A stretch of 64,000 nt of DNA from Moheibacter lacus (lineage in GTDB: Bacteria > Bacteroidota > Bacteroidia > Flavobacteriales > Weeksellaceae), in NCBI RefSeq assembly GCF_014042165.1, contig NZ_JACDZE010000001.1, forward strand, positions 1,634,595-1,698,594, given 5' to 3'. Both the position numbers and the translations under genes were made by a program. Positions within the stretch are counted from its first letter, which is position 1. Each line of letters starts with the position of its first letter. The notes under the pieces were generated by a model, which ran no database searches, had not been told where the DNA came from, and saw only the letters and a program-made list of their open reading frames with translations. Shown in pieces: positions 1 to 64,000 of the stretch.

Positions 1-1244
1 ATGTATTGATGAAACAAATAATCGTTTTGCGCCCATTTCGTTTTGTCTTTTTCTATGGTATGATTTTCTTTGAAATTCCCTTCATTGTCAAAGTTAAATA
101 ACACGAAATCAAGTGTTTTGGTAGAAGTGTAGTTAGAGTTGACACCTTTAAATTTCTCCGCCAAATAAACAAATGAACCGTCTTTCATGATGAAAAATTT
201 CTTCGGTGACAGATAGTATCCTTTTTCTACTACACCATACTTATTGGCTTCCATATTTTTTGCAATTTCAGACCAAGGATGGTATTTTCTAGTAATTTCG
301 TTTCCATTTTGATCCAAAACAACTTGGTAAATACCCAAATTTTTCATCCAATTAAAATCATCTTTAGAGTAGGGGCTATAATTCCCGACGATGTAGATTT
401 TATCACCAAAATAGCGGATGTTTACAGAATGGCTATAAGCAGCGTTTTTATTTTCCAATTCATATTTGAACCGTTTTTGACCTGTTTCCATTTCCAGTCC
501 GACTATTTTAAAACTGTCGATCCAAGTTTCATTGGCAAAATGAGAAAGTCCACCTAAGATCAGACCTTCATTCATGTTCAACACCCGAAATGCATTCCAG
601 TCTTTTTTGCTTCCATTTTCGTTGTAGACATATGCCCATTTCAGGTTTTTGTCTGAATCGTAAATCTTCAAATCTTTGTCCTGATAAAAATGTTTCCGTT
701 TTTTATTGTTTTCAGATACAAAAAATCCGTTCAGGTCTTTATGGTTAAAAGCATACGTAATGTTGATAGATTCCGCATTTTTATAATCTTTCAATTGGTT
801 TGCGGTAATGTTCAAATCACGAAATTCATTGTTTTCAAAGATGAATTCTTTCGAAACCGATTTGTCTTTCAGCGAAATGATCCGATTGAAAGTCAAAAGC
901 ACTTCATATTTCCGTATGTAATATTTGGAAAAAATGATGTGCTCGCCCATGAAAGTACAATCAAAAAAGTCGGAAGAAATTCCATCATAGTTTTTTTCTT
1001 GATAAGTTCCATTGGCAACTTTATTGAGGTTTCGGTCCAGTAAAATATACTCAAACTGTTTGTTTTCAGCATCAATTTTTCCTTGGTCAAAAAAGTAAAT
1101 ATAGCCGTAAAGATTATGGTCAGAGTCATATAAAATATCAGCATAGACCATTTCTCCATCAGCTAAATTTTCTAAATCTTGGGTTTGAGAAGAAGAGAAG
1201 ATTGATAATAAAAAAACAAGTATAGTAAAAAATGAAACTCTCAT
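1..1244 (-). CDS. Secreted protein of unknown function (3' end beyond left edge)
   Basis: An open frame runs from an ATG at 1244-1242 through at least 414 codons with no stop and leaves the window at base 1, so the C-terminus is missing. The N-terminus (MRVSFFTILVFLLSIFSSSQ) is a Sec signal peptide. The rest is Lys/Asn/Tyr-rich with repeated motifs such as YDSDKNLKW, IYVNEN-like and LDQNGNEI, which suggest a beta-rich secreted protein in which values are carried on repeated strands, but I recognise no family. A TATATTTG -7 box lies 25 nt upstream on this strand, and the gene is divergent from the DUF3817 gene. Reading-frame continuity was checked by hand translation along the whole stretch. 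A T9SS sorting domain could lie beyond the edge. Confidence 0.8.
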   Translation of the reverse strand, partial: MRVSFFTILVFLLSIFSSSQTQDLENLADGEMVYADILYDSDHNLYGYIYFFDQGKIDAENKQFEYILLDRNLNKVANGTYQEKNYDGISSDFFDCTFMGEHIIFSKYYIRKYEVLLTFNRIISLKDKSVSKEFIFENNEFRDLNITANQLKDYKNAESINITYAFNHKDLNGFFVSENNKKRKHFYQDKDLKIYDSDKNLKWAYVYNENGSKKDWNAFRVLNMNEGLILGGLSHFANETWIDSFKIVGLEMETGQKRFKYELENKNAAYSHSVNIRYFGDKIYIVGNYSPYSKDDFNWMKNLGIYQVVLDQNGNEITRKYHPWSEIAKNMEANKYGVVEKGYYLSPKKFFIMKDGSFVYLAEKFKGVNSNYTSTKTLDFVLFNFDNEGNFKENHTIEKDKTKWAQNDYLFHQY

Positions 1245-1268
1245 ATGGTTTATATTTCAAAAATTTGA

Positions 1269-1276
1269 CAAATATA
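1269..1276 (-). promoter_or_regulatory. -7 box of the left-edge secreted protein gene
   Basis: TATATTTG on the minus strand fits the Bacteroidota consensus TAnnTTTG, 24 nt before the ATG at 1244. Confidence 0.6.
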
Positions 1277-1312
1277 AGATTTAATGATGGGGTAGAAATC
1301 TAAGGAGAAACT

Positions 1313-1320
1313 TATCTTTG
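1313..1320 (+). promoter_or_regulatory. -7 box of the DUF3817/trpS transcript
   Basis: TATCTTTG matches TAnnTTTG exactly and lies 15 nt before the ATG at 1336. This supports the 1336 start over an ATG-less upstream extension at 1318, which would begin inside the promoter. Confidence 0.65.
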
Positions 1321-1335
1321 CGCCAAATTTTTAAC

Positions 1336-1647
1336 ATGAACGAACAATCTTTGAAAAAATATTTCAAGTTTTTCTGTATTTTAGAATTCATCAGTTGTAT
1401 CTTGCTTTTTTGTATCGCCATGCCGGTAAAATACGGTGTAGATCCTGAAACTCCTTTGATGTTTCCCATCGGGCTATTTCATGGCGTTGCCTTTATGGGG
1501 TATGTATTGTTTGCCTTTTTGGTAAAAAAATATTACAAATGGGACTGGGAAGAAATGGCCTTTGTGTTGATGTTTGCGTTCGTTCCGTTCATGACCATTT
1601 TGGTACATAAAAAAGTGAATAAATTTGACCGTGAAAATGCGGTTTAA
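1336..1647 (+). CDS. DUF3817 family integral membrane protein
   Basis: About 103 residues with three hydrophobic segments (roughly FCILEFISCILLFCIAMPV, LFHGVAFMGYVLFAFLV and MAFVLMFAFVPFMTILV) and the family-typical features of a KYxxDPE-like loop and an HG pair in the second segment. This is the small membrane protein family DUF3817 (YdzA-like), of unknown biochemical role. The start at ATG 1336 is chosen because a -7 promoter box ends at 1320; an in-frame earlier codon at 1318 overlaps that box. trpS follows 35 nt downstream in the same direction and may be co-transcribed. Confidence 0.85.
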   Translation: MNEQSLKKYFKFFCILEFISCILLFCIAMPVKYGVDPETPLMFPIGLFHGVAFMGYVLFAFLVKKYYKWDWEEMAFVLMFAFVPFMTILVHKKVNKFDRENAV

Positions 1648-1651
1648 TAGT

Positions 1652-1682
1652 AAATTCAAAAATTCAACATTCAAAATTTAAA
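1652..1682 (+). repeat. Heptamer-like AT-rich spacer between DUF3817 gene and trpS
   Basis: The gap consists of approximate repeats of AAATTCA / AAAATTCA / ACATTCA / AAATTTA running into the trpS start. It belongs to the general class of 7-8 nt periodic spacers seen elsewhere in this window. The AT-rich composition makes this one of the weaker examples. Confidence 0.4.
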
Positions 1683-2660
1683 ATGATGCCAAGAGTTTTA
1701 ACCGGCGTTCAAGCCACGGGAACACCACATTTAGGAAATATTTTGGGAGCGATTGCTCCGGCGATTGAGATGGCGAATTCCGCAAACGACAATTCCTTTA
1801 TCTTCATCGCAGATCTTCATGCTTTGACTCAAATCAAAGATCCTGAAGTGTTGAAACAAAACACCTATGAAGTAGCAGCAACTTGGTTGGCGCTGGGACT
1901 CGATACGGAAAAAGCGGTTTTTTACCGTCAATCAGACGTGGCTCAGGTTTCAGAATTGATGTGGTATTTGCTGAATTTCTTTCCTTTTCAGCGATTGACA
2001 TTGGCGCATTCATTTAAAGACAAACAGGATTATTTGTCCGACGTAAATGCGGGACTTTTTACCTATCCGATTTTGATGGCGGCCGATATATTACTCTACG
2101 ATGCAGACATCGTTCCGGTAGGAAAAGACCAACTCCAACATCTCGAAATCACGCGCGATGTAGCCGAAAGATTTAACCACCAAATGGGCGAAACTTTTGT
2201 ATTGCCCCAAGCCAAAATCGATGAAAATGTAATGCTCGTTCCCGGTGTGGATGGTCAGAAAATGAGCAAATCCCGAAATAATTTTATCAATATTTTCTTG
2301 CCTGAAAAACAATTGAAAAAGCAAGTGATGTCCATCCAGACCGACAGCACACCGCTGGAAGATCCCAAAAATCCCGATACTGATAACGTTTTTGCTTTGT
2401 ATAAATTGGTGGCAACGCCTGAACAAACCGAAGAAATGCGTCAGAATTACCTGAATGGCGGTTATGGTTATGGCCACGCGAAAAATGCTTTGCTGGAAGT
2501 TTTATTGGACAATTATGCGACAGCTCGTGCGAAATTCAACGAATTATTGAATGATAAATCTTCACTCGACGCTTATTTGGACAATGGCGCCATTCGCGCA
2601 TCGGTTGTGGCAGATGAAGTTTTGCGCCGTGTGAGGGGAAAATTGGGGTTGAAAATTTAA
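1683..2660 (+). CDS. trpS: Tryptophan--tRNA ligase
   Basis: Class Ib aminoacyl-tRNA synthetase that charges tRNA-Trp. The 325-residue protein has the N-terminal GVQATGTPHLGN segment, where HLGN is the HIGH signature, the DADIVPVGKDQLQHLEITRD segment of the Trp-AMP pocket, and GQKMSKSRNN as the KMSKS loop. The length is normal for bacterial TrpS. The start at ATG 1683 is followed immediately by a second ATG, so the true start could be one codon later. It probably shares a transcript with the small membrane protein gene upstream. Only this copy is seen in the window. Confidence 0.97.
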   Translation: MMPRVLTGVQATGTPHLGNILGAIAPAIEMANSANDNSFIFIADLHALTQIKDPEVLKQNTYEVAATWLALGLDTEKAVFYRQSDVAQVSELMWYLLNFFPFQRLTLAHSFKDKQDYLSDVNAGLFTYPILMAADILLYDADIVPVGKDQLQHLEITRDVAERFNHQMGETFVLPQAKIDENVMLVPGVDGQKMSKSRNNFINIFLPEKQLKKQVMSIQTDSTPLEDPKNPDTDNVFALYKLVATPEQTEEMRQNYLNGGYGYGHAKNALLEVLLDNYATARAKFNELLNDKSSLDAYLDNGAIRASVVADEVLRRVRGKLGLKI

Positions 2661-2693
2661 ATTTTATATTTGTGAATTAACCAATTTTAGATT

Positions 2694-4244
2694 ATGAAAT
2701 CATTTATTCTACTTTTTAGCATTTTTTCTTTTTCGATATTGTTTGCACAACAAGCTCCTGAAATTGAGTGGTCTCGAAATTATGGAGGTTCAGATTTTGA
2801 AGAGGCGTATGATATAAAACAAACGCCAGACGGTGGATATATTGTAGTTGGTTATACTATGTCTATTGATGGTGATGTAAGTGAAAATAAAGGTGAATCT
2901 GATTATTGGTTGCTCAAATTGAATTCAATGGGAAATATTGAATGGGAGAAATCCTATGGTGGGTCCAATGAAGATTATGCATATTCAGTAGTGTTAACAC
3001 AAGATGGTGGTTATTTAGTTGCCGGACAAAGTTTTTCAAATGATGGTGATGTTGGAGAGAATTACGGTTCAGAATTTACTTCAGATATTTGGTTAATTAA
3101 AATAAGTGGTAGCGGTGAACTTATATCAAAAAAGAATTTAGGAGGGTCTTTTTCTGAACGTTTCCCTACAATAATAAAAACAAGTGATGGTTTTGCTCTA
3201 ATTTCAATTACGGAATCTTCTGATTTTGATGTGTCGAATAATTATGGTGGTTCAGACTATTGGTTGGTAAAATTAAGCGAAGACCTAGAGATTCAATGGG
3301 AGAAATCATACGGAGGGAGTCTTTTCGAAGGAATGATGGCTTATAACCCACCTAAGGTAATTCAACTTGAAGATGGTGGTTTTATAATTTCCGGAGAAAG
3401 TGAATCAAATAATGGCGACTTAACGGAAAATTATGGAAATAATGATTTTTGGATTTTTCAGACGAATAATGTCGGTGAATTAGTTTGGCAAAAGTCCTAT
3501 GGTGGAAATGGTTATGATTTTGCTCAATCAATTATTAAGTTATCAAACGGGAATTATTTTATTACAGGTTTTAGCACATCTATTGACGGTAATATATCTA
3601 ATCCTTTTGGTGAAAATCCTATGGATATTTGGACTATAATGATAGATGAATCAGGTGAATTAATTTGGGAGAAGTCCTATGGTGGTTTTAGTTCAGATTA
3701 CGGTTCCACTATTGTTGAAGCAACAGACGGAAGTATTATAATGGGAAGTGTTTCTTTATCTGATGACGGAAATGTTTCCAATAATTATGGGGCATTTGAT
3801 GTTTGGGTTGCAAAAATAAACTTAAATGGAGAAATTATTTGGGAAAAGAATTACGGTGGAAGTGCGGTTGAATTGATTGATAACACAATACTTTCCTCCG
3901 ATGGGAAAATTATTTTTGCAGGTCTTTCAAGGTCAGAAGATTTCGATTTAGAAATGAATAACGGTGAAACCGATTTCTGGATAGTGAAACTCGGTTCAGA
4001 ACAAATGTCCACTTCCGAAATCAATTCATCTCAAATTTCTATTTACCCCAATCCAGTAAAAAACATCTTGAATTTCTCTGAAGAATTAAACGACATTAAA
4101 ATCTTCAATTTGGCAGGGCAAAAAGTTTTAGAAAGTTCAGATAAAAACAAAATCAATGTGAGTCATTTGAATTCAGGAACATTTGTGTTGAAAGCCAAAA
4201 ACCAAAAAGGCAAATCTGTCCAACTAAAATTCATCAAAAACTAA
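2694..4244 (+). CDS. T9SS-exported repeat protein
   Basis: 516 residues with an N-terminal signal peptide ending near FAQQ. Seven to eight degenerate repeats of about 55-65 residues follow, each with the motif W(E/S)KSYGGS and then (T)DGGYI(V/I)xG. The last ~75 residues (from ISIYPNPVKN to the end) are a T9SS type A sorting domain with the usual YPNP entry and the LNSGTFVLK motif. The protein is therefore expected to cross the outer membrane by the type IX system and be surface-attached or released. The repeats resemble the beta-propeller-like 'GGSxxD' repeats of Bacteroidota secreted proteins; the ligand is unknown. It starts 33 nt after trpS. Confidence 0.88.
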   Translation: MKSFILLFSIFSFSILFAQQAPEIEWSRNYGGSDFEEAYDIKQTPDGGYIVVGYTMSIDGDVSENKGESDYWLLKLNSMGNIEWEKSYGGSNEDYAYSVVLTQDGGYLVAGQSFSNDGDVGENYGSEFTSDIWLIKISGSGELISKKNLGGSFSERFPTIIKTSDGFALISITESSDFDVSNNYGGSDYWLVKLSEDLEIQWEKSYGGSLFEGMMAYNPPKVIQLEDGGFIISGESESNNGDLTENYGNNDFWIFQTNNVGELVWQKSYGGNGYDFAQSIIKLSNGNYFITGFSTSIDGNISNPFGENPMDIWTIMIDESGELIWEKSYGGFSSDYGSTIVEATDGSIIMGSVSLSDDGNVSNNYGAFDVWVAKINLNGEIIWEKNYGGSAVELIDNTILSSDGKIIFAGLSRSEDFDLEMNNGETDFWIVKLGSEQMSTSEINSSQISIYPNPVKNILNFSEELNDIKIFNLAGQKVLESSDKNKINVSHLNSGTFVLKAKNQKGKSVQLKFIKN

Positions 4245-4246
4245 AT

Positions 4247-4345
4247 TCGAAGTTCGAAACTCGAAGTTCGAAATTCGCTCAACCCAAACCGCAAAACCAA
4301 CAACTCAAAACGCACAACCCAAAACCCAAATCGCTCAATTGTTAT
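4247..4345 (+). repeat. Heptamer-periodic spacer before the suf operon
   Basis: From 4247 the sequence reads as consecutive heptamers TCGAAGT, TCGAAAC, TCGAAGT, TCGAAAT, TCGCTCA. It then becomes a looser A/C-rich stretch with AACC/AAAC every 7-8 nt up to about 4340. No ORF and no terminator-like hairpin accounts for it. Confidence 0.6.
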
Positions 4346-4383
4346 AATTTATTAAAAATGAAGGAAAATCCCGCTTTCGGTTG

Positions 4384-4391
4384 TATCTTTG
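4384..4391 (+). promoter_or_regulatory. -7 box of the suf operon
   Basis: TATCTTTG matches TAnnTTTG and lies 23 nt upstream of the sufA-like ATG at 4415. No clear -33 TTG is seen at the usual distance. It is the only consensus box between the T9SS gene and the suf genes. Confidence 0.6.
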
Positions 4392-4414
4392 TGGATTCAA
4401 AAATTGAATAGAAA

Positions 4415-4744
4415 ATGATACAAGTTTCAGATACAGCAAAAACAAAAGTAATCTCTTTGATGAGCGAGGATGGAACGAATCTGGAAGAGAGTTTCGTGCG
4501 GGTTGGTGTAGAAAGCGGTGGTTGTTCCGGTTTGTCTTATAAACTTTCTTTTGACAAAGACCGAAATGATGAAGATAAACTTTTTGAACACAATGGTGTA
4601 CGGATTTTGGTCGATAAAAAATCCTTTTTGTATTTGATCGGGACGACTTTAGAGTATTCTGGTGGTTTGAACGGAAAAGGATTTGTGTTCAACAACCCAA
4701 ACGCACAACGCACTTGTGGTTGTGGAGAAAGTTTCGCCGTTTAA
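4415..4744 (+). CDS. sufA: SufA/IscA (HesB)-type iron-sulfur carrier
   Basis: A 109-residue A-type carrier that receives a nascent cluster from the SufBCD scaffold and hands it to target proteins. The three conserved cysteines are visible: one in VESGGCSGLSY and two in the C-terminal CGCGESF motif. The length is typical. It is the first gene of the suf operon, behind a TATCTTTG promoter box. SufA, IscA and ErpA cannot be separated by motif alone; I use sufA because of its position. The following gene starts in another frame at or just before this gene's stop codon. Confidence 0.9.
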   Translation: MIQVSDTAKTKVISLMSEDGTNLEESFVRVGVESGGCSGLSYKLSFDKDRNDEDKLFEHNGVRILVDKKSFLYLIGTTLEYSGGLNGKGFVFNNPNAQRTCGCGESFAV

Positions 4745-4754
4745 TTCTAATGCA

Positions 4755-5618
4755 TTGATTTTGAGTCGATTCATATTCATTCTTCCCTTTTTTGTTTTGA
4801 GTTTGTTGGCACAAGCCCAAATGAGTGTAGATAAACTATTGGTTTTTAGTCCGGATGAGCATTCGGTGAAATACAATGAAGTTTATACTGATAATTTTTT
4901 CTTTGGGAATTTCGGGATTAAATATTTGGTGAATGCGGTTCCTATTTCGACTAAAAATATAAAAACCGTTAAAATTTCAACCGAAACAGAAGGAAATAAA
5001 ACACCGGATGTTTTTGAATTGAAGTATGACGAAGAAGGAAAATTGATCCAAATGAAAGTTTCTGAAATGCTTTCTGGTAAAGCCATGACGGTGGATTATG
5101 TTTACAAAGACGGATTGATTCAAGAAGAAATTTTCAAAGACAGCGAAGGGACTCGTTCCAATAAATTCCATTATGCCGAAGGAAAAATGATCGTGGAAAA
5201 TCTCAAAGGAATGATCGACGTTTACCAATTGAAAGGAAAATTGTTATTTAAAGAATCTTACCTAAACGGAAAACCGGTTTTTAAAGATAGAATCGAAGGT
5301 AAATGTAGAATCACTTCTTACCAACGAGACGATATCGATAAAACTTGTTACAGTAATTTTACAGGTGAAATGCCTGTTTCAGTAGAAGAATTTTCTACTT
5401 CGGAAAATGTGAAAACCAATAAAATTTCTCTGGTTTCTGAAAGCATTTGGAAAGTAGAGGAAAATGCAAATGGAACCTATAGCTTTTTAAACGGAAAAAC
5501 AGAATTGTACCGTTTAGAATTAGATAAAAATGGAACGGTTAAAAATTTTGAATTTATGGGAATCAAATCGGAATTTAAAAAACCGATTCATTTTTCATTT
5601 AGTTATACATACTATTAA
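4755..5618 (+). CDS. Secreted protein of unknown function inside the suf operon
   Basis: No family recognised. The frame is open from an ATG at 4683, which would overlap the sufA gene by 62 nt. A TTG at 4755 (or 4761) gives a compact signal peptide (ILSRFIFILPFFVLSLLAQAQ), so I prefer a non-ATG start there; this remains uncertain. The mature part has strand-like repeats of the type YDEEGKLIQMKV, YVYKDGLIQEEIF and FHYAEGKMIVEN, resembling MORN/YwqK-like beta-hairpin proteins. It lies between sufA and sufB on the same strand with a 62-nt gap to sufB. An exported protein in an iron-sulfur assembly operon is unexpected, and no role can be assigned. Confidence 0.75.
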   Translation: MILSRFIFILPFFVLSLLAQAQMSVDKLLVFSPDEHSVKYNEVYTDNFFFGNFGIKYLVNAVPISTKNIKTVKISTETEGNKTPDVFELKYDEEGKLIQMKVSEMLSGKAMTVDYVYKDGLIQEEIFKDSEGTRSNKFHYAEGKMIVENLKGMIDVYQLKGKLLFKESYLNGKPVFKDRIEGKCRITSYQRDDIDKTCYSNFTGEMPVSVEEFSTSENVKTNKISLVSESIWKVEENANGTYSFLNGKTELYRLELDKNGTVKNFEFMGIKSEFKKPIHFSFSYTYY

Positions 5619-5632
5619 ATAGGAGTTGAATT

Positions 5633-5675
5633 TTTGAAATCAAATTTCATCCGCCGCGGCGGACAAATTTTCAAA
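5633..5675 (+). repeat. Long REP-like hairpin in the sufB leader
   Basis: The perfect palindrome TCCGCCGCGGCGGA (5650-5663) is extended on both sides by AAATTT and TTTGAAA/TTTCAAA arms, giving an imperfect stem of about 20 bp that ends five bases before the sufB ATG. The same GC palindrome recurs at 21454-21467. There is no T-tract, so termination is unlikely. It could be a REP-like insertion or an mRNA-stability or processing element within the operon. Confidence 0.7.
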
Positions 5676-5680
5676 TTGAA

Positions 5681-7138
5681 ATGAGCAATACAAAATATAC
5701 AGAAGACGATTTAAGACAGGATTTGTCTACGAAAAAGGAATATGAATTCGGATTTACGACGGATGTCGAATACGAAGAATTTCCAATCGGCCTGAACGAA
5801 GACATCGTCCGTGAAATTTCCAAACGCAAAGAAGAGCCGGAATGGATGACCGAATGGCGTTTGGATGCATTTCGTGAATGGCAGAAAATGGAAGAACCGG
5901 AATGGGCCAATGTTAATTATCAAAAGCCTAATTTTCAGGATATTACTTATTATGCTGCGCCGAAAAAGAAACCGGAATTGGCAAGTTTGGATGAAGTCGA
6001 TCCCGAATTATTGAAAACCTTTGAAAAATTGGGGATTTCGATTGACGAACAAAAACGTTTGACCGGTGTTGCGGTGGACATCGTGATGGATTCCGTTTCG
6101 GTTGCTACGACTTTTAAAGATACGTTAAATGATCTGGGCATTATTTTCTGTTCGATTTCAGAAGCGATCAAAGAACACCCTGAATTAGTGAAAAAATACA
6201 TCGGGAAAGTCGTTCCGAAAACCGATAATTTCTATGCAGCTTTGAATTCGGCAGTATTTTCTGACGGATCCTTTTGTTATATCCCAAAAGGCGTTCGTTG
6301 TCCCATGGAGCTTTCCACTTATTTCCGAATTAATCAAGCCGGAACAGGTCAGTTTGAAAGAACATTGTTGATCGCGGACGAAGGCGCGTATGTTTCGTAT
6401 TTGGAAGGTTGTACCGCACCGATGCGAGATGAAAACCAATTGCATGCGGCAGTGGTTGAATTGATAGCGATGGACGATGCCGAAATCAAATATTCCACGG
6501 TTCAGAATTGGTATCCGGGAGATGAAGAGGGAAAAGGAGGTGTTTTCAATTTTGTGACGAAAAGAGGATTGGCCGAAAAAAATGCAAAAATCAGTTGGAC
6601 ACAAGTCGAAACCGGATCAGCAGTGACTTGGAAATATCCGAGTTGTATTTTGAAAGGTGATAATTCGACAGGAGAGTTTTATTCGATTGCGGTTACCAAT
6701 CATTTCCAACAAGCCGATACCGGAACGAAGATGATTCACATCGGAAAAAATTCCAAATCGACGATTATTTCCAAAGGAATTTCGGCCGGAAAATCACAAA
6801 ACAGTTATCGAGGTTTGGTAAAAGTGATGGCCAATGCTGAAGGAGCGAGAAATTTCTCACAGTGCGATTCACTTTTGATGGGAAATGAATGTGGAGCGCA
6901 TACGTTTCCATACATCGAAATCAAGAACAAATCCGCCAAACTGGAGCACGAAGCCACAACCTCCAAAATCGGAGAAGATCAATTGTTTTATTGTAACCAA
7001 AGAGGAATCGATACAGAAAAAGCAATTGCATTGATTGTAAACGGATTTAGCCGTGAGGTTTTGGACAAATTACCAATGGAATTTGCAGTAGAAGCGAAGA
7101 AGTTATTGGAGATCAGTTTGGAAGGTTCAGTAGGGTAA
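5681..7138 (+). CDS. sufB: Fe-S cluster assembly scaffold SufB
   Basis: 485 residues, normal for SufB. It is the core subunit of the SufBCD scaffold on which sulfur and iron are assembled into Fe-S clusters. Typical segments are [19 protein letters not shown], the [11 protein letters not shown] loop and the C-terminal [21 protein letters not shown] segment. The start at ATG 5681 follows the long hairpin. The next gene in the operon is the four-helix-bundle cassette, after which sufC and sufD follow on the same strand, so the suf order is preserved around an insertion. Confidence 0.98.
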
Positions 7139-7140
7139 AT

Positions 7141-7173
7141 AAGTTCAAAGTTTAAAGTTTAAAGTTTAAGGTT
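7141..7173. repeat. Left inverted repeat of the four-helix-bundle cassette
   Basis: The sequence is AAGTTCAAAG followed by TTTAAAG heptamers and TTTAAGGTT. Its reverse complement matches 7569-7601 at 29 of the first 31 positions. It starts two bases after the sufB stop codon and ends at the TTG start of the four-helix-bundle gene. Confidence 0.85.
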
Positions 7174-7575
7174 TTGGCAACGATAGAAAGATTTGAAGAT
7201 TTAGAAATTTGGAAAGAAGCAAGAATTGTTTCAAATAAAATCTTCGTAATCTCAGTTGAATCAGAACTTAAAAATGATTTTGGACTCAAAAACCAAATTA
7301 AAAATTCTTCAGGTTCTATAATGGACAACATTGCAGAAGGATTTGAAAGAGGTGGAAATCTGGAGTTTAGACAATTTTTATCCTTTGCTAAAGGTTCTGC
7401 CGGAGAAACAAGATCGCAATTATATCGTTTATTGGATTCTAATTATATAAAAAAGGAGAAATTTGAAGAATTGAAATCGGATTTAGAAAAGATAAGTGGA
7501 AAGATTACAAATTTTATAAAATATTTAAACAATAATGATTTTAAAGGAAATAAGTTCAAGGAAGGACAACCTTAA
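7174..7575 (+). CDS. Four-helix-bundle protein (23S rRNA IVS-encoded protein family)
   Basis: 133 residues with the family motifs FEDLEIWKEAR, EGFERGG and EFRQFLSFAKGSAGE. These mark the four-helix-bundle family (TIGR02436 / 23S rRNA-intervening-sequence protein), whose members occur in rRNA intervening sequences and, as Avd, in diversity-generating retroelements. Its biochemical role is unsettled; related proteins form oligomers that bind nucleic acid. The start is a TTG at 7174, the first start-like codon after the left repeat. The stop codon TAA (7573-7575) lies within the right repeat. No DGR reverse transcriptase or rRNA is nearby. The gene interrupts the usual sufB-sufC junction, which suggests insertion. 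Confidence 0.92.
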   Translation: MATIERFEDLEIWKEARIVSNKIFVISVESELKNDFGLKNQIKNSSGSIMDNIAEGFERGGNLEFRQFLSFAKGSAGETRSQLYRLLDSNYIKKEKFEELKSDLEKISGKITNFIKYLNNNDFKGNKFKEGQP

Positions 7576-7601
7576 ACTTTAAACCTTAAACTTTAAACAA
7601 A
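7569..7601. repeat. Right inverted repeat of the four-helix-bundle cassette
   Basis: AACCTTAAACTTTAAAC followed by CTTAAACTTTAAAC; it pairs with 7141-7173 with two mismatches over the first 31 positions. It contains the stop codon of the four-helix-bundle gene and ends a few bases before the sufC ATG at 7606. Confidence 0.85.
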
Positions 7602-7605
7602 TAAA

Positions 7606-8361
7606 ATGTTAAAAATAAACAACTTACACGCTCAAATTGAAGACGGAGCCGAAATTTTAAAAGGAATTAATTTAGAGATAAAACCGGGAGAAGTCCATGC
7701 GATCATGGGACCAAATGGTTCCGGAAAATCTACCCTTTCATCTGTAATTGCAGGAAAAGAAGATTATGAAGTAACGGATGGTGAAATCGATTTTGAAGGA
7801 GAAGATTTACTCGAAATGGGTGCTGATGAACGTGCGCACAAAGGAATTTTCCTTTCGTTCCAATATCCGGTAGAAATTCCTGGTGTTACCGTGACCAATT
7901 TCATCAAAACGGCGATAAACGAAACCCGAAAAGCACAAGGTTTGGAAGAAATGGGTGCTTCTGAAATGTTGAAATTGATCCGAGAGAATGCGGAGAAATT
8001 GGGCATCAGAAAAGATTTTCTTTCTCGTTCTCTAAACGAAGGATTTTCAGGTGGAGAAAAGAAACGTAACGAAATCTTTCAAATGATGATGCTCAACCCA
8101 AAATTGGCAATTCTAGACGAAACGGATTCTGGTTTGGACATTGATGCACTGCGAATTGTGGCAGATGGAGTCAATGCGTTCAAAAATGAAAACAATGCCG
8201 TTTTGGTCATCACGCATTATCAACGATTATTGGATTATATCGTCCCTGACTTTGTCCACGTTTTGAGCGATGGTAAAATCATCAAATCAGGTGGAAAGGA
8301 ACTGGCGCATGAGTTAGAAGCGAGAGGTTATGATTGGGTGATCGAAGAAGCAGCAGTTTAA
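7606..8361 (+). CDS. sufC: Fe-S assembly ATPase SufC
   Basis: 251-residue ABC-type ATPase of the SufBCD complex that drives conformational change during cluster assembly. Visible motifs are Walker A GPNGSGKST (about residue 36-44), Q-loop at SFQYPVEIPGV, signature FSGGEKKRNE, Walker B LAILDETDSGLD and the switch His in VITHYQR. Cytosolic, with no membrane partner expected. It follows the four-helix-bundle cassette by 30 nt, and sufD follows after a hairpin-containing gap. Confidence 0.98.
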   Translation: MLKINNLHAQIEDGAEILKGINLEIKPGEVHAIMGPNGSGKSTLSSVIAGKEDYEVTDGEIDFEGEDLLEMGADERAHKGIFLSFQYPVEIPGVTVTNFIKTAINETRKAQGLEEMGASEMLKLIRENAEKLGIRKDFLSRSLNEGFSGGEKKRNEIFQMMMLNPKLAILDETDSGLDIDALRIVADGVNAFKNENNAVLVITHYQRLLDYIVPDFVHVLSDGKIIKSGGKELAHELEARGYDWVIEEAAV

Positions 8362-8367
8362 TTATTT

Positions 8368-8432
8368 GTACAATGTAAAAATGTATAATGTAAATCGCTA
8401 CATTATACAATATACAGTGATACATCAATACA
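8368..8432. repeat. Gene-less heptamer hairpin between sufC and sufD
   Basis: The left half repeats TGTACAA, TGTAAAAA, TGTATAA, TGTAAAT. After a short CGC turn, the right half repeats TACATTA, TACAATA, TACAGTGA, TACATCA. The inner arms TGTATAATGTA and TACATTATACA are perfectly complementary. It has the same architecture as the repeats flanking the four-helix-bundle gene, but different heptamers and nothing between the arms. Confidence 0.65.
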
Positions 8433-8439
8433 ATAATAA

Positions 8440-9762
8440 ATGATTGATTTAAAAGAAAATTTGGTTTCAAGACATTTGGTTTTCAACGAGAAGAATGCCA
8501 AAAATAAATTTGTGAACGAATTGCGTCATGAAGCCATCGAGATATTTGATAAAGCAGGATTTCCATCTAAAAAAAATGAAGAATGGAAATATACCAATCT
8601 GGCTCCGATCCTGAAAAAGGATTTTAAATTATTTCCTGAAACGGAAGAAATTTCCATCGGTTACCAAGACGTGAAAAAGTATTTCATCCATGATATGGAT
8701 ACTTACAAAATTGTCTTTCTAAATGGTGTTTACAGTAGTTATCTTTCTGAAACGACGCATGAAGAAGCAGATATCTGTGTTCTTTCCAGTGCGATGAATA
8801 AGATGATGCACCAGCCGGTAATCGAGAATTACTATGGAAAAATTGCAGATAAAACGGAAAGTATGGTTTCTTTAAATACTGCTTTCTTTAAAGACGGAGC
8901 ATTTATTTATGTTCCGGACAATGTGATTTTATCCAAACCGATTCAGATTGTATTTCTTTCTACCTATCATGAATCAGAAGTGATGTATCATCCGCGGAAT
9001 TTGATAGTAATTGGTAACAATGCCCAAGCGCAAATCATAGAACGCCATCAAACGCTCAATGGAAAATCCAATTTGACAAACTCTGTAACGGAAGTTCAAG
9101 TTGGGAAAAATGCAGAATTGGATTATTATAAAGTTCAAAATGATGCATCTGAAGCTTCGCTAATTGATTCTACATTTGTAGCCCAAGAAAGAGATTCTAG
9201 AGCGCAGTTTTCTACTTTTTCTTTTGGAGGAAATTTGACCAGAAACAATTTGAATTTTATTCAAAACGGTGAAAATTGCAATTCCATATTAAACGGAATT
9301 ACCGTTATCGGTGGTTCTCAGCATGTGGATCACCATACCAAAGTGGAACATAAATTCCCGCATTGTGAAAGCCACGAATTGTACAAAGGAATTTATGATG
9401 AAAATTCACATGGTGTTTTTAATGGAAAGGTTTTCGTGCATCCGGAAGCACAAAAATTAAATGCTTTTCAACAAAACAACAATGTATTGCTGACTGATAA
9501 AGCAGAAATCGATACCAAACCGCAATTGGAAATTTTTGCAGATGATGTGAAATGTTCGCATGGTTGTACGGTTGGACAATTGGACGACTCGGCATTGTTC
9601 TATATGCAACAACGTGGAATTCCGAAAAAAGAAGCCAAAGCCCTATTGCTTTACGCTTTTGCAGCAGATGTTCTAGAGCATGTTGAGATACCTCAAATGA
9701 AGCAAAGAATTACCAAAATAATCGCTCAGAAGCTGGGTGTCAATATTGATTTTGATTTATAA
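8440..9762 (+). CDS. sufD: Fe-S cluster assembly protein SufD
   Basis: 440 residues; paralogue of SufB that completes the SufBC2D scaffold and is needed for iron acquisition. The N-terminal segment FPSKKNEEWKYTNLAPILK and the beta-helix motif DEIDTKPQLEIFADDVKCSHG (written here as DTKPQLEIFADD and VKCSHGCTVGQ) are characteristic. The length is normal. It is the last gene of the suf operon and is followed by a strong hairpin terminator. sufS is not here but at 35126-36349. Confidence 0.97.
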   Translation: MIDLKENLVSRHLVFNEKNAKNKFVNELRHEAIEIFDKAGFPSKKNEEWKYTNLAPILKKDFKLFPETEEISIGYQDVKKYFIHDMDTYKIVFLNGVYSSYLSETTHEEADICVLSSAMNKMMHQPVIENYYGKIADKTESMVSLNTAFFKDGAFIYVPDNVILSKPIQIVFLSTYHESEVMYHPRNLIVIGNNAQAQIIERHQTLNGKSNLTNSVTEVQVGKNAELDYYKVQNDASEASLIDSTFVAQERDSRAQFSTFSFGGNLTRNNLNFIQNGENCNSILNGITVIGGSQHVDHHTKVEHKFPHCESHELYKGIYDENSHGVFNGKVFVHPEAQKLNAFQQNNNVLLTDKAEIDTKPQLEIFADDVKCSHGCTVGQLDDSALFYMQQRGIPKKEAKALLLYAFAADVLEHVEIPQMKQRITKIIAQKLGVNIDFDL

Positions 9763-9783
9763 ATTCAATCATTAAATATAAAA

Positions 9784-9817
9784 AAGAAAGCCACTTCAAA
9801 TCTGAGGTGGCTTTCTT
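9784..9817. terminator. Bidirectional terminator between sufD and lipoprotein gene
   Basis: Arms AAGAAAGCCACTTC and GAGGTGGCTTTCTT pair over 14 bp with one mismatch, with A-rich and T-rich flanks on either side. It lies between two convergent genes. Confidence 0.8.
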
Positions 9818-9848
9818 CTTTATAAAAATAGTTTATGGAGAGGTAAGG

Positions 9849-10460
9849 TTAATTAAGAGTCAATTGCATGGTAGAACAACTGTCTTCGTTGATGGTAATA
9901 TTTCCGCTCCAGTTGTAATCACTACATGAAGCTGTCCATTGGTAAGAACCGGCAGGTAGATTGAAATTTGCGCTAGAACCGGCATTACAGCCAGGATTTC
10001 CTCCCGAATAATATCCTGAGATTGTGCCTGATGTATTTGAGATATAAACCGTTATATTTCCACATCCGAAATCAGATTGTGTCCAGAAAGTAGCTTTTCC
10101 ATTGCCATCGCCATTTCCGCCACCATTTCCGTTTCCGCCGCCATTACCACCTTCAAATCCACTGCAGTCTACATCAAGCCAAGCTTGCGTGGCATCATAA
10201 TAATAATCATAATTGGAGCAGCCTTCGAGTGCATCCAATAAGTCTAATGCCGAATCCTTTAAATTATTACAAGTGCTTACAGAAGGATTGGCATTAAAAG
10301 CATCAATCATGTTATTGTATCGCTCCAATTCATAGTCATAGTTACAGGTTTCTACAACGTCACCTTCGTCATCTCCAAAACATGAAGAGAAAACAGAAAG
10401 CGAAGAAACGATCATCATCATTCCTAAAATTTTCAAAAATGGGGTAAAGTAAATTTTCAT
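9849..10460 (-). CDS. Putative lipoprotein with Gly/Asn-rich linker
   Basis: About 203 residues from ATG 10460 (the frame is open 75 nt further upstream, but that would run over the promoter). The signal peptide ends in a lipobox-like SVFSSC at about residue 27. There is a Cys- and Asp/Tyr-rich N-terminal domain, a linker of GNGGGNGN-type repeats at about residues 105-120, and a C-terminal beta domain of about 75 residues with four Cys (FGCGNITVYIS ... CSDYNW). No family recognised, though the C-terminal domain resembles small beta modules of flavobacterial surface proteins. The promoter carries a 26-bp palindrome shared with the sensor-kinase operon at 29-32 kb, suggesting control by that system. 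Confidence 0.8.
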   Translation of the reverse strand: MKIYFTPFLKILGMMMIVSSLSVFSSCFGDDEGDVVETCNYDYELERYNNMIDAFNANPSVSTCNNLKDSALDLLDALEGCSNYDYYYDATQAWLDVDCSGFEGGNGGGNGNGGGNGDGNGKATFWTQSDFGCGNITVYISNTSGTISGYYSGGNPGCNAGSSANFNLPAGSYQWTASCSDYNWSGNITINEDSCSTMQLTLN

Positions 10461-10508
10461 ATAAAAAGTTTTATAATGGGTTATGAAATTAGTTTCAATA
10501 GTTGAATG

Positions 10509-10516
10509 CAAAAATA
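10509..10516 (-). promoter_or_regulatory. -7 box of the lipoprotein gene
   Basis: TATTTTTG on the minus strand fits TAnnTTTG. It lies 18 nt downstream of the palindrome at 10535-10560, the same spacing as at the kinase operon. Confidence 0.65.
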
Positions 10517-10534
10517 GAATGGCTTTTGACTTCA

Positions 10535-10560
10535 AAAAATACCCCCAACTGGGTATTTTT
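10535..10560. promoter_or_regulatory. NarL-type operator palindrome upstream of the lipoprotein gene
   Basis: AAAAATACCC-N6-GGGTATTTTT, perfect 10-bp arms. TACCC-N6-GGGTA matches the 7-2-7 geometry of NarL-family sites (heptamer TACYYMT). The centre is 31.5 nt from the -7 box, so roughly -40 to -45 from transcription start, a usual activator position. Identical arms and spacing recur at 32264-32289. Confidence 0.7.
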
Positions 10561-10649
10561 GACTTTTTTAAGAATAGCTAAAAAACATTTATAGAGGTAT
10601 TTGTAGAATTTGGGAGAATTAATATATTGCTAACTGTACCAGAAATTTT

Positions 10650-11606
10650 ATGCAATTAAAATTTAAATCTTTTTTATTGGCGCTTTTACCCGGCGTTATC
10701 GTATTTCTTTTTTCTTTGTTATTTCCTATTTTAAATCCGATTTTAGTTGGATTGGTATTGGGAATTATTTTGGGGAATTTATTTCGTTTTCACACCGAAT
10801 TCGTAGCATTTAGCCATCAATCAGGGAACCGATTTTTAGAATTTTCCGTGATATTTCTAGCATTTGGGATCAATTATGGTCATTTGACCAAACTGGGTTT
10901 GGAAAGTTTGCTATTTGTGTTCCTATTAGTATTATCTGTTTTAATCGTCACTTATTTATTGTCCAAAAAACCTTTGAATTGGATGATCGGTTTTGGTACT
11001 GCGATATGTGGGTCTTCTGCAATTGCCGCTTTGGCACCAACACTTGACAAAGAAAAAGGCGACACGGGAATTGCAATGGCCGTAGTAAATCTTTACGGGA
11101 TGCTGGGCATGATTATTCTTCCATTTGTACTGTTGAAATTGAATTTAGAACCGATTAAAAATGCAATGATCATCGGTGGTTCTTTGCATTCGGTTGGAAA
11201 TGTAGCCGGTTCAGGATTTATGGTGAGTGATGGTGTGGGAGAACTTTCTGTTACCATCAAAATGGTGCGGGTTTCTTTGCTTTCCTTTGGTTTGCTCTTT
11301 TTTAATTTTTTAGCACAAAAAGGAAAAAATCTCCCTTGGAGACAGTATTTTAAACTGCCTTGGTACATCTGGGGATTTCTAATGATAACGGTTTTGGTTT
11401 CTTTTGTGGCGATTCCAAAAGAGTTATCAGCATGGATAGATTTAATCGGAAAGCTACTGTTGACATTGGCGATGACAAACATCGGCATCCAAATTCGATT
11501 CAAAGATTTGGTTCAATCCGGAAAAAAAGGATTGACATTTGGATTGGGAATTTGGGTATTCCAATTGGCTTTTATTGCAGTTTATTTGATGTTTTCTGGA
11601 AGCTAA
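10650..11606 (+). CDS. YeiH/UPF0324 family membrane transporter
   Basis: 318 residues with nine to ten hydrophobic segments. The family-typical GFGTAICGSSAIAALAPT motif lies in the middle and GGSLHSVGNVAGSGFMVS around residue 175. This is the Cons_hypoth698/YeiH family, often described as putative sulfate or sulfite exporters; the substrate is not certain. It stands alone, divergent from the lipoprotein gene across the palindrome region, and its last four bases overlap the convergent TPR gene's stop. No clear -7 box was found immediately upstream. Confidence 0.9.
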   Translation: MQLKFKSFLLALLPGVIVFLFSLLFPILNPILVGLVLGIILGNLFRFHTEFVAFSHQSGNRFLEFSVIFLAFGINYGHLTKLGLESLLFVFLLVLSVLIVTYLLSKKPLNWMIGFGTAICGSSAIAALAPTLDKEKGDTGIAMAVVNLYGMLGMIILPFVLLKLNLEPIKNAMIIGGSLHSVGNVAGSGFMVSDGVGELSVTIKMVRVSLLSFGLLFFNFLAQKGKNLPWRQYFKLPWYIWGFLMITVLVSFVAIPKELSAWIDLIGKLLLTLAMTNIGIQIRFKDLVQSGKKGLTFGLGIWVFQLAFIAVYLMFSGS

Positions 11607-12169
11607 AAATATTTCCCACGTTTGCGCATATGTGGATTTTGCATGTTTTTACCCACATTAACACGTTTCATTTGTTCTTGCATCATTTTGATTTGATCCG
11701 TAAACATTCCTTGGTTGTCCAGTTGTTTGGCTTCTTTTAAAAGGGATTCGGCTTCTTGTTTTCTTCCTTTGGCCATCGCCGCACCTGCCAAACTCATTTT
11801 GGCCATCGCTCGGTCATGTTTGAAACTCAATCCATAATCCAGTGCTTTTTTCATGTGTTTTTCAGCTACATTCACATTGGATTGCGCTTCGGTGATTCCG
11901 TGCATATAATGGAAATAACCCATTTGTTTTCTGATCAATTGTCCTTTTGGATTTTTGATTTTTTGAAGCCAATTTTTTGCGCCCTCTATGTTTTGTTTGC
12001 GCATCTGCCAGAATGCCAATAAGATATATTCGTTTCTGAAAAACAAAAGAATGGGCATTAAGGATAAGAATATCAAAATAGATCCCCAAGCATATTCGCG
12101 TTCGGTAAACATATAAACGCCACCGGCGATCATTAAAGCGGCTATTACTAATTTGATGTATTTGTTCAT
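11603..12169 (-). CDS. Membrane-anchored TPR-like protein
   Basis: 188 residues. Two N-terminal transmembrane helices (IKLVIAALMIAGGVYMFT and GSILIFLSLMPILLFF) are followed by helical repeats of TPR character (HMKKALDYGLSFKHDRAMAK, LAGAAMAKGRKQEAESLLKEA), which probably face the cytoplasm. The basic C-terminus is MRKRGKYF. No named family. It overlaps the convergent transporter gene by four bases and is the last gene of a minus-strand cluster greA-HIT-TPR with tiny gaps, so co-transcription with greA is likely. Confidence 0.8.
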   Translation of the reverse strand: MNKYIKLVIAALMIAGGVYMFTEREYAWGSILIFLSLMPILLFFRNEYILLAFWQMRKQNIEGAKNWLQKIKNPKGQLIRKQMGYFHYMHGITEAQSNVNVAEKHMKKALDYGLSFKHDRAMAKMSLAGAAMAKGRKQEAESLLKEAKQLDNQGMFTDQIKMMQEQMKRVNVGKNMQNPHMRKRGKYF

Positions 12170-12176
12170 TTCTAAT

Positions 12177-12569
12177 TTATAAAGATGATTTTATTTTTGT
12201 TGCAATTTCAGTCATTTCTTCCGGACTGACTTTGATTTTGGGTTGAGAGAAATTGATGTCGTTCATCGTATTCATCGGTACCAAATGAACATGAACATGA
12301 GGAACTTCCAGTCCTATTACAGCGATTCCTACACGTAAACAAGGAATGGCTTTTTCAATGGCAGGTGCGATTTCGTAAGCAAAATTCATTAAACCCAAAT
12401 AGGTCTCCTTATCCAAATCAAAGATTTTGTCCACTTCCTTTTTTGGGATGACCAAAACATGGCCTTTTACCAATGGGAAAGCATCCAAAATGGCGATGAA
12501 ATTTTCATCTTCCGCTATTTTATAAGAAGGAATTTCTCCGTTGATGATTTTAGTGAAAATACTGGACAT
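12177..12569 (-). CDS. HIT family protein
   Basis: 130 residues of the histidine-triad nucleotide-binding fold (HINT-like). The start MSSIFTKIINGEIPSYKIAE is typical, and the catalytic triad HVHVHLVP lies near residue 93-100. Such enzymes hydrolyse nucleoside phosphoramidates or related nucleotides. It lies three bases after greA and seven before the TPR gene on the same strand, forming a small operon. Confidence 0.95.
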   Translation of the reverse strand: MSSIFTKIINGEIPSYKIAEDENFIAILDAFPLVKGHVLVIPKKEVDKIFDLDKETYLGLMNFAYEIAPAIEKAIPCLRVGIAVIGLEVPHVHVHLVPMNTMNDINFSQPKIKVSPEEMTEIATKIKSSL

Positions 12570-12572
12570 GAA

Positions 12573-13052
12573 TTAATCGATTTTGATATCTAGAATTTCA
12601 AATTTCATTTCCATCCCATTCGGTAAACTTACCTCAGCAATGTCTCCAACTACTTTCCCCAATAATCCTTTTGCAATCGGCGTGTTAACAGAAATTTTTC
12701 CTTTTGAAAGATCAGCTTCTGTTTCCGGAACCAAGGTATATTTCATTTCCATTCCATTGGCCGTATTTTTTATTTTAACCGATGATAAAATGGAAACTTT
12801 AGAACTATCCAGTTGGGAAGCATCGATCACTCTGGAATTGGCAACTTGATCTTTGATTTTAGAAATCCGCATTTCTAAAAGACCTTGTGCTTCTTTTGCT
12901 GCATCATATTCTGCATTTTCAGATAGATCACCTTTGTCTCTAGCTTCAGCGATTTGCTGCGAAATTTTAGGACGTTCTACACTTTCCAAATGATCCAATT
13001 CTGCACGCAATTTATCCAAACCTTCTTTCGTTACATATTGTATATTTGCCAT
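12573..13052 (-). CDS. greA: Transcription elongation factor GreA
   Basis: 159 residues. The N-terminal coiled coil contains GDLSENAEYDAAKEAQ, with the acidic tip residues that reach the RNA polymerase active site to stimulate transcript cleavage; the C-terminal FKBP-like domain carries SVNTPIAKGLLGKVVGD. Full length. It is the first gene of the minus-strand greA-HIT-TPR cluster, with a TATATTTG box 55 nt upstream and a small palindromic hairpin in its leader. Confidence 0.97.
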   Translation of the reverse strand: MANIQYVTKEGLDKLRAELDHLESVERPKISQQIAEARDKGDLSENAEYDAAKEAQGLLEMRISKIKDQVANSRVIDASQLDSSKVSILSSVKIKNTANGMEMKYTLVPETEADLSKGKISVNTPIAKGLLGKVVGDIAEVSLPNGMEMKFEILDIKID

Positions 13053-13078
13053 AATCTAATCAATTTATAAAAGAATAA

Positions 13079-13098
13079 TCCTACGGAATTCCGCAGGA
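13079..13098. repeat. Palindrome in the greA leader
   Basis: TCCTACGGAATTCCGCAGGA, a near-perfect inverted repeat with one offset pair, lies between the greA -7 box and its start codon. It resembles the other short TCCG/CGGA palindromes of this window and may be a REP-like insertion or leader structure. Confidence 0.5.
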
Positions 13099-13107
13099 CT
13101 ATAAGTG

Positions 13108-13115
13108 CAAATATA
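13108..13115 (-). promoter_or_regulatory. -7 box of the greA operon
   Basis: TATATTTG on the minus strand, matching TAnnTTTG, 55 nt from the greA ATG. Confidence 0.6.
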
Positions 13116-13139
13116 ATAAATAAAAATAGAGTAGTCAGT

Positions 13140-13580
13140 ATGATAGGAAATAATTTGAAATGCTTAGCGGTAGTATTAATGTTGATAGGAATGGGCTCAA
13201 TTACAAGTTGTAACAGCGATGAAGGGCAGTTGAACTGTAATCCAGCTTATGCCATTTCTGCTTCTATCAATATCAATCTTCCGCTTTACAGTGAATTGGA
13301 AACAAGAGGCTGGACGTATGTAGGGGGAGAGGGAACAGGAACCCGTGGCATCATCGTTGTGAAAACCAATAGCGGTTACAAAGCTTATGATAGAAATGCA
13401 CCGCATATTTGTCCGACACTCAATTCTACACTGGAAGTTGTGGACGATATCAAATTGTATTGTGAGGAAGATGGTGCGGAGTGGATTTTATTGACAGGAC
13501 AGCCACTGCATACCGCAGATAGAGCACCGAGAGTATATCAAGCCGTCAGAAACGGGGACATTATTAACATTTTTAATTAA
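13140..13580 (+). CDS. Lipoprotein with degenerate Rieske-like fold
   Basis: 146 residues. The signal peptide ends in the lipobox-like GSITSC, giving a lipid-anchored Cys at about residue 24. The C-terminal half follows the layout of a Rieske domain (HICPTLNS ... LYCEEDGAEW ... TGQPL ... YQAVRNGDIINI). Of the C-x-H and C-x-x-H cluster ligands only the cysteines remain; the histidine positions are Thr and Asp, so a [2Fe-2S] cluster is not expected to bind normally. Function unknown. The ybaB gene follows eight bases later. Confidence 0.75.
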   Translation: MIGNNLKCLAVVLMLIGMGSITSCNSDEGQLNCNPAYAISASININLPLYSELETRGWTYVGGEGTGTRGIIVVKTNSGYKAYDRNAPHICPTLNSTLEVVDDIKLYCEEDGAEWILLTGQPLHTADRAPRVYQAVRNGDIINIFN

Positions 13581-13587
13581 AATCATC

Positions 13588-13905
13588 ATGTATGGAAATA
13601 TCATGGAAATGATGGGCAAATTGCAATCTGCCCAAGAAAATTTTGAAAAATTAAAACAAAAATTAGACAGTCAGAGTTTTACGGAAAATTCATCTGATGG
13701 AACGATTTCAATCACCATGACAGAGTTGGCGACGATCAAAGACATTCAAATCGCTTCCGGACTATTGGCAGACAAAGAACAATTGGAAGACACACTTGTG
13801 GTAACGCTCAACAAGGCGCTTGAAAAAGTAAAGCAAAATGCAATGCAAGAAGCAAAAAACACTGCCAAAGAAAGTTTGCCACCGATTCCGGGTTTGAGTT
13901 TTTAA
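13588..13905 (+). CDS. YbaB/EbfC family nucleoid-associated protein
   Basis: 105 residues, the usual length. The N-terminal helix MEMMGKLQSAQENFEKLKQKL and the central strand motif (SDGTISITMTELATIKDIQI) are typical of the DNA-binding tweezer-like dimer YbaB/EbfC. In many bacteria the gene sits by dnaX and recR; here it follows a Rieske-like lipoprotein gene by eight bases, so the two may be co-expressed. Confidence 0.92.
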   Translation: MYGNIMEMMGKLQSAQENFEKLKQKLDSQSFTENSSDGTISITMTELATIKDIQIASGLLADKEQLEDTLVVTLNKALEKVKQNAMQEAKNTAKESLPPIPGLSF

Positions 13906-13944
13906 GTTTAATTCGAATTCGTTAAAAATTTCTAAATAAAACCC

Positions 13945-13971
13945 AATAGTCTACCAATTCAGTAGACTATT
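13945..13971. promoter_or_regulatory. Palindromic operator candidate at the peroxiredoxin promoter
   Basis: Perfect 10-bp arms AATAGTCTAC-N7-GTAGACTATT, ending three bases before the -7 box TATATTTG at 13974. The position overlaps the -33 region, as expected for a repressor or redox-responsive operator. The long AT-flanked dyad resembles Rrf2-type sites (inference). It might also terminate ybaB transcription, but no T-tract follows. Confidence 0.5.
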
Positions 13972-13973
13972 CT

Positions 13974-13981
13974 TATATTTG
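13974..13981 (+). promoter_or_regulatory. -7 box of the peroxiredoxin gene
   Basis: TATATTTG, an exact TAnnTTTG match, 16 nt before the ATG at 13998. Confidence 0.65.
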
Positions 13982-13997
13982 ACAAAATTTTAATAAT

Positions 13998-14636
13998 ATG
14001 TCAACGATAAGATTAGGAGATGTGGCGCCCAATTTCAGTGCCCAAACCACAGAAGGAAAAATCGATTTTTACGAATATTTAGGTGAAGGCTGGGGGATTT
14101 TATTTTCGCATCCGGCAGATTATACACCGGTCTGTACAACAGAATTGGGGACAACGGCAAAGTACAAAAATGAATTTGAGAAACGAAATGTAAAGGTTTT
14201 GGCGTTGAGTGTGGATGGACTAGAATCGCATAAAGGTTGGGTGAAAGACATCAATGAAACCCAAAATACGGAAGTCAATTTTCCGATCATTGCGGATGAG
14301 GATAAAACCATTTCCTTTTTATACGATATGATTCACCCCAATGCATCTGCCACTGCAACGGTTCGTTCGGTTTATGTCATCGGGCCTGATAAAACGGTAA
14401 AATTGATCATCACTTACCCGGCTTCTACAGGAAGGAATTTTGATGAACTCTTGCGTGTAATCGATTCTTTGCAATTGACCGCTTATCATAAAGTGGCAAC
14501 TCCTGCCAACTGGAAATCAGGTGAGGATGTGGTCATTACACCGGTCGTTTCAAATGAAGATGCAAAAGAATTGTTTCCAAAAGGCTTTAAAGAAATAAAG
14601 CCTTATTTGCGTTTAACGCCTCAGCCGGAAAATTAA
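13998..14636 (+). CDS. 1-Cys peroxiredoxin (Prx6 type)
   Basis: 212 residues. The peroxidatic Cys lies in SHPADYTPVCTTELG near residue 47; no second resolving Cys is present, and the long C-terminal extension (PEN end) is typical of Prx6-type enzymes that reduce hydrogen peroxide and alkyl hydroperoxides. The conserved Arg lies in TVRSVYVIGPDK. The gene is monocistronic, with its own promoter overlapped by a 27-bp palindrome and a strong terminator downstream, which suggests dedicated regulation, presumably by oxidative or sulfur stress. Confidence 0.93.
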   Translation: MSTIRLGDVAPNFSAQTTEGKIDFYEYLGEGWGILFSHPADYTPVCTTELGTTAKYKNEFEKRNVKVLALSVDGLESHKGWVKDINETQNTEVNFPIIADEDKTISFLYDMIHPNASATATVRSVYVIGPDKTVKLIITYPASTGRNFDELLRVIDSLQLTAYHKVATPANWKSGEDVVITPVVSNEDAKELFPKGFKEIKPYLRLTPQPEN

Positions 14637-14640
14637 TCTA

Positions 14641-14674
14641 AAAAAAGCGTTCCATTTGGATGGAACGCTTTTTT
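14641..14674. terminator. Bidirectional terminator between peroxiredoxin and GNAT genes
   Basis: Perfect 14-bp arms AAAAAAGCGTTCCA and TGGAACGCTTTTTT with a six-base loop, flanked by T- and A-tracts. It lies between convergent genes. Confidence 0.9.
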
Positions 14675-15151
14675 TTAAACCGGTACTTCTACGATATATA
14701 GAAATTTATTTTTGACTTTATGTTCAATTTTACTGAGGATAGTAGCACCTTTCTTTTCAAAAAATGCGATTCCGTTAGGGTCCAAAACAAGCGTTACTTT
14801 TTCGACGTTTCGCTTTTTTAAATAATCCCTCAAATAATCATACATCACAGATCCATAACCTTTTCGCATATAAGGTGTATCTATCCAATACTGCGCAATA
14901 CGCGTAGTGGGTTTAATTTCTTCCAATGCAAAAAATCCGACGATTTCATCTTCCAAAGTTGCTTTGATGACGGTATGGGCATTTAAAAAATCCTCTGTTA
15001 TCGTTAAATTTTGGTTCCAAAGCTCCATGGCTTCTTTTGAATAACCCCAATGGCGTTTGGAACGGATGGCTACTGCACTCAATTCATCAATATCTTCCAC
15101 CACGGCAGTTTCAAAAATCATGTCCTCTGGCGGTAATTTCGAATAGTTCAT
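14675..15151 (-). CDS. GNAT family N-acetyltransferase
   Basis: 158 residues with the GNAT fold layout: AVVEDIDELSAVA at the N-terminus, the beta4 strand DEIVGFFALEE, the acetyl-CoA pyrophosphate loop in PYMRKGYGSVMYDYL (R-x-x-G-x-G/A-like) and the C-terminal VLDPNGIAFFEKKGA. The substrate is unknown. Its stop codon touches the peroxiredoxin terminator, which also serves this gene. Confidence 0.88.
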   Translation of the reverse strand: MNYSKLPPEDMIFETAVVEDIDELSAVAIRSKRHWGYSKEAMELWNQNLTITEDFLNAHTVIKATLEDEIVGFFALEEIKPTTRIAQYWIDTPYMRKGYGSVMYDYLRDYLKKRNVEKVTLVLDPNGIAFFEKKGATILSKIEHKVKNKFLYIVEVPV

Positions 15152-15278
15152 TTCTAGTTGTATAATGTGTCAAAGACAAATTTATTCTAATTTCCAATGT
15201 AAGTCAAGTATTCCGAATAAATTCAGCGATACATTTTAATTTATTTTCATTTTCTTTCTTGTCCATTTTGGATTAAAG

Positions 15279-15286
15279 TATCTTTG
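15279..15286 (+). promoter_or_regulatory. Promoter of the arginase-family gene
   Basis: -7 box TATCTTTG with a TTG at 15259-15261 (17 nt before the box), a plausible -33 element; 25 nt before the ATG. Confidence 0.65.
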
Positions 15287-15311
15287 TAGGCCAATTTTCA
15301 TATTTTAAGTC

Positions 15312-16388
15312 ATGAGTAAACAAGAAATCATCGATTCATTTGATCCTAACCAGCCAGGACTTGCTGACGCTACATTATTTGGGTTGCCATTTTCGGCTGA
15401 AATGAGCGAAATCATCATCGTTCCTGCGCCTTGGGAAGTAACAGTTAGTTATGGATCTGGTGCTTCAGATGGCGTTGATGCGATTTTTGATGCTTCTTTT
15501 CAAGTTGATCTTTTGCACCAAACATTTCCGGAATTATGGAAATTGGGAATTTACATGGATAAAGAAATTCCCAATTGGAAAGGGCAGAGTGATGCTTTGA
15601 AAGAGTTGGCCTCTCCTATAATTGAGGCGCAGGAGGCTGGTCAAAACTTAAATGAAAATCCGAAATTAAAATCGGATTTGGAAAATATCAATGTAGCCGG
15701 AACTAAATTCAAATCAGATTTAAAAGAAAGAATCCTGCATTGGATGAATCAAGGAAAATTGGTTGGGCTTTTGGGTGGAGACCATTCGACACCATTGGGA
15801 TACTACAAAGCTTTGGCCGAAAAACATGAAAGTTTTGGTATTCTTCATTTGGATGCGCATATGGATTTGAGAGATGCATATGAAGGTTTTACTTATTCGC
15901 ATGCTTCCATCATGTTCAATGCCTTAAAAATTCCGCAAATCAAAAAAATCGTGCAAGTAGGCATTCGTGATTTTTGTGAACAAGAAGTTGAAGTGGTACG
16001 CGAATCAGGTAAGAGGGTGAAAATTTTTACAGATGCCGATTTAAAAGCGGAACAATTTCAAGGTATAAATTGGGCAGAACAATGCAAAGCCATCATCAGC
16101 GAATTGCCGGAAAATGTGCACATCAGTTTTGACATCGATGGACTCTATCCAGGGTATTGTCCCAATACCGGAACACCGGTTCCGGGCGGATTTTCCTTTG
16201 AACAAGCCGCATTTTTATTGACCAAATTAGCTGAATCTGGAAAGAAAATCATCGGATTTGATTTGGTGGAAGTAGCTCCTGGAGAAGATGATTGGGATGG
16301 GAATGTCGGTGCCAGAATGTTGTTCCATTTATGTGGCGTTTTGGCTAAATCAAAAGGACTACCGGTTGGCAGTCAGATTCAATTCTAA
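15312..16388 (+). CDS. Arginase/agmatinase/formiminoglutamase family hydrolase
   Basis: 358 residues of the ureohydrolase fold. The binuclear manganese ligands are visible in GGDHST, LDAHMDLRDAY and SFDIDGLYPGYCPNTGTPVPGG. The protein has an extra N-terminal ~100 residues compared with classical agmatinases, a form common in Flavobacteriia and usually annotated as arginase or agmatinase family; the substrate cannot be decided from sequence. It is monocistronic, with its own -7 box. Confidence 0.88.
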   Translation: MSKQEIIDSFDPNQPGLADATLFGLPFSAEMSEIIIVPAPWEVTVSYGSGASDGVDAIFDASFQVDLLHQTFPELWKLGIYMDKEIPNWKGQSDALKELASPIIEAQEAGQNLNENPKLKSDLENINVAGTKFKSDLKERILHWMNQGKLVGLLGGDHSTPLGYYKALAEKHESFGILHLDAHMDLRDAYEGFTYSHASIMFNALKIPQIKKIVQVGIRDFCEQEVEVVRESGKRVKIFTDADLKAEQFQGINWAEQCKAIISELPENVHISFDIDGLYPGYCPNTGTPVPGGFSFEQAAFLLTKLAESGKKIIGFDLVEVAPGEDDWDGNVGARMLFHLCGVLAKSKGLPVGSQIQF

Positions 16389-16449
16389 TCTGAAATAGAC
16401 TCTTGTTCAAGTTTCTCATATTCATATATTTAAATAGGAATAAAATCCT

Positions 16450-16457
16450 TAATTTTG
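16450..16457 (+). promoter_or_regulatory. Candidate -7 box upstream of the giant T9SS protein gene
   Basis: TAATTTTG, a TAnnTTTG match. A second match lies at 16546-16553. The 250-nt gap 16389-16638 otherwise shows only AT-rich sequence; either box could serve the long leader of the 16639 gene. Confidence 0.35.
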
Positions 16458-16638
16458 CGATTTGATGAAAATTTAATTTTTCCAATTAACTCAAATTTGA
16501 AGTTTTAGTAATATGTCAAATCAGGAGTAGACAGATTTAGGTTCATAATTTTGAATCCAAATTTCATCTTAACTATACTAAATAGCTTATTTTAAATCAA
16601 AAATTATTCTTAAAGTTTTTAAATCAAATAAATTCATA

Positions 16639-19600
16639 ATGAAAAACAACTTTTTACTATTTTTTAGTGTTTGTTTTCTTGCTTTTTCCCAATTGTTTGG
16701 GCAAGATATCTACACGCAAATCACAACAACTGATGAACTCACTTCGGGCGAATATTTGATCGTAGGAGATGGTTCAACCAACGACGGATTCATGCTGAAT
16801 CAACAAAATGCAGGTGGTCATAGCACCTACATTTTGCATACTGCTGTTACCGATCCCGGAACAACCATTAGCTCAGGATTTACTTCGGACAATGTATTTA
16901 CCATAGATGTGAATTCCGGTCAAATTACGATTTACAATGCAGAGGTGGGCTATGTAACTTATAGAGGGAGCGGGAATCATGCAAGTTTTTATGATGGTAC
17001 ACCTGAAAATACTGAAAAATGGACTTATTCCGTCGACGCAGGTTTATGGTCACTGACCAATGTTGATAATACAGATAGAATTTTACAATGGAACAATAGC
17101 AGTCCAAGATTTGCAGCTTATACTTCCAGTCAAGTAAAATTAAAATTATACAAAAAAGAAACAGAAGAGCCGACAGGTTTTTCCATTAGCGTTATCCAAC
17201 CAACCGGTGGGTCAATATCTCCAGAAGGTGTAGTCGAAGTTGAAGAAGGAGGAACAGCTACTTTTACAGCAACAGCCGAATCCGATTGTTTTGTATTGAG
17301 TCATTGGGTTGTAGATGGTGCAAATGCCGGAAACACAAATCCTTATGTTTTCACAAATGTTACAGCGGATCATACCATCACAGCAGTTTTTAATGTAGCG
17401 AGTACGTATACCGTTACCCCATCAGCAGGTCCAAATGGTCAAATTTCGCCAAACACTGCGCAAACTGTGAACTGTGGTGGAGACATCAATTTTGTTTTCA
17501 TTCCAGATCCAGGATATGAAGTGGCTGATGTGTTGGTTGATGGCGTTTCTGTTGGTAACATGACTTCTTATACCATTACAAACGTTACCGAAGACCATAC
17601 GATTTCTGTAAGTTTTGAAGAAATTGCCGAACCGGGTGATTTCTGTATGACAGAAAATTTTGAAAATATCCCAACTTCTCAAAGTACTTTTTATCAAACC
17701 AGAACTTGGACCGGAAATGATGGCATCGAATGGTCAGCAACAGATGCCAGAACGGATCAAACCATTACAGATAGAGCTTTGGGAATGCGCAACAGTACGT
17801 TGACCAATACTTCTACGATTTCCGGAGGAATTGGAACGCTTTCTTTTGATTATAAACGAATTTATAGCAATAATTCTACTCTAAAAGTATTTGTAAACGG
17901 AACCCAGTACGGTGGCGACATTACAGTATCCGAAGAAACGCCAACTACATTTTCAACTGATATCAATGTGACAGGAGATGTGGTAATTGAAATCATCAAT
18001 TCCGGGAACAGAACTGCGATTGACAATTTAGGTTGGACTTGTCCTGAAGAACCATGTGAAACACCATTGCCAACCGCAGAAACCCAAACTTTCTGTGGAA
18101 CTACAACCGTGGCAGATTTAGTGGCAGAAGGAACAGAGTTGAAATGGTACGATAGTTTGGAAGCAACTACGCCACTTGCTGCTGCTGCTGAAATTGCAAC
18201 AGGAACTTATTACGTAACCCAAACCATCGATTGCGAAAGTGAAAAATTGGCCGTAGAAATTACCGTAAACGAAATTCCAGATGCACCAACTGCTGATGCA
18301 CAAGAACTTTGCGATGGTGCGACCGTAGCAGATTTGGTAGCTGTGGGAACTGATTTGAATTGGTACGAAACAGAAGACGCAACGGAGCCGTTGGAAGAAG
18401 ATGTGCTTTTGGTTAGTGGAAATTATTTTGTGAGCCAAACGGTAAATGGTTGTGAAAGTGAAAGACTTTCTGTCGAAATTACCATCAATGTAGCACCAGT
18501 TTTTACCACGCAACCTGAAGATCAAACTGCTATTTTAGGTCAAAACGCAACTTTCTCTTCTGAATTGGAAGCTGAAGGAAGTTTCCAATGGTATGTAAGC
18601 ACAGACAATGGAGCAAACTGGACGATCATCGATGCTGCAACGGAAAACAATTATACGACAGAAGCGACCACTTTTGATATGGACGGATACCAATTCCGAG
18701 TTGTCGCAACAAACGATTGTGGTGAAACAACTTCAAATGCTGCGATTTTAACAGTAATTGAAGAGCCATGTGGTGGAATGGAAGATTTTGAAACGACCGA
18801 TATTCCGGCTACTTATGGAGATGGATCATTTACAAATAACGGCATTACTTGGACGTATGGACATTCTAGAAATGAAGGTTCTGGAACAGGTGATGATTAT
18901 TCGATCGACGGAAAAGGTTTGATGTTGAGAAGAGCATCTGACTCTTATTTGGAAACGACATTGACATCTGGAGTAGGTGAATTCTCATTTGAATACAGAA
19001 AAGCATTTACCGGTGGAAATGAACGCCAATTGGAATTAATCGTCAACGGAACACAGGTTGCAACAACTGAGGTTTTTGGTGATGAAAGTGGTGAAGACCC
19101 TACAGTTCATACTTTTAGTTTCACAATCAACTTCAGTGGAGAAACCGTGATCCGAATCAAAAATGTTGGCGAAACTACTTCAAACAGACAAACGGTTATT
19201 GACAACATTTCTTGGACTTGTACAGCAGAACCATGTACGACGCCAATGCCTACCGCCGATGCCCAAACTTTCTGTGGAACTGCAACGGTAGCAGATTTGA
19301 TGGCAGAAGGAACAGATTTGAAATGGTACGATAGTTTGGAGGCAACTGAACCGCTTGCTTCTGATTTAGAATTGGTTTCCGGAACTTATTATGTGTCGCA
19401 AACCATCGATTGTGAAAGTGAAAGATTGGCAGTTGAGGTTACGGTAAATGAAATTCCGGCTGCGCCAATTGCTGTTGGGAATTTCGAATTCGTAGCAGGT
19501 GAAACTTTGGCTGATTTAGAAGATTCACTTGAATTTACAGGAGAATTGACTTGGTATGATGATGAAGAATTGACCATCGTATTGCCTGACACCACTTTGT

Positions 19601-19932
19601 TGGAAGATGCCGGCGTTTATTATGTCACCCAAACGATTGACGGATGTGAAAGCGAAGCTTTGCGTGTAGAAACGGAAGAATTGGGATTGAGCTCAAGTGA
19701 ATTGGCCAACTTCAGTTTTTATCCAAATCCGGTAAAAGAGGTCATGAATTTGAAAAATGCTTCTTCCATTCTTCAAGTCGAAATTTACAATCTTGCAGGT
19801 AAATTGGTTTATACCAAATCTTTGAATGCCAAACAAGCAGCATTGGATCTGTCCCAACTTTCATCAGGTGTTTATGTGATGAAAATTACAACAGAAAACC
19901 AAATGAAAACCATCAAGATTCTGAAGAAATAA
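16639..19932 (+). CDS. Giant multidomain T9SS surface protein
   Basis: 1097 residues. The signal peptide ends at SQLFGQ. Domains in order are: an N-terminal beta module (about 22-165); two InlB B-repeat-like modules (about 180-330, each ending HTITAVF / HTISVSF); a carbohydrate-binding-like module around 335-475 (ENFENIP ... DNLGWTCPE); two Ig-like repeats with PTAxxQTFCGT / LKWYDSLEATxPL; an Ig-like segment (QPEDQTAILGQNATF); a second copy of the binding-like module (about 715-865); two more Ig-like repeats; and a C-terminal T9SS type A sorting domain (SFYPNPVKEV ... LSSGVYVMKI). The internally duplicated binding/Ig blocks suggest adhesion or polysaccharide binding. The gene stands alone and ends in a terminator. 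Confidence 0.9.
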   Translation: MKNNFLLFFSVCFLAFSQLFGQDIYTQITTTDELTSGEYLIVGDGSTNDGFMLNQQNAGGHSTYILHTAVTDPGTTISSGFTSDNVFTIDVNSGQITIYNAEVGYVTYRGSGNHASFYDGTPENTEKWTYSVDAGLWSLTNVDNTDRILQWNNSSPRFAAYTSSQVKLKLYKKETEEPTGFSISVIQPTGGSISPEGVVEVEEGGTATFTATAESDCFVLSHWVVDGANAGNTNPYVFTNVTADHTITAVFNVASTYTVTPSAGPNGQISPNTAQTVNCGGDINFVFIPDPGYEVADVLVDGVSVGNMTSYTITNVTEDHTISVSFEEIAEPGDFCMTENFENIPTSQSTFYQTRTWTGNDGIEWSATDARTDQTITDRALGMRNSTLTNTSTISGGIGTLSFDYKRIYSNNSTLKVFVNGTQYGGDITVSEETPTTFSTDINVTGDVVIEIINSGNRTAIDNLGWTCPEEPCETPLPTAETQTFCGTTTVADLVAEGTELKWYDSLEATTPLAAAAEIATGTYYVTQTIDCESEKLAVEITVNEIPDAPTADAQELCDGATVADLVAVGTDLNWYETEDATEPLEEDVLLVSGNYFVSQTVNGCESERLSVEITINVAPVFTTQPEDQTAILGQNATFSSELEAEGSFQWYVSTDNGANWTIIDAATENNYTTEATTFDMDGYQFRVVATNDCGETTSNAAILTVIEEPCGGMEDFETTDIPATYGDGSFTNNGITWTYGHSRNEGSGTGDDYSIDGKGLMLRRASDSYLETTLTSGVGEFSFEYRKAFTGGNERQLELIVNGTQVATTEVFGDESGEDPTVHTFSFTINFSGETVIRIKNVGETTSNRQTVIDNISWTCTAEPCTTPMPTADAQTFCGTATVADLMAEGTDLKWYDSLEATEPLASDLELVSGTYYVSQTIDCESERLAVEVTVNEIPAAPIAVGNFEFVAGETLADLEDSLEFTGELTWYDDEELTIVLPDTTLLEDAGVYYVTQTIDGCESEALRVETEELGLSSSELANFSFYPNPVKEVMNLKNASSILQVEIYNLAGKLVYTKSLNAKQAALDLSQLSSGVYVMKITTENQMKTIKILKK

Positions 19933-19956
19933 TTTAGAAATCAATCAAAATGATAG

Positions 19957-19986
19957 AAAGGAGTTGTTTTTACAGCTCCTTTTTTT
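19957..19986 (+). terminator. Terminator of the giant T9SS protein gene
   Basis: Arms AAAGGAGTTG and CAGCTCCTTT (one G-T pair), then a run of T. Confidence 0.8.
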
Positions 19987-20015
19987 GTGTGATATGATTG
20001 AATCAGCATTTTTAA

Positions 20016-20120
20016 ATTAACAAGGTTGGATAGGTTCAGATGGTTGCAGATGATGCTTTCTATTGTTTTGTTTCGGTCTTTGGTCATGTTGCCGTTGGTG
20101 TCGTATTCATAGTTGTAATA
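20016..20120 (-). pseudogene. Rhs-repeat protein remnant
   Basis: Within a short minus-strand frame (19941-20210), residues YNYEYDTNGNMTKDRNK and IICNHLNLSNLV match the core of Rhs/YD-repeat proteins (YEYDANGNMxxD ... YNHLNLP). Only about 35 residues survive; the flanking residues of the frame come from the REP-like element at 20124-20149 and from unrelated sequence. I therefore regard it as a fragment of a once larger Rhs-type polymorphic toxin gene. A second fragment of the same kind lies at 20908-21039. Confidence 0.7.
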
Positions 20121-20123
20121 AGC

Positions 20124-20149
20124 ACGGATTGCAAATCCGCGCCATCGGG
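20124..20149. repeat. REP-like element, copy 1 (inverted partner at 21053-21078)
   Basis: GCACGGATTGCAAATCCGCGCC plus ATCG; the sequence is itself a hairpin (GGATT-GCA-AATCC) and is the exact reverse complement of 21053-21078 over 26 bp. The two copies bracket the Rhs remnants. Confidence 0.8.
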
Positions 20150-20356
20150 GACCTTTGTTTGCCGTAAGGTGTTTTTCCATTTTTGACCATAGAATTCTTT
20201 TCATCAACACAAGTGATACACTTGATTACAATCGAAGCCATTTTAATAGATTTAAGACTTCCAAAAATAGAAAAACAACCGGAAGGTTGTTTCTAATTCT
20301 GTATTTTATAAATTTTAAATTATTGATAATCAGATTTTAGATTTGATAAAAATGAT

Positions 20357-20381
20357 AAATCAACATGTTTGATACAGCGCC
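20357..20381. repeat. 25-bp direct repeat, copy 1
   Basis: AAATCAACATGTTTGATACA followed by GCGCC, repeated exactly at 20401-20425, 44 bp apart. It contains the palindrome AACATGTT. There is no coding sequence here. Confidence 0.8.
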
Positions 20382-20400
20382 CATTTTTTTCTAAATGCGG

Positions 20401-20425
20401 AAATCAACATGTTTGATACAGCGCC
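20401..20425. repeat. 25-bp direct repeat, copy 2
   Basis: Identical to 20357-20381; only two copies, so not an array. Confidence 0.8.
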
Positions 20426-20486
20426 GATCCAAACCTTAATTTTTCAATTTACACACTTGGTGGGATAGTGTCATTTATTTTCATTT

Positions 20487-20906
20487 TTAATCTAAAAAAT
20501 TTCTGATAGAATCTTTAGGAACGGGAACAGGCAATTCTGACCAACCCTCCACAGGTATACTATCTAAATTTATCTCTGCTGGAACAGTAGGATATTTGAT
20601 CAGAAAATTTTTCTTTGGCTTATTTGGATCAAATACTACAAAGTAGATTCCGCCTACTGCGAATTCTTCTCTAATACCTGTCGCAGAATTTCTTCCCTCA
20701 TAGATTTCATTATTCACTTTATAAGTATAAATAAACGTCCATCCGGTTCTATTTTTTTTTATTTTTTCTCCAACCCCTATCGTATATTTCCCTTCTTTTA
20801 TTAAAGACTCATATTTTTTTTGCTGGGAAAAATAGATAACGAAACATAACACCACAAATCCTAAAAACCCTAAAAAAAATAACTTAATATGTTTATTTAT
20901 TTTCAT
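20487..20906 (-). CDS. Small membrane protein of unknown function, possible Rhs immunity protein
   Basis: 139 residues. An N-terminal transmembrane helix (IKLFFLGFLGFVVLCFVIYF) is followed by a 115-residue extracytoplasmic beta-rich domain (GWTFIYTYKVNNEIYEG, YFVVFDPNKPKKNFL). It begins one base after the stop of a 43-codon frame that looks like the end of a toxin-type protein, in the usual toxin-then-immunity order. No family recognised. The immunity role is inference from position next to Rhs debris. Confidence 0.65.
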   Translation of the reverse strand: MKINKHIKLFFLGFLGFVVLCFVIYFSQQKKYESLIKEGKYTIGVGEKIKKNRTGWTFIYTYKVNNEIYEGRNSATGIREEFAVGGIYFVVFDPNKPKKNFLIKYPTVPAEINLDSIPVEGWSELPVPVPKDSIRNFLD

Positions 20907-20907
20907 T

Positions 20908-21039
20908 TTAATGTTTTACTTCATAATCTACTGCTTCACCAACTCCATTATTATATAAAGGTTCTACCACCGCTCCTGCTGTTTTATTAGTAACCGCTTC
21001 AAATGCATTCCCGGAAGCCGTACCAAGCGGACTAACCAT
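20908..21039 (-). pseudogene. C-terminal remnant of an Rhs/toxin-like protein
   Basis: A 43-codon frame beginning at an ATG (21039) encodes MVSPLGTASGNAFEAVTN ... AVVEPLYNNGVGEAVDYEVKH and stops one base before the next gene. The Ala/Gly/Val-rich text looks like the interior and end of a polymorphic-toxin C-terminal region, not a full protein. The REP-like copy 2 lies directly upstream and probably marks the truncation. It could instead be a small intact ORF. Confidence 0.45.
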
Positions 21040-21052
21040 AAATGATTTTACC

Positions 21053-21078
21053 CGATGGCGCGGATTTGCAATCCGTGC
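21053..21078. repeat. REP-like element, copy 2 (inverted)
   Basis: CGATGGCGCGGATTTGCAAT followed by CCGTGC; exact reverse complement of 20124-20149. Confidence 0.8.
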
Positions 21079-21135
21079 CTAAACTCATTTTCAATTATGC
21101 ATTAAAAATACAATTAAAAATCATCTGATTCCGCG

Positions 21136-21378
21136 TTACTTTTTTAAAGTTTTGATGAAATCCCTTCCAACGCCGGACTTTAACCATTTCTCAAAATCCA
21201 TGGCTTCCTTTTTTGTTTCAAAATCTTTTGTAAAAATGATTTTCCACGGCCTATATTTCGCAGTCCACCCATGTCCAAATTCATTATGCGAAAGCAATCG
21301 GGTTTTTAAATCGGAAGTAAATCCGGTGTAATGTTTACCGGAAGATTCAGAAAAAAGGATGTAGACTGTAAATTTCAT
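21136..21378 (-). CDS. Small GIY-YIG endonuclease (intact copy)
   Basis: 80 residues, the minimal GIY-YIG nuclease module: VYILFSE (GIY-equivalent) and HYTGFTSDLKTRLLSHN (YIG-equivalent with the catalytic Arg), ending GVGRDFIKTLKK. Such single-domain proteins are common in Flavobacteriia, often next to tRNA or rRNA genes, with no known target. A near-identical copy without a start codon lies at 21481-21720. Upstream on the same strand are a terminator-like hairpin and a decayed tRNA, mirroring the intact tRNA-Met next to the broken copy. Confidence 0.9.
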   Translation of the reverse strand: MKFTVYILFSESSGKHYTGFTSDLKTRLLSHNEFGHGWTAKYRPWKIIFTKDFETKKEAMDFEKWLKSGVGRDFIKTLKK

Positions 21379-21384
21379 AAAAAG

Positions 21385-21414
21385 AAAAAGGACGATGAAA
21401 ACACCGTCCTTTTT
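21385..21414 (-). terminator. Terminator-like hairpin, duplicate unit 1
   Basis: AAAGGACG ... CGTCCTTT stem, same as 21729-21757; it lies between the tRNA remnant and the intact GIY-YIG gene. Confidence 0.7.
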
Positions 21415-21415
21415 A

Positions 21416-21483
21416 GTAGCGAAGACGGCTCCGAAATTTCGGAGGAACCCGTGTCCGCCGCGGCGGATAAGAATCCTGCGCTA
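21416..21483 (-). pseudogene. Decayed tRNA-Met copy invaded by palindromes
   Basis: Compared with the intact tRNA at 21758-21834, the segments GTAGCGAAGACGG, AACCCGTG and GAATCCTGCGCT are retained. The T-loop region is replaced by the palindrome CTCCGAAATTTCGGAG (21429-21444), the variable/anticodon-stem region by TCCGCCGCGGCGGA (21454-21467), the CAT anticodon is lost, and the D-arm is absent. It cannot fold as a tRNA but forms successive small hairpins. Confidence 0.7.
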
Positions 21484-21720
21484 CTTCTTTAAAGTTTTGA
21501 TGAAATCCCTTCCAACGCCGGACTTTAACCATTTCTCAAAATCCATGGCTTCCTTTTTTGTTTCAAAATCTTTTGTAAAAATGATTTTCCACGGTCTATA
21601 TTTCGCAGTCCACCCAAGTCCAAATTCGTTATGAGAAAGAATTCGGGTTTCCAAATCGGAAGTATAACCGGTGTAATGTTTACCGGAAGATTCAGAAAAA
21701 AGGATGTAAACTGTAAATTC
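21481..21720 (-). pseudogene. Start-less duplicate of the GIY-YIG gene
   Basis: The frame is open for 79 codons and nearly identical to the gene at 21136-21378, but the start ATG-AAA has become TAG-GAA (TAG at 21723-21721), and the first remaining ATG is past the catalytic motifs. Differences are few (e.g. GFTSDLK versus GYTSDLE), so the duplication is recent. Confidence 0.8.
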
Positions 21721-21728
21721 CTAAAAAG

Positions 21729-21757
21729 AAAAAGGACGATGAAAACACCGTCCTTTC
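21729..21757 (-). terminator. Terminator of the tRNA-Met gene
   Basis: Stem AAAGGACG/CGTCCTTT immediately after the tRNA 3' end, followed on the minus strand by T-rich sequence. Confidence 0.75.
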
Positions 21758-21834
21758 TGGTAGCGAAGACGGGAATTGAACCCGTGACCTCAGGGTTATG
21801 AATCCTGCGCTCTAACCATCTGAGCTACCTCGCC
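21758..21834 (-). tRNA. tRNA-Met (anticodon CAT)
   Basis: 77 nt including an encoded CCA. Acceptor GGCGAGG pairs with CTTCGCT (two G-U pairs), D-arm AGCTCAGATGGTTAGAGC, anticodon loop TTCATAA with CAT at 21800-21798, T-arm CACGGGTTCAATTCCCGTG-like, then ACCA. The CAT anticodon could also denote lysidine-modified tRNA-Ile2; the C at the first stem position and the overall sequence fit elongator Met better. A terminator follows directly, then the duplicated GIY-YIG copies. Confidence 0.92.
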
Positions 21835-22018
21835 ATTTATTATTAAATCAATATTTCAAATTTTCAAGAGATTTGAACCCTTTCCAAAGCAGCAGGCTAC
21901 CTTGTCCTCGTTTTAAGGACTGCAAATATAGAATCTTCTTTTAATTCAACAAAACTTATCTAAAAAAGTTTGGTTATAAAACTCTATTTTATATATTGCA
22001 CACCAATTAAATCGAAAC

Positions 22019-22399
22019 ATGGCCAGAGAAAAATTTCAGTCCGAATTTGTGATAAATGCTTCACCTTCATTGCTTTATAATTATATCTCAAACCCTTCCG
22101 GATTGTCAGAATGGTTTGCAGATAATGTGAATTCTCGTGGTGAGAAATATACTTTTATTTGGGATGGTGACGAGCAATCTGCTTTTTTGATGAAAAGTAA
22201 ACAAGATACCTATGTTCGTTTTCAGTGGGAAGACGATGAAGACACCAAATATTTCTTTGAACTGAACATCGTAGAAGACGATCTGACCGGAGATGTTTCG
22301 CTTATGATTACCGATTTTGCAGATACGTCCGAAGTAGAAGAATCCAAACTGCTTTGGGAAAGCCAAATCGAAGATTTAAAGAAAATTTTAGGTTCATAG
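22019..22399 (+). CDS. START-like domain protein (SRPBCC superfamily)
   Basis: 126 residues with the AHSA1/START-like layout: FVINASPSLLYNYISNPSGLSEWFAD at the N-terminus, a Trp/Asp-rich beta sheet (YVRFQWEDDEDTKYFFEL) and the C-terminal helix LLWESQIEDLKKILG. Probable small hydrophobic ligand-binding cavity; role unknown. It is followed after 15 nt by the aminotransferase gene, whose GTG start suggests one transcript. Confidence 0.88.
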   Translation: MAREKFQSEFVINASPSLLYNYISNPSGLSEWFADNVNSRGEKYTFIWDGDEQSAFLMKSKQDTYVRFQWEDDEDTKYFFELNIVEDDLTGDVSLMITDFADTSEVEESKLLWESQIEDLKKILGS

Positions 22400-22414
22400 A
22401 TAAAACCATTCTTC

Positions 22415-23248
22415 GTGAAATTTATATTTAACGGAAACTTTTTTGATGAAGCCGATGCCCTTTTTGGGAAAATTAATCGTGCTTTTCAGTTGGGAGATTT
22501 TATCAGCGAAACGGTAAAAATAGCAGATGGAAATCTCTTGCTTTGGGAAGAACATTATTTCAATTTGATGGCTTCTATGCGGATTTTTCGCATGAATATC
22601 CCTCTGAATTTCACGCAAGAATTCTTTGAAGAAGAAATAAATAAATTGGCTCGGGAAAATAAAATTTCCAATGCAAAAGTTCAAATCAGTATTTACCGAA
22701 ATGCAGACAGCAATGATTTGTTGACCAAATCTACTGTTTCCTATTTGATTGAAATTTTAGAAGAATTTTCATCTGAAAAGTATAGTTGGAAAAAGGATGT
22801 GTCAGAAATCGAAATTTTTAAAGATTACACCGTAAATCCAACCTTTTTCACACAAGTCAATTCGCATAAACCGGAAGAAATAATCGCCCGTGCTTTCATG
22901 CAGGAAAACGAATACGATGATTTGGTGTTGTTAAATCCGGAAAAGAAGATCGCAAGAACCTTGCTCGGAAATCCATTTTTGATCCAAGGAAATCACATCA
23001 AAACGCCTGAAATTTCTGAAGGTGGAATTCGCAGCGTTACCCGAAATCATTTGTGCAATTTGATTGCAAAATCGGAAGATTTCACACTGGAAGAAACCGA
23101 TATTTTTCCATTTGAATTACAAAAAACCGATGAAGTTTTTATTTGTCTAGAAAGTGAGGGGATTCTTTCCATTCATCAAAATCGGAAGAAAAATTATACC
23201 ACAGAAAAAACAAAAGAAATTTTTGCGTTGTTGAATTCAGAACTTTAA
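22415..23248 (+). CDS. Class IV aminotransferase (PabC/branched-chain type)
   Basis: 277 residues of the fold-type IV PLP family. The PLP Lys is expected in the segment NSHKPEEIIARAF; ETDIFPFELQKTDEVFICLESEGILS corresponds to the conserved C-terminal half. Families include aminodeoxychorismate lyase, D-amino-acid and branched-chain aminotransferases; the context does not decide. The start is GTG 22415, just after the START-like gene. The stop region overlaps the convergent yqgE gene by four bases. Confidence 0.85.
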   Translation: MKFIFNGNFFDEADALFGKINRAFQLGDFISETVKIADGNLLLWEEHYFNLMASMRIFRMNIPLNFTQEFFEEEINKLARENKISNAKVQISIYRNADSNDLLTKSTVSYLIEILEEFSSEKYSWKKDVSEIEIFKDYTVNPTFFTQVNSHKPEEIIARAFMQENEYDDLVLLNPEKKIARTLLGNPFLIQGNHIKTPEISEGGIRSVTRNHLCNLIAKSEDFTLEETDIFPFELQKTDEVFICLESEGILSIHQNRKKNYTTEKTKEIFALLNSEL

Positions 23249-23796
23249 TTCATCGTCGGGTCAGCCGGTGTATTAAGCCAAATGAGATGTTCACCACCCA
23301 ATTTTTTCATCTGCATCCGCCAAAGATTGTTGTCCCAGTCTTGAAATATATCCAAATCATCTTCAACGACGATCCAGGCATTTTCTTCAACTTCAGATTG
23401 CAATTGATTTTCTCCCCAACCACTATACCCTAAATAAAAGCGGATTTCGTCTTCTGTAATCAGATTTTGATTGATGGCATTTTTGACGTCTTCATATTCG
23501 CCAGACCAATAAAGTCCGTTTGAAATCGGTTCAGAATTCCGGATTAGATCTGGACGGTTGTGTAAATAATATAAATTTTGGGTTTCGACCGGTCCACCTT
23601 CATAAACGGTAAAATCAGACTCCAATTCAGAAACATATAAGTTTACGGAATGATTCAAAGGTTTGTTCAACATAAAACCTACAGAACCGGACTCGTTATG
23701 ATCAGTAATAAGTACAACAGACCGATTAAAAGTCAAATCATATAATGCCGGTTGGGCAATGAGTATATTTCCTTTTGTAATCGTTTTAATTTGCAC
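23245..23796 (-). CDS. YqgE/AlgH family protein
   Basis: 183 residues. Family motifs KGNILIAQPAL, FNRSVVLITDHNESGSVGFMLNKP, and YEGGPVETQNLYYLHNRPDL are all present, as is LGYSGWGENQLQSEV. A widespread cytoplasmic protein with unclear function. Convergent with the aminotransferase gene (4-bp overlap) and divergent from pdxH. Confidence 0.95.
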   Translation of the reverse strand: MQIKTITKGNILIAQPALYDLTFNRSVVLITDHNESGSVGFMLNKPLNHSVNLYVSELESDFTVYEGGPVETQNLYYLHNRPDLIRNSEPISNGLYWSGEYEDVKNAINQNLITEDEIRFYLGYSGWGENQLQSEVEENAWIVVEDDLDIFQDWDNNLWRMQMKKLGGEHLIWLNTPADPTMN

Positions 23797-23848
23797 TAAG
23801 TTTGAATTAAAATTGTTGTCTGTTTGATAAAGTTAAAAAAAAAATCCA

Positions 23849-24493
23849 ATGAAACAAGACTTAAGCGATAAAAGAAAGGACTATTCCCGAAATTTTATTG
23901 ATTTCTCCAATCTCCCTGAAAATCCTTTGGATATGTTCAATGATTGGTATGATTTTGCTACCCATTCAGATCAGATAGCCGAGCCTTATGCGATGAGTTT
24001 GGCTACTATAGGAGAGGATGGTTTTCCTCGGGGTCGAATTGTTTTGTTGCGTGAAGTCAATCATGATGGATTTATTTTTTATACCAATTATGATAGCCAG
24101 AAAGGGAAATCCATACTGGGGAACCAAAAAGTATGTTTGTCTTTTTTTTGGGACAAATTGGAACAACAAGTCATCATAAAAGGATTGGCAGAAAAAATAG
24201 AGGCACGAAAGTCGGATGATTATTTTCATAAACGTCCGGTAGAAAGTCAGATAGGCGCTCTGGTTTCATTGCAAAGTTCGGTGATAGCTATGGATGCTGA
24301 TTTAGGAGAAGAGGTAAAAAATTTAAGTCGGGAATATGCCGGAAAAGAAGTTCCAAGACCGGAAAACTGGGGTGGATATTTGGTGAAGCCGGTGGAAATA
24401 GAATTTTGGCAGGGCAGACCCAGCCGTTTGCATGATCGACTCCGATTTAGTTTAAATGAAGGTAACTGGAGAAAAGAACGATTGGCACCTTAA
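23849..24493 (+). CDS. pdxH: Pyridoxamine 5'-phosphate oxidase
   Basis: 214 residues. FMN enzyme that oxidises pyridoxamine or pyridoxine phosphate to PLP. Signatures are FPRGRIVLLREVNHDGFIFYTNYDSQKG (split here as RIVLLREV and FYTNYDSQKG), SQIGALVSLQSSVI and the C-terminal EFWQGRPSRLHDRLRF with the PLP-contacting RLHDR. Full length; its own terminator follows. Confidence 0.97.
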   Translation: MKQDLSDKRKDYSRNFIDFSNLPENPLDMFNDWYDFATHSDQIAEPYAMSLATIGEDGFPRGRIVLLREVNHDGFIFYTNYDSQKGKSILGNQKVCLSFFWDKLEQQVIIKGLAEKIEARKSDDYFHKRPVESQIGALVSLQSSVIAMDADLGEEVKNLSREYAGKEVPRPENWGGYLVKPVEIEFWQGRPSRLHDRLRFSLNEGNWRKERLAP

Positions 24494-24506
24494 AAAATTG
24501 GACAAA

Positions 24507-24535
24507 AAAAATCCTTTCATTTCGAAAGGATTTTT
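24507..24535. terminator. Bidirectional terminator between pdxH and HU genes
   Basis: AAAAATCCTTTC ... GAAAGGATTTTT arms with a short loop, between two convergent genes. Confidence 0.85.
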
Positions 24536-24552
24536 CATGAAATCATTAGGAT

Positions 24553-24837
24553 TTATTTTTTCTTTCCATCAACTGCAGAGGATAACTCTGATCCTGCTTT
24601 AAATTTAGCAACTGTTTTTGCAGCGATTTTGATAGTCTTTTTAGTTTGAGGGTTGATACCGTTTCTAGCACTTCTTTTTGAAGTTGAAAAAGTTCCAAAT
24701 CCAACCAAAGAAACTTTATCTCCTTTTTTCAAAGCCTTTGTTACACTTCCTGTAAATGAATCCAAAGCCTTTTTTGCCGCTGCTTTAGATATTCCGGCGT
24801 CAGCCGCCATCGCATCGATTAATTCTGATTTGTTCAT
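24553..24837 (-). CDS. hup: HU-family DNA-binding protein
   Basis: 94 residues, standard HU length. N-terminal helices [28 protein letters not shown] and the DNA-arm motif [28 protein letters not shown] (in pieces: [18 protein letters not shown]). Histone-like dimer that bends DNA non-specifically. It has its own TATATTTG promoter box, and is convergent with pdxH. Confidence 0.96.
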
Positions 24838-24871
24838 AATTTTAAAGATTTTATTAATTTAATTAGTATAA

Positions 24872-24879
24872 CAAATATA
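24872..24879 (-). promoter_or_regulatory. -7 box of the HU gene
   Basis: TATATTTG on the minus strand, an exact TAnnTTTG match, 34 nt upstream of the ATG. Confidence 0.6.
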
Positions 24880-24981
24880 GACGAATCCTTTATTTACGCA
24901 AGTTTTAGCCCAATAAAAATCACTTTTTTGTTGAAAAAACCGCCAAATTTGTTAATAACCACCATTGTTTCTGCTTGTATT

Positions 24982-25932
24982 TCAGATGTTTTCGTTCAAA
25001 ATCCAGCCTTCCTTGTCCTGTAGGCCATTGATGAAATCACGGTCAGATAGTCTTCTTTTTCCTTCAATTTGAAGTGCTTGAACATAATAATTTCCTTCTT
25101 TTAATTGAATTTTTATTTGGTTGTTTTCAAAAGAAATGGAGTTCAAATTTCCATTGGGATTGGATGCCTTTTCAAATCGGCCTTTGTAAATTTTGACGAA
25201 TTTATTTTCTCCATCTTTTGAGAAAAAGGTCCAAGCGACCGGATAAGGACTCAAACCTCTGATTTTATTGTGAATGTTTTCTAACGATTCCTCCCAATTA
25301 ATTTTACAATCTTCTTTGAAAATTTTTGGAGCAGCTTTCAGGATTCCTAAATTTTCTTGCGGCAAAGGTTGAATTGAATTGGTTTCCAACCCATTTAAAG
25401 TTTGGATGATGGTTTTTTTACCAATTTCAGCCAATTGATCATGCAAAGTTCCGGCATCATCTTCGGTCGTTATTTCAACTTTTTCTTTCAATAAAATATT
25501 TCCCGTATCGATTTTCTCATCGATTAAAAATGTGGTAACTCCCGTTTCTGTTTCACCGTTGATGATCGCCCAATTGATCGGTGCAGCACCACGATACTGA
25601 GGTAGGAGAGAGGCATGAAGGTTAAAAGTTCCTTTTTTCGGAATCTGCCAAACTTCTTTAGGCAACATGCGGAAAGCAACTACCACAAAACAATCTGCAT
25701 TTAAAGATTGAAGTTCAGTCAGAAACTCCGGGTTTTTTAGTTTTTCAGGTTGAAGTAATTTTAAGTTTTTTTCAATTGCCAATTTCGCAACAGCAGACTG
25801 CGCCAGTTTTTGTCCGCGACCGGCAGGTTTGTCCGGAACAGTAATTACACCGACAACTTCATGTTTGCTATTTAAAATTTCTTCCAGACAAATCGCCGCA
25901 AATTCGGGCGTTCCCATAAAAACTACTTTCAT
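24982..25932 (-). CDS. fmt: Methionyl-tRNA formyltransferase
   Basis: 316 residues; formylates initiator Met-tRNA. The formyl-THF fold start MKVVFMGTPEFAA, the SLLPQYRGAAPINWAI signature and the catalytic Asn/His/Asp region around NLHASLLP and TGVTTFLIDEKIDTGNIL are present, with the C-terminal tRNA-binding barrel. It lies downstream of recQ on the same strand with a 93-nt gap. Confidence 0.97.
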   Translation of the reverse strand: MKVVFMGTPEFAAICLEEILNSKHEVVGVITVPDKPAGRGQKLAQSAVAKLAIEKNLKLLQPEKLKNPEFLTELQSLNADCFVVVAFRMLPKEVWQIPKKGTFNLHASLLPQYRGAAPINWAIINGETETGVTTFLIDEKIDTGNILLKEKVEITTEDDAGTLHDQLAEIGKKTIIQTLNGLETNSIQPLPQENLGILKAAPKIFKEDCKINWEESLENIHNKIRGLSPYPVAWTFFSKDGENKFVKIYKGRFEKASNPNGNLNSISFENNQIKIQLKEGNYYVQALQIEGKRRLSDRDFINGLQDKEGWILNENI

Positions 25933-26025
25933 GTGTTAATGTTTATTGATTTTTTTGGTCACAAGGAACACCCAAATTAACATTCCGTTGTGTGATATAA
26001 GTTTAATCATGGGTGTTTCATCTGT

Positions 26026-27900
26026 TTATTTTTTCACTGTTTGGTAACGATCTATGCCTTGATTTTCAATGATATTTTCATCTGATAGACGCTGTAAATT
26101 CCCCAAAACCAATTCTCTGGGCGAATGTACAAAATGAAGAAGGATTTCTTGGGTGGTTTTTGGCGTTTCATCTAAAAATTTCAACAGAGATTTTTCATCC
26201 AAATTGGGTTTTTCTTTTTGGCAAACATCGCATTTACCACAATTTTTCTTTGGTTTTTCTCCGAAATAGCGCAATATCAATTTTTCTCTGCAGATTTCGG
26301 TTTGCGAAGCATAGTAGATTATGTCTTGAAGCCTTTTCCATTGCGCAATCTGCAGATTTTCAAAGTCTTTCCAAATTTTATTTTTCAAATAGTCTGACTC
26401 TCTTGGACGTAAAAATACTACATTTTGTAGGTCACGACTCCGGTAATGCAAATAGCCAGATTCGCTCAATTTTTGCAATGTTTTTTTGATTTTTTTGACC
26501 GGTTTTTGAAGTTCTTGCGCGATCTGAAATTCGCTGATGGATATTTCTTGAGAAAGAATTCCCGGATGTTTGCGAACCAGAAATTCGGCAATTCTGGTTT
26601 CGATAGATTTAGAAAACTGTGCGTAAGCAGGATTGGCATTCAATTGAACGGTACTATAATTGACCTTTTTTTGGAAGATGATGATTTCTTTTCTTTCCAG
26701 AAAATCCAAAACTTTCATGGATTTCATCTTATCCAATTTGAATTTTTTAACAAACATTGCGAATTGGAATTCCAATTTCCCTTCCGGTCGTTCATTTTCT
26801 CCAATCTCAAAATAATTATAAAATTTCCGACCAATTTGTTCAAATTCTTCCCGTGTCGGAAGACCGGATTTAAATATTTTTTCAGACTCTTCAGCAGCAT
26901 AAGGTTGCAAAAACAAAACGGCTTCTGCATTTTTCCCATCACGACCTGCTCTTCCTGCTTCCTGAACATAAGCTTCCAGACTCGAAGGCAAATCCATGTG
27001 GACAACCGTTCTGACATTGGGTTTGTCGATTCCCATCCCAAACGCATTGGTCGAAACGATGATTTGTTGGTTGCTTTTGGTCCAAATTTCTTGTTTTTTT
27101 ATTTTTTCATCATTGGGAAGTTTGGCATGAAAGAAATCGGCATCAATTTCTCTGGATTTTAAAAATTCTGAGAGTGAAAAAGTCTGTTTTCTCGTTCGGG
27201 AGAAAACGATGCCCGAACCGGGATTTTTTTTAAGTTCCAATTCCAATTCATCCAATTCGTTTTGAGAACTTTGGACTTTATAAACCAAATTTTCTCTTTT
27301 TAATGTGCTTTTGAAAAGATTTGGTTTTTTTAAATGCAAGGCCGAAATGATTTCTTCCTGTGTTTTGGGTGGTGCTGTCGCTGTTAAAGCCAATAAATTG
27401 ACCTTAGGAAATAATTCTCTTATTTTGTTGATTTTCAAATAGGAAGGACGGAAGTCATGTCCCCATTGCGCAATGCAATGCGCTTCGTCTATCGCTATTA
27501 AACTGATTTTCAATTCGAGGAGATTTAGCATAAATTTTCTGCTCAATAATCTTTCCGGGGCGACATACAGTAACTTTATCTGCTTTAGTTGGCATTTTGC
27601 AAAAACGACTGCGATTTCATCCTGATTTAATTGGGAACTGATGGAAGCCGCTCCTATCCCGATTTGATTCAACTGCTGAACTTGGTCCTTCATCAAGGCG
27701 ATTAAAGGTGAAATCACCAAAGTGATTCCATCCAAAAGTACAGCCGGAATCTGATAACAAACAGATTTACCACCTCCGGTCGGTAAAATCGCCAATGTAT
27801 CTTTTCCATCCAAAACAGAATCGATGATTTCTCTTTGCGGATATTTAAAATCTGCATAACCCCAATATTTTTGTAATATTTCTTGCGTGTTTGCCACCAA
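26026..27900 (-). CDS. recQ: ATP-dependent DNA helicase RecQ
   Basis: 624 residues. Superfamily 2 helicase with Walker A LPTGGGKSVCYQ, DEAH box AIDEAHCIAQWGHDFRP, motif V/VI STNAFGMGIDKPNVRTVVHMDLP and QEAGRAGRDG, and the RQC zinc-binding cysteines (CREKLILRYFG ... CGKCDVCQ). The C-terminal end is short, with no obvious HRDC domain, as in many Bacteroidota RecQ2-type proteins. Recombination and fork repair role known from the family. A long antisense frame here is a shadow. Confidence 0.96.
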   Translation of the reverse strand: MVANTQEILQKYWGYADFKYPQREIIDSVLDGKDTLAILPTGGGKSVCYQIPAVLLDGITLVISPLIALMKDQVQQLNQIGIGAASISSQLNQDEIAVVFAKCQLKQIKLLYVAPERLLSRKFMLNLLELKISLIAIDEAHCIAQWGHDFRPSYLKINKIRELFPKVNLLALTATAPPKTQEEIISALHLKKPNLFKSTLKRENLVYKVQSSQNELDELELELKKNPGSGIVFSRTRKQTFSLSEFLKSREIDADFFHAKLPNDEKIKKQEIWTKSNQQIIVSTNAFGMGIDKPNVRTVVHMDLPSSLEAYVQEAGRAGRDGKNAEAVLFLQPYAAEESEKIFKSGLPTREEFEQIGRKFYNYFEIGENERPEGKLEFQFAMFVKKFKLDKMKSMKVLDFLERKEIIIFQKKVNYSTVQLNANPAYAQFSKSIETRIAEFLVRKHPGILSQEISISEFQIAQELQKPVKKIKKTLQKLSESGYLHYRSRDLQNVVFLRPRESDYLKNKIWKDFENLQIAQWKRLQDIIYYASQTEICREKLILRYFGEKPKKNCGKCDVCQKEKPNLDEKSLLKFLDETPKTTQEILLHFVHSPRELVLGNLQRLSDENIIENQGIDRYQTVKK

Positions 27901-27965
27901 AAGGGATTTTTGTAAAAATACAAAAGGAAAAGGAATTGATTAATATTTTTTATATTTAGTTTTCT

Positions 27966-28454
27966 ATGGACAAAATTCTATTTCATGAGAAACAAAGGTT
28001 CAACCAATGGTGGATGTGGGGACTTTTGTTGTTGGTTAGTTTTGTGATTTTTAGGCCGATTTATGAGGCGATTTCTGAAAATAAAGCCATGAGTTCAGAT
28101 CAATGGATTGGTTTGATTATTTTGGTTGTTGTGTTGATTTTATTTTTTTTAATCAGACTTGAAACCAAAATCCAAACTGAGGGAATTTATGTGAAATTCT
28201 TTCCTTTTTTGCCTCAATTTCGTTTTTATCCTTGGGAAGGAATTGAGATAGTCCAGTTAAGGAAATATTCGGCTTTGAAAGAATTTGGCGGATGGGGAAT
28301 CAGGTTTGGTAGAGGAGGAACAGCTTTTAATGTAAAAGGAAATATAGGATTGCAATTGAAATTTAAAAATGGGAATGCACTCTTAATCGGAACCCAAAAG
28401 CCGGAAGAATTGCAAAGGGTTTTGGCGGATTTGAATTTACCTAAATCCTCTTGA
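27966..28454 (+). CDS. Membrane protein with PH-like domain, unknown function
   Basis: 162 residues. Two transmembrane segments (WWMWGLLLLVSFVIFRPIY and GLIILVVVLILFFLI) are followed by an about 90-residue beta-rich cytoplasmic part (TKIQTEGIYVKFFPFLPQ ... NALLIGTQKPEELQRVL) resembling bacterial PH-type domains. No named family. It lies between divergent recQ and convergent response-regulator genes (four bases away). Confidence 0.75.
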   Translation: MDKILFHEKQRFNQWWMWGLLLLVSFVIFRPIYEAISENKAMSSDQWIGLIILVVVLILFFLIRLETKIQTEGIYVKFFPFLPQFRFYPWEGIEIVQLRKYSALKEFGGWGIRFGRGGTAFNVKGNIGLQLKFKNGNALLIGTQKPEELQRVLADLNLPKSS

Positions 28455-28458
28455 ATTT

Positions 28459-29055
28459 TTATATCCAACGATTTTCTACAGCCAATGAAATAAGTTCGAT
28501 CATATTTTTGGACGCGGTTTTTCTGAAGATATTTTTTCGATGCGTGGAAACGGTTAATGGGCTGATGTTGAGTTCTTCAGCGATTTCTTCTGATGTTTTA
28601 CTTTGGCTGAGTAATTTGATGATTTCCAGTTCTCTTTTTCCTAGTTTGATGTCGGATTGAATTTTTTCGGGATTATGGATAAATTTCTTTTTGGAATGTA
28701 GCAATGCCATTTTGATGGTTAAAAACAATTGTTCGTTGTGAAAAGGTTTGATCAAAAAGGCATAAGGCTGTTCATTTCCGGCGCGGGAAATGATTTCTCG
28801 GTTGCTATAAGCCGTTAAGAAAATAACTGGAATAGAAGGTTTTAAATTTAATTTTGAAATCAAATGGATGCCGTCAATCTCATGTTCCAAATTGATGTCG
28901 GTCAAAACCAGTTGAAAATCAATTTCCTGCGATAGGCCGATGGCGATTTCGGGTGAAGTTGCGATTTCTGCTGAGAAATTCTGGCTCTCCAGTTGTATTT
29001 TCAAGTTGTTTGCGATGATGATTTCATCTTCAATTATCAAAATTTTTTCTTTCAT
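28459..29055 (-). CDS. Response regulator, NarL/LuxR-type
   Basis: 198 residues. Receiver domain 1-120 with the acidic pocket DE (residues 9-10), the phospho-acceptor Asp in VLTDINLEHEIDG (about residue 53) and Lys in LIKPFHNEQLF. C-terminal GerE helix-turn-helix KLGKRELEIIKLLSQSKTSEEIAEELNIS (in pieces KRELEIIKLL, SPLTVSTHRKNIF). It follows the sensor kinase by 43 nt. The NarL-type 7-2-7 palindrome in the kinase promoter and at 10535 is its likely binding site (inference). Confidence 0.93.
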   Translation of the reverse strand: MKEKILIIEDEIIIANNLKIQLESQNFSAEIATSPEIAIGLSQEIDFQLVLTDINLEHEIDGIHLISKLNLKPSIPVIFLTAYSNREIISRAGNEQPYAFLIKPFHNEQLFLTIKMALLHSKKKFIHNPEKIQSDIKLGKRELEIIKLLSQSKTSEEIAEELNISPLTVSTHRKNIFRKTASKNMIELISLAVENRWI

Positions 29056-29098
29056 ACTTTTAGAGTTTTTCTAATTAACTCAAATCGGATTCTTGTTC

Positions 29099-32000
29099 TT
29101 ATTCCTTTTTTGAAATGATGATTTTCACTAAACTTCCTTCTTTATTTTCAATTTTCACTTCGCCATTTAATTGTTTTACTAAAGTGAAAATTAAATTTAA
29201 TCCTTTGCTGGAGTGCAAATCTTTGGTTTCCGGTTGAAATCCAATTCCATTGTCATGGTAAATCAAAACCAATTCACTTTCGTTTTGGTAACCTGAAATT
29301 CGGATTTTCTTGTCGGTATTTTTGTGTTGAAAAGCATGTTTAATGGAATTGGTTACCAATTCATTAAATATCAATCCGAGATACGTAATGCGTTTGGTCG
29401 GAAAATCAAATGGTGGAAGTTCAAATTTTGTTTCAATTTTTTGACCGGAAAACAAGAGAATTTCCCTGATGAGTTCTTCAATGAATTCTGAAGTTTGAAT
29501 TTTTTCATTGTCTTCTTTATTCAACAAATCATGAACTTTGGCGACGGTGTAAACTCTTGATTGTAATAGTTTTAGCTTTTCCTGAATTTCTTTATTTTCT
29601 ATATCAAATGATTGTAAATCAATCAGGCTCGTGATCAATTGTAGGTTGTTTTTTACACGGTGGTTCAGCTCTTGCATTAAAAAGCTGATGTTTTCTTGTT
29701 GTTTTTTTGAGGTTGCCAGAGATTCGTTGAGTGCAGCATTGGATTGGTTCAATTCTTCCGTTCTGTTTTCAACCATTTTGACCAATCTTCGATTTGTCCT
29801 TTTTTGTTGTAAATTTTTGACATAAAAAATCAAACCGATGAGGGAAATGATGGACATTAAAGCCAATATTTTGAACCAAGTGGTTTGGTACCAAGGAGAA
29901 TTGATGATGATGACTTTTTGGTCAGTTTTTCCCCAAAGCAGTTCATTGTTACTGCCCATGACTTTAAATATATAGGTTCCCGGATTTAAATTGGTGTAAG
30001 TGGTTGATTTTTCTTTGGTTTCAGGACGCCATTGGTCATCAAATCCTTCCAAGATGAAACGGTATCGGTTTTTTTCTGAACGAAGGAAATTCAGACTGAT
30101 AAAATCAAATGTGATCACATTTTCGTTGTGTGAAAAATAAAGCGTATCTGAATAAAGGATGTTTTGATTGATGGATTTTCCAAATAATTTGATGTCCTCT
30201 ACGTGTGTTGAACCTATTTTTTTATTGACCTGGACTTTTTCTGGTCTTATGATGTTGAAGCCATTCATGCCGCCGAAATAAAAATTTCCTGATTCATCTT
30301 TATAGGCTGCTTTTCCATTAAATTCATTGTTTTGAAGACCATCTTCTTCTGTGTAATTTTTAAATTGGTTAGTATTTGGATCATATACTGAAAGGCCAAA
30401 ATTGGTAGAAACCCAAACTTGATCTACATCATCTACCAGTAATCCGTAAATAAAATCATTGGGCAAACCATTTTGGCGGAACCATTTGGTGACGGTATTT
30501 TTTTCTGGGTCGATTTTACTAATTCCTTTTGCAGTCCCTACCCAAATTTTGCCTTTGCTGTCTTCAGAAATTGCAAAAACGCGTGGATTGGATAGATTGC
30601 CATAATATTTCACGTTTTTTCCTACTAAATGATACAATCCTTCATCGCTTCCTATCCAAATTCCGCCTTTTCGGTCGATGTAACTCGTGCGTGAACGAAT
30701 GAGGTTTTTCCCATCGATGAAGACGGGTTGGGTTTTCCCGGAGTTGAGATCCATTTCAAAGATTCCGTTGGACCAAGTATGGATCCAGAGTTTTTCTTCT
30801 GAAATGAAAGTAAGTTGGATCACGTCTTTGTCCTTAAAAGTAGTTGGGATTTTGATGAATTGATCCTTTCTTTCATCATACCTGACCAGACCTTCTTCAA
30901 ATCCACCTGCCCAAATACGACCTTGATGGTCTTGTGCAATGGTGTATTCCAAATTATCGGTTCGGTACAATTGATAAGTTTTAGTTTTGAGATTATATTT
31001 GGCAAAACCAAGTTCTGTCGCCATCCAAAGATTATCGTCTTTTCTTAAAAAATTAAATATGCTGATAAAATCCTTTTTCGGAGAATTTTTAACGTTAATT
31101 CTCAAAGGTGAAAACTTTTTATGAAGTGGATGATAATATAAAATTCCTTTTGTTTCGGTTCCAAAAAATGTTCCTCCCAGCGAATCTTTTTTTATGCTCA
31201 AAATCACAGCTTCAATTTCCTGATTGGAGAAATCTTTAAAATGAATTTCTTCTAAATCTCTGAAATTGGATAGAAAATAATTATGATTCAGACCTCCGAC
31301 AAATACTTGATTTTCATTCCATTTGTATAAACTTTTCACATAAATATCATGGAGTTTGATCAATTTTTCTTCAGCGATGATGTATTGATAAAGTCCTAGA
31401 TTGGTTCCAATTAAAATACGGTGAGGATTGACTTGTAAGATGGAGTTGATCTGATGGTTTTTCAGCGAATGAAATGCCTCGTCGGTAAAGACTTTTGATG
31501 CTTTTTCATCGTACCGATAAACTCCGCTGATGTTTGTTCCGATTAAATATTGGTTTTGATGAATGGGGGCTAGGGTTGTAACGAAGTCATTTATAAGGAT
31601 GTCCGGTACTTTTAGCGTTTTTATGGTTTTGGATTTTCGATTGATGGTAAAAATATGACCAACTGCACCGGCTATGATATTTTCTTTACTGGCGGTGAGG
31701 GCATAAGTGAATTTGATGAATTCGTTTGGGTTTTTATAGCGTTCGAAGTTTAGGAATCGGTTTTCTTTAGGTAAATAAGCGTTAACAGAATTCGTATTGG
31801 TCGCTATCCATAAAGTATCGTTCAGAAAAAGCAATGAGCGGATGTGATCATCTTTTAAATCATTTGGTTTGTTGCCAGAAAAAAAAACTTTGAATACATT
31901 TCCATTGTACCGGTTCAATCCATTTTGGGTGCCGGCCCAGAGATATCCTTTTTGGTCAAAATCCATCGAAGAAACACCTAATTGTGACAATCCATCTTGC

Positions 32001-32101
32001 TGCGCCATTACTTTTACAGTCAAAGTTTCCTGCGAATGGATTTGGATGGAAATAAATAATCCCAGTGCCACTAAAAGTCTTTTTTGAATAGAAATTTTCA
32101 C
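29099..32101 (-). CDS. Sensor histidine kinase with two-component propellers and Y_Y_Y domain
   Basis: About 1000 residues. The GTG at 32101 gives a normal signal peptide (MKISIQKRLLVALGLFISIQ); a TTG at 32179 in the same frame would add 26 residues. The periplasmic part holds many Reg_prop repeats (e.g. GLSQLGVSSMDFDQKGYLWAGTQNGLNRY, split as DQKGYLWAGTQNGLNRY) forming two propellers, then a Y_Y_Y domain (RYRFILEGFDDQWR). A transmembrane helix (ILALMSIISLIGLIFYV) leads to a HisKA_2-type kinase with phospho-His in QELNHRVKNNLQLI and ATP-binding N box NELVTNSIKHAF. Such sensors often monitor extracellular polysaccharides; the ligand here is unknown. The kinase and regulator form an operon. Confidence 0.93.
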   Translation of the reverse strand: MKISIQKRLLVALGLFISIQIHSQETLTVKVMAQQDGLSQLGVSSMDFDQKGYLWAGTQNGLNRYNGNVFKVFFSGNKPNDLKDDHIRSLLFLNDTLWIATNTNSVNAYLPKENRFLNFERYKNPNEFIKFTYALTASKENIIAGAVGHIFTINRKSKTIKTLKVPDILINDFVTTLAPIHQNQYLIGTNISGVYRYDEKASKVFTDEAFHSLKNHQINSILQVNPHRILIGTNLGLYQYIIAEEKLIKLHDIYVKSLYKWNENQVFVGGLNHNYFLSNFRDLEEIHFKDFSNQEIEAVILSIKKDSLGGTFFGTETKGILYYHPLHKKFSPLRINVKNSPKKDFISIFNFLRKDDNLWMATELGFAKYNLKTKTYQLYRTDNLEYTIAQDHQGRIWAGGFEEGLVRYDERKDQFIKIPTTFKDKDVIQLTFISEEKLWIHTWSNGIFEMDLNSGKTQPVFIDGKNLIRSRTSYIDRKGGIWIGSDEGLYHLVGKNVKYYGNLSNPRVFAISEDSKGKIWVGTAKGISKIDPEKNTVTKWFRQNGLPNDFIYGLLVDDVDQVWVSTNFGLSVYDPNTNQFKNYTEEDGLQNNEFNGKAAYKDESGNFYFGGMNGFNIIRPEKVQVNKKIGSTHVEDIKLFGKSINQNILYSDTLYFSHNENVITFDFISLNFLRSEKNRYRFILEGFDDQWRPETKEKSTTYTNLNPGTYIFKVMGSNNELLWGKTDQKVIIINSPWYQTTWFKILALMSIISLIGLIFYVKNLQQKRTNRRLVKMVENRTEELNQSNAALNESLATSKKQQENISFLMQELNHRVKNNLQLITSLIDLQSFDIENKEIQEKLKLLQSRVYTVAKVHDLLNKEDNEKIQTSEFIEELIREILLFSGQKIETKFELPPFDFPTKRITYLGLIFNELVTNSIKHAFQHKNTDKKIRISGYQNESELVLIYHDNGIGFQPETKDLHSSKGLNLIFTLVKQLNGEVKIENKEGSLVKIIISKKE

Positions 32102-32237
32102 GGATTCCGAATTTATAAACTTTGAATTTGAATTCCTAAAAAAAATTAAGCTGAAAAAGCAGTTGCGCTTTTCCAGCAAAATTCATATTTCAATTTTAGT
32201 AAACAGGGAAGGTTAAGTCATTTACTCTTTTATATGG

Positions 32238-32245
32238 TAAAAATA
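32238..32245 (-). promoter_or_regulatory. -7 box of the kinase/regulator operon
   Basis: TATTTTTA (one off TAnnTTTG), 18 nt downstream of the palindrome at 32264-32289. The equivalent box at 10509-10516 reads TATTTTTG at identical spacing. Confidence 0.55.
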
Positions 32246-32263
32246 AGTTCGATCTATAAATGA

Positions 32264-32289
32264 AAAAATACCCTGTGCAGGGTATTTTT
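32264..32289. promoter_or_regulatory. NarL-type operator palindrome at the kinase/regulator promoter
   Basis: AAAAATACCCTG-TG-CAGGGTATTTTT, a perfect 12-bp dyad. The arms are the same as those at 10535-10560 but the central six bases differ. TACCC-N6-GGGTA equals the 7-2-7 layout of NarL sites. It could instead terminate the upstream ALDH gene, but the other copy lies in a divergent promoter where a terminator makes no sense. Confidence 0.7.
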
Positions 32290-32361
32290 AAGGTTGAAAT
32301 GATCTGCCAGACTTTAATAGTTGACGGATGTTATTTCGTATTTACTAATTCAAACTTAGAA

Positions 32362-33891
32362 TTATAAATCAAATTTAATTCCTTGTGCCAACGGCAAATT
32401 GGTCGTATAATTGATCGTATTGGTCTGTCTGCGCATGTATACTTTCCATGCATCAGACCCTGATTCACGTCCACCTCCGGTTTCTTTTTCTCCACCAAAA
32501 GCACCCCCGATTTCCGCACCGGAAGTTCCGATGTTTACGTTGGCAATACCACAATCAGAACCTGACTGAGAAAGGAATTTTTCTGCTTCGCGCAAATTAT
32601 TGGTCATAATTGCAGAAGAAAGTCCTTGAACCACTCCATTTTGGATTTCGATGGCGTTTTCTACATCGCCCGAATATTTAATCAAATACAAAATCGGTGC
32701 AAATGTTTCATGTTGAACGATTTCCAATTCGTTTTTTACTTCCGCAATCGCAGGTTTTACATAACAACCGCTTTCATATCCGCTTCCTTCCAAAACGCCG
32801 CCTTCGACCAAAATCGTTCCGCCTTGTTCTTTTACTTTTTCCAAAGCAGCATTGTAATTTTTCACCGCATCCGTATCGATCAACGGCCCTACATGGTTAT
32901 TTTGATCCAGTGGATTTCCGATTTTCAATTGACCGTAAGCCGCAACAATCGCATCTTTTACTTTGTCATACATCGATTCGTGAATAATCAAGCGACGCGT
33001 CGAAGTACAACGTTGACCTGCAGTACCAACCGCTCCGAAAACCGCTCCGATTACTGTCATTTTCACATCAGCATCAGGCGTAACAATAATCGCGTTGTTC
33101 CCACCCAATTCTAATAAAGATTTACCCAATCTGGCAGCGACTTCTTGCGCGACGATTTTTCCCATTCGAGTCGAACCGGTTGCTGAAACCAAAGGAACGC
33201 TATTGTCTTTTGATAATAGTTCTCCTACTTTATAATCGCCGTTTACCAAACAAGAAATTCCTTCCGGCAAATTGTTTTCTTTCAAAACTTCCTGGATGAT
33301 TTTTTGACAAGCAACGCCACACAAAGGAGTTTTTTCACTTGGTTTCCAAACCACAACATCTCCACAAACCCAAGCCAAAGCTGCATTCCACGACCAAACG
33401 GCAACCGGGAAATTAAAAGCGGAAATCACACCGACGATTCCAAGCGGATGGTATTGTTCATACATTCTGTGTCCGGGACGTTCAGAGTGCATGGAAAGTC
33501 CGTACAATTGACGGGATTGACCTACTGCAAAATCACAGATGTCGATCATTTCCTGTACTTCACCCAATCCTTCTTGGTAAGATTTTCCCATTTCATAGGA
33601 AACCAATTTTCCTAAATCGGCTTTATATTGTCTCAATTTCTCTCCAAACTGACGCACGATTTCTCCACGAAGAGGAGCAGGTGTGGTGCGCCAAACTTTA
33701 AATGCTTCTTGAGCCGTTTGGATGGTTTTTTCATAATCTTCTTTGGTGGTTGATTTTACTTTTCCGATCAATTGACCATCAACAGGCGAATGAGATTCTA
33801 TGATTTCTCCGTTAGAAAACCAGTTGGAACCTGTAGAAGTTCCTTCATTGATTTCGTTTAAACCTAATTTTTTGAGTTCGTTTTGTATCAT
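32362..33891 (-). CDS. Aldehyde dehydrogenase, ALDH7 (aminoadipate semialdehyde) type
   Basis: About 509 residues from the ATG at 33891; an in-frame ATG 30 nt upstream lies past the -7 box side and is less likely. NAD-dependent ALDH fold with Cys nucleophile in [13 protein letters not shown], Glu in [11 protein letters not shown] and the ALDH7-specific N- and C-terminal segments ([27 protein letters not shown], in part [13 protein letters not shown]). Family members oxidise alpha-aminoadipate semialdehyde/piperideine-6-carboxylate in lysine degradation. Divergent from a MarR-type regulator. Confidence 0.92.
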
Positions 33892-33918
33892 TTGTTTGTT
33901 GCTTTTTTTGAAAGTTAT

Positions 33919-33926
33919 CAAAGGTA
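33919..33926 (-). promoter_or_regulatory. -7 box of the ALDH gene
   Basis: TACCTTTG on the minus strand, 28 nt before the ATG at 33891. Confidence 0.55.
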
Positions 33927-34023
33927 ATCATTATGAATGAAGTAGAATAGAAATTGGAATTGAAAACAACGGATTTCATGCATCCAGTATGAAGTGGTGA
34001 TTTTCATGATTGAACTATTCTTC

Positions 34024-34031
34024 TATATTTG
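34024..34031 (+). promoter_or_regulatory. -7 box of the marR-type gene
   Basis: TATATTTG, exact match; it lies inside the extended reading frame, which argues for the ATG at 34048 as the true start. Confidence 0.65.
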
Positions 34032-34047
34032 TAAAAATACCTTTTCG

Positions 34048-34476
34048 ATGGAGAAATTAGAAGATATCATTTTTTATTCGATGGACAAAACCATCAGAAG
34101 TTATCGGATGTATGCCCAAAAAAAATTGAAAGAAAATGGATTTAAAATTACGATTGACCAGTGGTTGGTGATCAAAGTTTTAATGGAAAATCCTGGGATT
34201 TCTCAACAGTCTATAGCTGAAAAAGTTTTTAAAGACAATGCTTCTGTGACTCGGATCATTGAACTTTTGGTCAAATCCGGCTATTTGAAAAGAACGGAAA
34301 ATCAATTGGATCGCCGGAAATCCAGTTTGAAAATAACGAGTTCGGGTAAAAAAATCATAGCAGATGTTCAGGAATTGGTCAAGCGAAATAGAAGCATTGC
34401 ACTTCAAGGAATTGATCAAAAAGAATTGGAAATTTTACAAAATTTATTGACGAAAATCTCTACCAACTGCGCTTAG
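34048..34476 (+). CDS. MarR family transcriptional regulator
   Basis: About 142 residues from ATG 34048 (MEKLEDIIFYSMDKTIRSYR). The winged helix-turn-helix motif is FKITIDQWLVIKVLMENPGI with recognition helix around KDNASVTRIIELLVKSGYL and wing RTENQLDRRKSS. Divergent from the ALDH7-like gene, with only about 160 bp between them, so probably its regulator. A weak dyad TTCAT-N9-ATGAA at 33975-33993 lies in the gap. The 3' end overlaps the DUF2911 gene by four bases. Confidence 0.9.
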   Translation: MEKLEDIIFYSMDKTIRSYRMYAQKKLKENGFKITIDQWLVIKVLMENPGISQQSIAEKVFKDNASVTRIIELLVKSGYLKRTENQLDRRKSSLKITSSGKKIIADVQELVKRNRSIALQGIDQKELEILQNLLTKISTNCA

Positions 34477-34988
34477 CTTTCTTGAAAATGAAAAGTAAAT
34501 AAATTCTTTCCCCAAACCAGACATGCAGCGCCAGATTCATCTAAATCAATGGTGAATTGTTCTATATTTTCCTCTGACTGAAAAGTAGGAACGGTAACGC
34601 GAAGTGCATCTTGTTTTTCATTGTAATTGGTGCCCCATTGGTTCCAGTCTTTGTTGAAAATCACAATGGTCTCCGTTTCATTTGGAATTGTGTACAAACT
34701 GTATTTTCCCGCAGGAAGTAATTTTCCTTCGATCAAAATATCTTGATTGGTTTCAAAAATGGTCGCTTCGTTTGCGCCGGTACGCCAAACTTTCCCAAAT
34801 GGAACGATGTCTTTCCCAAATTCTCTTCCCTTCAAAAAAGGTCGGCTATAAATGATCTCCACATTTAAATCATCGATGTTGGTTGCAATAGAATCAATCG
34901 GGCTTACACGATTGTTGGATGAGGTTTGCGCCGTTGAAATGACAAAACCAAAAAATAAAATTAGGATAAAAAAATAGGACGTTTTCAT
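34473..34988 (-). CDS. DUF2911 domain exported protein
   Basis: 171 residues with a signal peptide (ILILFFGFVISTAQT). The DUF2911 signature VEIIYSRPFLKGREFGKDIVPFGKVWRTGANEAT (in pieces YSRPFLKGR, WRTGANEAT) and AGKYSLYTIPNETE are clear. The family is periplasmic and of unknown function, common in Bacteroidota. Convergent with the MarR gene. Confidence 0.93.
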   Translation of the reverse strand: MKTSYFFILILFFGFVISTAQTSSNNRVSPIDSIATNIDDLNVEIIYSRPFLKGREFGKDIVPFGKVWRTGANEATIFETNQDILIEGKLLPAGKYSLYTIPNETETIVIFNKDWNQWGTNYNEKQDALRVTVPTFQSEENIEQFTIDLDESGAACLVWGKNLFTFHFQES

Positions 34989-35125
34989 TTTTGAAATGAA
35001 TTTGGAAACCGATAATAAAGGTACAAAAATCGCGCAAGTTTTGACAAGTTTTATGCCAGTCTAATTAGGAGAATATGAAATATTATTATTTTTTTATTTT
35101 AAACTTTTTGAAGCAGTACAAAAGA

Positions 35126-36349
35126 TTAGCCTAACATCTTGATAGCCAATTTCACTCCGGCTATCATTTGGTCAATTTCTACTTTTGTGTTAAAAACCGC
35201 AAAAGAAACCCGAACCGTACCCGGAATCCCGAAATGACGCATGATTGGTTGCGCACAATGATGACCTGTTCTGACCGCAATTCCTTTTTTGTCCAGGATC
35301 ATCCCGACATCTGATGGATGCACACCTTGTAAATTTAAATTGAATGAAACCGCTCCAGAACGAGGAAGTGTTTTTCCATAAATGATGACTTCTTCTAATT
35401 CAGAAAGCTTTTCGGTAGTGTATTCAACCAAATGATTTTCATGTTGATGAATGTTCTCAATTCCGATTTCATTTATGAAATCAATGGCTGTTTCGAACAC
35501 GATGTTTCCTTCGATATGTGGTGTTCCCGCTTCGAATTTAAACGGTAATCCTGCATAAGTAGAATGGTCCATCCAAACTTCTTTGATCATCTCTCCACCA
35601 CCATGAAATGGAGGTAGTTTATTCAGGATTTCTTCTTTTCCGTACAAAATACCGGTTCCGGTCGGGGCGTACATTTTGTGTCCGGAAAAAATGAAAAAGT
35701 CCGCATCCAATTCTTGAACATCTACTTTTGTATGCGGAATAGACTGTGCTCCGTCGATCAAAACCCAAGCACCGGCTTGGTGTGCTTTGGCGATGATTTC
35801 TTCAATGGGATTGATCACACCCAGCGCATTTGAAATCTGGTTAACCGTTACGAGTTTTGTTTTTTCTGTTAAAAGCTCGTCCAATTTCTCCACTTGCAAC
35901 CTTCCGTTTTCGTCGAGCGGGATGTACTTCAATTTGGCACCGGTTCGCTCGCAAAGCATCTGCCAAGGAACGATGTTGGAATGATGCTCAATTTCTGTGG
36001 TGATGATTTCATCTCCGGGCTTTAAAACTTCGCGCAAAACATGAGCTACTAAATTGATTCCTTCCGTTGTTCCTTTGGTGAAAATGATTTCGTGGGCATG
36101 TTTGGCGTTAATGAAATTCCTTACTTTTTCCCGCGCGTTTTCCATCATCACGGTCGCTTCCTGACTGATGGTGTGGATGCCACGGTGAACGTTTGCGTTG
36201 AATTTTTCATAATAATTCTCTATCGCATCCAGGACCATTTTTGGTTTTTGAGAAGTCGCAGCGTTGTCCATGTAAATCAATGGATTTCCGTTGACTTCTC
36301 GGTTAAGAATCGGGAATTGGGAACGGATATGTTGTATGTCGAAATTCAA
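35126..36349 (-). CDS. sufS: Cysteine desulfurase SufS
   Basis: 407 residues. PLP enzyme that extracts sulfur from cysteine for Fe-S assembly. The PLP Lys is in FFIFSGHKMYAPTG, the persulfide Cys in IAVRTGHHCAQPIMRHF, and the N-terminal YMDNAATSQKP motif is typical of group II desulfurases. It is separated by about 25 kb from the sufABCD operon; no sufE/sufU is seen beside it. Its -7 box is TAAATTTG at 36379-36372. Confidence 0.96.
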   Translation of the reverse strand: MNFDIQHIRSQFPILNREVNGNPLIYMDNAATSQKPKMVLDAIENYYEKFNANVHRGIHTISQEATVMMENAREKVRNFINAKHAHEIIFTKGTTEGINLVAHVLREVLKPGDEIITTEIEHHSNIVPWQMLCERTGAKLKYIPLDENGRLQVEKLDELLTEKTKLVTVNQISNALGVINPIEEIIAKAHQAGAWVLIDGAQSIPHTKVDVQELDADFFIFSGHKMYAPTGTGILYGKEEILNKLPPFHGGGEMIKEVWMDHSTYAGLPFKFEAGTPHIEGNIVFETAIDFINEIGIENIHQHENHLVEYTTEKLSELEEVIIYGKTLPRSGAVSFNLNLQGVHPSDVGMILDKKGIAVRTGHHCAQPIMRHFGIPGTVRVSFAVFNTKVEIDQMIAGVKLAIKMLG

Positions 36350-36371
36350 TTGAAATGTATTTAATGAACTG

Positions 36372-36379
36372 CAAATTTA
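36372..36379 (-). promoter_or_regulatory. -7 box of sufS
   Basis: TAAATTTG on the minus strand, 22 nt upstream of the sufS ATG. Confidence 0.55.
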
Positions 36380-36470
36380 GGTCAAAATAATACCGGAATG
36401 AAATTCTTTGGCGTTAAACCCGCTGTCTTTTTGATTTTTATTAAATTGCAGTCTAACCAAATTTTAAATC

Positions 36471-37307
36471 ATGGACGAAAATATTTTAGATCCTGCTACA
36501 CTTGAAAAAATCAAAGAATTAATCATCGAATATACACCCAAACTGCTTTTGGCGGTCATCGTTCTTTTTGTCGGATTTTGGGTGATTGGCCGCATCGTAA
36601 AATTCGTCAGTAAAGTCCTTCAGAAAAGCCATGTGGATATTTCGCTACAAAAATTTTTCAGTTCTATCATTTCTGTTTTCTTGAAATTGATGTTGATTCT
36701 TTCCGTTGCCAGTATGATCGGGATAAATACGACTTCTTTTGTCGCGATCACCGGTGCTTTGATGGTCGGAATCGGGATGGCGTTAAATGGAAGCATCGGG
36801 CATTTTGCCAGTGGAGTTTTGATCATGTTTTTCAAACCTTTTAAAGTTGGAGATTTGGTGAAAATCGGTGATGGTCAGACAGGAACAGTTGAAGCAATCA
36901 ATACTTTTAATACCACTTTAAAAACACTCGATAACAAACGCATCATCATCGCCAACAGCAATGTGACGGGCAATACGATAACCAATATCACCGGACAGGA
37001 AGTGGCAGGCGTGGAATTGACCTTTGGGATTGCTTATGGCGCGGATATCGATGAAGCGAGAAGCATCATACTTGCCGTTGGGAAAAGATGCGAATGGGTG
37101 CTGGATGACCCCAAACAAATGGTTGTGGTAGCAGAATGGGGCGATAGTTCTGTGAATCTCGCATCACGTCCTTTTTGCAAAAGTGAACATTATTGGGAAA
37201 CCAAATTTTTCATGCAAGAACACGTGAAAAAAGAATTTGACCGAGCTGGAATCGAAATTCCATTCCCACAAATGGATGTGCATATGATTCAGCCGAAAGG
37301 AAATTGA
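36471..37307 (+). CDS. Mechanosensitive ion channel, MscS family
   Basis: 278 residues, close to the minimal MscS. Three transmembrane helices (LLLAVIVLFVGFWVIGRIV, IISVFLKLMLILSVASMIG and the pore helix FVAITGALMVGIGMALNGSIGHFASGVLIM) precede the beta domain (VGDLVKIGDGQTGTVEAINTFNTTLKTLDN, in part) and the C-terminal cage. Osmotic-shock release valve in the inner membrane. A frameshifted copy of its last ~96 bases lies at 38108-38204. Confidence 0.94.
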   Translation: MDENILDPATLEKIKELIIEYTPKLLLAVIVLFVGFWVIGRIVKFVSKVLQKSHVDISLQKFFSSIISVFLKLMLILSVASMIGINTTSFVAITGALMVGIGMALNGSIGHFASGVLIMFFKPFKVGDLVKIGDGQTGTVEAINTFNTTLKTLDNKRIIIANSNVTGNTITNITGQEVAGVELTFGIAYGADIDEARSIILAVGKRCEWVLDDPKQMVVVAEWGDSSVNLASRPFCKSEHYWETKFFMQEHVKKEFDRAGIEIPFPQMDVHMIQPKGN

Positions 37308-37991
37308 TCAGAAGGCCAATGAGTTGTATGAAGAACAAATATCAAAATAGAGTTCCGGTATTTCATATTGGTTTTCAGCCAATGTAAGTTTGTCGTAAAA
37401 ATGTCCGGATTCTTCTATCAAAGCTTGATTTCCGCCGAAATTAAATCCCAAAATATTGAGGATGGAATATTCGTTTCGCACATCGATCACATGAAAAGCA
37501 GATGAGGGTTCACGTCCATTTCCAGTACTGAAAACGGCATCAAGAATGATGTTGGCTTGCGTTATGGTCTTGGCTAAATTTTTTTGGTCGTCTAATTCTT
37601 CATAAGCATAAACTTTATACTCCAATGCACTTAAATCAAATGGAAAATCTTTCAAAATCGTGTTGGAAAAATCAATCAAATTTTTCAAATCAACTTGATT
37701 TAAAGACTCTTTGCTGTGGAGTTCATTTATTTTACCGATCACATCTGTTAATCTATTGTAAGGTGAATATGCTTCCTGAAAAGTGTATCCATAATACAAA
37801 TGATGTTTTTCCAATAGGGTCATGGTAGAATCTCCTTTTTCAAATCGATCCATTAGTTTAGAAAAGTAGAATTCCGAGTTTTTATTTTGGGTTTCTTTTT
37901 CAATTTGATCGAGATTGGGAAGAACATAATTGTCTTGAGACCATAAAATTGTAGTAAAAAGAATGAGAAAAGAAAAAATGAGGGTTTTCAT
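37308..37991 (-). CDS. DUF4919 domain exported protein
   Basis: 227 residues with a signal peptide ending near LWSQ. The DUF4919 pattern is visible: FEKGDSTMTLLEKHHLYYGYTFQEAYSPY and the C-terminal GFNFGGNQALIEESGHFYDKL (in pieces). Helical-repeat periplasmic protein of unknown function in Bacteroidota. Its stop codon directly abuts the mscS stop. Upstream lies the remnant-containing gap at 37992-38213. Confidence 0.9.
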   Translation of the reverse strand: MKTLIFSFLILFTTILWSQDNYVLPNLDQIEKETQNKNSEFYFSKLMDRFEKGDSTMTLLEKHHLYYGYTFQEAYSPYNRLTDVIGKINELHSKESLNQVDLKNLIDFSNTILKDFPFDLSALEYKVYAYEELDDQKNLAKTITQANIILDAVFSTGNGREPSSAFHVIDVRNEYSILNILGFNFGGNQALIEESGHFYDKLTLAENQYEIPELYFDICSSYNSLAF

Positions 37992-38107
37992 GTTTTTAGT
38001 TTTAATGGCTAAATATAATAGATTAAGTGAAAAACTTCAAAATCTTTTCTGCCCAAGCGTGGCGTTCATTTTGTATTAGCAAATATTATTGACAAATTAA
38101 ATTTAAT

Positions 38108-38204
38108 ATGCAAGAACCTGTGAAAAAAAGAATTTGACCGAGTCGGAATCGAAATTCCTTTCCCACAAATAAAAATGTATATAATTCAGCCGAAAGGGAA
38201 TTGA
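38108..38204 (+). pseudogene. Duplicated, frameshifted 3' end of the mscS-type gene
   Basis: The stretch from ATGCAAGAAC to the TGA aligns base for base with 37212-37307 (about 85 % identical by eye), including ATTCAGCCGAAAGG near the end. One extra A in the GTGAAAAAA run shifts the frame, and only the last ~32 codons exist. It lies between the DUF4919 leader and the stop of the OLD-like gene. Confidence 0.85.
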
Positions 38205-38213
38205 TTGAAAAGA

Positions 38214-40040
38214 TTAATTGTATTTTGAAATAAATTTATAAAGTTTTTTTGTTAGTTCTTTAGCTTCTTTTGTCAAATCATCAAATTTATTCATTTGATT
38301 AATTGCAGTTTGAGCAAATTTTACTTTATTTCGTAATGTTCCACTTTTAGCTTCATATTTATTTTTTATTCCATCAATTCTATTTTGAACGAATCTTCCA
38401 ATTTGAGTTTTATCGGAAAACGTAGAATTTTTTTTGTATAAAACTTGTTCTTTATCTGTTTGACTATCTAATTCTTTTACAGTATTTAAAATAATTTCTT
38501 TAGTAAGTAAGTTTTCAATTTCTCGACCATTTAAACAATAATAATTTTCACCTAAGTTTTTTTTCAAAGTTTGAATTCTCAAAAATTTCTTTGAATCTTT
38601 TTTTGCATCATCATTATCCGTAATTACGAATGCTTTTCCACAAAGTCGTTCAATATCGATTGGATTTTCTTCATTATCTAAAAATGACCAATGCGTAATA
38701 TTATTTCCACTATATTCAACGAAAGAATAATGTACATCTTCAAAAAATCTTTTTTGATTTTCTGGTAATGATTCTTGATATAACTCTAAATATTTTCTAA
38801 AATAAATTCGTTCTGTAATTCCTTCAATCCAAATTGTACAATTAGTCAAGAAAACAGATGAGTTTTTAACACCTAAATGTTCTAATAAAGTTAAGTCAGG
38901 ATTATCAATGTTATCAATCTTAAATTTCTTTTCCTTTAACTTTTCAAATCTATAAACCGAAATATTTTTGTAATCCAAAGTCATATCCAAGAAATGATTT
39001 GAATGTGTAGAAAAGAAATATTGGAAATTTTCGAAACCTTCTGTGTGTAATAAAGTCTCGATTAATATTCTTTGATAACCTGGATGTAAATAAATATCGG
39101 GTTCTTCTATAAAAATTTTTAAATGTTTTCCTTTATTTAAAAAGAGAGGATAAGTTAAAATAATAATTGATTGAATTCCTTCACCTAATTTATAGATAGG
39201 GTATTCGTCCTTGTCTATGTTTATGTGAACAGCATTATCTTCAATGTGTGGAATAATAGTAACTTCTTTATTGTTGAAGAACGTTTTGCTTAGGAATTCT
39301 TCGAAATCTTTAATAATCGATCGGTTTTCTCGACTGTTGAGTAGAAGATTTTTTACGTCTTCATAAAATGACAAACCAGTGTAAATATGTTTTTCAGCTT
39401 TTTCGTTTCTTATTAAATTTTCATTTACCTCAAAGTAATCTTTTATGGTTCTTATTTTATAACTGTCTGTGTTTGTCAGTTTATTTTCAAGATAATTTAC
39501 TCCTCGAAGTCCTCTTAATATAGGGATATATATATTTAAATAATTGTTTTTACTTTGAATTATTGTATAAATGTTCTCAATAATCTCATCACAAATAGAT
39601 TTAAAAGAATTTCTAAAATAATTTTCATGTTGATGGGTAATGTATAGTCTGCTGTTTTGTTTAGAGTAAATTCCACCTTTATGAAGATTTGGGATATTTA
39701 AATTCTTTGATAAGTCTTTTAATTTTTCAATTGTTTGATTAGAAAGAAAATCATAGGTAAAATTAATTTTTGATAAATCTAGATTATTAATTCTTTCGAC
39801 TCCATATTCATCTATTAAATTGTTAAATTTGAGGAGAGAATTATTTAATTTATTAAGTTTATCGTCATTTGATTTAAATTCCAAATCCTTAAAGATAAAT
39901 AAATCTCTTAAAAATCTACTTTTCCCAGAATTGTTTGGCCCAATAAAAATATTTATTCGGCTTAGATTATTTAAAATATCCGAATCTTCTGACTTATATT
40001 GTTTTGTGAGATCAGAATTTAAATGAATAGATGAAAACAT
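38214..40040 (-). CDS. OLD-family ATPase/TOPRIM nuclease-like protein
   Basis: 608 residues. N-terminal ABC/SMC-like ATPase with Walker A FIGPNNSGKSRFL (about residue 33-42) and Walker B FIEEPDIYLHPGYQR with the D-loop-like FFSTHSNHFLD. The C-terminal TOPRIM domain has IWIEGITERIYFRKYLEL (catalytic Glu) and AFVITDNDDA (DxD). OLD-type proteins are often anti-phage nucleases (Gabija and retron relatives). The gene is notably A/T-rich (Lys/Asn/Ile codons) compared with uvrC, and lies next to a duplicated mscS tail, so horizontal gain is likely. No partner gene is adjacent. Confidence 0.88.
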   Translation of the reverse strand: MFSSIHLNSDLTKQYKSEDSDILNNLSRINIFIGPNNSGKSRFLRDLFIFKDLEFKSNDDKLNKLNNSLLKFNNLIDEYGVERINNLDLSKINFTYDFLSNQTIEKLKDLSKNLNIPNLHKGGIYSKQNSRLYITHQHENYFRNSFKSICDEIIENIYTIIQSKNNYLNIYIPILRGLRGVNYLENKLTNTDSYKIRTIKDYFEVNENLIRNEKAEKHIYTGLSFYEDVKNLLLNSRENRSIIKDFEEFLSKTFFNNKEVTIIPHIEDNAVHINIDKDEYPIYKLGEGIQSIIILTYPLFLNKGKHLKIFIEEPDIYLHPGYQRILIETLLHTEGFENFQYFFSTHSNHFLDMTLDYKNISVYRFEKLKEKKFKIDNIDNPDLTLLEHLGVKNSSVFLTNCTIWIEGITERIYFRKYLELYQESLPENQKRFFEDVHYSFVEYSGNNITHWSFLDNEENPIDIERLCGKAFVITDNDDAKKDSKKFLRIQTLKKNLGENYYCLNGREIENLLTKEIILNTVKELDSQTDKEQVLYKKNSTFSDKTQIGRFVQNRIDGIKNKYEAKSGTLRNKVKFAQTAINQMNKFDDLTKEAKELTKKLYKFISKYN

Positions 40041-40070
40041 AATTTGTAGAGATTTAATTATTCTAAAAAT

Positions 40071-41867
40071 TTAAGAATTATTTTGAAAAAACTTCAAAAT
40101 CTTTTCCGCTCTCGCATTTCCGACAATTTCTGCGAGTTCTTCTTTTGTAGCAGATTTGATGCGTTTTACAGATTTGAATTTGGACAATAATTCCTGAATC
40201 GTTTTTTTTCCGATTCCCGGAATGCCTTCGAGCTCTGAATTGAAAGAATTTTTACTGCGTAAATTCCGGTGTTTCGTAATCCCGAATCGATGCGATTCGT
40301 TGCGGACATGTTGCAGAACTTTCAAAGTTTCAGATGCTTTGTCCAAATAAAGTGGAATGGAATCGCCTGGAAAAAAGATTTCTTCCAATCGTTTTGCGAT
40401 GCCGATGACCGTGATTTTTCCTCTTAATCCCAATTTATCGATGCTCTTCAAAGCCGCGCCCAATTGTCCTTTTCCACCATCTATCAAAATCAATTGCGGC
40501 AAATCGCCATCCTCTTCCAAAACCCTTTTGTAACGCCTGTAAATCACTTCTTCCATCGTCGCAAAATCATCCGGTCCGACCACCGTTTTTACGTTGAAAA
40601 TCCGATAATCCTTTTTGCTCGGTTTTCCGTCTTTGAACACCACACATGCCGAAACCGGATTGGTTCCCTGGATGTTGGAGTTGTCAAAACCTTCGATGTG
40701 GCGCGGTTCCACCGGCATCCGCAGATCCTTTTTCATTTGCGCCATGATGCGGTTCGTATGACGATCCGGATCGACGATTTTCATTTGTTTGAGTTGTTCG
40801 AGACGGTAATATTTCGCATTGCGTTCAGAGAGTTCGATCAAACGCTTTTTATCGCCGATTTGAGGAACGGAAATTTTGACATTTGGAATTTCCAAATCCA
40901 ATTCAAAGGGCAAGAAAATTTCTCGAGAATGGCGACCAAACCTTTCCAAAATTTCCACAATTGCTTCTTCGAGCAATTCTTCATCACTTTCTTCCAATTT
41001 CTTTTTCAATTCCAAAGTATGCGACTGGATGATCGCGCCATTGTTCACCCGTAAAAAATTGACAAAACCGGAAGTTTCGTCAGAAATAATGCTGAAAACA
41101 TCGACATTTCCGATCGTAGGACTGACGATCGTAGATTTGGCTTGATGGTTTTTGACCAATTCGATTTTTTCTTTGATAGATTGTGCCGTTTCAAAATCTA
41201 ATTTTTCTGCATATTCCTTCATCAAATCCTGCATGAAACGAATCGCTTCATTGTAATTTCCTTTAATGATTTGGCGGATGGAATCGATGTTTTTCTGATA
41301 ATTTTCTTCCGTTTGAAATCCTTCGCATGGCCCTAAACAATTCCCGATATGGTATTCCAAACAAACCTTAAATTTTCCGGCTTCAATGTTTTTTTGACTC
41401 AAATCATAGGTACAAGTTCGCAGCGGATAAATTTCTTTAATTAAATCGAGCAAAGCATTTAGAATCAACACAGAAGCATAGGGGCCGAAATATTCCGAAC
41501 CGTCTTTGATGAGTTTTCGGGTTTTGAAAATGCGGGGAAAAGGTTCGTTTTTGATGCAAATCCAAGGATAGGTTTTATCATCGCGTAACATCACATTGTA
41601 ACGCGGTAAATATTTCTTAATCAAATTGTTTTCGAGTAGAAGCGCGTCAAATTCCGTTTCGACATTGATGGTTTTGATGTCTGCAATTTTGCTGACGAGA
41701 ATGCGGGTTTTACCCGATTCGAGAGTTTTATTAAAATAGGAGGAAATCCTTTTTTTCAAACTTTTGGCTTTACCGATGTAGAGAATTTTCCCGTTTTTAT
41801 CAAAATACTGATAAACACCGGGCGAATTGGGTAGAGTTTGGATGATGAGTTTTAAATTTTCCTGCAT
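40071..41867 (-). CDS. uvrC: Excinuclease ABC subunit C
   Basis: 598 residues. N-terminal GIY-YIG nuclease (SPGVYQYFDKNGKILYIGKAKSLKKRI, in pieces), Cys-rich linker (CLEYHIGNCLGPCEG), UvrB-binding UVR motif (DLMKEYAEKLDFETAQSIKEKIE), RNase H-like C-terminal nuclease (IEGFDNSNIQGT, LILIDGGKGQL) and a terminal HhH motif (GIPGIGKKTIQELLSKF). Makes both incisions in nucleotide excision repair. Its ATG directly follows the stop of the AddA-like gene on the same strand, suggesting an operon. Confidence 0.97.
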   Translation of the reverse strand: MQENLKLIIQTLPNSPGVYQYFDKNGKILYIGKAKSLKKRISSYFNKTLESGKTRILVSKIADIKTINVETEFDALLLENNLIKKYLPRYNVMLRDDKTYPWICIKNEPFPRIFKTRKLIKDGSEYFGPYASVLILNALLDLIKEIYPLRTCTYDLSQKNIEAGKFKVCLEYHIGNCLGPCEGFQTEENYQKNIDSIRQIIKGNYNEAIRFMQDLMKEYAEKLDFETAQSIKEKIELVKNHQAKSTIVSPTIGNVDVFSIISDETSGFVNFLRVNNGAIIQSHTLELKKKLEESDEELLEEAIVEILERFGRHSREIFLPFELDLEIPNVKISVPQIGDKKRLIELSERNAKYYRLEQLKQMKIVDPDRHTNRIMAQMKKDLRMPVEPRHIEGFDNSNIQGTNPVSACVVFKDGKPSKKDYRIFNVKTVVGPDDFATMEEVIYRRYKRVLEEDGDLPQLILIDGGKGQLGAALKSIDKLGLRGKITVIGIAKRLEEIFFPGDSIPLYLDKASETLKVLQHVRNESHRFGITKHRNLRSKNSFNSELEGIPGIGKKTIQELLSKFKSVKRIKSATKEELAEIVGNARAEKILKFFQNNS

Positions 41868-44800
41868 TTAATTCACTTCTTTTACTTCAATTTCATCTCC
41901 GATGTACACCAAAAATTTTTGTTCAATCTGATAACCTGATTTTGCTAAATTCTCTGCATAATAATTGATCTGAGCAATGTGTTTGACTGACTCTCCGCCG
42001 GTTTTATAATCAATAATCATACAGCTATTTCCATCCAAAACCAATCGGTCCGGTCTGAAAATCTCGCCGTTTTCATCGAGGAAATCTCTTTCATTTAATG
42101 ATTTTAAGTTTTCATCGAAATGGGCTTTTAATTCAGGATGTTGAACGATCGAAATCATTTTATTCTTTAATTCATCTCTTTCACTTTCTTTGATTTCTCC
42201 TGAGATCAAAGCTTTTTTCAAAACTTTGTCAAGGTCTTTTTCTGAATGAATTTCTTTCATCATTTCATGGATCAATTCGCCATAAACGATTTCTTTTTTC
42301 TTTTTCCATCGTTTGGAGGATTCACGGCTGATTTCGATGCGGTTTTCCCAATTTTCTGAAGTGAAATCTAGATTTTCAGCAATTGTTTTTTCATTTTCAG
42401 GTTCTGAATTTCTAACTTTTTCGCCGATGACCGCAATTTCTTCTCCAGTCGGGAATTGGGAATTGAAATATTGCGAAACGCCGGTTTTCAATTTGTCCTC
42501 ATCTTTGGATTCTTTTCTTTCGGTCAAAATATACAATTGTTCAACCGCACGCGTTGTCGCAACATACAACATATTGAGATTGTCCAACAGGAATTCTTGA
42601 TGTTCTTCCGTGATTTTAGCAGAAATCTCATCGTTCACCTGATCCAGTTTTCCATAGGATTTTACCAAAAATTCGTCAAACGGAAGTTCTGGATCATCAA
42701 TCGGAATCCAAAAGTTTGGATAATTTTTTCTATCGCCCCAATCTGCAAAAGGCAGCATCACAACCGGAAATTCTAGTCCTTTTGATTTGTGGATGGTCAT
42801 CAATTGAACCGCATCAATTCCATCCGGAGGTGAGATGCTGAGGTCGTCTTTTTTTGATTCCCAATGCTCCAAAAATCTTTGAAAATTGTATTCGTTTGAC
42901 ATGGAATATTCCAATACGTAATCCAAAAAATACTGCAAATAAGCATCGGCTTTTCCATTTAATTCTAAATATTGGATAGATTTTTCTACGAAATCATACA
43001 TCGAAACTGAAGGCTCAAAAGCAAAGGAAATATCAAACCCAAATTGGTCCAAAAGAACTTTCAAAGCAGTTTGATTTTCATCTAAAACAGATTGAATTGA
43101 TTGGGTGATTTCCGGAAAAATTTGATTTTTTAATTGGTTGAATTTTAAGAGGAAAAGCGTTTTTGAGATTTTGTCTTCTTCGTTGGAAATGGTTTTAAAA
43201 AACAATTCCAAAACTTCTATTTCATCAGCATTCTTTAATAATAAGGATTCGGATGAAATCAAAGGAATTTCATTCTTAGTTAAAAATTCGGCTATTAATT
43301 TTCCAAGTTTTTTCGTACTATGCAAAATGGTGATTTCATTAAGTTGAAATCCTTGACTCTTAACCGATTGGATGTTTTCCAATAATTGCACTAAAACCGC
43401 ATCGTGATAATTATAATCTTCAATAGTTTTATCTTTTTTCGAAATAAAATTGAGCTGAACATATCCGCCTTTTTTATCATTTTTCTCTTGGTTATTTCCT
43501 TCGAAATAAAGTTTTTGATAAGCTTCAATTTTTAGGTCATTTGCGATGTTTTGGTAGAAAGAATTGTTGAAAGCGATGATGTTTTCATGGCTTCGCCAAT
43601 TTTTCGGTAAGTTCTCGACTTTGATGTCTAATTTTTGGTGATTTTCCACCAGATTCATCATTTGTTCCGGATTTCCACCTCGCCAACGGTAAATGGATTG
43701 TTTGGCATCGCCGACAAGCATCACAGTATCAGAGCCCGCTCGAGCATTTTCGATCAAGGGCAGAAGATTTTGCCATTGTAGCGTAGAAGTATCTTGAAAT
43801 TCGTCGATGAAATAATGGTGAAAACGATTCCCGATGCGTTCATAAATAAAGCCGGAAGGTTGTTTTTGAAGACCGGAACTGATGCGTTTGTTGAATTCGG
43901 AGATCAACAAAACGTTTTGGTCTTCTTTGAGCAAATCGATGGATTTTTCTACTTCATTGATGATGCTCATGGAAACGATCGTTTTCTGAATTCCTTCCCA
44001 GAGCGGTAGATCTTTTTGAATTTTTACAGCATCATAAAACAATTGTTGAATACGTGGAAAGATGTTTTCAATAATTAAATTTAATGAAGGATCGGCTTTT
44101 CCTGAAGTGAATTTTTTCGGATCCGTATTTTCAATATTTTTTAAGTGGGTTTGGGTTGGATAAGCAAAATCTTCGTTTAAAAATTTTTTGAAATATCCGC
44201 CAATTCCACTGGCTCCACTGGCAAAATCTCCAATTGAAACGCCATTTTCTGTAATGAGTTGAATAAATTCCGATGCGTTGTTTTTCAAGGCATTCTTTTT
44301 TTGAGCAGTTTGGGAGAAAACAGTTTTTCGAAATTCATTGAATTCTTCCAAATTGTATTTTTGCAATTTGGCAAGTTGTGTCAAATGCGTGTCGTTATAC
44401 AAAGCACTGGCGGTTTTGACCAAATCACGCGAAATGTCCCAAGTTTTATTGTCATTCAAATTGTCCAAAGCGATATCGATCAAAACGGAAGTCAACAACT
44501 CATCTTCGCCGATTTTTGCAAACAATTGATGGACAGATTCTTCAAAGAGTTTTTCTTGTTCCATTTCCACATTGAAATTGGACGAAAGTCCCAAATCCTG
44601 TGCAAATGCTTTCATCAGTCTCAAATTGAATTTATCAATGGTGCTGACGGAAAATCGCGAATAATTATGCAGGATTTTCACCAATACATTTTTGGATCGA
44701 AGATGCATTTCTTTCGGACTGATTTCCAGTTCTTTGCTTAGGTTTTTTAAATCACTATTTTCCGCAAAATCAGGTTGAGAAAATTTCACCAATTGCTGTA

Positions 44801-44978
44801 AAATCCGCTCTTTCATTTCGTTGGCGGCTTTATTGGTAAAGGTTATGGCAAGAATGGATTCGTATGCAAAGGGATTGATGTTGGACAAAAGAATAGAAAG
44901 GTATTCTTTCACCAAAGTATAGGTTTTTCCTGCGCCGGCAGAAGCATTGTAGATTTTAAATTCGTTGGGTTGAAGCAC
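41868..44978 (-). CDS. AddA-like UvrD/Rep-family helicase-nuclease
   Basis: 1036 residues. Walker A ASAGAGKTYTLVKEYL at the extreme N-terminus, helicase motif II FIDEFQDTS, motif III GDAKQSIYRWRGG, motif V/VI LMTIHKSKGLEFPVVMLPF and YVATTRAVEQLYIL. The C-terminal PD-(D/E)xK nuclease region has RPDRLVLDGNSCMIIDYKTGG. These are features of AddA/RecB-like double-strand break resection enzymes; the usual partner (AddB) is not in this window. No gap to uvrC; an upstream waaA gene shares the strand. Confidence 0.93.
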   Translation of the reverse strand: MLQPNEFKIYNASAGAGKTYTLVKEYLSILLSNINPFAYESILAITFTNKAANEMKERILQQLVKFSQPDFAENSDLKNLSKELEISPKEMHLRSKNVLVKILHNYSRFSVSTIDKFNLRLMKAFAQDLGLSSNFNVEMEQEKLFEESVHQLFAKIGEDELLTSVLIDIALDNLNDNKTWDISRDLVKTASALYNDTHLTQLAKLQKYNLEEFNEFRKTVFSQTAQKKNALKNNASEFIQLITENGVSIGDFASGASGIGGYFKKFLNEDFAYPTQTHLKNIENTDPKKFTSGKADPSLNLIIENIFPRIQQLFYDAVKIQKDLPLWEGIQKTIVSMSIINEVEKSIDLLKEDQNVLLISEFNKRISSGLQKQPSGFIYERIGNRFHHYFIDEFQDTSTLQWQNLLPLIENARAGSDTVMLVGDAKQSIYRWRGGNPEQMMNLVENHQKLDIKVENLPKNWRSHENIIAFNNSFYQNIANDLKIEAYQKLYFEGNNQEKNDKKGGYVQLNFISKKDKTIEDYNYHDAVLVQLLENIQSVKSQGFQLNEITILHSTKKLGKLIAEFLTKNEIPLISSESLLLKNADEIEVLELFFKTISNEEDKISKTLFLLKFNQLKNQIFPEITQSIQSVLDENQTALKVLLDQFGFDISFAFEPSVSMYDFVEKSIQYLELNGKADAYLQYFLDYVLEYSMSNEYNFQRFLEHWESKKDDLSISPPDGIDAVQLMTIHKSKGLEFPVVMLPFADWGDRKNYPNFWIPIDDPELPFDEFLVKSYGKLDQVNDEISAKITEEHQEFLLDNLNMLYVATTRAVEQLYILTERKESKDEDKLKTGVSQYFNSQFPTGEEIAVIGEKVRNSEPENEKTIAENLDFTSENWENRIEISRESSKRWKKKKEIVYGELIHEMMKEIHSEKDLDKVLKKALISGEIKESERDELKNKMISIVQHPELKAHFDENLKSLNERDFLDENGEIFRPDRLVLDGNSCMIIDYKTGGESVKHIAQINYYAENLAKSGYQIEQKFLVYIGDEIEVKEVN

Positions 44979-45040
44979 GTTTTGAAAAATTAGGAATGAT
45001 GAAATCGAAGATTCGACAAAGTCAATTTTGAATTCTAAAT

Positions 45041-46291
45041 TTAAGGATTTGAAATTAAATTATTCAAATAATTCATGATCAAAGCTGTAGAATTCGGTTT
45101 TTGTTGGATGTACTTTTGTGCCGCATCACCTCGCCGAATTCGTTCCATATTGTCCTCAATTAAATTCTCCATTTTTTCATCAAAATCAAATTGATCCACA
45201 AACCGAATTGCACCCTGATTTTCAAGTAAATCAATCGCTTCAAAATATTTCTCATAATTCGGCCCAAATATCACCGGAACACCAAAAACAACAGGTTCCA
45301 AAGTGTTGTGTACGCCGGTTTTGGTAAATCCGCCACCGACATAAGAAATATCCGAATAAGCATAAATTTTGGTCAACATCCCGATGGTGTCGACGATCAA
45401 AACCTGGGCTTTTTCGATTTCAGACGCATTGGATTTCGTATAAATCGCAACCGGTTTTTCTATTTTTTCCGCCAGCGATTTGATTTCTTTTTCATGGATA
45501 TTATGTGGAGCAAAAATAACTTTCCAGTTCTCTGGTAATTTCGAATTGATAAAGTTCACCAAAATGGATTCATCATCAGACCAAGTACTTCCGGCCACGA
45601 TCAATTTTTTATCGGATTTGAATTTTTCTACGAATTCTAATTTGGGTTCAGACGCCAGAATCTCTTTTACACGATCAAATCTCGTATCGCCCGAAACAGT
45701 TGCATTTTCAATCCCGATGGAAGCCAATAAATTTTTTGAATCCAAATCCTGAACAAAGAAATGGTGGATTGAAGCAATTCTTTGTCTGAACCAATTCCCG
45801 AGCGGTCTGAAAAACAAATTGTCCTCTTTGATCACCGCAGAAATCACGATCACCGGAATTTTCCTTTTTTCCAATCGGTTCAATAAATTGTACCAATATT
45901 CATATTTCACCAAAATCAAAATTTCAGGATGTAAAAATTTAATCAGATTTTTTGCGTTTTTTTTGGTGTCAAGTGGGAGATAAAAAATATAATCTGCGCC
46001 TTTATAATCTTTTCTGATTTCGTAGCCAGAAGGTGAAAAAAAACTCACTGCCAATTTATGGTTAGGAAATTCATTTCTGATTTTTTCCATTACAGGTCGA
46101 CCTTGTTCAAATTCGCCCAAAGAAGAACAATGCATCCAAATCACTTTGTCATTTGTCGAAATGGCATTTTTCAATTTGTTTTTCCAATTTTTTCTTCCGG
46201 ATTTCCAAAGTTTGGCTTTTGGATTAAAGGAAGCAGCGACCGAAATCCCCGTTCCATACAAACTGATAAAGGTGTTGTAGATGATATTCAT
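45041..46291 (-). CDS. waaA: 3-deoxy-D-manno-octulosonic acid transferase
   Basis: 416 residues. Kdo transferase that adds Kdo to lipid A precursor; inner-membrane associated with a short N-terminal anchor (MNIIYNTFISLYGTGISVA). GT-B motifs include WMHCSSLGEFEQGRPVMEKI with the catalytic Glu, SGDTRFDRV and the C-terminal VYVGGGFTKTGVHNTLEP-like segment (SYVGGGFTKTGVHNTLEP). Divergent from the sugar aminotransferase, and upstream of addA-like/uvrC on the same strand. Minus-strand box TATCTTCG at 46307-46300 is close to the -7 consensus. Confidence 0.94.
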   Translation of the reverse strand: MNIIYNTFISLYGTGISVAASFNPKAKLWKSGRKNWKNKLKNAISTNDKVIWMHCSSLGEFEQGRPVMEKIRNEFPNHKLAVSFFSPSGYEIRKDYKGADYIFYLPLDTKKNAKNLIKFLHPEILILVKYEYWYNLLNRLEKRKIPVIVISAVIKEDNLFFRPLGNWFRQRIASIHHFFVQDLDSKNLLASIGIENATVSGDTRFDRVKEILASEPKLEFVEKFKSDKKLIVAGSTWSDDESILVNFINSKLPENWKVIFAPHNIHEKEIKSLAEKIEKPVAIYTKSNASEIEKAQVLIVDTIGMLTKIYAYSDISYVGGGFTKTGVHNTLEPVVFGVPVIFGPNYEKYFEAIDLLENQGAIRFVDQFDFDEKMENLIEDNMERIRRGDAAQKYIQQKPNSTALIMNYLNNLISNP

Positions 46292-46321
46292 TAGGTTGAC
46301 GAAGATACAAATTCCGTTTTG

Positions 46322-46329
46322 TACATTTG
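46322..46329 (+). promoter_or_regulatory. -7 box of the DegT-type aminotransferase gene
   Basis: TACATTTG matches TAnnTTTG, 18 nt before the ATG at 46348. The divergent waaA gene has TATCTTCG at 46307-46300. Confidence 0.6.
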
Positions 46330-46347
46330 TGCTAAATATTTTTAAAA

Positions 46348-47472
46348 ATGCGCAAATTACAAATGGTTGATTTGGGTAGTCAATACCAGAAAATCAAAAA
46401 CGATATAGACGATGCGATACAAGGAGTGGTAGATTCTTCTGCTTTTATCAATGGTCCGGAAGTGAAAAATTTTCAGACCGAATTGGAATCTTATTTAAAT
46501 GTGAAACACGTCATTCCTTGCGGAAATGGAACAGATGCTTTGCAAATTGCCTTGATGGCGTTGGATTTGAAACCGGGTGATGAAGTGATCACAGCCGATT
46601 TTACGTTTGCGGCGACCGTTGAGGTCATTCATTTGTTAGGGTTGAAATCGGTTTTGGTTGATGTGGATTATGATACTTTTTTAATCGATACTGAAGCCAT
46701 CAAAAAAGCGATTACACCTCGGACCAAAGCCATCATTCCGGTTCATCTTTTTGGTCAAGTCGCCAATATGGACGAAATCAACAAAATCGCCAAAGAACAT
46801 AATTTGTTTGTGATAGAAGATACGGCACAAGCCATCGGTGCAGATTTTAAAGGTCAAAAAGCCGGAACAATCGGAACGATCGGAACGACTTCGTTTTTTC
46901 CTTCCAAAAATTTGGGATGTTATGGCGATGGAGGCGCAATTTTTACCAATGATGATGCGCTGGCGCATAAAATGAGAGGAATCGTCAATCATGGAATGTA
47001 CCAAAGATATTACCACGATGAAATCGGGGTGAATTCAAGATTGGACAGTATGCAAGCTGCGATTTTGCGTGTGAAATTACCGCATCTGGATGCTTACAAC
47101 AAAGCCAGAAGAAAAGCGGCTGATTTTTACAATGAAGCTTTTTATGAAGTTCCTGAAATTTTAACGCCGATTAAAGCTGACGATACAACCCATGTGTATC
47201 ATCAATATACACTTCGAATAACTAATGGAAAACGGGACGAATTGAAAGAATTTTTGGAGTCTAAAGGCATTCCGGCGATGATTTATTATCCGGTTCCTTT
47301 GCGCAAACAAAAAGCCTACGATACTGGAAATTACAAGGATTCCGATTTCCCAAATACCAACAAATTAATCGAAGAAGTTATTTCTTTGCCGATGCATACG
47401 GAGTTGGATCAGGAGCAGTTGGAATTTATCAAACAATCGGTTTGGGAATTTTTTAGTGGATATAAAGGTTAA
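46348..47472 (+). CDS. DegT/DnrJ/EryC1/StrS family sugar aminotransferase
   Basis: 374 residues, PLP-dependent. Substrate loop PCGNGTDALQIALMAL, PLP-binding TSFFPSKNLGCYGDGGAI with the Schiff-base Lys, and the C-terminal MIYYPVPLRKQKAYDTG typical of WbpE/PseC-like enzymes making amino sugars for surface polysaccharide. It stands next to waaA (opposite strand) and about 3 kb upstream of galE, fitting envelope sugar metabolism. The exact nucleotide-sugar substrate is unknown. Confidence 0.93.
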   Translation: MRKLQMVDLGSQYQKIKNDIDDAIQGVVDSSAFINGPEVKNFQTELESYLNVKHVIPCGNGTDALQIALMALDLKPGDEVITADFTFAATVEVIHLLGLKSVLVDVDYDTFLIDTEAIKKAITPRTKAIIPVHLFGQVANMDEINKIAKEHNLFVIEDTAQAIGADFKGQKAGTIGTIGTTSFFPSKNLGCYGDGGAIFTNDDALAHKMRGIVNHGMYQRYYHDEIGVNSRLDSMQAAILRVKLPHLDAYNKARRKAADFYNEAFYEVPEILTPIKADDTTHVYHQYTLRITNGKRDELKEFLESKGIPAMIYYPVPLRKQKAYDTGNYKDSDFPNTNKLIEEVISLPMHTELDQEQLEFIKQSVWEFFSGYKG

Positions 47473-47528
47473 TAATTTTTAAATCAACAGTTCATTATAA
47501 AAAAACTTATCTATTAAACTAAAAACAC

Positions 47529-50465
47529 ATGAAGAAATTTTATATCATTATTTTCATATTCTTTATAAATCATGGATTTGCGCAGAATGAAGTCGAAGCT
47601 GAATTGTTGGAGATTAATTATCTCCAGGAATCTGTGCCAAAGAACATTTTTGTTTTCCAAAATCAAGTATATTTCACTGCAGACGATAGTATTCACGGTA
47701 GAGAGTTGTGGAAAATTGAAAATGATGTTCCAGTATTGATTATGGATTTAACAAGTGGTTATAATGATTCATTTAATGATAATTGTAAATTTCTTATTAC
47801 AGAAGATTTTATATACTTTACTACGGCAAATGGGAAAAAACTTTGGAAGAGTGACGGTACAGAAGAAAGTACAACATTATTATTAAGTAATACTGATTCT
47901 GAATATCCGTGTTTTTCATTAATGGTTGAGTTTAACTCTAAAATTTATTTTAGTTATAATGATGGAAGCCATGGGTTAGAGTTGTGGGAAACAGATGGTA
48001 CGGTAGGAGGAACATCCATGTTAAAAGACATTTATTTGGGATCAAATGGAAGTAGTATTGAAGATTTCTTTGTTTTCAACAATACATTATTTTTTACAGC
48101 TATAGATGGTGACGGTACTCATAGGAGAGAAATTTGGAAAAGTGATGGGACTGAACCCGGAACCATGATGTTAAAAGATATTGGTGGAGAAACTTATGCT
48201 GATGGTGTTAAACCGGGAAATGACTTTTTAATATTGAACAACCACTTTTATTTTTATGGTTATACACAAAGTTATGGTTATGAACTTTGGAAAAGTGATG
48301 GTACAGAAGAAGGGACCCAAATGGTTAAGGATATTTTTCCAGGATATAATAGCTCTGAATACACATACAACAGATTATATGGAGCTGTTGGGGATGGATA
48401 TATTGCATTTAGGGCATTTACACCAGATTCAGGTTATGAGTTATGGAGAAGTGATGGAACTGAATCGGGGACTTTTAAAATAAAGGAAATAAATCCAAAT
48501 AATGGTTCTTATGGAGATGGCATTCCAAATCCAGGTTGGCTTAATACATCTATAGAAGGTTATAATGGTAAAGTTTATTTTACTGGTAGTCAAGGAGGGT
48601 CTTGGAAACTATGGGTGACGGATGGGACGGAACAAGGAACGGTTCAGTTTCTGGATTTAGATGCGGGAGAGGATGAGTATTACAAAGGATTTAAAAAAGT
48701 CAACAATAAATTATATTTTTTTAATAGCCGAAGAGTAATGCAAACGGACGGTGTTAGCTCTCAAATATTTGTCAATATGCAAAATGATGGTGGGGTTTCT
48801 CAGTTTCAACCATTTCTTGATAAAGTTTTTTTCGTCAAAAATTCTGATGAATTTTATGGGTTAGAGCTTTGGGAATCAAAACTAAATAATGAAGATTTGA
48901 AAGTGTATGATGTAAATTTAATTCAGAGTTCTTCTCCTCGCAATTTTGCTAGTCTTGGTGATAAAGTTTTGTTTTTTGGACAAAACTACACTTATTATGA
49001 AGTTCCGATGATTTCAGACGGAACTCAAGAAGGAACAAAATCAATTGTTGATAATCCACCTTTTAGGGTAGATAATAATGATGCGGCTATACTTTTTAAA
49101 GTAGGTAATAATATGTTTTTTAAAGGCTATATTGGTCAGTATGTCAATATGGAACTTTATAAAACAGATGGTACACCTGAAGGTACAGGATTAGTGAAAG
49201 ATATAAATGTTGGCAGTGGTGGTAGTGTAACTAGAGAACTTTATGTCAACTATAATGAAATCCTATATTTTCTTGCAAATGATGGAGTTCACGGTGAAGA
49301 ATTATGGAGGTCTGATGGGACTGAAGAAGGTACATACATGGTTGCGGATTTTAGTGGAAATTATACATCCTCCACAATAATAGATTTTGAAATATGGAAT
49401 GGGTTTTTATATTTTTCGGGTAGCTTGGTAGATTCATCATTTCCTGACCCAATTGTTGGTATTTGGAAAACAGATGGAACTGAAGGTGGTACAGAGGTAG
49501 TAATTCAATGGGAAAGCTCAGGTCTTTATGATAATGGACCTCATAATATTATTGCAGTAGGTGATAAATTGTTTTTCACCAAAGATGAAAGTAATTCTTC
49601 TTATGGAGACAATAGTTTATATGTTACTCAAGGCACTAATGAAACTACAGCGAAATTAGGTGAATGGTCAGGACATTCGGTTTTAGAAGAATTTGTTGAA
49701 TTGAATGGTAAGTTGATATTTGATGCAAATAAACCACAAGGTTCTGAGAATCTTTTTATTTCTGATGGAACAATAGAAGGGACTCATGAGATTAATGAAA
49801 ATTTATCTTTTTATAATATTTTGAAAACAAAGAAATGTGGGAATCAAATTTATTTTACTGCTGGTTATACTGGGCAAGGAGGAAATTTATGGGTATCAAA
49901 CGGTACTTCAAATGGAACTATTCAATTAAGCCAAAATATTGTAAATATTGATAAAACAACTTGTTATAATAACAATCTAGTATTTTTAGATTCTGAAGAA
50001 TATTACGCCTATGAACTTAAAGTTACAAATGGTCAACAAATTAATAGTGTTCTGGTTGATTTTAATTATAGTGAATTAGGGCAGAATGAGGGTATTGATG
50101 GTGTATATGCAAATGAAAATTTATTGTTTTTAACAATTAAGACTAAAAAACACGGCAATGAACTCTATGTTTCAAATCCAGACTTCGTTCTAAGCACAGA
50201 AGAAATCAACGAAGGATTAGCAAATAATAATCAAAATGTTTTGATTTATCCCAACCCAACTTCATCTGAAATCAACGTAGTTTCAAATGATCAATCCAAA
50301 ATCAAGCAAATCCAGATTTACGATTTAACCGGAAAATTAATTGAAATCGGAGTTTATAATTCTAACGAAGTGAAATTAAATGTAGGAATATACAATTCCG
50401 GAATTTATTTATTGAAAGTAAATACAGAAAAAAATTCTACGACGAAAAAAGTCGTTGTGAAATAA
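47529..50465 (+). CDS. ELWxxDGT-repeat T9SS-exported protein
   Basis: 978 residues. Signal peptide MKKFYIIIFIFFINHGFAQ. The body is built from about 14 repeats of roughly 45-60 residues centred on GxELWxxDGTxxGT (e.g. HGRELWKIEN, LWKSDGTEEST, YELWKSDGTEEGTQMVKDI), the ELWxxDGT family, expected to form propeller-like blades. A T9SS type A sorting domain closes it (VLIYPNPTSSEINV ... NSGIYLLKVN). Surface or secreted, ligand unknown. An internal plus-strand frame at 48256 is a shadow. Confidence 0.93.
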   Translation: MKKFYIIIFIFFINHGFAQNEVEAELLEINYLQESVPKNIFVFQNQVYFTADDSIHGRELWKIENDVPVLIMDLTSGYNDSFNDNCKFLITEDFIYFTTANGKKLWKSDGTEESTTLLLSNTDSEYPCFSLMVEFNSKIYFSYNDGSHGLELWETDGTVGGTSMLKDIYLGSNGSSIEDFFVFNNTLFFTAIDGDGTHRREIWKSDGTEPGTMMLKDIGGETYADGVKPGNDFLILNNHFYFYGYTQSYGYELWKSDGTEEGTQMVKDIFPGYNSSEYTYNRLYGAVGDGYIAFRAFTPDSGYELWRSDGTESGTFKIKEINPNNGSYGDGIPNPGWLNTSIEGYNGKVYFTGSQGGSWKLWVTDGTEQGTVQFLDLDAGEDEYYKGFKKVNNKLYFFNSRRVMQTDGVSSQIFVNMQNDGGVSQFQPFLDKVFFVKNSDEFYGLELWESKLNNEDLKVYDVNLIQSSSPRNFASLGDKVLFFGQNYTYYEVPMISDGTQEGTKSIVDNPPFRVDNNDAAILFKVGNNMFFKGYIGQYVNMELYKTDGTPEGTGLVKDINVGSGGSVTRELYVNYNEILYFLANDGVHGEELWRSDGTEEGTYMVADFSGNYTSSTIIDFEIWNGFLYFSGSLVDSSFPDPIVGIWKTDGTEGGTEVVIQWESSGLYDNGPHNIIAVGDKLFFTKDESNSSYGDNSLYVTQGTNETTAKLGEWSGHSVLEEFVELNGKLIFDANKPQGSENLFISDGTIEGTHEINENLSFYNILKTKKCGNQIYFTAGYTGQGGNLWVSNGTSNGTIQLSQNIVNIDKTTCYNNNLVFLDSEEYYAYELKVTNGQQINSVLVDFNYSELGQNEGIDGVYANENLLFLTIKTKKHGNELYVSNPDFVLSTEEINEGLANNNQNVLIYPNPTSSEINVVSNDQSKIKQIQIYDLTGKLIEIGVYNSNEVKLNVGIYNSGIYLLKVNTEKNSTTKKVVVK

Positions 50466-50495
50466 ATGTAATAAACCTTTGAAAATAAGGTTTTC

Positions 50496-50520
50496 AACCT
50501 CAAACTTTACACTTTGAACA
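50496..50520 (+). repeat. Right-arm-like heptamer element before galE
   Basis: AACCTCAAACTTTACACTTTGAAC closely follows the sequence of the four-helix-bundle cassette repeats (AACCTTAAACTTTAAAC..., with CTTTGAAC at the end). Just upstream, AGGTT-TTC-AACCT forms a small hairpin. The TTG start of galE is within it. Confidence 0.55.
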
Positions 50521-51533
50521 ACAAACAAAAAATACTCGTCACAGGCGGACTCGGATACATAGGATCACATACGGCAGTTGCTTTACAAGAAGCCGGATAT
50601 GAAGTGATCATCATCGATGATTTGTCGAATTCTGAACTTTTTGTATTGGATCGAATTGCCGAAATCACCGGAATCAAACCGGAATTCCATCAGATTGATT
50701 TGAAAAATGAAGAATTGGTAAACGAATTCTTTAGACTAAATTCAATCGATGGTGTCATACATTTCGCAGCACATAAAGCAGTAGGAGAGAGCGTTCAAAA
50801 ACCGCTGATGTACCATAAAAATAATACGTTGGGGCTTTTGAATGTGCTAGAAGCTATGAAAGAAAACGGACAGGATCATTTCATCTTCAGTTCTTCCTGT
50901 ACGGTTTATGGCCAAGCCGATCAAATGCCGATTGATGAAAATGCTCCCATCAAAAAAGCAGAATCGCCTTATGCCAAAACCAAGCAAATGGGCGAAGAGA
51001 TTCTGGAGGATTTTGTGGCGGCTTTTGAGAAAAACGTAATTTCACTGCGTTATTTCAATCCGGTCGGAGCGCATCCAAGTGCATTGATTGGAGAATTGCC
51101 CAAAGGCGTTCCGAATAATTTGGTTCCGTTTGTAACGCAGACTGCGGCAGGAATCCGTGAATATTTATCCGTTTTCGGAAATGATTATCCGACGCGTGAC
51201 GGAACCGCAATCCGTGACTACATCTACGTTTGCGATTTGGCAGATGCACATGTTCGGGCATTGACAAGATTGATCGAAAAGAAAAACAAATCGTTAATGG
51301 AAGTGTTCAATCTCGGTACGGGAATCGGTTCTACGGTTTTGGAAGTGGTGAAAGCTTTTGAGAAAATCAACGGTTTAGAATTGAATTACAAATTGGTGGA
51401 CAGAAGAGCAGGCGACATCATCGAAGCCTTTGCGGACAATACATTGGCGGAAAAAGAATTGGGTTGGAAGCCGGAAACTTCGCTCGACGAATCCATGCGA
51501 ACAGCTTGGGAATGGCAGAAAGGGTTGAAGTGA
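50514..51533 (+). CDS. galE: UDP-glucose 4-epimerase
   Basis: 339 residues. Short-chain dehydrogenase fold with NAD-binding TGGLGYIGSHT, catalytic SPYAKTK (Tyr-x-x-x-Lys) with the Ser in SSSCTVYG, and YNPVGAHPSALIGE-like substrate region (FNPVGAHPS). Interconverts UDP-glucose and UDP-galactose. The start is a TTG at 50514, placed within a heptamer-type sequence; no in-frame ATG precedes the Rossmann motif. Confidence 0.95.
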   Translation: MNNKQKILVTGGLGYIGSHTAVALQEAGYEVIIIDDLSNSELFVLDRIAEITGIKPEFHQIDLKNEELVNEFFRLNSIDGVIHFAAHKAVGESVQKPLMYHKNNTLGLLNVLEAMKENGQDHFIFSSSCTVYGQADQMPIDENAPIKKAESPYAKTKQMGEEILEDFVAAFEKNVISLRYFNPVGAHPSALIGELPKGVPNNLVPFVTQTAAGIREYLSVFGNDYPTRDGTAIRDYIYVCDLADAHVRALTRLIEKKNKSLMEVFNLGTGIGSTVLEVVKAFEKINGLELNYKLVDRRAGDIIEAFADNTLAEKELGWKPETSLDESMRTAWEWQKGLK

Positions 51534-51602
51534 TGGAGTTTTTGAGTGGTGGAGTAATTGAGTCGTTGAGTGAATGATTGAGTTATTGAGTGTATGAGTA
51601 GT
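51531..51602 (+). repeat. TTGAGTG-type periodic spacer after galE
   Basis: TGGAGTTT, TTGAGTG, GTGGAGTAA, TTGAGTCG, TTGAGTGAA, TGA, TTGAGTTA, TTGAGTGTA, TGAGTAG: seven- to nine-base units with TTGAGT core filling the gap between galE and the next gene. Confidence 0.7.
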
Positions 51603-52121
51603 ATGACAAAAAAAATATTTATAAGTTCAATTTTATTGATATTTAGTTTTAATTTAACTTTTGGATGTACTTGTGGCTCAAACAAAAGTTTTTTAAGAAC
51701 GATTTCAAATGCAAAAGTGGTTGCACTAATTAAAGTGAAACAATTTTTAACTTATAATGAAATTTATGATCAAAGCACTCCAATGTCTATGGAAGTTGAA
51801 ATTATTGAACTTTATAAAGGTAAACTATCTGAAAAGAAAATCACAATTTGGGGGGACAATGGAATGTTATGTCGGCCTTATTTGGATAGTTATTTTAAAG
51901 AAGGAGAATTTTACATAGTTGGACTTTTTTCAGGAGGTGATGGAAGTAAAGGATATGTGCACAAAAATGAAAGAATTGAAGATTTTTCTATTTCAAGTTG
52001 TGGGCTTTATATCTTGTATTTGAACAAGGAAGAAGAGAAAGTTTATGGTGAAATTAACTCCTTCAGAAATGAAATGAATTTTGAAAAATTAAAAAAGAAA
52101 CTTTTAAGAAAGTTAAACTAA
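51603..52121 (+). CDS. Exported TIMP/NTR-like protein
   Basis: About 172 residues from ATG 51603; an in-frame ATG at 51594 lies inside the TTGAGT repeats. The signal peptide ends at FSFNLTFG, so the mature protein begins with CTCG. A mature N-terminus of C-x-C followed by VVALIKVKQF and strands VEIIELYKGKL / WGDNGMLCRPYLDSYFKEGEFYIVGL is the layout of TIMP/netrin (NTR)-like domains, with four to five Cys. In animals TIMPs inhibit metalloproteases through this Cys start; bacterial relatives are uncharacterised. It could also be lipid-modified at the first Cys (weak lipobox). Confidence 0.7.
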   Translation: MTKKIFISSILLIFSFNLTFGCTCGSNKSFLRTISNAKVVALIKVKQFLTYNEIYDQSTPMSMEVEIIELYKGKLSEKKITIWGDNGMLCRPYLDSYFKEGEFYIVGLFSGGDGSKGYVHKNERIEDFSISSCGLYILYLNKEEEKVYGEINSFRNEMNFEKLKKKLLRKLN

Positions 52122-52219
52122 ATTGATTAATTCTTGGATTAAACTCGTAATGATGAGAAATGTTTTTTATCATTAGAATTCGAATTTCGAGAAGCAAACA
52201 TTAATTTGAATATTTGAAA

Positions 52220-52714
52220 ATGAAATATATCATTCTATTGTCATCGATTTTATATTTAGTTTCCTGCGGATCCAATAAATTACCTGCAATTGACAGATCT
52301 AAATTGGTTGGGAAAAATATAGTATTTTGTTTAACGGAAGAAAGCAGATCAATATTGGTAGAAAAATCTGGATTAAATTTAGGCGAAACGATGCAACCTA
52401 ATAATGTGGAAGTGTTTATGTATTCGGTTATGGTTTTGGGAAAAGAGAATCAATTGAATCTTCGACACATATATAATCCGATTGACGCAAAAATTACTGA
52501 CAACCTGATTGTTGCAGATTTAAAATCGGTCAAATGGGATTTTGGATTTACCAATGCGGTCATGAAGGCTGAACTGGAGTACACTTTGCGAGATGGTACA
52601 AAAATTCCCATAATTGGAACTTATAAAACCATGGGCGGTGGGACCAAATCAGAGAATTTATTGATGGCCATGATCGACGCAAATGGTCAAATTTTAAATG
52701 AGATCGCTGATTAA
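52220..52714 (+). CDS. Lipoprotein of unknown function
   Basis: About 164 residues from ATG 52220; a TTG two codons upstream is less likely. The signal peptide is short with lipobox LYLVSC, so it should be lipid-anchored. The mature part (KLVGKNIVFCLTEESRSILVEK ... MKAELEYTLRDGTKIPIIGTYKT) looks like an alpha/beta domain without a recognised family. The gap of about 100 nt to the preceding gene holds GAATTCGAATTTCG and AT-rich sequence. Confidence 0.7.
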   Translation: MKYIILLSSILYLVSCGSNKLPAIDRSKLVGKNIVFCLTEESRSILVEKSGLNLGETMQPNNVEVFMYSVMVLGKENQLNLRHIYNPIDAKITDNLIVADLKSVKWDFGFTNAVMKAELEYTLRDGTKIPIIGTYKTMGGGTKSENLLMAMIDANGQILNEIAD

Positions 52715-52758
52715 GATTTTTCAGCGTTTCTTGGCGAATTGGGTAGAAATATAATTCG

Positions 52759-52766
52759 TAAATTTG
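52759..52766 (+). promoter_or_regulatory. -7 box of lipA
   Basis: TAAATTTG, a TAnnTTTG match, 55 nt before the TTG start of lipA. Confidence 0.55.
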
Positions 52767-52774
52767 CAGTCATT

Positions 52775-52820
52775 CTAAATTGAATTTAAAATTCATCATT
52801 TAAAATTTATAATTTACTAA
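52775..52820 (+). repeat. Heptamer-like AT spacer in the lipA leader
   Basis: AAATTGAA, TTTAAAA, TTCATCA, TTTAAAA, TTTATAA, TTTACTAA: units of about seven bases ending at the lipA start. AT-rich, so periodicity is weaker evidence here. Confidence 0.4.
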
Positions 52821-52821
52821 G

Positions 52822-53691
52822 TTGGAAGTAATCATCAAAGAAGACGGAAGAGTACAAAAACCGGAATGGCTCAGGGTGAAATTGCCTACGGGAAAAAAGC
52901 ACCGTGAACTCAGAGGTTTGGTCGACAAATACAAACTCAACACGATTTGCCAAAGCGGAAGTTGTCCTAATATGGGCGAGTGCTGGGGTGAAGGAACGGC
53001 AACTTTTATGATTCTGGGGAATGTTTGTACGCGTTCTTGCGGATTTTGTGGTGTGAAAACCGGACGTCCGGAACAAGTCGATTGGGAAGAACCGGAAAAA
53101 GTAGCGCGTTCCATCAAATTGATGCAAATCAAACATGCGGTTTTGACTTCGGTGGACAGAGATGATTTAAAAGATATGGGTTCGATCATTTGGGCGGAAA
53201 CCATTGGTGCGGTTCGCAGAATCAGTCCCGGAACCACAATGGAAACTTTGATTCCCGATTTTCAAGGCAATACCAAAATGCTCGATCGAATTCTCGAAGC
53301 TGCGCCGGAAGTGATTTCGCATAATATGGAAACCGTAAAACGTTTGACGCGTGAAGTACGCATTCAAGCCAAATATGAAAGAAGTTTGGACGTGCTTCGT
53401 TATTTAAAAGATCAAGGTCAACCGCGTACCAAAACCGGCGTTATGCTCGGTTTGGGAGAAAAGGATGATGAGGTTTTTGAAACGATTCAAGATGTGCGAA
53501 ATGCCGGAGTGGATATTATTACTTTGGGTCAATATCTTCAACCAACCAAAAAGCACCTTCCCGTAAAAGAATTCATCACACCGGAACAATTCAAATCTTA
53601 TGAAGTTTTTGCAAAAGATTTAGGTTTTAGACATGTGGAAAGTGGACCGCTCGTGCGTTCTTCTTATCATGCGGAGAAACATATTTTGTAG
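52822..53691 (+). CDS. lipA: Lipoyl synthase
   Basis: 289 residues, radical SAM enzyme inserting sulfur into octanoyl groups. Auxiliary cluster motif C-x4-C-x5-C in CQSGSCPNMGECW and the radical SAM C-x3-C-x2-C in CTRSCGFCGVKTG are both intact; the C-terminal RSSYHAEKHIL contains the conserved RSSYxA motif. Start is TTG 52822. It needs two Fe-S clusters, so depends on the suf system of this window. A TAATTAG-type repeat follows the stop. Confidence 0.96.
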   Translation: MEVIIKEDGRVQKPEWLRVKLPTGKKHRELRGLVDKYKLNTICQSGSCPNMGECWGEGTATFMILGNVCTRSCGFCGVKTGRPEQVDWEEPEKVARSIKLMQIKHAVLTSVDRDDLKDMGSIIWAETIGAVRRISPGTTMETLIPDFQGNTKMLDRILEAAPEVISHNMETVKRLTREVRIQAKYERSLDVLRYLKDQGQPRTKTGVMLGLGEKDDEVFETIQDVRNAGVDIITLGQYLQPTKKHLPVKEFITPEQFKSYEVFAKDLGFRHVESGPLVRSSYHAEKHIL

Positions 53692-53695
53692 CTTT

Positions 53696-53745
53696 TAGTA
53701 ATTGGTAATTAGTAATTAGTAATTAGTGAATAGTAATTAGACAAA
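53696..53745 (+). repeat. TAATTAG heptamer repeats after lipA
   Basis: AGTAATT, GGTAATT, AGTAATT, AGTAATT, AGTGAAT, AGTAATT, AGACAAATT: six near-perfect heptamers directly after the lipA stop, the clearest simple example of the periodic spacers in this window. Confidence 0.8.
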
Positions 53746-53787
53746 TTTAGATTTACACAATCCCTCAACCATTCCTCTACTAAAAAA

Positions 53788-55257
53788 TCAGTCGCACCAA
53801 CATTTTTCACGGCTTCGGCGTTCCATATCCCGATTGCGCATCGGGTAGATTTTAAAACCGATGTAGAAATCCGCGCCTTTTAATTTCCCATGTGGAACGA
53901 TAAAAGGCAAGGCATTTTCGCTTCCGATGATCAGCGGGCCATAGCGTAAAAATGCGCCAACGCGGAAAATTTCATATTCGTAAGCAGAAAGAGAAGCGCC
54001 ATAAGAGAATTTATGTTGGCTCATGATATAGGAAGCGGTCACGATGTTACTTCGTTTCAGACTGTTTTCAAAAATGGGAAACCGTTGCATCACATCGAGA
54101 TTGATATAATTATTTTCGCCCATTCTTTTGCTGGCATTAAAATGCAAGCTGGTGGGAAGTCCGATTTTAAATTCGTTGGAAACTAAGGATTGATTGGGGT
54201 TGCCATAAAGTTCGTTGGAAATGATTTGGGCGTATTGTTCAGGTGATTCAAATTCTACATCTTCCAGATTGGGATTGTTCGTATACTGAAAATTCTCACC
54301 GATGTAACTATGGACAAATCCGTCAAAATTTACTACACCCACATCTAAAATATTGGCACTGATTTTCAGATCATAACCCGAATCGTGATCACCATAATCT
54401 ACAAATGCCAAACCTACATCAAAACCGATTCCTTTCCCCATGGATTGGTATTCGTACGCATCATTTTCAAAATTATAGCTGGTGGCATAGCCTACTTCTA
54501 CATCAAAATCCGAAACAAAAAGATTTTTCTGCGTGGCCAAATCTCCATCTTCCAGTGTGATTTCTTCGTCTTCACGTCTCATGCTTGCCACATCATGGTT
54601 TTTGACATAAAAAGCGTCGTTTCCCATTAAATATTTGACATTTAGGCCGGCAATCCACGCATAATAAGAATTGGGAAGAATTTCTGTGGCGATGTTAAGC
54701 CCAACTTCCGTCCAATTCATAAAATTGGCATCAAATGGATTTAAAGTATACAAAACGGGTTCTATTATTTCCTGGTTGGTGTATTTCATATAATTATCCA
54801 CTTCGATGATGGAGCTTTGTGTCCGCAATTTGGAAAATAAACCGACTGAAAATCCTTTTTCGGCTATTTCGAAATTCAAGGAAGCTGATGGCCCCATGAT
54901 TTCGTTGCTGAAATGATATCCGGTGGTTTCATCGTTGAAATAATCCCAAATTTGTTTGGTGTTTTCTCCGGTGATATTGTTTTCGATGTCCGATTCTTTG
55001 ATTTCGGCACTGGTCAATCCGATTAAACTCGATTTGGAAATATATCCATATCGGTTTTGAATAAAAGCAGATTCCGAAAAAAGATGAACATCGTAGCGGT
55101 TGGAATTGAGATAACTTTGTGTAGGCGAAATCCCAACGGCACTGATTCCGCTAAACGGATCATTGCTAAAGATGTAAGGATCTTGAGCTTTAATATAGAT
55201 GGAAATAACGGTCATTCCGATCGTCAACCAAAACTTAATGTTGAAGTCTGAAAACAA
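53788..55257 (-). CDS. DUF5723-type outer-membrane protein
   Basis: 489 residues. Signal peptide ends near YIKAQ; the rest alternates beta-strands ending in aromatic residues, with GPSASLNFEIAEKGFSVGLFS and GIGFDVGLAFVDYG as in the DUF5723 / PorV-like barrel family of Bacteroidota. The C-terminal MERRSREKCWCD is unusual for a barrel. Role unknown. A half-palindrome AAAAATACCC lies at its start region (55255-55264), without the second arm. Confidence 0.75.
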   Translation of the reverse strand: MFSDFNIKFWLTIGMTVISIYIKAQDPYIFSNDPFSGISAVGISPTQSYLNSNRYDVHLFSESAFIQNRYGYISKSSLIGLTSAEIKESDIENNITGENTKQIWDYFNDETTGYHFSNEIMGPSASLNFEIAEKGFSVGLFSKLRTQSSIIEVDNYMKYTNQEIIEPVLYTLNPFDANFMNWTEVGLNIATEILPNSYYAWIAGLNVKYLMGNDAFYVKNHDVASMRREDEEITLEDGDLATQKNLFVSDFDVEVGYATSYNFENDAYEYQSMGKGIGFDVGLAFVDYGDHDSGYDLKISANILDVGVVNFDGFVHSYIGENFQYTNNPNLEDVEFESPEQYAQIISNELYGNPNQSLVSNEFKIGLPTSLHFNASKRMGENNYINLDVMQRFPIFENSLKRSNIVTASYIMSQHKFSYGASLSAYEYEIFRVGAFLRYGPLIIGSENALPFIVPHGKLKGADFYIGFKIYPMRNRDMERRSREKCWCD

Positions 55258-55336
55258 AAATACCCTTTTCTATTGAACGTAAATTTACATGATTTATTTC
55301 ATGTTTTATAGGTATTGGAAAGAGGATGAAAAGAAA

Positions 55337-55363
55337 AATGCCCGGTGATAAGCCGAGCATTTT
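55337..55363 (-). terminator. Terminator of the PorT-like barrel gene
   Basis: AATGCTCGG ... CCGGGCATT on the minus strand (one G-T pair) followed by T; it lies about 30 nt after the stop and an A15 tract. Confidence 0.7.
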
Positions 55364-55375
55364 ATTTGGATTGTG

Positions 55376-55390
55376 TTTTTTTTTTTTTTT
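55376..55390. repeat. 15-base T/A homopolymer tract
   Basis: Fifteen consecutive T on the plus strand just beyond the stop codon of the PorT-like gene. It lies outside coding sequence, but its length could vary between cells or reads. Confidence 0.9.
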
Positions 55391-55391
55391 G

Positions 55392-56021
55392 TTAGAAGGT
55401 GTAACCGATTCCTAATGAGAATACTGAGTTTTTTCCATCAACGTCCTTAACTACATCAGTTAAACCTAGTCCATAACGGATTCCGAAATTCAATCCCATA
55501 GGTAACTCATAGCCAGCTCCGATATTCAAACCGAAATCAACTGTTTCAGCATCTTCAATATCACCATCTTGTTGTTCAGTAATAGAACCTTCACTGGTTG
55601 TGATCGTTTGTTCGGTATCATATTTTGCGGCAACATTAAAACCTACCTGAGGTCCAAATTCAAAATTTAGCCCATCATAAGCATACCATTTCATCATCAA
55701 TGGAATCTGAATGTAACTTAAGTTTACTTTACTGTCATAGTCATAAGTAACTTCTTCTCCTAGAATAGTTTCAGTTTCCGAGCCAGAGTACTTAGTTCCT
55801 TGCATTGAATAAAGTAACTCAGGTTGGAAGGCAAAAGCTTCAGAAAAGCGAATGTTTGCATAACCACCAACGTTGAAGCCAAATTTCATTTCTGAATCCT
55901 CAAAATCATCACCGACAATGTTAGTCAATTGAGGTCCGGCTTTTACACCAAATTTCACTTGTGCATCAGCACTGTTCATTCCCAAAACCGCTACAGCGGC
56001 AATTAAAAACATTTTTTTCAT
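55392..56021 (-). CDS. PorT-like outer-membrane beta-barrel protein
   Basis: About 209 residues from ATG 56021 (the frame is open 132 nt further upstream but the added text is not signal-like). Signal peptide MKKMFLIAAVAVLGMNSADA. The rest is an eight-strand barrel of the outer-membrane beta-barrel (OmpW/PorT-like) type: FGVKAGPQLTNI, FNVGGYANIRFSEAFAFQPELLYS, IPLMMKWYAYDGLNFEFGPQVG (in parts) and final strand FSLGIGYTF. Function unknown. A hairpin terminator follows. Confidence 0.9.
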   Translation of the reverse strand: MKKMFLIAAVAVLGMNSADAQVKFGVKAGPQLTNIVGDDFEDSEMKFGFNVGGYANIRFSEAFAFQPELLYSMQGTKYSGSETETILGEEVTYDYDSKVNLSYIQIPLMMKWYAYDGLNFEFGPQVGFNVAAKYDTEQTITTSEGSITEQQDGDIEDAETVDFGLNIGAGYELPMGLNFGIRYGLGLTDVVKDVDGKNSVFSLGIGYTF

Positions 56022-56165
56022 TTTTTTAATTTTAGTTTTAAAAAAGGTCTGATCGAATTTCCTAAATAAATTCTGTTTTAGTTTTTCAAGATCTTTTTTA
56101 AGATTTCGAGTGGAGAAATAACAAATTCGATGCCAAAGCACAATTGGCTTCACCCAACAACATGA

Positions 56166-56192
56166 AAAAAGCCGTCTAACTGACGGCTTTTT
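56166..56192 (-). terminator. Terminator of the Omp28-like lipoprotein gene
   Basis: AAAAAGCCGTC ... GACGGCTTTTT perfect 11-bp arms, 25 nt after the stop at 56217. Confidence 0.9.
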
Positions 56193-56216
56193 AATGGGTT
56201 ATAAAATTTAATTTTT

Positions 56217-57347
56217 TTAATCAAAATCTTGATTGGTACCTACTTTTGCACGCTGAACATTTAATGCGGCTCTCGTTTTTACCTCATCTCCGTTTCCTAC
56301 AACAAAAGCTACAATGTAGAGATTGTTTGTGTTGGTAACATTATTAGGTAAAGTTACATTCAAATCTCTGGTCCAAATATTTCCTTCAGCCACTTCAGAT
56401 GCAGGAATCGCATCCCCAAAGATGTCGGTATAGGATTTTAACAATACATGTTTTTGAGGGAAGTTCGGTATAGGATTTACGTTATAGGCCCCTTGGTTAA
56501 AGATACAATCCGGGATATTGCTTCCGGCATAGGCATTGGCTTGATTGTGAACCAATCCTTCTTCAATTAAATTCACTACCAATTTTGCATTCGTAATGTT
56601 TCCGGTATCAAAACCGACTTTGACCTGGATATTCAAACTATTCCCACTCAATGTCGAATTAATTGCCAATCCAAGTGGAGCGGTTTGATTTAAATAGGAA
56701 TCCAACTGTCCGTTAAATGTATCGGGATTTGTAGGACATGGTTCTCCAAATTGATGCATATCTACTTCATTGATACGGTTGATTTTTCCTCTGGGTTGTG
56801 CCGGTGCATTGTAATTGTTGATATTGGTCATGGCTTGCCAGTGTTCATACACCCAAGGATCTTCAATTCCTACACCGTCACAATGGATTGCAATCGGAAT
56901 GACGCGTTCATTGTATTCGGTAAAGAAATCCAGGATTTGCGCCATCCGTGGACAATAAATACACCAGGTTCCGGTATAGTCCTCGACGAGTACTTTTTGG
57001 GTATATTCACCAGGGGCAAGGTCAAATGAAGCGAAATTAGCAACGGCACTGGTCATGTCGTTGTAGGTAGCATAAACTTCATTGGCTTCATTGGCGGTTG
57101 AAGGAGTAAATGTGTTTCCTTCGATTTGTTCGCCATTCACAAAAAAAGTAGATTCAGCAGTTAAATCCCCATCAGCTGTTGTTGCAGCTGTAAATGTAAC
57201 CGCTGTTCCGACTTGAACGTTTGTGGAACTTACAGTTACTGTCAATGCACTTGCGTGCGGTTCTTCTTCTGTTCCACAACTGATGGTCAGTCCAAAACAA
57301 AGCATTAAAAAAATAAAGATGTGTGTTAGTTTATTTAATTTTTTCAT
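56217..57347 (-). CDS. Omp28-like lipoprotein with thioredoxin-like motif
   Basis: 376 residues. Signal peptide with lipobox GLTISC, then an Ig-like domain (VTVSSTNVQVGTAVTFTAATT) and an Omp28-related domain that starts VLVEDYTGTWCIYCPRMAQI. The Cys-x-x-Cys motif (WCIYC) sits in a thioredoxin-like setting. Omp28 family proteins of Porphyromonas are outer-membrane proteins of unclear function. Divergent from the TlpA-type gene at 57402 with a shared 54-nt gap, suggesting joint control. Confidence 0.9.
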   Translation of the reverse strand: MKKLNKLTHIFIFLMLCFGLTISCGTEEEPHASALTVTVSSTNVQVGTAVTFTAATTADGDLTAESTFFVNGEQIEGNTFTPSTANEANEVYATYNDMTSAVANFASFDLAPGEYTQKVLVEDYTGTWCIYCPRMAQILDFFTEYNERVIPIAIHCDGVGIEDPWVYEHWQAMTNINNYNAPAQPRGKINRINEVDMHQFGEPCPTNPDTFNGQLDSYLNQTAPLGLAINSTLSGNSLNIQVKVGFDTGNITNAKLVVNLIEEGLVHNQANAYAGSNIPDCIFNQGAYNVNPIPNFPQKHVLLKSYTDIFGDAIPASEVAEGNIWTRDLNVTLPNNVTNTNNLYIVAFVVGNGDEVKTRAALNVQRAKVGTNQDFD

Positions 57348-57401
57348 AACTAGAAAATAATTTTTGCTAATTTAGCCCAAATAACACACAAATAATAAAT
57401 C

Positions 57402-57893
57402 ATGAAAAAAAAGTTTTTATCTGCTATTTTTATGCTCTGTCTTGGCCTGACTTCATTTGCGCAAGATGCAGCATTTCCTGATATGGCAGTTCCGGATCTG
57501 AGAGGAAATAAGGTGGATGTGAAAGCCTTGTCTACAGAAGGTCAACCTGTTGTTTTGGCTTTTTGGGCGACTTGGTGTGGGCCTTGTCTATTGGAATTAA
57601 ATGCGATCAATGACAAAATTCAGGATTGGTCCATCGAAACCAATTTTAAATTTTACGCCGTTTCAGTAGATGATTCCAAAACCGTAGGTCGAGTTCAACC
57701 CAAAGTAAACGGAAGCGGTTGGGAATTCGATATTTTATTGGACACTAACAATGAATTGAAGCGACAATTGAATTTTTCAACACCTCCTTATACTGTAATT
57801 GTAAAAGATGGAATGATCGTATACAAACATGTTGGGTATCAGCCGGGAGCGGAAGATGAATTGTTTGAAAAAATCAAAGAATTCTCCAATTGA
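57402..57893 (+). CDS. TlpA/ResA-type thioredoxin
   Basis: 163 residues, exported (signal peptide MKKKFLSAIFMLCLGLTSFA). Thioredoxin fold with active site FWATWCGPCLLELNA and the cis-Pro region FSTPPYTVIVKDG. Periplasmic disulfide reductase. It lies between a divergent Omp28-like gene and a downstream DUF6029 gene (59 nt gap), so probably works on cysteines of exported proteins nearby (inference). Confidence 0.95.
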   Translation: MKKKFLSAIFMLCLGLTSFAQDAAFPDMAVPDLRGNKVDVKALSTEGQPVVLAFWATWCGPCLLELNAINDKIQDWSIETNFKFYAVSVDDSKTVGRVQPKVNGSGWEFDILLDTNNELKRQLNFSTPPYTVIVKDGMIVYKHVGYQPGAEDELFEKIKEFSN

Positions 57894-57952
57894 TCCACTA
57901 CCAAAATCAATTGATTAGAAATTAAAGTAGCAAAAAGATAGAATTAACACAG

Positions 57953-59623
57953 ATGAAAAAAATTTATGGATTATTGATGCTAGGGTTTTTAGCGTCAAAT
58001 TTTTCTTATGGGCAGATCGATGTGGCCGGAGGTACTTTTTCCGGAGGGATTGAATCCACTTCTCAGTGGTACCAATACGATGAAGATTTAGGGTTTGAAC
58101 AGCCAGATGATCCTTTCCGGTCAAACAATTACATCCGATTGGATTATAATTATGGGAAATTTACAGCGGGTTTACAGTATGAGGCTTATTTACCATCAGC
58201 ACTTTTGGGGTATTCAGACCGTTTCAATGACAACAAAATTGCGAACTATTATGTGAATTATAAAGGAGAGCAATTGGACATTACCGCCGGTAATTTTTAT
58301 GAGCAATTCGGTAGTGGATTGATTTTGCGTAGTTGGGAAGACCGTCAGATCGGGATCAACAACTCCATCCGTGGGGTGAAAGTTGCGTATACACCGAATG
58401 ATTTCACGACGGTAAAAGGTTTGATCGGTAAAAACCGATTGGGATTTGAAACGACTGCCGGAACAGTGGGCGGGATCGATGTCGAAACCAATTTGGTCAG
58501 ATTATTTGACAAAGAAAATTATAAAAATTCTGTAACGGCAGGATTCAGTTATGTAGGACAACATGAAGATTATACAGGAGGAGTAGAGGATTTTCCACAA
58601 AATGTCAACAATTATTCCATGCGTTTGGGATATTCGGGGAATTTTGGTTTGTATGCAGATGCGGAATATGTGATCAAAGGAGAACAAGCCGCTTTGTTCA
58701 GTGGGATGCCAACAGAGAATTACTATGATGGAAATGCTTTTTTACTCAATATGGGTTATTCTACCAAAGGATTTGGTGTAAATGCAACTTTCCGTCGTTT
58801 AGAAAATATGGGCATGTATGGTCAGCGTGATTTAAGTGAAGCGGGAGAAAATATTTACAACGAAGGAATCGTAAATTATTTGCCGGCTTTAACGCGTCAG
58901 CATGATTATTTGTTGACCAATATTTATGTGTATCAGGCGCAACCTCAATTGAACTTCGAACTGGAAGAAGTAGGAGAAATCGGCGGTCAAGTGGATATTT
59001 TCTACAATTTCGCAAAAGGAAGTTTTTTGGGTGGGAAATATGGAACCAAATTGGCAGTCAATGCTTCTTATTGGAACGGATTGAATGCAACTTTTAATGA
59101 TGACATGACTTATGAAACCAATTTCTTTGATTTTGGTCGTAAGTTTTTCCATGATGTGAATTTTGAGATCAATAAGAAATGGACCGATAAATTTTCATCC
59201 ATCATCACCTATATGCACCAATATTATGACCGAGGCGTCATGGAAGGAGTGACCTATAGTCCGCTTGTGGCAAATGTTGTGGTAGGAGATTTCTTGTACA
59301 AATTCAATTCGAAGAATTCAGTTCGATTCGAATTACAACATCTTCAAACCAAACGCGATCGTAAGAATTGGGCAGCAGCATTGGTGGAGTATAATTTGAA
59401 CCAAAGATGGAACTTTTATATAGGCGACAATTATAATTATGGAAATGATGATGAAGACAGAAGGTTCCATTATTATATGGTCGGTGGAAGTTACGCCAAA
59501 GAATCTACACGTATTGCAGTAAACTACGGAAGACAAAGAGGAGGTTTGATTTGTGTAGGAGGAGTTTGTCGTTTTGTGCCTGAAAACACAGGATTTACAC
59601 TATCCTTAGTAAAAACCTTTTAA
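57953..59623 (+). CDS. DUF6029-type outer-membrane protein
   Basis: 556 residues. Signal peptide ends at FSYGQ. Large beta-barrel pattern with strands such as YIRLDYNYGKFTAGLQYEAYL, GGFEVEYF-like tracks and final FTLSLVKTF. The segment ITAGNFYEQFGSGLILRSWEDRQIGINNSIRGVKVAY (in parts) is typical of DUF6029 proteins, which accompany Omp28 genes in Bacteroidota. Probably co-transcribed with the TlpA-type gene and followed by a terminator. Confidence 0.85.
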   Translation: MKKIYGLLMLGFLASNFSYGQIDVAGGTFSGGIESTSQWYQYDEDLGFEQPDDPFRSNNYIRLDYNYGKFTAGLQYEAYLPSALLGYSDRFNDNKIANYYVNYKGEQLDITAGNFYEQFGSGLILRSWEDRQIGINNSIRGVKVAYTPNDFTTVKGLIGKNRLGFETTAGTVGGIDVETNLVRLFDKENYKNSVTAGFSYVGQHEDYTGGVEDFPQNVNNYSMRLGYSGNFGLYADAEYVIKGEQAALFSGMPTENYYDGNAFLLNMGYSTKGFGVNATFRRLENMGMYGQRDLSEAGENIYNEGIVNYLPALTRQHDYLLTNIYVYQAQPQLNFELEEVGEIGGQVDIFYNFAKGSFLGGKYGTKLAVNASYWNGLNATFNDDMTYETNFFDFGRKFFHDVNFEINKKWTDKFSSIITYMHQYYDRGVMEGVTYSPLVANVVVGDFLYKFNSKNSVRFELQHLQTKRDRKNWAAALVEYNLNQRWNFYIGDNYNYGNDDEDRRFHYYMVGGSYAKESTRIAVNYGRQRGGLICVGGVCRFVPENTGFTLSLVKTF

Positions 59624-59647
59624 TCGATTTTAAAAGATATTAATTTT

Positions 59648-59681
59648 AAAAAAGCAGTCAAGAAAGTTGGGCTGCTTTTTT
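59648..59681 (+). terminator. Terminator after the DUF6029 gene
   Basis: AAAAAAGCAG ... CTGCTTTTTT arms, loop 14 nt, then T-rich sequence. Confidence 0.75.
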
Positions 59682-59737
59682 ATTAAATTTTCTTTAAGTA
59701 ATTTATAAACAATTATTAATTAGATAAATAAAAACAA

Positions 59738-59745
59738 TATATTTG
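59738..59745 (+). promoter_or_regulatory. -7 box of the Omp28/T9SS gene
   Basis: TATATTTG, exact TAnnTTTG, 41 nt before the ATG at 59787. Confidence 0.6.
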
Positions 59746-59786
59746 TTAATAGTTAAGAAAATATTTACTAACACACAATTAATTTT

Positions 59787-61553
59787 ATGAGACAATTTTT
59801 TACTTTAATCGCAGTCTGCGCATTGAGTACTTTAAATGCACAGGTCTTTTCAGAAGATTTTAACGACGGGGTTCCCGGTGATTTGATTGAAGATACCGTA
59901 AATGGTAATTTGAGTTGGACAGATTGTGGCGGTGACACAGGTGGGATAGCTTGTGATGGAGCTGCTACTTTTTACCATGGTAGCCAATCCGCTTATAACA
60001 CAGCTTTGGATACGCCAGTTTTAGATTTATCAACAGGTTATTATAAAGCGAGTTTTACACTTGCTAAAAGAGAAAAAGACAGCAAAGTCAATTGGTTTTT
60101 TATTGAGATTTCCAATGATGGAGGAGTAACTTGGACAGTAGTAGATGAGTTGTTAGATGAAATCATTAATCCAACTACATATACCTATGTTTTAACGCCT
60201 TATAACTTAACGGCTCAAACAGTAGTCCGTTTCAGAGGAACCAATAAAGGTGGTTATGCATTGTATTTGGATAATGTTTCTGTAGAAGAAGTAACAGGAG
60301 ATGATGCATCTATTCAGAATTTAGACGTTCCAAGCATCATCGTTGCAGGTGATGTAGAAGTAAAAGGGACTCTTTCCAATTTAGGAATCAACCCAATTAC
60401 TTCTTTTGACCTAAACTGGCAAGTAGACGGAGGTGCTACCAATACCCAGACTTACTCAGGACAGAACATAACATCAGGTCAGTCTTTTAACTTTACTCAT
60501 GAAGATATTTGGAGTGCAACTGGAGGAAACCATAATCTAAACGTTTGGGTTTCTAACTTAAATATAACGGATGTTGATCCTGATAATAATGCATTTTCAA
60601 AAGATATCATGGTGGCATCAGATGTAGCCATCAAAATTCCTTTGATGGAAAAATTCTCCAGTTCAACTTGTTATCCGTGTTTTTTATTCAATAGTCAAAA
60701 TTTCAACCCATTTTTTAATGATTATGGACATGAGAACGGAACTTTTATCAGTTACCAAGTAAATTGGCCTGGAAATGGAGATCCTTATTATACGACAGAA
60801 GTAGGAGCAAGAAGAAGCTATTATGGCGTAACAGCTGCGCCAACTTTATATTTTGATGCAGTGGATGTTGGGACTCCTTCTTCCGCTCAGTTGAGAATTC
60901 TATTAGAAGAACTAAGGTATGGAAATGATAATATTTCTTTCTTTGATATTCAAGCAGATCATACGATCAACGGAAACACCATCGATGTAAATGTAGATAT
61001 CCATCCCTATATTTCAGCTAACTACACGGTTCGTGTAATGGTATTTGAGAAAGAAACAACTCAAAATACCGGAGGAAATGGAGAAACTAAATTCCACCAT
61101 GTATTCATGAAAGCACTTCCTAATCCAGCCGGAACTACCATTGAATTTACACAAGATGAAGTAGAAACTTTATCTTTCTCTCATGACATGAGCAGTACAT
61201 TTGTAGAAGAAATAGAGGATTTGGCCGTTCTTGTATTCATTCAAGATGATACAACCAAAGCCATCATCGATTCTCGTTATACAGATGCTTCTAACATCGT
61301 TTTGGGTACAAATGATTTGACAGCAGCTCAAGTTACTTTGGTACCAAATCCAACTTCAGGAATCGTTAAAATCATGACCGACAGAGCGATGGACGTTCAA
61401 GTGTTTGATTTGACCGGTAAAAAAGTATTCAACCAATCAGAAGTTGCAGACAATTCTTCCCTAAACTTGACTCATTTAGCAAAAGGTGTTTATGTAGTCG
61501 TAATGACGGACGATAAAGGAGCAGAAACTGTTAAAAAATTAGTAATTAAATAA
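59787..61553 (+). CDS. Omp28-like T9SS-exported protein
   Basis: 588 residues. Signal peptide to ALSTLNA; an N-terminal beta-sandwich with choice-of-anchor-like text (VFSEDFNDGVPGDLIED), a CARDB-like Ig domain (SIIVAGDVEVKGTLSNLGINPI), an Omp28-related domain around IPLMEKFSSSTCYPCFLFN with a Cys-x-x-Cys (CYPC) motif, and a T9SS type A sorting domain (VTLVPNPTSGIVKI ... LAKGVYVVVM). Paralogous in design to the Omp28-like lipoprotein at 56217. Followed by a terminator-like hairpin and another T9SS gene. Confidence 0.9.
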   Translation: MRQFFTLIAVCALSTLNAQVFSEDFNDGVPGDLIEDTVNGNLSWTDCGGDTGGIACDGAATFYHGSQSAYNTALDTPVLDLSTGYYKASFTLAKREKDSKVNWFFIEISNDGGVTWTVVDELLDEIINPTTYTYVLTPYNLTAQTVVRFRGTNKGGYALYLDNVSVEEVTGDDASIQNLDVPSIIVAGDVEVKGTLSNLGINPITSFDLNWQVDGGATNTQTYSGQNITSGQSFNFTHEDIWSATGGNHNLNVWVSNLNITDVDPDNNAFSKDIMVASDVAIKIPLMEKFSSSTCYPCFLFNSQNFNPFFNDYGHENGTFISYQVNWPGNGDPYYTTEVGARRSYYGVTAAPTLYFDAVDVGTPSSAQLRILLEELRYGNDNISFFDIQADHTINGNTIDVNVDIHPYISANYTVRVMVFEKETTQNTGGNGETKFHHVFMKALPNPAGTTIEFTQDEVETLSFSHDMSSTFVEEIEDLAVLVFIQDDTTKAIIDSRYTDASNIVLGTNDLTAAQVTLVPNPTSGIVKIMTDRAMDVQVFDLTGKKVFNQSEVADNSSLNLTHLAKGVYVVVMTDDKGAETVKKLVIK

Positions 61554-61564
61554 TCATAAAATTC

Positions 61565-61590
61565 AGGTTGGGCCTTATGCCCAACCTTTT
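61565..61590 (+). terminator. Terminator between two T9SS protein genes
   Basis: GGTTGGGC ... GCCCAACC perfect 8-bp arms with CTTAT loop, then TTTT, 13 nt before the next ATG. It may attenuate rather than fully separate the two genes. Confidence 0.8.
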
Positions 61591-61602
61591 AAAACATACA
61601 AA

Positions 61603-62358
61603 ATGAAAAAATTTATTTTATCAGCAGTAGTGGGATTATCCGTAATGGGATTTTCAAATGCGCAGAATCAGGATTTTAGGCTGATGGATATGCATCATAC
61701 AAACGAATATGATGATGATACAGAAATCAATGAGGGAGATGTTGTGATTTTCAATACTTCTGTTTATGAAGAAGCGAAATTGCAATTTTTGACTTATAAT
61801 GATGGAACAGAAACCATCGGTATTCAAGTAGAATGTACAGGTTTGACCAATACAGACGGAGATTCCATGGAATTATGTTATGGTGAATGTTATTATGGAA
61901 TCGATACTTTTATTCCTTATCCGACTTTAGGTCCGGTACCGGTTCAACCAGGACAACATCAACCGATCATGGCGGATTATTTTTCCAATACCGACGGAAA
62001 CAGTGATTTGGTAGAATACCAATTCCGTTTCTTCCAATTGGACAGCGAAGGATTTGAAATTCCAGATACTTCATTGAATTTCACCTACCGTTATGACGGA
62101 ACGATGGCTACTTCTGACGTAAATTCGATCGCAATCGCCGAGGTTTATCCAACAGTTGCAAAAGGTTTTACAAACGTTGATTTGAAAGAAAACGCAAAAG
62201 TTCAAATCGTGAATTTACAAGGAAAAGTAGTAAAGTCTTTGGAATTGAATGCAGGTCAGTCTACACTGGATTTATCAGGTTTTGCTGCAGGCGTTTACAT
62301 CATCCAGTTCAAAGGAACTTCAGGATTGACAACGATGAAAAAAGTTGTGGTGAAATAA
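61603..62358 (+). CDS. Small T9SS-exported protein
   Basis: 251 residues. Signal peptide to GFSNA. A single Cys-containing beta domain (VVIFNTSVYEEAKLQFLTYNDGTETIGIQV, in part; four Cys at CTGL, CYGEC) precedes the T9SS type A sorting domain (IAEVYPTVAKGF ... FAAGVYIIQF). In this domain the usual YPNP reads YPTV. The Cys-rich domain after the Omp28-like gene suggests a related cargo. No family named. Confidence 0.85.
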   Translation: MKKFILSAVVGLSVMGFSNAQNQDFRLMDMHHTNEYDDDTEINEGDVVIFNTSVYEEAKLQFLTYNDGTETIGIQVECTGLTNTDGDSMELCYGECYYGIDTFIPYPTLGPVPVQPGQHQPIMADYFSNTDGNSDLVEYQFRFFQLDSEGFEIPDTSLNFTYRYDGTMATSDVNSIAIAEVYPTVAKGFTNVDLKENAKVQIVNLQGKVVKSLELNAGQSTLDLSGFAAGVYIIQFKGTSGLTTMKKVVVK

Positions 62359-62380
62359 ATTTGATTTCATTTAAAATACA

Positions 62381-62411
62381 AAATCCGTCTCGGCTTAGCC
62401 GAGACGGATTT
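62381..62411. terminator. Terminator after the small T9SS protein gene
   Basis: Perfect 15-bp arms around a single-base centre (AAATCCGTCTCGGCT / AGCCGAGACGGATTT), then T8; between convergent genes, so bidirectional. Confidence 0.95.
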
Positions 62412-62433
62412 TTTTTTGGTCTAATTTTATTCT

Positions 62434-63198
62434 TTAATCCAGCGCTCCAAACACATCTTGTAAAACAGACGTCGTTCTGAAAACTGCATTGTTTCTGATT
62501 CCGGATTCTTTATCGGCCACCATTTTAAACACGCCATCAAGCGCTTCTTCCGTTACATATTGGTTCAAATCAGTGGTGACAGTTTGTCCGGTAAACATAT
62601 TGTAATTGGTGATCAATTTGTTCCAAACCTTATCAGCGCCAACTTTCCCAAGCGAAGCCTGAACTTTTGGTTCAAATGCATTGAACAATTGAACGGAAGT
62701 TTTATCTTCCAAATAAGCTGTAGCCGCATTTTCGCCACTGAGCAAAATAGACTTGGCATCATCAAATGTCATGGAAGTTATCGCATCTGCAAAAATCGGC
62801 GCTGCTTCTGTAACGGCATCTTCCGCTGCACGGTTGAACAATTTCACACCTTCATCTGCCAATTTACTGAGTCCGAAACTGCGCAATACATTCTCCACTT
62901 TTCTCAATTCTTCCGGCATCAAGATTTTCACCATTTCATTTTTAAAATAGCCATCTTCTGCAGACAATTGATCGATTCCTTCTTCTACACCTATGTTCAG
63001 CGCTTGTTTCAGTGCAGTCGAAATTTCTCCAGAACTTAAACCGGACAAATCCACATTGGAATTCGAAGAACTTGAATTGGATCCGCTCGTTTTGATTCCG
63101 GTTGCTTTTTCTACTTCACCTAGGATGTCACTTAATTTTTGTGCATTGGCATTCAAGGTCAGAAGCAAGATTCCTGCAGACAATATTATTTTTTTCAT
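62434..63198 (-). CDS. DUF4197 domain exported protein
   Basis: About 254 residues from ATG 63198; 15 codons upstream are open but not signal-like. Signal peptide MKKIILSAGILLLTLNANA. DUF4197 text is clear: LSSGEISTALKQALNIGVEEGIDQLS, FNRAAEDAVTEAAPIFADAITSMTFDDAKSIL (in parts), and AYLEDKTSVQLFNAFEPKVQASL. Mostly helical, periplasmic or lipid-free outer-membrane associated; function unknown. Confidence 0.92.
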   Translation of the reverse strand: MKKIILSAGILLLTLNANAQKLSDILGEVEKATGIKTSGSNSSSSNSNVDLSGLSSGEISTALKQALNIGVEEGIDQLSAEDGYFKNEMVKILMPEELRKVENVLRSFGLSKLADEGVKLFNRAAEDAVTEAAPIFADAITSMTFDDAKSILLSGENAATAYLEDKTSVQLFNAFEPKVQASLGKVGADKVWNKLITNYNMFTGQTVTTDLNQYVTEEALDGVFKMVADKESGIRNNAVFRTTSVLQDVFGALD

Positions 63199-63296
63199 TT
63201 TTTTTAATTCTTTTTGTAATACTAGATTAATTTCTTGGTCCAATCAAAATGAATCGACCAACTTCATTTTTTCATCTATCAACCAACTCATTTTTA

Positions 63297-64000
63297 TTAG
63301 GAAATGACTTTCAGTTTCGCGAAATTCAATAATAATTTCTTTTCTCCTGCATTGTCAAACAAGACTGTTGCTTTCACATTGTCCATTTCACCTTCCAGCG
63401 AAATCACTTTCCCTTTCCCAAACCTGTCATGCATCACGATTTTTCCGGCACTCAATTCCACTGACTCACCATTCATTTGGTTGATGATATTGGCTTGTGC
63501 AACAGGTTTAAATCCTGCTTTCGGTTTTAGTGGGGTTGCCGGCTTTTTTTCTTCCGGTTTTTTGCGTTCGAATTTTGGAACTTGCGAATAATCATCTTCA
63601 AACAAATTGGCATTTAGTCCACTTTTATTGATCGGAAGTCCGGCATTTAGGTTTTTCCATTCCAAATATTTATCATCAATTTCTTCTAGAAATCGACTCG
63701 GTTCACTGTCCACGATTTTTCCCCAACGAAACCTCGAGACGGAATACGTCATCTGTGCAAATTTCTCCGCTCTGGTCAGCGCGACGTAAAATAACCTTCG
63801 CTCTTCTTCCAATTCCTGGCGTGTATTCAAATTCATCATCGATGGAAATAAATTCTCTTCCAATCCTACGATAAAAACCGCCGGAAATTCCAGTCCTTTG
63901 GCCAAATGCACCGTCATCAAAGAAACTTTGTTTTCATCATCATCCGAATTGTCGGCATCCGTTGCCAAAGCCACATTTTCCAAAAATCCGCTCAAAGAAG
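63297..64000 (-). CDS. UvrD/PcrA-type DNA helicase, C-terminal part (gene continues past right edge)
   Basis: At least 234 residues, open at the right edge (the frame enters as SLSGFLENVAL). Superfamily 1 helicase motif V VSLMTVHLAKGLEFPAVFIVGLEE (in parts) and motif VI EEERRLFYVALTRAEK are present, followed by the linker and the C-terminal Tudor-like domain KIVMHDRFGKGKVISLEGE found in PcrA/UvrD. Nucleotide excision repair and replication-fork helicase. The N-terminal ATPase half is outside the window. Confidence 0.93.
   Translation of the reverse strand, partial: SLSGFLENVALATDADNSDDDENKVSLMTVHLAKGLEFPAVFIVGLEENLFPSMMNLNTRQELEEERRLFYVALTRAEKFAQMTYSVSRFRWGKIVDSEPSRFLEEIDDKYLEWKNLNAGLPINKSGLNANLFEDDYSQVPKFERKKPEEKKPATPLKPKAGFKPVAQANIINQMNGESVELSAGKIVMHDRFGKGKVISLEGEMDNVKATVLFDNAGEKKLLLNFAKLKVIS

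Follow-up and report, generated by a model that had tools for sequence, protein, structure and literature searches.

A four-helix-bundle gene between inverted heptamer arrays in the suf operon of Moheibacter lacus: a probable counterpart, within operons, of 23S rRNA intervening sequences

An element of about 460 bp located between sufB and sufC of M. lacus is probably a mobile, operon-borne counterpart of the intervening sequences of 23S rRNA, with processing by RNase III inferred. It comprises a single four-helix-bundle (4HB) gene flanked by short tandem repeats in inverted array, and is taken to have inserted, in sense orientation, into a co-transcribed spacer. The same cassette was identified in many operons of many bacteria and therefore looks like a mobile element that dwells in mRNA, as intervening sequences dwell in rRNA. 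Three components are each already known (the protein family, intervening sequences in rRNA, and heptamer arrays in their own right), and we found no earlier text in the open-licence literature that joins them. Screening of the same open-licence texts revealed no link of heptamer repeats to 4HB genes and no match for GxxExxR, or for the 23S rRNA-intervening sequence protein in Bacteroidetes.

For more than 25 years, neither what 4HB (S23p) proteins do nor how rRNA intervening sequences arose has been settled, and the heptamer repeats of bacteria known as STRR have stood without an explanation. One anatomy repeated across many ordinary operons ties 4HB proteins, intervening sequences, and STRR together and provides testable substrates in easily grown bacteria. 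If the proposal is correct, some operons that are thought to be continuous may be cut between cistrons.

The element between sufB and sufC

Features of the junction in the window (i.e., the whole stretch of 64,000 nucleotides that was analysed) are listed in Table 1. The preliminary description had placed the left arm two bases past the sufB stop, the TTG start directly after that arm, and the 4HB stop within the right arm, and had described the arms as built of TTTAAAG-type heptamers; the open reading frame and the arm sequences bear out each of these points, with the 4HB stop at 7573-7575. Its count of 29 complementary positions among 31 also holds (7143-7173 against 7568-7598), but the limits that it gave for the right arm, 7569-7601, are one to three bases off. 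An ATG at the position of the TTG in a close relative (G001) backs the assigned start.

Table 1. Coordinates of the element and its host genes in the window
Feature	Positions	Strand	Basis or remark
sufB, upstream host gene	5681..7138	+	stop codon 7136-7138
Left arm, TTTAAAG-type heptamer array	7141..7173	+	begins two bases past the sufB stop
4HB gene, element cargo, 133 aa, TTG start	7174..7575	+	PF05635 and TIGR02436 matches
Right arm, inverted heptamer array	7568..7598	+	pairs with left arm; holds the 4HB stop codon
sufC, downstream host gene	7606..8361	+	its ATG lies 7 bases past the right arm

The arm pair scored 26, against a maximum of 14.5 among 3,891 random flank pairs from the window, and its predicted duplex has an energy of -29.4 kcal/mol. 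Only two inverted repeats in the other spacers of the window scored at least 14, and both were found between convergent genes and lacked a 7-nt period. No Rfam match was detected across positions 6500-8500 of the window, and the element lies outside an rRNA gene. Two other features were noted in spacers. The sufC-sufD spacer (8362-8439) contains a weak gene-less inverted repeat of a different motif, TGTATAATGTA / TACATTATACA, with 7-nt-like spacing, and a CCGCCGCGGCGG-like palindrome recurs in M. lacus spacers, including 5618-5680 of the window (just 5' of sufB) and two other loci (L002 and L076).

Membership of the encoded protein in the four-helix-bundle family, which had been proposed from the sequence, was confirmed by matches to PF05635 (E 2.7e-31, 108.4 bits; curated cut-off 33.8) and TIGR02436 (E 7.9e-29, 100.1 bits; curated cut-off 24). 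Solved structures among its relatives include 2gsc (XCC0516 of Xanthomonas campestris) and 2rld, and the M. lacus genome encodes four PF05635 genes. The ratio dN/dS was 0.08 for the sufB-sufC gene relative to two orthologues and 0.05-0.14 in 12 pairs of 4HB genes, with dS saturated in several of them. The protein is under purifying selection and is therefore used.

Inverted arms and operon placement of 4HB genes

A search of genomes for 4HB genes with inverted heptamer flanks, which the preliminary description had proposed, identified such flanks widely. We compiled 122 non-redundant 4HB genes from Flavobacteriales, with loci picked in family-score order, and compared the arms of each gene with a null in which arms were paired across elements. 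Because this null contains related elements with common motifs, it is conservative. The median inverted-arm score was 18, compared to 8.5 for mispaired arms, with 80% of the genes above the 95th and 61% above the 99th percentile of the null, although related elements in the set are not independent counts. Comparison of the arms on the same strand placed only 9% above the 99th percentile, and this level was exceeded by 4.6% of 324 control ORFs, several of which were GxxExxR genes or neighbours of elements. The median predicted energy of the arm duplex was -27.3 kcal/mol, compared to -6.4 kcal/mol for mispaired arms. Clear arms were absent from about 20-40% of 4HB genes.

Beyond this set, 70% and 26% of 27 further loci from a phylum-wide Bacteroidota sample exceeded the 95th and 99th percentiles, respectively. 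The corresponding values for 23 plasmid-borne 4HB ORFs outside of Bacteroidota (mostly from cyanobacteria, where plasmid copies are common, and also from Azospirillum and Gemmatirosa) were 65% and 39%; one of 43 control genes passed. Phage records contained no 4HB match.

Nearly all of the 4HB genes of M. lacus and their relatives are flanked by inverted arrays whose imperfect units are 7 or 8 nt long, with a motif that is particular to each element (e.g., GATGGAG, TTTAAAG, TAATTAG, GCTTTCG, and AGTTAGA). Among the 95 elements that scored at least 14, the period was 7 in 60 and 8 in 26; some clades have a period of 6 or 10. Identity within arms was 0.51 at a lag of 7 and 0.49 at a lag of 14, relative to about 0.33 in shuffled arms. 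The sequence of the repeats is highly variable but their period is stable, and the period tracks the protein tree: 11 changes were required over 87 elements, compared to a shuffled mean of 26.8 (minimum 22), and 7 changes when only periods 7 and 8 were considered, compared to 20.8 (minimum 15). Identity was higher in register than after a shift of one unit in 67 of 86 elements; the gap was modest, however (0.64 versus 0.60), indicating that the repeat unit and its period count for more than exact register. Left arms are rich in G (0.227) and poor in C (0.056), with the reverse in right arms, and G exceeded C in the left arm of 85 of the 88 elements that had a difference. Given this composition, neither arm readily folds on itself.

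Most elements are read in the direction of their host operons. Where both neighbours were seen in Flavobacteriales, 76 of 84 elements were co-directional with both and two were antisense to both. The median distance is 2 nt from the upstream stop to the start of the left arm (n = 83) and 13 nt from the end of the right arm to the next ATG (n = 91). Based on neighbour sequences, we take the host operons to include suf, fadA, carA-carB, purC, groES-groEL, and rfb, and a single 4HB clade spans suf junctions as well as miaB-adjacent, folE-cysS, asd, and purA-/purB-like sites. Collectively, the sequences show that arms and gene form one unit that recurs at many unrelated operon junctions. Outside of Flavobacteriales, antisense copies were identified at nrdB/nrdA of Nostoc edaphicum and in Calothrix and Stanieria, and insertion is therefore not strictly tied to the sense transcript. 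Cyanobacterial 4HB genes were also found within CRISPR-cas operons (cas6-cas4 and cas10-cmr3; L336, L341, and L375), two with long heptamer arrays.

Comparison of the sufB-sufC junction among relatives, also put forward in the preliminary description, revealed mostly empty sites. Within the genus, the element is present in two genomes (G001 and G004) and absent from a third (G005). Other genera have the element at sufA-sufB, or their sufB-sufC junction is occupied by another 4HB subfamily, whose units are 8 nt long. Among 80 named genomes surveyed (Chryseobacterium, Flavobacterium, Winogradskyella, and others), 4HB genes were present at sufA-sufB in 10 of 79, at sufB-sufC in 5 of 80, and at sufC-sufD in 7 of 80, all in the operon direction; only a minority of genomes thus had any given junction filled, and the rest had it empty. 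The sufC-sufD junction of Flavobacterium pectinovorum is filled in strain 9 and lacks the gene in DSM 6368, where the spacer contains two heptamer arrays that are not complementary to each other. In Nostoc sp. ATCC 53789, plasmids pNsp_a and pNsp_c have one operon in common; a 4HB element in pNsp_a corresponds to a 3-nt gap in pNsp_c, and one gene further on the roles are reversed, with both insertions directly 3' of the upstream stop codon. TTCTA(G) flanks the pNsp_a element on either side and is a possible target duplication, although it overlaps the near-palindromic end of the element. The suggestion of a self-contained element or small mobile cassette is supported by these empty and filled junctions and by arms that match within each element; rather than all relatives carrying the gene with unrelated flanks, the site is empty in most of them, and in most carriers the gene has matching arms of its own.

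Related systems, proposed route, and alternatives

The closest known systems are the 23S rRNA intervening sequences of Coxiella and Leptospira, which reside in rRNA helices 9, 25, or 45. The Coxiella element has a 28-bp terminal stem, tandem GACAGAT heptamers 5' of the S23p start, and a sense ORF, and it is excised by RNase III, which cuts in the stem (PMC4990558). The operon-borne elements share with these sequences the protein family, termini that are complementary over about 28 bp, tandem heptamers before the start, sense orientation of the ORF, a length of about 430-460 bp, and scattered presence or absence at one site among relatives. In contrast to intervening sequences, which are in rRNA and are excised by RNase III, the sufB-sufC element lies in an mRNA spacer, from which it may be excised; it has an anatomy like that of an intervening sequence but falls outside the defining rRNA location.

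We propose that the operon promoter transcribes the element and that the arms would then form a paired stem, about 30 bp long, which connects the sufB portion of the mRNA to the sufC portion. RNase III may cut this stem, as in 23S rRNA, and free the 4HB piece; cutting is inferred because the Coxiella element has the same anatomy and is cut in its stem. Such cutting would allow the host operon to tolerate the insertion. The oligomeric 4HB protein probably serves the element itself and is predicted to read the spacing of the arm repeats and to promote spread.

Compensatory change in the repeats, which the preliminary description had regarded as diagnostic, was recovered in part. In 97 elements the arms matched their own partner better than they matched the arms of the nearest protein relatives, and in 18 the reverse was true. 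Cross-matches were about as good as own matches in very close relatives (>80% identity), indicating that the co-change is visible at longer divergence. However, a strand-specific test of RNA pairing did not recover compensation, with 88 G.U-compatible arm differences compared to 124 C.A differences (p 0.016), slightly in the wrong direction.

This last result favours a pure DNA element, in which a host recombinase acts on the arms as terminal inverted repeats or as a cruciform, the stem in RNA is a by-product, and co-direction results from selection, since an antisense copy would be unexpressed and would disturb the operon. The best-matched arms occur on antisense copies, and the frequency of cyanobacterial plasmid copies and the lack of a reverse transcriptase in most carriers point the same way. 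Nonetheless, such an element by itself leaves unexplained both the link with rRNA intervening sequences, whose product acts as RNA, and the fixed composition of the arms relative to the gene (G left, C right), and we consider it somewhat unlikely. MITE and IS elements likewise have inverted ends and both gene-bearing and gene-less forms, but differ in that the 4HB elements lack a transposase and have ends that share unit length, not sequence, across elements.

Neither a transposase nor a reverse transcriptase was identified within the element. No RVT_1 match was detected in the M. lacus genome (99.8% complete) or in most carriers; movement by a resident reverse transcriptase is therefore unlikely. 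The same lack in M. lacus argues against a diversity-generating retroelement. The accessory protein of those systems, bAvd (PF22296), has a distant four-helix-bundle relationship to the 4HB proteins but works alongside a reverse transcriptase, and none of four bAvd genes tested had arms.

A host regulatory insert, in which the 4HB protein and stem regulate suf or other operons without mobility, would accord with the strong purifying selection on the protein and with repeated occurrence at the suf operon. It is improbable given that most relatives lack the element at each junction, that the same anatomy occurs in unrelated operons (fad, car, pur, groESL, and rfb), and that, in a single strain, plasmid copies of one operon differ at two neighbouring junctions. 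Chance landing of 4HB genes between pre-existing inverted repeats, with arms unrelated to the gene, could draw on the gene-less arrays at rpoB-rpoC and etfB-etfA described below but is hardly credible when arms surround most 4HB genes and few controls and unit length tracks the protein tree.

A second cargo and gene-less arrays

Judged from their flanks, GxxExxR nuclease-like genes are a second cargo of such arms. Among 31 of these genes (PF13366), 52% had inverted arms above the 95th and 35% above the 99th percentile, often with a spacing of 9-11 nt. In the survey of 80 named genomes, 4 further genomes carried a GxxExxR gene at sufB-sufC. GxxExxR (PDDEXK_3) genes with inverted arms were observed between sufB and sufC at five loci (L084, L085, L093, L232, and L236), and some relatives of GxxExxR carriers have a 4HB gene at a different suf junction of the same operon.

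Heptamer repeats have also been described elsewhere. The STRR heptanucleotide repeats of cyanobacteria are possibly transcript-stabilising (PMC2670836), inverted GGGAATC pairs in Xanthomonas were not found in association with mobile elements (PMC4692102), and TAACTGA repeats are a further example (PMC4679880). Like the arms, STRR and GGGAATC repeats are arrays of heptamers that frequently occur in inverted pairs or form hairpins in the spacers of co-transcribed genes (PMC2670836, PMC4692102), but unlike 4HB elements they were described without a gene. Tentatively, a small oligomeric protein may recognise repeat spacing (6, 7, 8, or 10 nt) instead of sequence and perhaps make or extend arrays, such that STRR, the Xanthomonas inverted heptamers, and rRNA intervening sequences could be derivatives of one transcript-living system with GxxExxR proteins as a second driver.

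M. lacus itself has gene-less heptamer hairpins, one of TTTAAAG units in an rpoB-/rpoC-like spacer (L006, about 1440-1540; G000:C1:1467640-1467763) and one in an etfB-/etfA-like spacer; under the proposed route, gene-less inverted arrays would be non-autonomous copies. In a Flavobacterium MAG, the region 3' of the suf genes (L301, 7560-8260) contains a long tandem run of AAGACGA/TCGTCTT heptamers together with several repeat units of larger size.

Follow-up and report, generated by a model that had tools for sequence, protein, structure and literature searches.

The window analyzed here is a 64,000-nucleotide stretch of the Moheibacter lacus genome. Its minus strand carries an operon for a sensor kinase and a response regulator and, at a second locus, a lipoprotein gene, each preceded by a palindrome and a -7 box. 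The features, in window coordinates, are as follows:

9849-10460, minus strand: lipoprotein of 203 aa, with a signal peptide/lipobox (...SVFSSC), a Gly/Asn-rich linker and a Cys-containing C-terminal domain
10509-10516, minus strand: -7 box TATTTTTG of the lipoprotein, a perfect TAnnTTTG, starting 22 nt after the 18-bp core palindrome
10535-10560, minus strand: predicted operator palindrome AAAAATACCC-AGTTGG-GGGTATTTTT, 5' of the lipoprotein; the lipoprotein ortholog in genome G005 has ATACCT-N6-GGGTAT
28459-29055, minus strand: response regulator, REC and GerE domains (FixJ/NarL type), recognition helix TVSTHRKNIFRKT
29099-32101, minus strand: sensor kinase with Reg_prop propeller, Y_Y_Y, TM, HisKA_2 and HATPase_c, from domain matches
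32150-32177, minus strand: hairpin and then a T-run inside the ~130-nt kinase leader, between promoter and start codon
32238-32245, minus strand: -7 box TATTTTTA of the kinase/regulator operon, starting 22 nt after the 18-bp core palindrome
32264-32289, minus strand: predicted operator palindrome AAAAATACCC-TGCACA-GGGTATTTTT, 5' of the kinase/regulator operon; arms, not core, kept in genomes G005 and G003

The kinase most likely starts at the GTG at 32101 and not at the TTG at 32179, where the mechanical open reading frame begins; its orthologs in G005 and G003 likewise begin at GTG. For the lipoprotein, the most likely start is the ATG at 10460. This protein has no match in Pfam or NCBIfam, and its structure, predicted without an alignment, reached a mean pLDDT of 47.8, too poor for use. 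A plasmid comparison gave no matches. The regulator belongs to the REC-GerE family (PF00072, 68.9 bits against a cut-off of 30.2; PF00196, 53.7 bits against 23.5). A sequence-only reading of the window had called it NarL-type, which agrees with this domain architecture; among the NCBIfam models, however, it stands nearer to FixJ, its best relative (E 2.7e-22, 79.3 of 255 bits), than to NarL (E 5.3e-11, 42.1 of 250 bits), and falls below the equivalog cut-offs of both. That reading also spoke of a Y_Y_Y sensor system: the Y_Y_Y domain is present, but the kinase is of the HisKA_2/HWE type and not of the HisKA_3 type of NarX/NarL systems. Outside the genus, no regulator orthologs were found in 296 family genomes (E 1e-42) or 296 order genomes (E 1e-35), and a scan of the genome contigs returned distant receivers only.

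The arms at 32264-32289 and 10535-10560 are identical, as had been noticed from the letters alone, and the surrounding geometry is also as described: at both loci, read along the minus strand that encodes the two downstream genes, a TAnnTTT(G/A) -7 box comes 18 nt after the 26-bp palindrome, and the six central bases and the spacers to the box differ. Within the window, TACCC-N6-GGGTA with at most one mismatch occurs twice, against a shuffle mean of 0.47, and 10 of 100 shuffles reach two. A pattern search of the whole genome, which had been suggested as a check on whether the motif is frequent, found ATACCC-N6-GGGTAT at exactly two sites in 2.77 Mb, namely the two window palindromes, both promoter-placed. 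The relaxed pattern AATACC-N8-GGTATT adds one exact site, C1:45360, with the -7-like box TATTTTCG at 22 nt; downstream of it come genes for a 170-aa secreted protein and then for a 198-aa protein that weakly resembles an outer-membrane barrel family (score under the Pfam cut-off). At all three sites of this genome (G000), found without using the -7 box in the search, a -7-like box starts 22 nt after the 18-bp core palindrome. The divergent YeiH-like gene (10650-11606) was considered as a target of the lipoprotein palindrome and set aside: no -7 box lies at operator spacing on its (plus) side, and in G005 the lipoprotein ortholog stands beside different genes.

Regulator and kinase are present in three of the six genomes of the genus, and each of these three species has the site in the operon's own promoter. 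The G005 kinase promoter contains ATACCC-TTTAGA-GGGTAT, 21 nt from TAACTTTG, and the regulator there is 75% identical to that of the window; the G003 promoter, in a gap between divergent genes, contains ATACCC-TATGAT-AGGTAT, 22 nt from TTAATTTG, with a regulator 51% identical. The lipoprotein ortholog in G005 (71% identical) is preceded by ATACCT-ATGAAT-GGGTAT, 22 nt from TAAATTTG, and its neighbours differ from those in the source genome. The association of the motif with both the operon and the lipoprotein is thus conserved across species, and since the arms and their spacing stay constant and cores, spacers and neighbours vary, we interpret the palindrome as a protein-binding site travelling with its gene.

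At these five orthologous-promoter sites, selected without regard to the -7 box, the box follows ATACCC-N6-GGGTAT at 22, 22, 21, 22 and 22 nt, an arrangement matched by none of 20,000 shuffles. The TAnnTTTG score summed over the five sites has one sharp peak (25 of 30, at offset 22), the next best value being 18 at offset 21 and all others on that side at most 14; three boxes are perfect and the other two keep five of six positions. By their sequence, the promoters fit the Bacteroidota primary-sigma type, with TAnnTTTG at -7. A chance resemblance between two AT-rich intergenic regions would be conceivable from the window by itself, where the core pattern is not extremely improbable, but the conservation across species and the shuffles for the -7 position reduce its probability to almost nothing.

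As RNA, both window palindromes can fold, at about -11 to -12 kcal/mol, and the hairpin at 32264 lies 73 nt after a co-directional aldehyde dehydrogenase-like gene and scores terminator-like, with a symmetric T-run, so that the palindromes might be intrinsic terminators or RNA hairpins instead of DNA operators. Against this, the hairpin stands upstream of the -7 box, and the stem arms are broken in the G003 site and the G005 lipoprotein site with the position of the box unmoved. Three of the five sites (the source lipoprotein, its G005 ortholog and the G003 kinase) lie between divergent genes, where there is nothing to terminate; for this reason we reject termination as the only common function, the outcome that would have counted against a shared operator, and regard the terminator or hairpin explanation as very improbable. 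The 32264 palindrome may possibly play a double role, also terminating the upstream gene. That the palindromes are real promoter-linked operators seems to us, on these comparisons, close to certain. The separate hairpin in the kinase leader (32150-32177, minus strand) is possibly an attenuator of the operon; the G005 kinase leader showed no clear counterpart, and the G003 leader is only about 26 nt long.

The palindrome centre lies 35.5 bp upstream of the -7 box centre at four of the five sites and 34.5 bp upstream at the fifth. We estimated the transcription start from the box: if this is centred near -7, as TAnnTTTG is in Bacteroides and Flavobacterium (PMC7366714), the palindrome is centred at about -42.5. 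This is near the 7-2-7 inverted repeat, centred at -44.5, from which E. coli NarL activates ogt (PMC7419079), and, with the start position inferred in this way, it agrees with a class-II placement (centre between about -41.5 and -44.5, with a constant distance to the core promoter). The half-sites agree with the NarL heptamer TACYYMT (PMC4886647) at 5-7 of its 7 positions, with 7 of 7 in both halves of the G005 lipoprotein site. The earlier proposal of a NarL-type operator agrees with the TACYY part of the half-sites; positions 6-7 vary from site to site.

A palindrome in this position overlaps the expected -33 element, and occlusion is common with such an overlap; the same regulator could thus act as a repressor, its dimer covering the -33 region and blocking RNA polymerase in negative autoregulation. 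However, the distance is fixed within one base at five promoters and many family loci, which occlusion does not need, no recognisable TTTG -33 element is kept at the sites, and NarL activates from the equivalent position. The one-base tolerance would suit contact with the polymerase better than plain occlusion, and we consider repression unlikely.

The most likely candidate for the operator-binding protein is the regulator at 28459-29055. G000 encodes about a dozen other GerE proteins, and among the GerE loci read in this genome the kinase/regulator operon is the one with a perfect site in its own promoter. One of the others, the response regulator C7:74733, also has the HRKNI helix and could bind the same arms; its locus offers only an imperfect site (AATACCCATAAATAGGTAAT), 2 kb away and without a -7 box. 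G002 lacks both kinase and regulator, yet holds two sites of this type. In G005 and G002, further such sites precede secreted proteins or lipoproteins, one of them adjoining a PAS-GerE gene. For the C43 palindrome of G002, a terminator-only reading was considered and rejected, because TAGCTTTG lies at 22 nt before a 695-aa gene. At L134 (G005:C162:4403-5484), two copies of the ATACCTACAGATAGGTAT palindrome flank a gene for a 267-aa secreted protein, divergent from a PAS-GerE regulator; we describe this locus as a putative self-contained regulator/target cassette.

Beyond the genus, exact operator copies occur in 39 of 296 family genomes. A perfect TAnnTTTG stands at 21-22 nt in 10 of the 30 family loci read (background rate, 0.00067 per position); other perfect copies within 60 nt on either side of the 30 loci are found only at offsets 17, 17 and 18. 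Several sites have the arms and no -7 box. A GerE gene lies within 1.5 kb of 7 of the 10 boxed sites versus 5 of the 20 others (Fisher p 0.045); some of these genes encode PAS-GerE proteins and are divergent from the target, and others encode REC-GerE proteins and lie just upstream. The idea of an operator private to one regulator does not hold up, given the recurrence of the same arms and spacing beside other GerE genes. The operator is also seen in other genera of the family, where at three loci (L024, L026, L037) it stands ahead of a gene for a ~450-aa secreted protein (NNLQITGTSVD...), at one of them directly after a REC-GerE gene. At L010, an operator whose perfect -7 box follows at 21 nt lies ahead of the gene for a radical-SAM protein that by eye resembles anaerobic sulfatase-maturating enzymes.

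As arms and geometry recur beside other GerE regulators, another paralog could also bind. The sites might even be bound mainly by a different GerE regulator, such as C7:74733, or by several paralogs, in which case the operon would be a target and not the master; the identical arms and spacing found elsewhere in the family next to PAS-GerE and further REC-GerE genes, the two sites in G002 without the orthologous operon, and the shared HRKNI helix all speak for this. On the other side are the site in the operon's own promoter wherever the operon is found and the want of a second perfect site among the G000 GerE loci read. We judge this explanation rather unlikely.

TACCAA-N4-TTGGTA represents a second operator class. 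It is located between a TPR-kinase/REC-GerE operon and a gene for a ~112-aa secreted protein, which in G000 has a Por_Secre_tail match, and is followed by TAnnTTTG after 22-23 nt. It is conserved in five genus genomes: L143 (G000:C1:747125), L142, L145, L146 and L147. In the few sequences available, the recognition helix is HKKNI in regulators of TACCAA operators versus HRKNI in GerE proteins beside ATACCC sites, with the exception of the G002 C43 protein, which has HTKKI. The chances seem to us even that this reflects a family-wide code, in which HRKNI GerE proteins (REC-GerE and PAS-GerE) would recognise ATACCC-N6-GGGTAT and HKKNI proteins TACCAA-N4-TTGGTA, both activating TAnnTTTG promoters from one fixed position some 42 bp ahead of the start, with mostly surface or secreted targets. 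Elsewhere in G000 (C8:47680-48140; L207:2680-3140), three tandem minus-strand units of ~150 bp each combine a palindrome of the TACCAA class with a TTACTTTG/TTAATTTG box at 22 nt, followed by a ~80-nt stretch ending in a strong hairpin and a T-run. These units adjoin an insertion-sequence-like gene, have weak, sub-threshold similarity to the Bacteroidetes FopS and look like three tandem, putative small-RNA genes.

For the window itself, we consider it probable that the palindromes are operators of the 28459-29055 regulator and serve class-II activation, with positive autoregulation and control of a few surface genes, which bears out in outline the autoregulation and lipoprotein control proposed from the letters alone. 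We infer the identity of the binder, its activating effect, the signalling from kinase to regulator and the nature of the signal. The binding form would be a phosphorylated REC-GerE dimer that reads the ATACCC/GGGTAT arms and largely ignores the six middle bases. With its centre about 42.5 bp ahead of the start, the dimer would overlap the -33 region of the Bacteroidota-type promoter and recruit RNA polymerase from this class-II position. In this way the regulator would activate its own kinase/regulator operon and, in addition, a small cell-surface set comprising the lipoprotein and probably the outer-membrane-barrel-type gene at G000:C1:45360.

Descriptions of operators for GerE-type regulators seem to be scarce in the Bacteroidota; our literature search found none, and no precedent there for an ATACCC-N6-GGGTAT operator. 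With a cross-species footprint, a fixed -7 geometry and a candidate regulator, the present operator allows a specific prediction about a sensor system and the surface proteins it would control. If two operator classes, two helices and one spacing hold true, regulons and regulator-operator pairs could be read from genomes across the family.

Compared with known systems, the kinase shares its Reg_prop and Y_Y_Y sensor with the propeller/Y_Y_Y systems of the Bacteroidota, which are related to the Bacteroides hybrid systems, but here the regulator is a separate REC-GerE protein, in contrast to a fused AraC-type output, and the kinase is of the HisKA_2 type. No polysaccharide-utilisation genes were recognised beside the operon. 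FixJ-type REC-GerE regulators bind as dimers and activate at promoters; FixJ is the best full-length NCBIfam relative of our regulator, with which it has the phosphorylatable receiver and the GerE domain in common, although the regulator scores far under the FixJ cut-off, is paired with a propeller/Y_Y_Y sensor and has other targets. With the 7-2-7 operators of E. coli NarL (ogt, yeaR), the palindromes share inverted TACYY outer half-sites, 16 bp end to end, a response regulator with a GerE domain and a single site that overlaps the -35/-33 region or lies immediately upstream of it. They differ in that inner positions 6-7 often deviate, the AT arms are extended and the promoter is of the TAnnTTTG kind, and the system differs from NarL in its regulator, nearer FixJ, and its HisKA_2 kinase.
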